DNA from: a virus
DNA: 21,325 nucleotides
Strand: one strand, 5' to 3'
IMG/VR virus record: IMGVR_UViG_3300010885_006092
Span: 1-21,325 of that record
Positions within the stretch are counted from its first letter, which is position 1, and every line of letters starts with the position of its first letter. The translations under genes and the position numbers were made by a program. This document shows positions 1 through 21,325 of this stretch, one piece after another. A model generated the notes under the pieces. The model saw only the letters and a list, made by a program, of their open reading frames with translations. It had not been told where the DNA came from and searched no databases.

Positions 1-654
1 AATGAAACAAAATCGGAATTTCCGAATGAATGGTGGGTAATATCAGATGATGATGAATTTCATGTCTATTCTAAACCTTTGCGAACTATAATTTCAGAAT
101 GTGATGAAAATGGTTGGCAGATAGTAAGAGGTGGATTCATAGATAGAGTGGGAGAAGATGGTTCATTTCCGACAATACATCCCAATATAAATATATTTCA
201 GCAATTCCCACAAGCCGGTTTCTTCAGATATCCAATGAGTAATGCGTGTCCTAATAAGATATGTATAGTAAAAGGTTGGATTGAAATAACAAATGGACAG
301 CACTATGCTAAATTAGATGGACATACAACTTGGAGATGGCAGGGGTGGAATCATCCGTTGATTGCACCGATTACCGAATACAATGTGCAAGTTCATCATT
401 TTAAGTGGGATAGCACTTGTATAGAACGAATTAAGTTAGTAGCTGATATCAAACAACCATACTCATTCTCAGATGAATACAAGACAATGTATTTAAGATT
501 AAAACGTACTGAATTCAAAATTGATATTTCAGAACCTGAATTTATGTTTGAGAGTATTCCGGCATTGCCAACATACGATTATTATACAAAATTACCAAAT
601 CAAAATTATTATTCACAATGGAATGAATTATTTAGAAAAATAGTTTCCATTTAA
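1..654 (+). CDS. Probable glycosyltransferase, 3' part (truncated by window start)
   Basis: The frame is open from base 1 to the TAA at 652-654, so the gene starts upstream of the window; 217 residues are visible. The TTG at 79 is an internal leucine, not the start. Residues 11-20 read WWVISDDDEF, an acid-rich motif like the metal-binding DxD(E) of GT-A fold glycosyltransferases (GT2/GT92-type). It is followed by a basic, aromatic-rich segment (IVRGGFIDR, then many Trp, His and Tyr). That fits transfer of a nucleotide-activated sugar, but the N-terminal nucleotide-binding half is missing here. It precedes other glycosyltransferase-like genes on the same strand, so a role in phage or host glycan modification is likely. 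The exact family is uncertain. Confidence 0.55.
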   Translation, partial: NETKSEFPNEWWVISDDDEFHVYSKPLRTIISECDENGWQIVRGGFIDRVGEDGSFPTIHPNINIFQQFPQAGFFRYPMSNACPNKICIVKGWIEITNGQHYAKLDGHTTWRWQGWNHPLIAPITEYNVQVHHFKWDSTCIERIKLVADIKQPYSFSDEYKTMYLRLKRTEFKIDISEPEFMFESIPALPTYDYYTKLPNQNYYSQWNELFRKIVSI

Positions 655-704
655 TTTGTTTTTTACAAAAAAAAGTTGTAACTTCATATCTTAATATAAA
701 TAGT

Positions 705-920
705 ATGCAAGACAAGACACAAGAGCAGTTGACACAATATCAACAAGAAATTCTATTAATAGAACAAAGAAAAGCAAAAGCATTAGAAAAGATAGCTAAT
801 TCAGTAGACGCATTTACTATTTGGTTTGAAGAAATTGATAAAGATGAATGGAGTCAAAGAATACAGCATTATCTTTATGAGTTTTGGAAAATGCAAAATG
901 AAAAGACTGAAAGTAAATAA
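705..920 (+). CDS. Small helical hypothetical protein (71 aa)
   Basis: I do not recognise this gene. The protein is 71 residues, highly charged and glutamine-rich. Residues 1-33 have a heptad-like pattern (QEQLTQYQQEILLIEQRKAK) that suggests a coiled coil. The C-terminal half is rich in Trp, Phe and Tyr (IWFEEIDKDEW). The ATG at 705 follows an AT-rich 50-base gap and has no Shine-Dalgarno sequence. The stop lies three bases before the next gene, a galactosyltransferase-like enzyme, so the two are probably co-transcribed. No signal peptide or membrane segment is visible. Confidence 0.6.
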   Translation: MQDKTQEQLTQYQQEILLIEQRKAKALEKIANSVDAFTIWFEEIDKDEWSQRIQHYLYEFWKMQNEKTESK

Positions 921-923
921 TAC

Positions 924-2342
924 ATGCATAAGTTAGGTGTAATAGTTCCATACAGAGATAGATTTGAACAACTACTCATTTTCAAAAATACAATCAGTTA
1001 TCATTTAAATAAAAGTGGTATTGATTTTGAATTGATTGTAGTTGAACAAGATGGAGCAAAAACATTTAATAGAGGTAAGTTACTGAATGTAGGATTTCAC
1101 TACGCAAAAAAGTTAGGGTGTGATTATGTAGTATTTCACGATGTAGATATGCTACCAATCGATGTAGACTATTCATACTCACCACACCCAATCCATCTCG
1201 CTTCAAATTTCAAATCTCCTATTGGTTTTCAACGAATTGTATTTGACGAATACTTTGGTGGTGTTACAATTTTCCCAACCGATGATTTCGAAAAAATAAA
1301 TGGATATTCTAATGAGTATTGGGGTTGGGGATATGAAGATAATGATTTATTATTCAGATGTCAAAAATACGGATTAGATTTAAATCAACTCAAAACAAAG
1401 ATATTAGGTAGTAATACTTCTGCATTAAAATTCAATGGAATTAACGCATATGTTAAATCTAAGAATACAATAGATACCGATTCCAACCACACTATATTTG
1501 TATCATTCTCGCCTGAGTATATTCATTGCGATGTGAATAAATACGATGATACATTTTCCATATTTACTATTCCGGGTTTAGATTTATCAATAAACTATAA
1601 TTCATATTCTCGTTATAATTTTGAAATATACGATGAAGATGAAAATATTATTTATATTAATTCGGATATAAAACCAAACTACAAAACAAATATATGTGTA
1701 ACAATTGATACTGATAATAAAAACATAAAGATGTATCAAGATGGTAATCTAATTGGTTTTAAAGAATACACCGTCCCATTATACAATTACAGAAGACAAT
1801 CGAAATTATATTTTGGAGTTGGTAATCCAACTAGAATAGAAAATCCAAAATTCTTTGATGGATTAATTAATTCAGTAGCAATATATTCGGATGTATTGAA
1901 TGAAGATGAAGTTAAGGAAATAAGTAATAATAAATACTTTGGATTAACGCATGATTTTGGTAAATACGAATCATCGGATAAATTAAAATTATATTATGAT
2001 GCTAAGTTTATAAAATCATATAAGTTGATGGATTTATCTGGCAATGGTAACGATGGGCAGATATATAATTGTGAGATTGTTCCATATGAAATGGATGAGT
2101 ATAAAATAGTATCAATTCCATATCGTAGAGAGTGTATGTTTGAGTTATTGGAACATGCCGAGAACGGATATGTAAACGGAGCTTGGAAAGATATAACAAC
2201 TCGATATAATCAGTTAAGATATTATAACGAAGTAAATAGAGGATATGTTAATACAAAGGAAGATGGGTTATCTAATTTAAAATTCAAAGAGCATAGCAAT
2301 ATATCTGTGAATACTCAATCACATATAATAGTAGGAATATGA
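924..2342 (+). CDS. GT7 (beta-1,4-galactosyltransferase-like) enzyme with nested LamG domain
   Basis: The 472-residue protein opens with a galactosyltransferase family 7 core. The signatures are VPYRDRFEQL (8-17), FNRGKLLNVGF (48-58), the metal-binding DVDM (73-76) and WGWGYEDNDL (133-142), the hallmark acceptor and donor loop of beta-4-galactosyltransferases. These enzymes move a hexose from a UDP-sugar to a sugar acceptor. Residues about 160-388 form a LamG/concanavalin-like module (ALKFNGINAYV near 167; a LNEDEVKEI strand near 325). The GT7 fold then appears to resume: RR at 400-401, His411 and DGLSNL (447-452), which match the C-terminal part of animal beta-4-GalTs. The lectin domain therefore seems inserted inside the catalytic fold. 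The gene overlaps the next one by four bases (ATGA), and that gene has the same architecture. Sugar donor and acceptor cannot be read from the sequence. Confidence 0.8.
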   Translation: MHKLGVIVPYRDRFEQLLIFKNTISYHLNKSGIDFELIVVEQDGAKTFNRGKLLNVGFHYAKKLGCDYVVFHDVDMLPIDVDYSYSPHPIHLASNFKSPIGFQRIVFDEYFGGVTIFPTDDFEKINGYSNEYWGWGYEDNDLLFRCQKYGLDLNQLKTKILGSNTSALKFNGINAYVKSKNTIDTDSNHTIFVSFSPEYIHCDVNKYDDTFSIFTIPGLDLSINYNSYSRYNFEIYDEDENIIYINSDIKPNYKTNICVTIDTDNKNIKMYQDGNLIGFKEYTVPLYNYRRQSKLYFGVGNPTRIENPKFFDGLINSVAIYSDVLNEDEVKEISNNKYFGLTHDFGKYESSDKLKLYYDAKFIKSYKLMDLSGNGNDGQIYNCEIVPYEMDEYKIVSIPYRRECMFELLEHAENGYVNGAWKDITTRYNQLRYYNEVNRGYVNTKEDGLSNLKFKEHSNISVNTQSHIIVGI

Positions 2343-3802
2343 AGCATAAATTAGGAGTATGTGTTCCGTATCGGAATAGAGAAGAACATATGAATATATT
2401 CGTACCAACTATAAGTGAGTTTCTTACAAAAGCTGGAATAGAACATACGATATATTTGGCACATCAATGTGATGATAAGTTATTCAATAGAGGACTTATG
2501 AAAAACATTGCAGCAAAGTATGCATTCGAAGATGGGTGTGATTATGTAGTTTGGCATGATATCGATATGGTTCCAGAAAACGATACTTGCGATTATTCAT
2601 ATCCCACAGATTACCCACAACATATAGCAGTTAGTATTTCCCAATCCGATTATTGTCTTAAATACGAAGAATACTTTGGTGGAGCAGTATTGTTTACCAA
2701 AGAGCAAGTATATGCAACCAATGGTTATTCAAATGATTATTGGGATTGGGGTATGGAAGATGATGACCTATTTTGGAGATGTGCAAAAGAAGGAATGTTA
2801 AACCGAACTACTTTGGATTATACTAAACGAAAGTTGGTTGGAACATTTGATGGAAAGCAATCCAATATAACAATCCCAATCCGACATACGAATATATTAA
2901 ATAAATCACATACGGTTTCGGTATTAGTAAAAGCTGACCAACAAATTGAAAAAGTTCCTATTTGGTTAATCGGAGATACCAATCGTAGATTTGTAGAGTA
3001 CCCGATATTCAGAAAACCTGGGTATGATTGGGGATTATCATTTAATAATAGTAGAGCATATACTGCTATGTTATGGAGTTCTAATAAAGAACACATATAC
3101 CAATGGATTAAACGATATGAGAATGAGTGGACTTGGGTAACGATGGTAGTTGATACTGATACGAACAAAATGCACTTTTACCTTAATGGTAGAGAGAGTA
3201 GTGCAAGAAATGGAACTGGAACACACTCACCCGTTGATTTAATGAGTTCTTTAAAGAGGTATGGAACTGAAGATTTCTGTGTAGGTTACACACCCAGCAC
3301 ACCACCATTTGAGCCAAACGCATACTTCAAAGGACAGATATCAGATTTGAAATTATGGAATAGAGCATTAACGGAAGATGAGGTTAGTAAATTACATACC
3401 GATACGATATCCGATAATTTAATCATGCATTATGATTTTGAAAAGGTAGATAGAAACACCAATGAACTGATAAACTTGCAAGGCGATAATAATGGAAAGT
3501 TGAATAAAGTTATATTTAAAACAGAGGATATATCAATACCATTCGTATCATTACCATACAGACGAGATGGTAGGTTTAAATGTTTACCACACGAAACTGA
3601 AGGGTTAATAACGGTAGGTGGAATTGATAAGTGGGCAAAAGGAGAAACTACTGCAAGAAATGAAAGAAGATATATCTTAGAAATGCAGCAGGGAAAGATA
3701 GATTACAAACGAGATGGAATGTCCAACTTAGATACAAAGTATACATTAGTAGGTATACAAACAATTTTTAACAATCACAAAATGATAAACGTTACGGTAT
3801 GA
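2339..3802 (+). CDS. Second GT7 (beta-1,4-galactosyltransferase-like) enzyme with nested LamG domain
   Basis: This 487-residue paralogue of the preceding gene keeps the same order of parts. It has VPYRNREEH (9-17), FNRGLMKNI (49-57), DIDM (74-77) and WDWGMEDDDL (135-144). A LamG-like module spans about 165-390 with the typical LKLWNRALTEDEVSKLH element (337-353). The resumed GT7 C-terminus shows RRDGRF (408-413), His418, an N/R pair near 441-443 and DGMSNL (459-464). Trp136 replaced by Asp in the WxWG loop (WDWG instead of WGWG) may alter specificity. The sequences have diverged strongly, so this is an old duplication or two independent acquisitions of one architecture. Both ends overlap neighbours by ATGA, so translation is probably coupled. 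Confidence 0.8.
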   Translation: MKHKLGVCVPYRNREEHMNIFVPTISEFLTKAGIEHTIYLAHQCDDKLFNRGLMKNIAAKYAFEDGCDYVVWHDIDMVPENDTCDYSYPTDYPQHIAVSISQSDYCLKYEEYFGGAVLFTKEQVYATNGYSNDYWDWGMEDDDLFWRCAKEGMLNRTTLDYTKRKLVGTFDGKQSNITIPIRHTNILNKSHTVSVLVKADQQIEKVPIWLIGDTNRRFVEYPIFRKPGYDWGLSFNNSRAYTAMLWSSNKEHIYQWIKRYENEWTWVTMVVDTDTNKMHFYLNGRESSARNGTGTHSPVDLMSSLKRYGTEDFCVGYTPSTPPFEPNAYFKGQISDLKLWNRALTEDEVSKLHTDTISDNLIMHYDFEKVDRNTNELINLQGDNNGKLNKVIFKTEDISIPFVSLPYRRDGRFKCLPHETEGLITVGGIDKWAKGETTARNERRYILEMQQGKIDYKRDGMSNLDTKYTLVGIQTIFNNHKMINVTV

Positions 3803-5199
3803 CACACAACGAAGTAAAAACGGAATTAGATAAAGTCGGTTGTGGATTTTGTTTAGCAAAATGGACACAAGTAACATTAGAATTACAGAGTGGTCATAAC
3901 CATTCCTGCCACCACCCCGGAACACATAAGATATCTAAAACAGAAATAGCCAGAAACCCATCAGCTCTACATAATACCCAATTTAAAAAACTTCGTAGGA
4001 AAGAAATGCTGGAAGGTATTAGACCGGCAGAATGTGGGTATTGCTGGAATGTTGAAGATAATTCAAAACAATTTTCAGATAGGATATTTAAATCGCATGA
4101 ACCATGGTCACTACCATACAAAGATGAGATAATCAATTCAGATTGGAGAGCAGATTTTAATCCTAAATATGTAGAGGTTTCATTTAGTAGCACTTGTAAT
4201 TTTAAGTGTTCATATTGTGGGCCAGCATATAGTACAACTTGGATGGAAGAGATTGAAGAGTATGGTGGGTATCCTACTATGGACAACTTTAATTCAGTTG
4301 AATGGATGAAGCGTGAAGATAAGATGCCGATTCCGAATAGAGAAAAGAATGTATATGTAGAAGCTTTTTGGAAATGGTGGCCTGAATTGTATAGAGATTT
4401 ACATACATTCAGAATTACAGGTGGTGAACCATTGTTGAGTAAAGATATGTGGGGAGTATTAGATTATATTATCAATGAACCAAATCCAAATAAAGAATTA
4501 CATTTAGCAATTAATTCCAACCTAGGAGTACCTGATGAATTGATTGATAAATTAATTACAAAAATAAATAAAATAGAAGATGAAAATAGAGTAAAAGATT
4601 TTGTAATATATACATCTGTTGATGGTTGGGGTGAGAAAGCAGAATATGGTAGACATGGTATGATATTTAATAAATTTTGGGATAATATAAATAAATTATT
4701 ATTAAAATGCCCAACCGTAACAGTTGGTATAATGAGTACATACAATGCATTATCAGTATCAAGCTATCATAAATTGATAGATGGTGCTAATTGTTTAAAA
4801 ATGGAATATGCTTCAAATGATAGGGCATGGGTAACGCCTATAACATTGGATGCATCATTTTTAAGACACCCATTGCACCAAACAGTTCAAATTCTTCCGT
4901 ATGATTTTTCGAAAATAATAAAATCCCATTCAGAAAGAGAAAATGAACTAAAAGAAGTATTTCATAAAAATATAAATGCAAATGGAGTTAGTTTTGGATT
5001 CTCCGATGTTGAAATTTCCAAAATGGAAAGAATCTACGATTGGATGATATCTCCACAGGATGAAGAACAGCAATTAAAAAATAGATATAATTTTTATAAA
5101 TATTTTACAGAGCACGATAGACGTAGAGGAACTAATTTTTGTAAAACATTTCCAGAGTTAGAAGAATTCTACAATATGTGTAAAAATATAAAAATATAA
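3799..5199 (+). CDS. Twitch-type radical SAM protein
   Basis: The 466-residue protein has the radical SAM cluster motif CNFKCSYC (Cys133, Cys137, Cys140), which binds a 4Fe-4S cluster and S-adenosylmethionine, followed by the GGEP motif (208-211). Extra cysteines before the core (Cys15, Cys18, Cys37, Cys79, Cys82) and the N-terminal KWTQVTLELQSG segment fit the twitch-domain radical SAM family, where such cysteines may hold a second cluster. Proteins of this family are common in marine T4-like phages; their substrates are not established. It overlaps the upstream GT7 gene by ATGA and sits within a sugar cluster, so modification of a sugar or glycosylated protein is a reasonable inference only. 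Confidence 0.85.
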   Translation: MTHNEVKTELDKVGCGFCLAKWTQVTLELQSGHNHSCHHPGTHKISKTEIARNPSALHNTQFKKLRRKEMLEGIRPAECGYCWNVEDNSKQFSDRIFKSHEPWSLPYKDEIINSDWRADFNPKYVEVSFSSTCNFKCSYCGPAYSTTWMEEIEEYGGYPTMDNFNSVEWMKREDKMPIPNREKNVYVEAFWKWWPELYRDLHTFRITGGEPLLSKDMWGVLDYIINEPNPNKELHLAINSNLGVPDELIDKLITKINKIEDENRVKDFVIYTSVDGWGEKAEYGRHGMIFNKFWDNINKLLLKCPTVTVGIMSTYNALSVSSYHKLIDGANCLKMEYASNDRAWVTPITLDASFLRHPLHQTVQILPYDFSKIIKSHSERENELKEVFHKNINANGVSFGFSDVEISKMERIYDWMISPQDEEQQLKNRYNFYKYFTEHDRRRGTNFCKTFPELEEFYNMCKNIKI

Positions 5200-5202
5200 T
5201 AA

Positions 5203-5886
5203 ATGCACTTCCATATTGTATACCAAGGAAACCCAGAAAAATGGCAAAATAGTAATTTGTTAAAATGGTTAAATATAAATAACCATTCATTTTGGTTGAC
5301 ACATATAATAACCGAAAGTGGCATAGTAATACCAATCGCATCGGAAGTTTTGGTAGTTCGTAAGATATGGGATAACGATTTGTTAATAACAATCGATACA
5401 GATGATAGACTAACAATTATTAATACAGCTAAACCATACAAATCTTTATTGGGAGGACATGTAATCCCAACTGATGAAATAAATATTGATTTTGACTTAT
5501 TTAAACCATTTAAGCAGATGACGTATTCTATGAATAATGCAAGTTCGACTAGATTTTATAGAGAAACGGATACTGATGAGAAATATACTGCTGTTATATA
5601 TTGGAATTCTACATATGGTGATGAAATTGATATAATAAAAAATGATTTAGATTGTTTAAGACGTAATGAGGTTCGGTGTAATAATATACAACAACAATTT
5701 GATTATCATTTCTTTATAACTCGAATGCATAATTTTGACAGAATTGCACTTTTGTGGAAAAATAAACCAATTGGCGAAATTGAATTAGTTAAATTAGCAA
5801 CTATGTTTTTTAAAGATTTTAATATGAATAAAGTTGTATGGGGAACTTGGCTTAGAAAATTAAACTTAGAAGTATTTAGTTTATGA
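5203..5886 (+). CDS. Hypothetical protein in glycan cluster (227 aa)
   Basis: I do not recognise this 227-residue protein. It is mixed alpha/beta with many aromatic residues, no signal peptide and no membrane helix. It starts with MHFHIVYQGNPEKW and has a central acidic stretch (TIDTDDRLTI, ETDTDEKY). The ATG at 5203 comes three bases after the radical SAM stop, and its own stop overlaps the next gene by ATGA, so it is translated as part of this operon. Its position between a radical SAM enzyme and a glycosyltransferase-like protein suggests an accessory role in the same pathway. Confidence 0.65.
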   Translation: MHFHIVYQGNPEKWQNSNLLKWLNINNHSFWLTHIITESGIVIPIASEVLVVRKIWDNDLLITIDTDDRLTIINTAKPYKSLLGGHVIPTDEINIDFDLFKPFKQMTYSMNNASSTRFYRETDTDEKYTAVIYWNSTYGDEIDIIKNDLDCLRRNEVRCNNIQQQFDYHFFITRMHNFDRIALLWKNKPIGEIELVKLATMFFKDFNMNKVVWGTWLRKLNLEVFSL

Positions 5887-6749
5887 GAGAGTTTAGAATA
5901 GCCGTATGTATGTTCGGCCAAATCAGAACTGGTTTATATTGTGCAGAATATATAAAAAGCGGGTATGATATGGATGGGCAGATACGTGATGTTAATTTTG
6001 AAGGTATTGGATTGACTTCCGTTAAAATTAAAGTTGATTATTTTTGTCACACCAAGAACTATAATACACCTGGGCACATTTGTGGTAAAATATATAATAA
6101 CGTAACAAACGTATCCGATGAAGATACAGATTCTATATTAAATGTATACAATCCAATAAGTTATAAAATATCCGACTACGAATCTGAATCTAAAATAATT
6201 GGGTGGAATATGGCATTCTTCAATAGTTTAGTTTCATCTATTAATTTAAAAAATCAATATGAATTAGAAACCGGAATCCGATACGATATGTGTTTCTGCC
6301 AACGATATGATATCGTTATGAAGCCAGCAAGTCCGATTAATATATTATTTAAAAAACATATGATACGGGATAACTGTATATATACAAACGCAATTGTAAG
6401 AATGATGCGTGAAGATAATTGCTTAGGTATTATGGATTTTTGGTTTGGTGGTGATAGTTTTTCGGTAGATTTAATGTCTGCAAGTTTAGTAAGATATATA
6501 TCCGATTTAAAACGAATACATTCAGATTTTAATGAATTACCATTTGGCATAGGACCAAATATATTATTATATAACGCAATCATAGAGAATAATATATTAC
6601 CATTGCAATTTCCAGAATCATTAATGGTTACACCTGTAAGAGAAAATTCGGATTTGTCTTTATCAATTGCAGATAATGTTCAATATTTCAATGATTTTTT
6701 TGTAAATAACCATCCAGGAATAAAACCAACCAAAAATAAGTTAATTTAA
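5883..6749 (+). CDS. Putative glycosyltransferase-like protein (288 aa)
   Basis: Residues 5-17 read RIAVCMFGQIRTG, the opening strand-loop seen in a broad group of phage and bacterial glycosyltransferase-like proteins (consensus like RIALcFyGQpRtg). Further elements support this: VDYFCHTK (about 52-59), the YDMCFCQRYDIV segment (about 134-145) resembling the F/YDxxxxxRxD motif, and DFWFGGDSFSVD near 186. The match is by pattern only, with no classical DxD pair that I can assign with certainty. It ends the first gene cluster and is followed by an 81-base gap. Confidence 0.5.
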   Translation: MREFRIAVCMFGQIRTGLYCAEYIKSGYDMDGQIRDVNFEGIGLTSVKIKVDYFCHTKNYNTPGHICGKIYNNVTNVSDEDTDSILNVYNPISYKISDYESESKIIGWNMAFFNSLVSSINLKNQYELETGIRYDMCFCQRYDIVMKPASPINILFKKHMIRDNCIYTNAIVRMMREDNCLGIMDFWFGGDSFSVDLMSASLVRYISDLKRIHSDFNELPFGIGPNILLYNAIIENNILPLQFPESLMVTPVRENSDLSLSIADNVQYFNDFFVNNHPGIKPTKNKLI

Positions 6750-6810
6750 TCTTAAATGAGTTTTAGATACAACAATTTGTACAATCTATAAGAAAAGATT
6801 ATTTTAGAAT

Positions 6811-6818
6811 ATTTATAT
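6811..6818 (+). promoter_or_regulatory. Candidate late-promoter-like motif ATTTATAT
   Basis: The octamer ATTTATAT lies 12 bases before the ATG of the polyprotein gene, inside an 81-base gap (6750-6830). It is preceded by TTAGAATA at 6804-6811. Similar octamers sit in four other gaps of this window (10980, 12211, 15996, 18323). It resembles the T4 late promoter box TATAAATA in composition, but the genome is so AT-rich that chance is possible, and a copy also occurs inside the portal gene near 17103. Confidence 0.3.
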
Positions 6819-6830
6819 ATAAAACTATAA

Positions 6831-9800
6831 ATGGATAATTCAAAGATTAACAAAACCATTGTTGTATACTCCGGTAGATTTCAACCATTCCACAAAGGAC
6901 ATTATGCGACTTATAAACATTTAACTTCAAAGTTTGGAGCAGATAATGTTTACATTGGTACATCCAATAAAACCGATAATGCCAAATCTCCGTTTGATTT
7001 TGATGAGAAGCGTGAGATTATGACCAATATGTTTGGTATCCCATTAGATAAGATAGTACAGGTCAAAAACCCATACGCACCTGCTGAAATACTAAATAAG
7101 TATGATACTGAAACTACTGCTTTAATTGTAGTTGTTGGAGAGAAAGATTCAGAAAGATTGAGTGGTAAGTATTTTGAAAAGTATAATGGTAAAGCAGACC
7201 ACCCATATGGTAAAAAAGGATATGTGTATACATCACCTGCTCAACCCAATGCAATTAGTGGAACTGATGTTCGTAGTTGGTTGGGTATAGGAACTGAAGA
7301 TGAAAAGAAAGCCAAATTCTTAAAGGCATACCCTAAGTTTGATAAGAAAATATTTAACCTAATAACATCCAAACTAAAATTATCTGAGGATTTTTTAAGA
7401 GGATACCCATCGCAAGAAGATATGAAAAGAATAGCAAAGAATAATGCAGAATATAGAAAAACTGCGGATAGCAATAAGGATTATGCATATAACCCTATTT
7501 CGGAAAGTGCAGATGATTTATTTTTAGTTGGTGAAGAGTTTGATGAATTTCTTAAAGAATACTTTGATTATATATCAGAAGCAAGTACCAGTGATACTGA
7601 TGATAGTGGTGTAAACGGAAATCATAATATCAGTTGGGATGAATTTGATAATCCTAGAATTGGATATACAGAAAAACTACCAGGTTGGGAAGTACATAGT
7701 CACCTAAGTGATAGTTATGGTGAAAAAATTACAAGTAGAGTTTTGCCTGTATTTAACCATAAAGAAGAAAATGGACCAATGCAACGTGCAATCCATGCTT
7801 CAAAAGGTGAAGATTATGCAAGACAAAAAGCAGAAAAATGGGAAGTATATCCATTCAATGTTAGATTAAACCATGAATACGAACCACATGCACCATATAA
7901 AGTAATGAACGAAAGTATAGATAACATTGTAGAAGATATGGATATTTTTATTCAAGGATACTTTAATGAAGCAGAAAATCCAATCTATAAGAAAACGTTT
8001 GATTACAAAACAAAAGATGGTAAAGCTAAGAAGATAACCGTAGCAGCCGCATTACATTTACCAAAAGACCATCCTGCACATATCCAAGCACAAAAGATAG
8101 TTGGAACAGAACCACGCAAAGTAGATGGAAAAGCAGATGTTAAATCAAAACCAAATGTAGCATCTCAACCAGGTCAACCGGTTCTAAAAGGGCAAACTGC
8201 ACAGGGTAAGATTGATACCGATAAATCCAAATCAGATACTACACCCAATACAGATGGTACTCCAACCGCACAACCTAAACCATTAAGTGGGGCAGAGTTA
8301 AAATCATCCGCTGAAAAGGATTCTAAGAATAGTGCAAGTGGTAAATCCAGAGAAGCACTTATAACAAAGATATCATCTTCAGTAAAGGGTTGGTCTGAAA
8401 AAGAAAAAGAGTTCTTTAAAGATAAAGTTCATAACGGAAATACACCAATACGTCGTAGTTGGGGTGAGGCGATAATGCACAAAGCAACTGGAGCAGGTCA
8501 TGCAATTGTGAATGGATTAAAACACGAAGCACACGAATTCAAAGCAGCAGCTGGTGGTGTTAAGAAATTGATGACTGGGAAAAAATTAGATGATGAAGAT
8601 AAGAAAGCTATGAAAGCCGTTGGGATTAAAATAGTATTAGCTTCTATATCTGGCGTAGCATTTGGTGGATTCGCACATGGAGCAGCTGCATTTGCAAAAC
8701 ATATGGCAATTGAGTTCATACCTCATACCGTTTCCGAAGTAATAGCAACTGGAGTTGGTAAAGCAGCATTGTTCTCAAATCAAGAAGTAGATGATTCAAC
8801 GTATCTAAACATATTTGCAGCAGCAATCGCTGAGAGAATGCAGAATATGGAACCTGATTTGGAAACAACGAGTAAGATAATTGATTCATACAATAATAGT
8901 AGATTGTTAGATAAGTTCAAATCAAATAACGATAATACTGAAACTATAAACGAAGTAATATCAGATTCGAAATTACATAGTATAGCTCACTTTATAAAAT
9001 ACGCTACTGAAAGATTAAAACTAAAGGAAAGACCTAAAGTTGTTCTAATTGGTGGCGAAGAGTTAGCAAAAACCAATACTACATTGGGTGGGTATAATAC
9101 TGAAACAAAAGAGATACTTGTAGCAATCGATGGTAGATTGGCAGCTGATATACTGAGAACCATAGCACATGAAATGGTTCATAGAAAGCAAGATGAGATG
9201 GGATTAGTTACCAACGATGTATTAGATGGTAAGACCGGCTCTAAAATCGAAAACCAAGCCAATGCAGTAGCCGGTATAATGTTAAGAGATTATGGTAAGA
9301 TAAATAGTAAAATCTATACGGAAGGTGTTAACAAACTTACCGAAGGTTCGGCATTAAGTGGTGATGATAGTACAGCAGATGGTGCATATATTCCAAAAGG
9401 TAAGAAACGAAGATTAGCAGGAAACGATGGTGTAAATAAAATTAACCCTTGGTTTAATAATGGTGGATATACTCAAATGGAATATCCAATAGCAGATGCT
9501 ATTTATGGAGATGAAGATGCAAACATCTTAACTGTTAAATATAAATCTGCAAACCTACCACGATTCAAAGAAAAAGTTACTAAGTTTGATAAAGGAAATC
9601 CAAAGGACACCTTACCAGTAGAAAAGTTAAAACCAAAAGTTCCAAAAAAACTTACAAAAGAAGATATAACATTGGATGTAAATGTAGGAGATACAATCCT
9701 TACAGGTAAGTTTAAGAACAAAAAGACAGTTGTAAAAGTTATTGGTACAGATGAGCATGGTATGCCAACAATCAATGGTAAGAAGGTAGTAACATTCCGA

Positions 9801-10937
9801 CATATCAAAGATTTGAATGAGATGGCTAAGAGTGATGAGTTCTATACGCAAATAATGAAATTATATGATAAAGGTGGTTCGTTCACTAAGAAAAAGGTAG
9901 CAGTAGCAGTTTGTGCAGATACCAGAGCAACACGAAAAGAAATCGAAGATACATTAGAAGATTCAGATTACGATACCATTACGGGGTTTGCAGATACATT
10001 AAATATCAAAGAGAATTTATCTGAGATGGCAAAATCCGATTTAGATACCGTTGAGAAATATGCAGATAACCAACTAAGTCCTGAAGAGATTGAATTGGGA
10101 AAGCAGACAGACCATTTCTTTCAAAGATTGAATGACCCGAGAAATGGTAAGGAAATATCAACCGCAGAGTTGATAGGGTTTTTCAAAAGATTAGGAGATA
10201 ATAAGAAACGATTCTTAGAATTTATAAAACAATACCAGCAATTCGTTGTAAAAGATACTCGTACTAATATCAACATTCCGTTTATGCAGCAAGCTAACAA
10301 ATTGATAGCTAAAACGATAATGCGTAAATCGGATTTCAAAAGTTCTACTCCAGTATTCGTAGATGAAATGATAAAGAAAGTTGATGATAAATATGTTGTA
10401 TACCCAAAGAATGGTGGAAAGAGGTTAGGAACTCACAATAGTTTAGCATCTGCAAAACGTCAGTTAGCAGCGATTGAGATAAACAAAGAAAGTAAACTAA
10501 ACGAATCGATGTTATTAGAAGGCGGGGCATATGGACACATGAGTCACCCATTTGATGATATGAATTTGACATTCGGTGATTTAAAAGATATTATTACAAA
10601 AGCATTAGAAGGTAATTTAGAACTTACACGAGAGAAATGTATAGCCGGTGATAGTTTAATACATACTGAAAATAATGGAAAACTACCAATATCAACGTTT
10701 GTCGATGAAAACATTGATGATAAGGTGCTTGCATACAATTCGAATACCAATTCCAATGAATATATGCAAGTTATGGATAAATTTAATAATGATTATTCCG
10801 ATGAGTGGTTACGCATTGAATTGGAAGATGGTAAATACATTGAAGTTACACCAAATCATAGAATGTTTGTAGAGGGTATTGGGTATATTAGAGCCGATGA
10901 ATTGGTGGAAGGTATGGATTTCAAAATAATTCAGTAA
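6831..10937 (+). CDS. NMNAT-like / metallopeptidase-like / ligase-like polyprotein, N-terminal extein plus N-intein
   Basis: The 1368-residue protein has several modules. Residues 8-180 are a nucleotidyltransferase of the NMN adenylyltransferase type, with SGRFQPFHKGH (HxGH at 21-24) and ISGTDVR (142-148). A low-complexity Pro/Thr/Lys linker spans about 430-490. Residues 598-645 are Gly/Ala-rich and hydrophobic. A zinc metallopeptidase-like domain follows, with HEMVH (780-784) and Glu807 as possible third ligand. A small beta domain spans about 942-992, and a YPKNGGKRLG module lies at 1191-1200. A ligase-like domain begins GGAYGHMSHPFDD (1231-1243) and runs to Lys1269. From Cys1270 to the end is an N-intein. 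Several [LI]xE sites (Glu186, 225, 250, 838, 997, 1065, 1225, 1230) resemble prohead-protease cut sites. The ligase domain is completed by the next gene after trans-splicing. Confidence 0.85.
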   Translation: MDNSKINKTIVVYSGRFQPFHKGHYATYKHLTSKFGADNVYIGTSNKTDNAKSPFDFDEKREIMTNMFGIPLDKIVQVKNPYAPAEILNKYDTETTALIVVVGEKDSERLSGKYFEKYNGKADHPYGKKGYVYTSPAQPNAISGTDVRSWLGIGTEDEKKAKFLKAYPKFDKKIFNLITSKLKLSEDFLRGYPSQEDMKRIAKNNAEYRKTADSNKDYAYNPISESADDLFLVGEEFDEFLKEYFDYISEASTSDTDDSGVNGNHNISWDEFDNPRIGYTEKLPGWEVHSHLSDSYGEKITSRVLPVFNHKEENGPMQRAIHASKGEDYARQKAEKWEVYPFNVRLNHEYEPHAPYKVMNESIDNIVEDMDIFIQGYFNEAENPIYKKTFDYKTKDGKAKKITVAAALHLPKDHPAHIQAQKIVGTEPRKVDGKADVKSKPNVASQPGQPVLKGQTAQGKIDTDKSKSDTTPNTDGTPTAQPKPLSGAELKSSAEKDSKNSASGKSREALITKISSSVKGWSEKEKEFFKDKVHNGNTPIRRSWGEAIMHKATGAGHAIVNGLKHEAHEFKAAAGGVKKLMTGKKLDDEDKKAMKAVGIKIVLASISGVAFGGFAHGAAAFAKHMAIEFIPHTVSEVIATGVGKAALFSNQEVDDSTYLNIFAAAIAERMQNMEPDLETTSKIIDSYNNSRLLDKFKSNNDNTETINEVISDSKLHSIAHFIKYATERLKLKERPKVVLIGGEELAKTNTTLGGYNTETKEILVAIDGRLAADILRTIAHEMVHRKQDEMGLVTNDVLDGKTGSKIENQANAVAGIMLRDYGKINSKIYTEGVNKLTEGSALSGDDSTADGAYIPKGKKRRLAGNDGVNKINPWFNNGGYTQMEYPIADAIYGDEDANILTVKYKSANLPRFKEKVTKFDKGNPKDTLPVEKLKPKVPKKLTKEDITLDVNVGDTILTGKFKNKKTVVKVIGTDEHGMPTINGKKVVTFRHIKDLNEMAKSDEFYTQIMKLYDKGGSFTKKKVAVAVCADTRATRKEIEDTLEDSDYDTITGFADTLNIKENLSEMAKSDLDTVEKYADNQLSPEEIELGKQTDHFFQRLNDPRNGKEISTAELIGFFKRLGDNKKRFLEFIKQYQQFVVKDTRTNINIPFMQQANKLIAKTIMRKSDFKSSTPVFVDEMIKKVDDKYVVYPKNGGKRLGTHNSLASAKRQLAAIEINKESKLNESMLLEGGAYGHMSHPFDDMNLTFGDLKDIITKALEGNLELTREKCIAGDSLIHTENNGKLPISTFVDENIDDKVLAYNSNTNSNEYMQVMDKFNNDYSDEWLRIELEDGKYIEVTPNHRMFVEGIGYIRADELVEGMDFKIIQ
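10638..10934 (+). other. N-terminal half of a split intein (99 aa)
   Basis: Residues 1270-1368 of the polyprotein form intein block A, CIAGDSLIHTENNGKLP, with the Cys1270 nucleophile. Block B is IEVTPNHRMF, where Thr1340 and His1343 give the TxxH motif of class 1 inteins. The chain then ends at VEGMDFKIIQ and a TAA stop, with no block F or G. Net charge is about -12 (20 acidic, 8 basic residues), against about +3 in the C half, the complementary pattern seen in split inteins such as DnaE. There is no inserted endonuclease domain. Confidence 0.93.
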
Positions 10938-10979
10938 CTTCCATCTGTTTTTTCTCATCGAAAAATTATTAAATTGTAA

Positions 10980-10987
10980 ATTTATAC
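10980..10987 (+). promoter_or_regulatory. Candidate promoter-like motif ATTTATAC between intein halves
   Basis: ATTTATAC lies 9 bases before the ATG of the C-intein gene, inside the 59-base spacer 10938-10996. It differs by one base from the ATTTATAT octamer found in other gaps. If it is a promoter, the two halves could be transcribed independently. Evidence is composition and position only. Confidence 0.22.
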
Positions 10988-10996
10988 GAATAAATT

Positions 10997-11101
10997 ATGA
11001 AAATTATATCAATCAATAAAATAAATAAAACACAAACTCGCTATGATATAAAGGTGGATGGGCATTCTTGCTATTATGCTAATGGTATATTAATTCATAA
11101 T
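10997..11101 (+). other. C-terminal half of a split intein (35 aa)
   Basis: The peptide starts MKIISINKINK. It has block F, YDIKVDGHSCYYANG, and block G ending ILIHN, with the His34-Asn35 pair that drives branch resolution. The +1 residue is Thr36, which can act as the downstream nucleophile. Length and start style match known C-halves of naturally split phage inteins. Together with the 99-residue N half this makes a 134-residue mini-intein split between blocks B and F. Confidence 0.94.
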
Positions 11102-12172
11102 ACAGATGGCCAAGCACTCGCAATCAGTTGGAAGAATGGTAGGTTAATAGCGGCAAGAAACAAAGGCCACTTAGCAAATGCCGGAGCAAATGCAATGGGT
11201 ATCGAAGAAGTTGAAGCAAAGTTTGGCGGAAGGGGTGGATTGACAGATGCTTACAATTTCGCTATGAAAGATTTATCAGCAGCAATCCAATCACTAACAA
11301 ATGCACAAAGAGATAAAATATTTAAAGAAGGACAATGTTTTATGAATTTGGAAGTAATATGGCCAGAATCAGTAAATGTTATTCCATACGGACAAGCATT
11401 GTTAGTATTCCATAATACAACTTGCTATAATGAAAAGGGTGAAGCAATTAGTGCAGACCAATCGGCAGCTAAAATATTAGCCGGAATGATTAAGCAAGTA
11501 AATGCAGAAGTTCAATCAAAATATACGATTCAAGGACCACCTGTTGTTGAATTACCAAAGAATACGGATTTAGAACAAAAGAAAGCAGGGTATCTATCCA
11601 AACTTTCTAAATTAGAAAATCAATTTGGACTTAGTGATTCTGATGGAGTAGCAGATTATCATTCAGCATGGTGGGGTGATTTCATAGATAAAAACGCACC
11701 ATTTGAAGTTGATAAGATAACAAAAGATGCACTGATTAGACGTTGGGGATTCTATGATACATCATTCAGATTAACTACAATTGCAAACCCAGAATTAAAA
11801 GCATGGGCAGCTACGCAGGATAAAGTGAATGTGGCAAAACAACAGAAAGCTAATATCAAACCATTTGAAGAAATATTCTTAGGGGTTGGTGCAGATGTGT
11901 TATCATTTATGAGTTCAGTATTGACGGTTAATCCAAATACTGCAATTAGGAATATGAAGAACAGATTAAAAGATGTAGCAGATAAAGTTAGAAATGGTGG
12001 CGACCCTACTATGATAGCTAAACTACAATCTGAATTAGAACGATTGAATAACTTAGGTGGAGTTGATAAAATAGTTCCAACCGAAGGGATTGTATTCATA
12101 TATAATGATAAGACTTACAAGCTCACGGGATCATTCGCGCCATTAAACAAACTTATAAATATATTTTGGTAA
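10997..12172 (+). CDS. C-intein plus C-terminal extein of a ligase-like nucleotidyltransferase
   Basis: Residues 1-35 are the C half of a split intein. Residues 36-391 continue the ligase-like domain broken in the previous gene. They start TDGQALAISWKNG, so joining to Lys1269 restores KTDG, motif I of the covalent nucleotidyltransferase (DNA/RNA ligase) superfamily. Further motifs are IAARNKGHL (51-59), FMNLEVIW (115-122, Glu119 as motif III), EGIVFIYND (363-371, motif IV) and TYKLTGSFAP (373-382, Lys375 as motif V). The superfamily activates a nucleic-acid 5' end through lysine-bound AMP; the substrate here is unknown. The frame has a TAA (10991-10993) just before the ATG, so this is a separately initiated protein. 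It ends abruptly after motif V (NKLINIFW), close to the homing endonuclease gene, so a slightly shortened tail is possible. Confidence 0.88.
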   Translation: MKIISINKINKTQTRYDIKVDGHSCYYANGILIHNTDGQALAISWKNGRLIAARNKGHLANAGANAMGIEEVEAKFGGRGGLTDAYNFAMKDLSAAIQSLTNAQRDKIFKEGQCFMNLEVIWPESVNVIPYGQALLVFHNTTCYNEKGEAISADQSAAKILAGMIKQVNAEVQSKYTIQGPPVVELPKNTDLEQKKAGYLSKLSKLENQFGLSDSDGVADYHSAWWGDFIDKNAPFEVDKITKDALIRRWGFYDTSFRLTTIANPELKAWAATQDKVNVAKQQKANIKPFEEIFLGVGADVLSFMSSVLTVNPNTAIRNMKNRLKDVADKVRNGGDPTMIAKLQSELERLNNLGGVDKIVPTEGIVFIYNDKTYKLTGSFAPLNKLINIFW

Positions 12173-12210
12173 TATCCCACTAAATTTGTATAAAAATATT
12201 ATTTCTCGAT

Positions 12211-12218
12211 ACTTATAT
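12211..12218 (+). promoter_or_regulatory. Candidate promoter-like motif ACTTATAT
   Basis: ACTTATAT lies 14 bases before the ATG of the homing endonuclease gene, in the 60-base gap 12173-12232. It is one base from the ATTTATAT octamer seen in other gaps. It could allow separate expression of the endonuclease. Weak evidence in AT-rich DNA. Confidence 0.2.
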
Positions 12219-12232
12219 GTAAAGAGTGTAAT

Positions 12233-13060
12233 ATGATTATTTATAAATGTATTAATAAAATATCAAATAAAGTATATATAGGTAAAACTATAAAAACTTT
12301 AGAAGAACGTATTCATCAACATATTAAGATAGCAAATACAAACGTTAAATCAAAATTTCATAAAGCGTTAATATCATACGGATTTGACAATTTTGAATGG
12401 AGTATTATAGATAATACAGATTCGGCAGAGAAATTGAATCAATTGGAAATAGATTATATAAATGAATATAATTCAATATATGATGGGTATAATATGATAC
12501 CAGGAGGAACTGGTGGATATAATCAATTTGCAGTAGATGCTAATAAGATGAAGAAAGGAAAAAGATGGGAAGAAATTTACTCAGAAGCTGGACTGTTAAA
12601 AATGATAACTAGTAAAGAAAAATCATCAACATTTATTACGCAATATAATATCAATCTACCCAAAGAAGAAAAAATTAAAAGAGCAAAGAATGCAAATAAA
12701 GCTAGAACAGATATGGGATATAAACATAGTTTAGATACCAAACATAAAATAGGAAATGCACAACGTGGTATTACAAATGAAATGAGATATGGGGTAGAAG
12801 CAGCTATTCGGCTAAGTAAAAAGGTATCCGAAGCCACTAAAGCGGCTATGAAAAATGTAGATAGAGAATTATTAGGTAAAAAATCAGTTGAAGCTAGAAT
12901 ACCATATTGGAATAAGAAGCATGAATCCGATAGAATTGAAATATTAAAATTAAAAGAAGCAGGATATAAAATAAAACATATATGTGCTAAGTTAGATATA
13001 TCAGTTCCAACATACTATAAAAGATTAAACGAAACAAAAAATACTAATAATAAGTTATAA
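12233..13060 (+). CDS. Free-standing GIY-YIG homing endonuclease
   Basis: The 275-residue protein begins with a GIY-YIG nuclease domain. IIYKCINK is the GIY-strand equivalent, VYIGKT (14-19) is the YIG strand, and Arg26, the catalytic Glu72 (LEIDYI) and Asn87 follow in order. Residues about 163-179 (GYKHSLDTKHKIGNAQRG) fit a NUMOD3-type DNA-binding motif. Residues 234-266 (RIEILKLKEAGYKIKH and on) look like a helix-turn-helix. This layout is typical of phage homing endonucleases of the Seg/I-TevI type, which cut alleles lacking the element and so copy themselves and linked DNA. It sits 60 bases after the C-extein gene and 9 bases before the next gene. It may mobilise the split intein or only itself; its target cannot be read here. 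Confidence 0.88.
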   Translation: MIIYKCINKISNKVYIGKTIKTLEERIHQHIKIANTNVKSKFHKALISYGFDNFEWSIIDNTDSAEKLNQLEIDYINEYNSIYDGYNMIPGGTGGYNQFAVDANKMKKGKRWEEIYSEAGLLKMITSKEKSSTFITQYNINLPKEEKIKRAKNANKARTDMGYKHSLDTKHKIGNAQRGITNEMRYGVEAAIRLSKKVSEATKAAMKNVDRELLGKKSVEARIPYWNKKHESDRIEILKLKEAGYKIKHICAKLDISVPTYYKRLNETKNTNNKL

Positions 13061-13069
13061 ATAAATATT

Positions 13070-13738
13070 ATGGCAAAGAGAACGAGTTTTGATGAAACTA
13101 ATAAACATATTCATCCTACTAGAAAGGTAATTATTGATACCGTATTTGGTACTGGGGATGATAATAAGCACACATTTGGATACGATGCTCCCGTTGAACC
13201 AAAGCGAGAAGTTGGTGATGTATGGGAAGATGCAGACGGAAGTAAGTGGGAACAAAAAGAAGGTTACAAAGCAACCGTTACTCAAATGGATGATATCAGA
13301 GCATATCTCGATAAGTTAAGTGAGTGTTCCGCAGATGAATGCAAAACTATAACATACGGTTATGCTGATATGAAGTTAATTAGAAAAACAGGTCTATGTG
13401 CCGATTGTTTAGCTAAGCAAGAAACTCAGTTGAGAGAAGATGGGACATATGTATTTTATGAAGATTATAAGATAACAAGAAATCAGTTGGCTTATATACG
13501 TGATTTGCAAGCTAGATTTGTAGATGCGTTGGGTGGAGTATCTCAACAAATTGAATTTATCAATGAAGATGGTTCTATTGAAAAATGGAAATACGATATT
13601 GATATTAACAAAGTAAAAGCCGATTTGGAAAACGATATCAAAGGTGCTGAAGAAGCAATTGAAGCATTGTTAGAACGTAAGTTGGCATTAGAAGATAAGT
13701 TAACCGAGTTAAATCATACAGAACTCATTAAAAGATAA
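13070..13738 (+). CDS. Putative zinc-ribbon, coiled-coil phage protein (222 aa)
   Basis: I do not recognise a named family. Four cysteines, Cys86-x4-Cys91 and Cys110-x2-Cys113, are spaced like a zinc-binding ribbon with a long loop. Residues 45-70 (REVGDVWEDADGSKWEQKEG) look like a small beta unit. Residues about 178-216 are strongly heptad-like and charged, so the protein probably ends in a coiled coil. The ATG at 13070 follows the endonuclease gene by 9 bases. The gene lies upstream of the terminase with only one gene between, so a role in packaging or head assembly is possible, but no small-terminase motif is evident. Confidence 0.7.
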   Translation: MAKRTSFDETNKHIHPTRKVIIDTVFGTGDDNKHTFGYDAPVEPKREVGDVWEDADGSKWEQKEGYKATVTQMDDIRAYLDKLSECSADECKTITYGYADMKLIRKTGLCADCLAKQETQLREDGTYVFYEDYKITRNQLAYIRDLQARFVDALGGVSQQIEFINEDGSIEKWKYDIDINKVKADLENDIKGAEEAIEALLERKLALEDKLTELNHTELIKR

Positions 13739-13742
13739 AGAT

Positions 13743-14378
13743 ATGACATTCTCAAAAATTAAAAACATAGCATTAGCGGCATTAATATTGTTTTTCATAT
13801 TTCAGCAAGTTCAAAAACAACAAAACGCAGGAAAGATTGTAAATGTAGATGGTAAGAAGTATGAATTGGTAAAACATACCATTGATACAGTTGAGGTAAT
13901 TAAAACTAAAGTAGTTACCAAACGTGGAAGAAATATCTACCATGAACGTATTAAAGAAGTTCGTATCCCTGCTAAGATTGATACATTGGCAGTAATTAGA
14001 GCATACTATTCAAAGAATATCTACAAAGATACATTATACTTACCTGATAATTTAGGAACTGTATCATTGATTGATACTATTTCGAAAAATAGAATACAAG
14101 GTAGAACATTCTCAGCAAAGGTAAAACAAAGAATCGTTACTGAAACCACAATTGTAAAGGAACTACCTAGAACACAATTATATTATGGTATATCTGGTGG
14201 ATTTAATAAAACGGATATTCTTTCCAATGTAGCAGCTGGATTTTTACTAAAAACAAAATCTGACCAAATATATCAATTAGGAATTGGAGTATCCAATACC
14301 GTAGGAACTACTCCTAATAGTAAGTTAACACCTTATATTGGTGCAGGGGCATATTGGAAAATTAAAATTAAAAAATAA
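13743..14378 (+). CDS. Membrane-anchored envelope protein (spanin-like or structural), 211 aa
   Basis: Residues 8-22 (NIALAALILFFIFQQ) form one N-terminal membrane segment after a short basic start, predicting a protein anchored in the inner membrane with its bulk in the periplasm. Residues 33-125 hold repeated Thr/Val/Lys beta-prone stretches (DTVEVIKTKVVTKRG). Residues about 146-210 resemble a beta-barrel or porin-like hairpin series (YYGISGGFN, AAGFLLK, PYIGAGAYWKIKIKK) ending in lysines. Similar single-pass proteins occur in Bacteroidota phages. A lysis (spanin-like) role is an inference; there is no lipobox. It starts four bases after the previous stop and abuts the terminase ATG directly. 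Confidence 0.65.
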   Translation: MTFSKIKNIALAALILFFIFQQVQKQQNAGKIVNVDGKKYELVKHTIDTVEVIKTKVVTKRGRNIYHERIKEVRIPAKIDTLAVIRAYYSKNIYKDTLYLPDNLGTVSLIDTISKNRIQGRTFSAKVKQRIVTETTIVKELPRTQLYYGISGGFNKTDILSNVAAGFLLKTKSDQIYQLGIGVSNTVGTTPNSKLTPYIGAGAYWKIKIKK

Positions 14379-15986
14379 ATGTCTCTTCAACAACAACCGG
14401 CAAAGACGTTAAAGGAGATTATAGCAGACGAGTATCGTAAGTGTGGGCAAGACCCGATTTACTTTATGAAAAAATACTGCGTAATCCAACATCCACAACG
14501 TGGTAAAGTTCCGTTTCACTTATATCCATTCCAAGAGGATTGTTTAACCGATTTTAAGGATAACCGATTTAATATCATTCTCAAATCTCGTCAGTTAGGT
14601 TTATCAACTCTTTCGGCGGGTTTTATTCTTTGGAAGATGTTATTCAACCAAGATTTCAACGCATTGGTTATTGCTACTAAAGTAACGGTAGCAAAGAACT
14701 TAGTTGAGAAGGTTAGGGTAATGCATGATTTACTTCCGGTATGGTTAAGAGATGGTGGTAATAGTTCAGTTGAAGATAATAAACTTTCACTTAAATTAAA
14801 GAACGGCTCACAATGTAAAGCAATCGCATCTTCTCCAGATGCAGGACGTTCTGAGGCACTATCACTATTAGTAGTTGATGAGGCGGCATTCATTAGAGAT
14901 ATCGATGAGATTTGGCTATCAGCACAATCAACACTTTCAACTGGTGGTTCGGCAATTGTATTATCTACTCCTAATGGAGTTGGTAACTGGTTTCATCAAA
15001 TGTGGGTAAAAGCAGAAGAAGGCGCTAATAGTTTTAATACAATACAACTACATTGGACAGACCATCCAGAAAGAAACCAAATTTGGAGAGATGAACAGAC
15101 TCGTATCTTAGGAATTAAAGGAGCAATACAAGAGTGTGATGCATCGTTTGTTAGTTCCGGTGATACCGTAATTGATCCAGATTTATTGACTTGGTATAAA
15201 AATACATATGTGATGGACCCGGTTGAAAAGCGTGGGTTTGATGGTAATTTATGGGTATGGGAGTATCCCAACTATAATCGTCAGTATATGGTAGTAGCTG
15301 ACGTTGCACGTGGAGATTCTTCCGACTACTCTACTTGCCAAATACTTGATATACAAGATAGTTCACAAGTTGCAGAATACAAAGGTAAGATTGATACAAA
15401 GGATTTCGGAAACTTCTTAGTAAGTTTAGCAACTGAATATAATAATGCACTTTTAGTTATTGAAAATGCAAATGTTGGTTGGGCAACAATTCAACAGGTA
15501 ATCGATAGAGCATATGGTAATCTATTCTATATGAGTAAAGATTTGAAATACATAGATGTAGAACGCCAATTATCTAATAAGTTTTACAGAGATGAAAAAC
15601 AAATGGTAGCTGGATTTTCAACAACATCGAAGACCAGACCTCTTATCATCTCTACCTTAGATACTTACCTTAGAGAGAAGGACATCATAATACGTTCTAG
15701 CAGACTCATAGATGAACTATTTACATTTATTTGGTATAATGGTAAGGCAGAAGCAATGAAGGGATATAACGATGATTTAACGATGGCACTATCTATTGGG
15801 CTATGGGTTAGGAATACTGCATTAAGATTGAAGCAAGAAGGAGTGGATTTGACACGTGCAATGTTGGATTCATCTACAATGCAGACAAGTGCCGGATTCT
15901 ACTCAAATAATTGGGATAAGGGCAATCCGTTTGAAATGCCAACTGCTCATGGAGAAAAAGAAAGTTTACTTTGGTTGCTTGGATAA
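14379..15986 (+). CDS. Terminase large subunit (T4 gp17 type)
   Basis: The packaging motor ATPase and nuclease has 535 residues, against about 610 for T4 gp17. The P-loop region reads LKSRQLGLST (68-77), the adenine-binding side lies upstream (FHLYPFQEDC, 46-55), and Walker B is LLVVDEAA (163-170) with Asp167 and Glu168. A coupling motif is near VLSTPNG (194-200). The RNase H-like nuclease domain has Asp308 in VVADVARGD, Glu361 in VIENANVG and the acidic pair Asp465/Asp466 in YNDDLTMAL. The usual P-loop lysine position is Leu75; Lys69 or Arg71 at the start of the loop would have to serve, as in deviant Walker A motifs of other terminases. It sits upstream of the portal gene, as expected for a head module. 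Confidence 0.96.
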   Translation: MSLQQQPAKTLKEIIADEYRKCGQDPIYFMKKYCVIQHPQRGKVPFHLYPFQEDCLTDFKDNRFNIILKSRQLGLSTLSAGFILWKMLFNQDFNALVIATKVTVAKNLVEKVRVMHDLLPVWLRDGGNSSVEDNKLSLKLKNGSQCKAIASSPDAGRSEALSLLVVDEAAFIRDIDEIWLSAQSTLSTGGSAIVLSTPNGVGNWFHQMWVKAEEGANSFNTIQLHWTDHPERNQIWRDEQTRILGIKGAIQECDASFVSSGDTVIDPDLLTWYKNTYVMDPVEKRGFDGNLWVWEYPNYNRQYMVVADVARGDSSDYSTCQILDIQDSSQVAEYKGKIDTKDFGNFLVSLATEYNNALLVIENANVGWATIQQVIDRAYGNLFYMSKDLKYIDVERQLSNKFYRDEKQMVAGFSTTSKTRPLIISTLDTYLREKDIIIRSSRLIDELFTFIWYNGKAEAMKGYNDDLTMALSIGLWVRNTALRLKQEGVDLTRAMLDSSTMQTSAGFYSNNWDKGNPFEMPTAHGEKESLLWLLG

Positions 15987-15995
15987 TTTTCTTAT

Positions 15996-16003
15996 ATTTA
16001 TAT
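15996..16003 (+). promoter_or_regulatory. Candidate promoter-like motif ATTTATAT
   Basis: ATTTATAT lies 31 bases before the ATG at 16035, in the 48-base gap after the terminase. TTAGAATA follows at 16027-16034, directly before the ATG. It matches the octamer in other gaps; the evidence is recurrence and position only. Confidence 0.28.
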
Positions 16004-16034
16004 AGTGAAACAATTGTAATAAATAATTAGAATA

Positions 16035-16514
16035 ATGGAAAATAAGTGTTGGAAGGGATATACACAAGTTGGTATGAAAAATAAAGATGGTAAGTTAGTA
16101 CCAAATTGTGTACCTAACTCCAAAACATACAGAACTCAAAGTGAAGATATCGATGAGTATGATGTAGAAACAATTTCAGAAGTAAAGGATTTTATTAAAT
16201 ATATCAGAGAATATAACAATACACTTTCGGAATCAGATTGTAGTTGTGTATATGAAGCAGAATATCAGGGAAGAGATGTAAAGCTTGGTAAACCAATGCA
16301 AGGCGATGTTAAGAAATTTAAAGTGTATGTTAAGAATCCAGAAGGAAACGTAGTTAAAGTAAACTTTGGGTTTGGAGGAACATCGGCACATGGAAAACGG
16401 ATGGTAATTAAAAAAAACAATCCGGAAAGAAGAAAATCATTCAGAGCAAGAATGAATTGCGATAGTCCAGGTCCGAGATGGAAAGCAAGATACTGGTCAT
16501 GCAGAGCTTGGTAA
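16035..16514 (+). CDS. Conserved small basic phage protein (159 aa)
   Basis: Two modules familiar from T4-like phages are joined. The first is an N-terminal CWKGYTQVGMKNKDGK (5-20), completed by VPNCVP (22-27). The second, about residues 75-159, is a basic C-terminal domain with KFKVYVKNPEGNVVKVNFG and NPERRKSFRARMNCDSPGP followed by WKARYWSCRAW. The C-terminal domain has Cys141 and Cys156, a run of Arg/Lys and conserved aromatics, so metal or nucleic-acid binding is plausible. The family function is not known to me. A short helix before it (VKDFIKYIREYNNTLSES, 50-67) resembles the amphipathic helices found in other proteins of this module. The gene lies between terminase and portal genes, which suggests a head or packaging role. 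Confidence 0.75.
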   Translation: MENKCWKGYTQVGMKNKDGKLVPNCVPNSKTYRTQSEDIDEYDVETISEVKDFIKYIREYNNTLSESDCSCVYEAEYQGRDVKLGKPMQGDVKKFKVYVKNPEGNVVKVNFGFGGTSAHGKRMVIKKNNPERRKSFRARMNCDSPGPRWKARYWSCRAW

Positions 16515-16551
16515 TAAAAATTAGAATAATAAATCAATAATACATAAATAA

Positions 16552-18303
16552 ATGGCAGACGCATCAATATTTGGTAGGTTACAGAAACTATTTTCAACGA
16601 ATACGATAATTCGTAAAACTAAACAAGGAACAAAGGTAATTGATACCGATGAATACCAAAACATGTCTACTAACTTAGTAGATAGGTATACTCGTATGAA
16701 GATACCACAATTTGCAGGTGGATTAATTGAATCAGCACAGGCATATCAACAAGTTCGTATTGACCTTTTCAGAGATTACGATTCTATGGACATGGACCCC
16801 ATTCTGGCATCTGCATTGGATATATACTCAGATGAGTATACTGCTAAGAATGAGCAAGGTAGTGTATTAAAGATTCATCATCCAAATGATACCGTTAAAC
16901 AGATATTAGAAAACCTATTTTTTGATATTTTGAATATTGAGTTTAACTTATGGCCTTGGACACGTAATTTAGTAAAGTATGGTGATTTTTTCTTACAATT
17001 GGAGATTTCAGATGAGTTGGGTATTATTAACGTAGTACCAATGTCTGTATACGAAACATCACGTATTGAAGGTTTTGATTTAAAAAACCCACAAAAGGTA
17101 AAATTTATATATTCTCCTTTCCAAAACCCAGGTAGTGGATTCTCACAGGCAAACTTCTCTAATAAGAAAGAATATGATAACTATGAGGTAGCTCACTTCC
17201 GTTTGAACTCTGATGCAAACTTCTTACCATATGGTAAATCAATGATTGAAGGTGGCAGACGAGTTTGGAAACAATTAATGTTGATGGAAGATGCAATGTT
17301 AATCCATCGTATTATGAGAGCACCAGAAAAACGTATTTTCAAAATTGATATTGGTAATATTCCACCAAACGAAGTGGACAACTATATGCAGAAGATTATT
17401 AACTCTTCTAAGAAAGTTCCATTTGTTGATGAAAAGACTGGTGATTACAACTTAAAGTATAACATTCAGAACCTAATTGAAGATTATTATATGCCAGTTC
17501 GTGGTAATGATAATGGTACTACGATTGATACCCTGAAAGGTTTGGAATACAATATGATTGATGATATCAACTACTTAAAAGGTAAGTTGATGGCGGCTTT
17601 GAAGATTCCAAAATCATATTTAGGATACGAAGAAGATACAAGTGGTAAATCAACTCTTGCAGCACAAGATATTCGTTTTGCTAAAACAATTGAAAGAATA
17701 CAAAGAGTATTAATTTCAGAATTAACTAAGATTGCAATTGTACATCTATATGCACAGGGAATAGATGGTGATGATTTAACTTCATTCTCTTTGGAATTAA
17801 CTATACCATCTAAGATTTACGAACAAGAAAAGGTAGAGTTGTATAATTCAAAGGTATCATTGATTCAGCAAATGCAACAAACTAAGATGTTCTCAAAAGA
17901 ATGGATGTACGAATCTATTATGGGATTAGCAAAAGAAGAACAAGATGATTTAACAATTGGAGTAATTGAAGATACTAAACAGGCATTCCGTTTATCATCA
18001 ATTGAAACACAAGGTGTTGACCCGGCAAATGAAACCGGAACAGAAGCACAAACTAATGTAGAAGAAGAGATTCAAAGGATTAAGAATGAATTGGAAGAAG
18101 ATGGTAAGGTTGGAAGACCCAAAGACCCGGTAAGATATGGGCACGATGACCATCCCGAAGGTAGAGACCCACTCGGAATAAAGACGTTAAAACAAAAAGA
18201 TGAGTCTACAAAATATAAAGTAAGAACAAATTATCAGGAGATATTTAAGGATATGGATGGTAACAAAAAGACTATTTTAACAGATTCCAATAGTAAATCA
18301 TAA
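16552..18303 (+). CDS. Portal vertex protein (T4 gp20 type)
   Basis: The 583-residue protein is a portal of the T4 gp20 type (T4: 524 residues). It forms the dodecameric ring at one capsid vertex through which the terminase pumps DNA. Recognisable stretches include the N-terminal FRDYDSMDMDPILASALDIY, LWPWTRNLVKYGDFFLQLE, the AHFRLNSDANFLPYGKSMIE clip/stem region, LMLMEDAMLIHRIMRAPEKR and MAALKIPKSYLGYEEDTSGK. The acidic, disordered-looking tail after about 490 (EEEIQRIKNELEEDGK and on) is longer than in T4. The ATG at 16552 has only A-rich sequence before it. It follows the terminase and one small gene, the usual order in T4-like head modules. Confidence 0.95.
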   Translation: MADASIFGRLQKLFSTNTIIRKTKQGTKVIDTDEYQNMSTNLVDRYTRMKIPQFAGGLIESAQAYQQVRIDLFRDYDSMDMDPILASALDIYSDEYTAKNEQGSVLKIHHPNDTVKQILENLFFDILNIEFNLWPWTRNLVKYGDFFLQLEISDELGIINVVPMSVYETSRIEGFDLKNPQKVKFIYSPFQNPGSGFSQANFSNKKEYDNYEVAHFRLNSDANFLPYGKSMIEGGRRVWKQLMLMEDAMLIHRIMRAPEKRIFKIDIGNIPPNEVDNYMQKIINSSKKVPFVDEKTGDYNLKYNIQNLIEDYYMPVRGNDNGTTIDTLKGLEYNMIDDINYLKGKLMAALKIPKSYLGYEEDTSGKSTLAAQDIRFAKTIERIQRVLISELTKIAIVHLYAQGIDGDDLTSFSLELTIPSKIYEQEKVELYNSKVSLIQQMQQTKMFSKEWMYESIMGLAKEEQDDLTIGVIEDTKQAFRLSSIETQGVDPANETGTEAQTNVEEEIQRIKNELEEDGKVGRPKDPVRYGHDDHPEGRDPLGIKTLKQKDESTKYKVRTNYQEIFKDMDGNKKTILTDSNSKS

Positions 18304-18322
18304 TAAACTTAGAATATCATAT

Positions 18323-18330
18323 ATTTATAT
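18323..18330 (+). promoter_or_regulatory. Candidate promoter-like motif ATTTATAT
   Basis: ATTTATAT lies 18 bases before the ATG at 18349 in the gap after the portal gene. TTAGAATA lies a few bases upstream at 18309-18316, the same pair and order as before the polyprotein gene. Recurrence at gene gaps is the only evidence. Confidence 0.28.
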
Positions 18331-18348
18331 CAGACAAATTATACATTG

Positions 18349-19227
18349 ATGAAAAATATTAAGCACTCCAAATTTAAAAATACCGGATTCATTTTTGAAT
18401 TGTTAGTTAGGCAAATTACATCTGAGATTTTAGTAAATAAATCAAAACCAGTTGCCGAACGTATTCTAAAAGAATTCTTTTCTTCAACTAAAGAGATTGG
18501 TAAAGAGTTAAAACTATACCAATACCTTATTAACGAAAAATATAATTCTGAGTCTAAAGCAGAGCATTTTATCGATACGGTATGCCAGGCAAGAAAAAGA
18601 ATTGATGAAGTAAAGTTGGCGAAAGAAAAGTATAACTTGATTAAAGCAATCAAAGAAGTATATAATATCGATGAGTTCATTAAATCACCGGTATCCAATT
18701 ATAAAGCACTTGCTTCGATATATAAAATATTTGAAGTGACTGTTTCAACTGAAATGTTCGAACCAAAGGATATCGTTGGTGCAAGATTTACTATCATTGA
18801 GAACATCATTAATAGCTCAATTGAGAATAAGCAACAAAAGATAACCGACAAAGCATTGGATGAATATAAGAAACAAGATGTAGAAGTTCGTTTGTTGAGT
18901 TATAAGTTCTTAGTAGAGAATTTTAATAAAAAATATAAAAACTTATCAACACCTCAAAAAACATTATTGAAAGAATATATCAATAATATGAATAATACAG
19001 GTAAATTAAATGAATACGTTGGTAATGAAGTAACTAAATTATTAAATAGTTTGAAAGAAGTTGGTTCTAAGATTAACGATTCTGTAACCAAAATCAAACT
19101 TGCCGAAACAATGGTTAATATCAAACGAATCAAATCGGTAAAGAATATTAAAGAAACACATCTATCAGCTATGATGATGACATATGAGTTATTAAAAGAA
19201 TTAACAGACACTATTAAAAAACAATAA
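18349..19227 (+). CDS. All-helical head-region protein, conserved in T4-like phages (292 aa)
   Basis: The opening MKNIKHSKFKNTGFIFELLVRQ and the SSTKEIGKELKLYQYL segment are familiar from marine T4-like phages, where the gene lies near the portal; its function is not established. The protein is lysine-rich and helical throughout, with no cysteine-rich, membrane or catalytic motif that I can see. I placed the start at ATG 18349 rather than the adjacent TTG 18346 because ATG is used by all neighbours. Position after the portal, where T4 keeps prohead core and scaffold genes, suggests an assembly or core function, as an inference. Confidence 0.72.
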   Translation: MKNIKHSKFKNTGFIFELLVRQITSEILVNKSKPVAERILKEFFSSTKEIGKELKLYQYLINEKYNSESKAEHFIDTVCQARKRIDEVKLAKEKYNLIKAIKEVYNIDEFIKSPVSNYKALASIYKIFEVTVSTEMFEPKDIVGARFTIIENIINSSIENKQQKITDKALDEYKKQDVEVRLLSYKFLVENFNKKYKNLSTPQKTLLKEYINNMNNTGKLNEYVGNEVTKLLNSLKEVGSKINDSVTKIKLAETMVNIKRIKSVKNIKETHLSAMMMTYELLKELTDTIKKQ

Positions 19228-19228
19228 A

Positions 19229-19468
19229 ATGAGTACAAATTATAGAACGTTTTCGATAACTCCCATAACGGGTTCAGTAAAATTAGGTTTAGATTCAGTA
19301 TATCCTAGAGTATGGGGTATAATGAAAGGTGAATTTGGTGTTAGTGGAAGTTTAACATTAGAAGGTGGTGGTAGTTTAAATTTAGGTTCATTGGACAACC
19401 ATCAAATATTTCCTTGCTACCCATCGGCAATTTCATGTTCTGCCGGAACGATACTTCTTTTATCATAA
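19229..19468 (+). CDS. Small beta-rich hypothetical protein (79 aa)
   Basis: I do not recognise it. The 79-residue protein is rich in Gly, Ser and Leu with alternating hydrophobic residues (GSLTLEGGGSLNLGSLDN), suggesting a small beta sheet or virion decoration-type fold. It has two cysteines near the C-terminus (PCYPSAISCSAGT). It starts one base after the previous stop, so translation is probably coupled. There is no signal peptide or membrane helix. Confidence 0.6.
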   Translation: MSTNYRTFSITPITGSVKLGLDSVYPRVWGIMKGEFGVSGSLTLEGGGSLNLGSLDNHQIFPCYPSAISCSAGTILLLS

Positions 19469-19485
19469 ATTAAAACACATTACAT

Positions 19486-20037
19486 ATGCCAGCAGTAAGC
19501 AAAGCACAGCAGAAGTTTATGGGGATGGTTCACGCTACACAAAAAGGTGATATGAAAGCACCATCTCCAGAAGTTGCAAAAGCAGCAGATACACTTAGTG
19601 ATAAGGATGCTAAAGATTTCGCATCTACCAAACTAAAAGGATTACCAGACCACGTTAAAGAAGCAACAATCAACAAACTCAGAGAATATATTCGTAAGAT
19701 GGTTAGAGAAGCCAGCACATCCGATGGAGCTGGACCGTATCTTACACCATATGCATTTGGTAAACCTGAGAATGAAAAAGCAAAAGGAAAAAGACAAGCA
19801 GATTTAACTGGATATGCCGTAGTTAAAGAATCTAAACGTATTAAGTTGCGTGAAGATTTTGAAGTTGATATGGCACAAACTCAGTTAGATAATATCATCA
19901 AAGCAGCAAATCAGCTAAAACAAACATTAGGAAACTCTGAAAAGGATATACCAGCTTGGGCACAAGACCACATTTCTAAAGCAGAGAACTATATTACACA
20001 AGTTGCAGGTGGTTACGATGGTACTGAAGAACAATAA
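19486..20037 (+). CDS. DUF3008-like head-region protein with xE-motif helix (183 aa)
   Basis: Residues 1-45 (MPAVSKAQQKFMGMVHATQK and on) match the DUF3008 pattern of phage and bacterial small proteins. They are followed by an amphipathic helix INKLREYIRKMVREASTSD (62-80). Residues 81-120 contain GAGPYLTPYAFGK, a module seen in T4-like phage structural proteins. The C-terminus has DIPAWAQDHISKAENYI (154-170), a motif widespread in phage virion proteins. The VRE-A step (Glu75-Ala76) resembles a prohead protease site, and ASTSD recurs in the large polyprotein after YISE. A processed head protein is likely; no enzymatic function is seen. Confidence 0.72.
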   Translation: MPAVSKAQQKFMGMVHATQKGDMKAPSPEVAKAADTLSDKDAKDFASTKLKGLPDHVKEATINKLREYIRKMVREASTSDGAGPYLTPYAFGKPENEKAKGKRQADLTGYAVVKESKRIKLREDFEVDMAQTQLDNIIKAANQLKQTLGNSEKDIPAWAQDHISKAENYITQVAGGYDGTEEQ

Positions 20038-20053
20038 ATAATAATATTATCCA

Positions 20054-20866
20054 ATGGCAAAACTTCTAAATGAATGTATTATTGTTTCTAAAAAGTTTGG
20101 AAATGATATGGTACTTGCAAAGAACAGAGATAGAGCATATAAACCTGTTATAGAAGTTGTTCACACTATGATAAATGGTGTTGAAGTTGTATATCTACAC
20201 GATGTAACAACTGATTGGAGTGAAGGAATGAATGAGTTTGGGATTGGTATTGTAAATACTTCTCTGACCGTTGGTTTCGATGAAAAAGAAAAACAGATTA
20301 TACAAAAGACTGGTAAGAAATCCAAAGATGGATTGAAAATCAGACAAGCATTGGGAACGAATAATCTAAAAGATGCATTAAAGAGCTCTGTATTATTCAA
20401 TAGTGGGGTTAAGGGTCATACATTTATAGCAGACCCAAATCATTTGATTACGGTAGAGATGACATCAAAACATAATCCGTTGATTAAAAGACAAGACCCT
20501 ACTAAATTATATGTAAGAACAAATCACGGGTTAGAACATCCATCTGCGGGTTATACAAAAGGGCCATCTCTTAAAAGTTCAATAGTTCGTAGAGATAGTG
20601 CAAGAGATGTGATATCTAAGTTAAAAGATTGGAGAGATGAGTTGAAAGCACTTAGAACAAATAAGTATTCTCATACCAATCCAAATAATATGAGTAGAGA
20701 TACTGATAAGTTGAAAACAACATCACAGATGCAGTTGAATCTGACAAAGAAGATATTTGTATTGGATTATTTCGAAGATAGGGTAGAAGAGTATAAAGGT
20801 GTTAGACATGATTTACCAGAAGGGTATACACCAAAAATAAAAATAATAATACATAAAATAAACTAA
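20054..20866 (+). CDS. Ntn-hydrolase-like protein (peptidase C45 / acylase type)
   Basis: The 270-residue protein matches N-terminal nucleophile hydrolases related to penicillin V acylase and acyl-CoA:6-aminopenicillanate acyltransferase. Cys8 is the candidate nucleophile after a short propeptide (MAKLLNE). LAKNRDRAY (21-29) carries the usual N-R-D motif, FGIGIVNTS (62-70) is the core strand, GHTFIADP (121-128) follows, and RTNHGLEHPSAGY (155-167) holds the substrate-side Asn and His. Such enzymes cleave or form amide bonds. Substrate is unknown: a host signal or cell-wall amide, or a head protein. It lies in a head-gene operon rather than near lysis genes. Autocleavage before Cys8 is expected but not proven. 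Confidence 0.7.
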   Translation: MAKLLNECIIVSKKFGNDMVLAKNRDRAYKPVIEVVHTMINGVEVVYLHDVTTDWSEGMNEFGIGIVNTSLTVGFDEKEKQIIQKTGKKSKDGLKIRQALGTNNLKDALKSSVLFNSGVKGHTFIADPNHLITVEMTSKHNPLIKRQDPTKLYVRTNHGLEHPSAGYTKGPSLKSSIVRRDSARDVISKLKDWRDELKALRTNKYSHTNPNNMSRDTDKLKTTSQMQLNLTKKIFVLDYFEDRVEEYKGVRHDLPEGYTPKIKIIIHKIN

Positions 20867-20867
20867 A

Positions 20868-21140
20868 ATGAAAATGAGATTAAAATCTCTATTAAAAGAA
20901 AATCGTTGGACTGAACTTAAACAAGAAGATTCACCTGCGAATGCAAAGATAGGTAGAGGTATATCTAATATCAATAAGCAGTTAGCAGAGATGGAGAAAT
21001 TTCTGAATTGGTATGGCAGATTGAAGCGAGAAAGTGGTGTTACCAACGAAAGTTTTTGGAAAAGAACAAATAGTAATATATATAAGATAAAGGAACGACT
21101 TATTAGATTAGAACAACAAATCCGTAAAATATCAGATTAA
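20868..21140 (+). CDS. Small helical head-region protein (90 aa)
   Basis: I do not recognise a family. Two Met codons, at 20868 and 20874, could start it. The N-terminus MRLKSLLKENRWTELKQED resembles the short basic amphipathic helices seen at the start of the next gene and inside the DUF3008-like protein. Residues about 28-60 and 65-88 are heptad-like and charged, so a helical hairpin or coiled coil is likely. The gene starts two bases after the Ntn-hydrolase stop. Confidence 0.65.
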   Translation: MKMRLKSLLKENRWTELKQEDSPANAKIGRGISNINKQLAEMEKFLNWYGRLKRESGVTNESFWKRTNSNIYKIKERLIRLEQQIRKISD

Positions 21141-21142
21141 TT

Positions 21143-21325
21143 ATGAAACTAAATCAACTGAGAGAACTTATTAAGCAAGTAGTAAACGAAGAAGCACCCC
21201 TCTACAAAGATTGGGATGAATTTGTAAAACCGGACTATATTTTAGTAACATTAAAAAATGGTAGAAAACTAAAGATAGGTAAGTTCAACTATAAAGGTAG
21301 TAATAGTGTTTATCAAGCGATTTTA
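21143..21325 (+). CDS. Small protein with N-terminal targeting-like helix (partial)
   Basis: ATG 21143 opens a frame that runs off the window after 61 codons. Residues 1-18 (MKLNQLRELIKQVVNEEA) are an amphipathic helix followed by VNE, matching the LREYIRKMVRE helix of the DUF3008-like protein. Residues 19-61 are mixed, with a beta-prone stretch YILVTLKNGRKLKIGKFNY that looks like a small barrel. The start lies two bases after the previous stop. The function is unknown; an N-terminal capsid-targeting segment is my inference. Confidence 0.7.
   Translation, partial: MKLNQLRELIKQVVNEEAPLYKDWDEFVKPDYILVTLKNGRKLKIGKFNYKGSNSVYQAIL

What the first reader, a model, noticed from the sequence alone, without database searches (positions are those of the whole stretch)
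10638..11101. Naturally split mini-intein across two phage genes
Seen: an N-intein (block A from Cys1270, TxxH at 1340-1343) ends at a TAA, and after 59 bases a new ATG starts a C-intein (YDIKVDGHSCYYANG, ILIHN) with Thr at +1. The C frame has its own TAA at 10991-10993, two codons before the ATG, so the break is not one simple indel. The halves have opposite net charge (about -12 and about +3). Known: fractured phage genes with split inteins have been described from marine metagenomes. The host protein and site here may be new.
Basis: partly seen in the sequence, partly recalled or inferred. Interest (0 to 1): 0.92.

Follow-up and report, generated by a model that had tools for sequence, protein, structure and literature searches.

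The report
Split intein that lost its endonuclease
A large phage enzyme gene is cut in two by a split intein, a protein element predicted to stitch the two halves back together, and a 59-base scar between the halves shows that a homing-endonuclease gene once sat there and was deleted, which catches in the act one way that naturally split inteins can arise.

Summary
Window 10638-10934 encodes an N-intein ending in TAA, and 10997-11101 encodes a C-intein with its own ATG. They interrupt a ligase-like phage protein exactly after the lysine of its conserved KTDG motif (REK|TDG). The same site is empty in 153 related IMG/VR loci and occupied in 23 others. Nineteen of those are classical 'fractured genes': N-half, free-standing Vsr-like homing endonuclease gene (HEG), C-half. 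Two are split without a HEG and two are continuous mini-inteins.

The window's 59-nt spacer is a deletion scar. It joins the conserved block that precedes the HEG to the last 16 HEG codons (IEKLLNCKFIRINYEN; 14 of 16 identical to the HEG of L101). That also explains why no simple indel accounts for the break. Intein residues are intact and under purifying selection, and inteins and hosts have different trees, so the element is mobile. I conclude: a functional-looking, HEG-purged split intein of the known fractured-gene kind, in a host and site I found in no paper I could search (the founding 2009 paper was not readable). A GIY-YIG HEG directly downstream may have replaced the lost one; that is suggestive only. 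Trans-splicing itself is inferred, not shown.

The parts
6831..10637 (+). N-extein: 1269 residues of a phage protein with an N-terminal cytidylyltransferase-like domain, ending ...LELTREK at the catalytic-type lysine of a KxDG motif
   Evidence: PF01467 E=5e-7, phrog_395 cytidyltransferase 9.5e-16; empty-site homologues read REK|TDG without a break
10638..10937 (+). N-intein (99 aa, Cys1, block B TPNH) plus TAA stop
   Evidence: TIGR01445 E=3.4e-11; Pfam 3.3e-7; C1, T71-P72-N73-H74 invariant in the ten-sequence N-half alignment
10938..10957 (+). 5' part of the deletion scar: the intergenic block that precedes the HEG in relatives (CTTCCATCTGTTTTTTCTCA)
   Evidence: local alignment to the 5' flank of L078, L106, L107 and L093 scores 40-45, no shuffle of 500 as high; N-half/HEG junction tiles among the best in L093 and L107
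10957..11004 (+). 3' part of the scar: last 16 codons of the deleted Vsr-like homing endonuclease gene, IEKLLNCKFIRINYEN, overlapping the C-half start as in intact loci
   Evidence: L101 HEG ends IEELLNCKFIRIKYEN (14/16), L078 IEELLLCKFIRIKYEN; nucleotide alignment scores 48-56 against shuffle maxima 33-34, 0 of 500; HEG 3' ends are the best tiles of the whole L101, L078, L102 and L085 loci
10997..11101 (+). C-intein (35 aa, own ATG, penultimate His34, terminal Asn35)
   Evidence: TIGR01443 E=3e-5; Pfam Intein_splicing C-terminal part 1.5e-5; HN|TDG invariant in 11 aligned C-halves
11102..12172 (+). C-extein: 356 residues, Thr+1, rest of the ligase-like domain (motifs NLEVIWP, EGIVF, YKLTG), plus stop
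   Evidence: KTDG, E129, EG.VF and K385 invariant or nearly so in 21 empty-site homologues; over 400 viral relatives
12233..13060 (+). Free-standing GIY-YIG homing endonuclease gene 60 nt downstream of the C-half gene; possible replacement mobility nuclease
   Evidence: PF01541 2.8e-9, phrog_7168 1.1e-19; same gene at the same place in L092, L093, L099 (all intein-bearing) and in L190 (empty site)

Best explanation
This is a mobile, naturally split intein of the 'fractured gene' type in a T4-like phage ligase-like gene, from which the homing endonuclease has been deleted. A mini-intein at the KTDG motif was broken by a free-standing Vsr-like HEG, giving N-half, HEG, C-half. In the window lineage about 0.7 kb of the HEG was later lost, leaving its 5' flank and last 16 codons as the spacer. 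The two proteins (1368 and 391 aa) are translated separately, their intein halves associate (N-half -12, C-half +3), Cys1 and Thr+1 do the acyl transfers, Asn35 cyclises, and a 1625-aa protein with a restored K-T-D-G motif results. Until splicing the ligase active site stays broken, so selection to keep the host enzyme would keep the intein active even without a HEG. Shown: anatomy, homology, the scar, empty sites, horizontal spread, purifying selection. Inferred: trans-splicing, and that the ligase is the selected function.
For: Intein HMM hits for both halves. 153 empty-site loci with exact junction REK|TDG. 19 relatives with an intact or nearly intact Vsr-like HEG between the same break points. 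Spacer aligns to both HEG ends, 0 of 500 shuffles as good, and the HEG end is the top-scoring place in the whole of several relatives. Negative control: the 55-nt spacer of another HEG-less split intein, L291, matches no HEG end. Intein tree and host tree disagree and occupancy changes at least 8 times on the host tree. Held-together tree of all HEG-less forms rejected, p-AU 0.001, so HEG absence is not one old state. dN/dS of the halves 0.14-0.31. Best solved relative of the continuous form L092 is the NrdJ-1 split intein, E=1.6e-14.
Against: No splicing has been measured. The dN/dS history is mostly older than the HEG loss. The usual block F histidine position reads Ser in all members. Host function as a ligase rests on motifs; the fold search put archaeal RNA ligases first, but not significantly (E 0.19). 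The window is one metagenomic contig.
Confidence: 0.87

Rival explanations
1. The split is a sequencing or assembly artefact, or the gene is a decaying pseudogene.
For: Single metagenomic contig; the break has stops in two frames.
Against: The same two break points occur in 19 independent contigs with a HEG between and in two more without. The spacer is recognisable HEG sequence, not noise. All catalytic residues and both exteins are intact; dN/dS 0.14-0.31.
Confidence: 0.04
2. The intein was split directly, by a small insertion or rearrangement, and never held a HEG in this lineage.
For: L291 is split with a 55-nt spacer that shows no HEG trace, and L105 has only 12 nt, so HEG-less splits without a scar exist.
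Against: The window spacer matches both HEG ends, in order, and the HEG reading frame runs IEKLLNCKFIRINYEN.
Confidence: 0.05
3. The halves are joined by translation (frameshift or ribosomal bypass of about 60 nt) and the intein then splices in cis.
For: Short spacer; continuous mini-inteins exist at this site (L092, L108).
Against: N-half stop in frame, C frame closed by its own TAA, a C-half ATG conserved across the split relatives (GTG in L085), and A/T-rich leader like the other genes of this window, which show no Shine-Dalgarno sequence. In most HEG loci the C-half can only start from its own start codon.
Confidence: 0.02
4. HEG turnover: the downstream GIY-YIG HEG has replaced the purged Vsr-like HEG and now moves the split intein together with the flanking gene (collaborative homing or co-conversion). 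This adds to the best explanation; it does not compete with it.
For: GIY-YIG at this place in three intein-bearing lineages, all with the inner HEG deleted, absent or carrying a stop (window, L092, L093/L099), against none of ten lineages with an intact inner HEG (Fisher p=0.036) and none of 153 empty loci of the two host scans. The scenario was proposed for introns in PMC10448857.
Against: L190 has the GIY-YIG next to an empty site, so the HEG also travels alone; with L190 counted, occupied versus empty gives p=0.05. HEG-less L105, L108 and L291 lack it. Cleavage site unknown.
Confidence: 0.2

Closest known systems
Fractured genes with split inteins and Vsr-like homing endonucleases (Dassa et al. 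2009, doi 10.1093/nar/gkp095)
   Same: Conserved phage enzyme gene broken at a split intein; in 19 relatives a free-standing Vsr-like HEG lies between the halves.
   Different: In the window the HEG is deleted and only its ends remain; host is a ligase-like KTDG protein. Whether that host is among the types listed in the 2009 paper could not be checked (paper not held).
NrdJ-1 split intein (PDB 8UBS)
   Same: Best solved-structure relative of the L092 member of this intein family, E=1.6e-14; phage fractured-gene origin (established knowledge).
   Different: Different host (ribonucleotide reductase) and insertion site.
gp41-1 split intein (PDB 6QAZ)
   Same: Similar size and canonical split position.
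   Different: Weaker match (E=0.004); host is a helicase.
Cyanobacterial DnaE split inteins
   Same: Split intein without any HEG, restored by trans-splicing.
   Different: DnaE halves lie far apart in the genome and are fixed (established knowledge); here the halves are 59 nt apart with a visible HEG scar, and the element is patchily distributed.
Collaborative homing of HEG-less introns by a neighbouring HEG (described in PMC2988022 and PMC10448857)
   Same: HEG-less intervening element with a free-standing HEG close by.
   Different: Here an intein, and cleavage by the neighbour is untested.

Membership tests
Inteins (HINT splicing domain) | N- and C-terminal splicing motifs with Cys/Ser1, TxxH, terminal His-Asn and nucleophile at +1 | tested here: met
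   TIGR01445 and TIGR01443 above cut-off; C1, TPNH, HN, T+1
Inteins (HINT splicing domain) | Precise insertion: removal restores a conserved host protein | tested here: met
   153 homologues with REK|TDG uninterrupted
Inteins (HINT splicing domain) | Protein splicing activity | not testable with these tools
   needs expression
Naturally split inteins | Two separate ORFs with N-intein and C-intein at the canonical split point | tested here: met
   ORFs 6831-10937 and 10997-12172; same break in 19 HEG-bearing relatives and L105
Fractured genes (Dassa type) | Free-standing HEG between the intein halves | tested here: not met
   Absent in the window, only its ends remain; present in 19 relatives. 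The window is a derivative of the type, not a full member.
Vsr-like (EDxHD) homing endonuclease, for the HEG of the relatives | Vsr-like nuclease fold | tested here: inconclusive
   PHROG homing endonuclease 1e-8; weak RAP-domain hit E=0.016; 1VSR only at E=3.9; model pLDDT 70
Covalent nucleotidyltransferase (ligase) superfamily, for the host | Motifs I (KxDG), III (E), IV (EGxV), V (K) | tested here: met
   K45-T-D-G48, E129, E373-G-.-V-F, K385 invariant or near so in 21 homologues
Covalent nucleotidyltransferase (ligase) superfamily, for the host | Ligase fold | tested here: inconclusive
   Top eight Foldseek hits are archaeal RNA ligases but E >= 0.19; no Pfam hit; sequence search of PDB gave no ligase

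The most novel reading that the evidence does not exclude
A split intein whose own homing endonuclease was purged and functionally replaced by an unrelated GIY-YIG endonuclease next door: observed HEG turnover, making a split intein a passenger of another selfish gene.
Probability: 0.2. Interest if true: 0.8.

Novelty: new variant of a known kind. Interest (0 to 1): 0.62.

Why it matters
Naturally split inteins are thought to descend from continuous ones (stated as belief in PMC12707363), with HEG invasion as a proposed route, but intermediates are rare. Here one insertion site shows most stages side by side in phage populations: empty, HEG-bearing fractured, HEG with a stop codon, HEG deleted with a scar, split with a bare spacer, and continuous. 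That makes the order of events, and the fate of a split intein after its HEG dies, directly testable. The window, L105 and L291 are also new natural split-intein pairs for protein engineering, and the site suggests that an intein can hold an enzyme inactive until splicing rebuilds its catalytic motif.

Tried and rejected
DNA-level similarity of the window to isolate phages: none. Pfam, PHROG and PDB sequence searches for the ligase-like domain: nothing useful (ribosomal eS6 hits in 43 judged spurious). AlphaFold2 plus Foldseek for the ligase and for the HEG: suggestive only. Direction of change for the continuous forms: the tree cannot say whether L092 and L108 are ancestral or re-fused (p-AU 0.12 for one clade). 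I first thought the downstream GIY-YIG was exclusive to intein-bearing loci; a dedicated scan found L190 with an empty site, so I downgraded the turnover idea. HEG trace in the L291 spacer: none. The 2009 fractured-gene paper was not held, and the paper searches found no ligase host. The archaeal hits of the genome scan are DNA-polymerase inteins at D|TDG, not this host; the one host relative there, in a Pelagibacteraceae MAG contig, has an empty site.

Full report
What is in the sequence. N-half ORF 6831-10937 ends with a 99-residue N-intein starting at Cys1270. C-half ORF 10997-12172 begins with a 35-residue C-intein ending His-Asn, followed by Thr. Both halves are recognised as intein splicing regions by curated models: TIGR01445 E=3.4e-11 and TIGR01443 E=3e-5, both above cut-off, and Pfam Intein_splicing. 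Net charges are -12 and +3. The record is a 21,325-base uncultured virus contig. Its terminase and portal are T4-like; the nearest isolates by portal protein are Microcystis phage Mel-JY01 and Flavobacterium phages, at 48-49% identity. No gene in the window has a visible Shine-Dalgarno sequence, so the A/T-rich leader of the C-half gene is normal for this phage.

The host. The spliced protein would be 1625 aa. Its N-terminus is cytidylyltransferase-like (PF01467, phrog_395). The insertion splits REK|TDGQALAISW. In 21 empty-site homologues K-T-D-G, a later Glu (NLEVIWP), EG.VF and a Lys (YKLTG) are invariant or nearly so. That is the order of motifs I, III, IV and V of covalent nucleotidyltransferases (ligases and capping enzymes; established knowledge), and the intein sits directly after the would-be catalytic lysine. 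A structure model (pLDDT 70) placed archaeal RNA ligases as its first eight Foldseek hits, but with E of at least 0.19, so the ligase assignment rests on the motifs. An intact open frame of 1624 codons with an uninterrupted site exists in L190.

The site in other phages. Of the 80 closest viral relatives of the C-extein, 78 have an empty site, one is truncated and one (L078) has the split intein. A second set gave 75 empty. A junction pattern search, an N-side pattern search and a profile search with the N-half gave 23 occupied contigs in all. Nineteen are fractured genes with a HEG of about 244 aa (longer in a few) between the same two break points, its 3' end usually overlapping the C-half start. 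These are L078, L082, L085, L087, L089, L091, L093, L094, L095, L097-L102, L104, L106, L107 and the more distant L286. In L093 and L099 that HEG has an internal stop. L105 and L291 are split without a HEG, with spacers of 12 and 55 nt. L092 and L108 are continuous mini-inteins in one open frame. All 14 relatives found by scanning with the HEG itself are from these same contigs, so this HEG subfamily appears specific to this intein. None of the 50,697 phage records has the intein at this site.

The scar. The window's 59-nt spacer begins with the block that in HEG-bearing relatives lies between the N-half stop and the HEG (CTTCCATCTGTTTTTTCTCA; for example TAACTTCCATCGGTTTTTTCACA in L107). It continues with ATCGAAAAATTATTAAATTGTAAATTTATACGAATAAATTATGAAAAT. 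Read in the HEG frame this is IEKLLNCKFIRINYEN, against IEELLNCKFIRIKYEN at the end of the L101 HEG and IEELLLCKFIRIKYEN in L078. Local alignment scores to HEG 3' ends were 48-56 for L078, L098 and L101, with 0 of 500 shuffles as high (shuffle maxima 33-34). Scores to the 5' flank were 39-45 for L078, L098, L101, L106, L107 and L093, also 0 of 500, and weaker for the other loci. Scanned along whole loci of 4-17 kb on both strands, the HEG 3' end is the best-scoring place in L101, L102 and L085 and ties for best in L078, where the homologous HEG of the terminase gene ties with it. The L291 spacer, treated alike, matches nothing. The shuffles keep base composition only, but the whole-locus ranking and the reading frame do not depend on them. 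So about 0.7 kb of HEG was deleted between the halves.

Mobility and function. On the host tree (61 tips) occupancy changes at least 8 times; the window's ligase is sister to an empty-site ligase (L002, support 99/90), and L078 groups with an empty one (L059, 100/100). The intein tree groups the window with L102 and L092 (79/93, weak) instead of its host neighbours, and places HEG-less L105 inside a HEG-bearing clade (98/96). A tree holding all HEG-less forms together is rejected (p-AU 0.001), so the HEG has been lost more than once. dN/dS in the halves is 0.14-0.31 for the window against L102, L092 and L078, and 0.15-0.17 in the N-half of HEG-less L105 against its relatives. I read this as an intein kept active because the host enzyme needs splicing. 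Trans-splicing itself is not shown. The closest solved intein is NrdJ-1.

The neighbour. A GIY-YIG HEG lies 60 nt after the C-half gene (12233-13060). The same gene is at that place in L092 and in L093/L099, all intein-bearing and all without an intact inner HEG, and in none of the 153 empty loci from the two host scans. A dedicated scan then found it at one empty-site locus, L190. Counts are small: inner HEG impaired versus intact, 3/6 against 0/10, p=0.036; occupied versus empty representatives, p=0.05. Replacement of an inner HEG by a free-standing one has been suggested as the origin of collaborative homing of introns (PMC10448857). This locus fits but does not prove it.

Known or new. The kind is known: fractured genes with split inteins and Vsr-like HEGs (doi 10.1093/nar/gkp095, known to me from other papers' citations and from memory; the text was not held). 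What is different is the HEG-purged state with a readable scar, the KTDG ligase-like host, and the full range of states at one site. I found no paper on an intein in this host, which is weak evidence, because most subscription papers are not in the library. I therefore rate it a new variant of a known kind.

Noticed in passing
L078:10416-12043; L107 about 6.7-7.1 kb: The terminase large subunit gene of L078 is also broken and followed by a homologous Vsr-like HEG; L107 has a second copy of the HEG end in the corresponding downstream region. The window's terminase (14379-15986) is intact.
   Followed up: partly
L301:2824-4703: A different fractured gene: KLHG|SN, which looks like motif I of an RNA ligase, split by an intein with a HEG between; a second ligase motif I used as an intein site.
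   Followed up: no
L292, L294, L297: DnaB-like helicase genes fractured at GGET|SGKSTLAQ with an HNH-type HEG between the halves.
   Followed up: no
L302:2824-4703: A gene that looks like a radical SAM protein (FGCIYC|CFSQYQR) fractured with a HEG between the halves.
   Followed up: no
L092:18-2045, L093, L099, L102: An HNH-like endonuclease segment is fused in frame just upstream of the ligase-like domain, only in intein-bearing loci among those looked at.
   Followed up: partly
L255, L263: Archaeal DNA polymerase inteins end at HN|TDG (site D|TDG), sharing the +1 to +3 residues with this phage site K|TDG; common target words or chance.
   Followed up: no
window 924-2342 and 2339-3802: Two adjacent related genes of about 480 aa that look like glycosyltransferases by sequence, next to a radical SAM gene (3799-5199, phrog_14086).
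   Followed up: no
L093:1617 and L099:4364 (oriented): The inner Vsr-like HEG carries one internal stop codon in both contigs: a HEG caught early in decay.
   Followed up: partly
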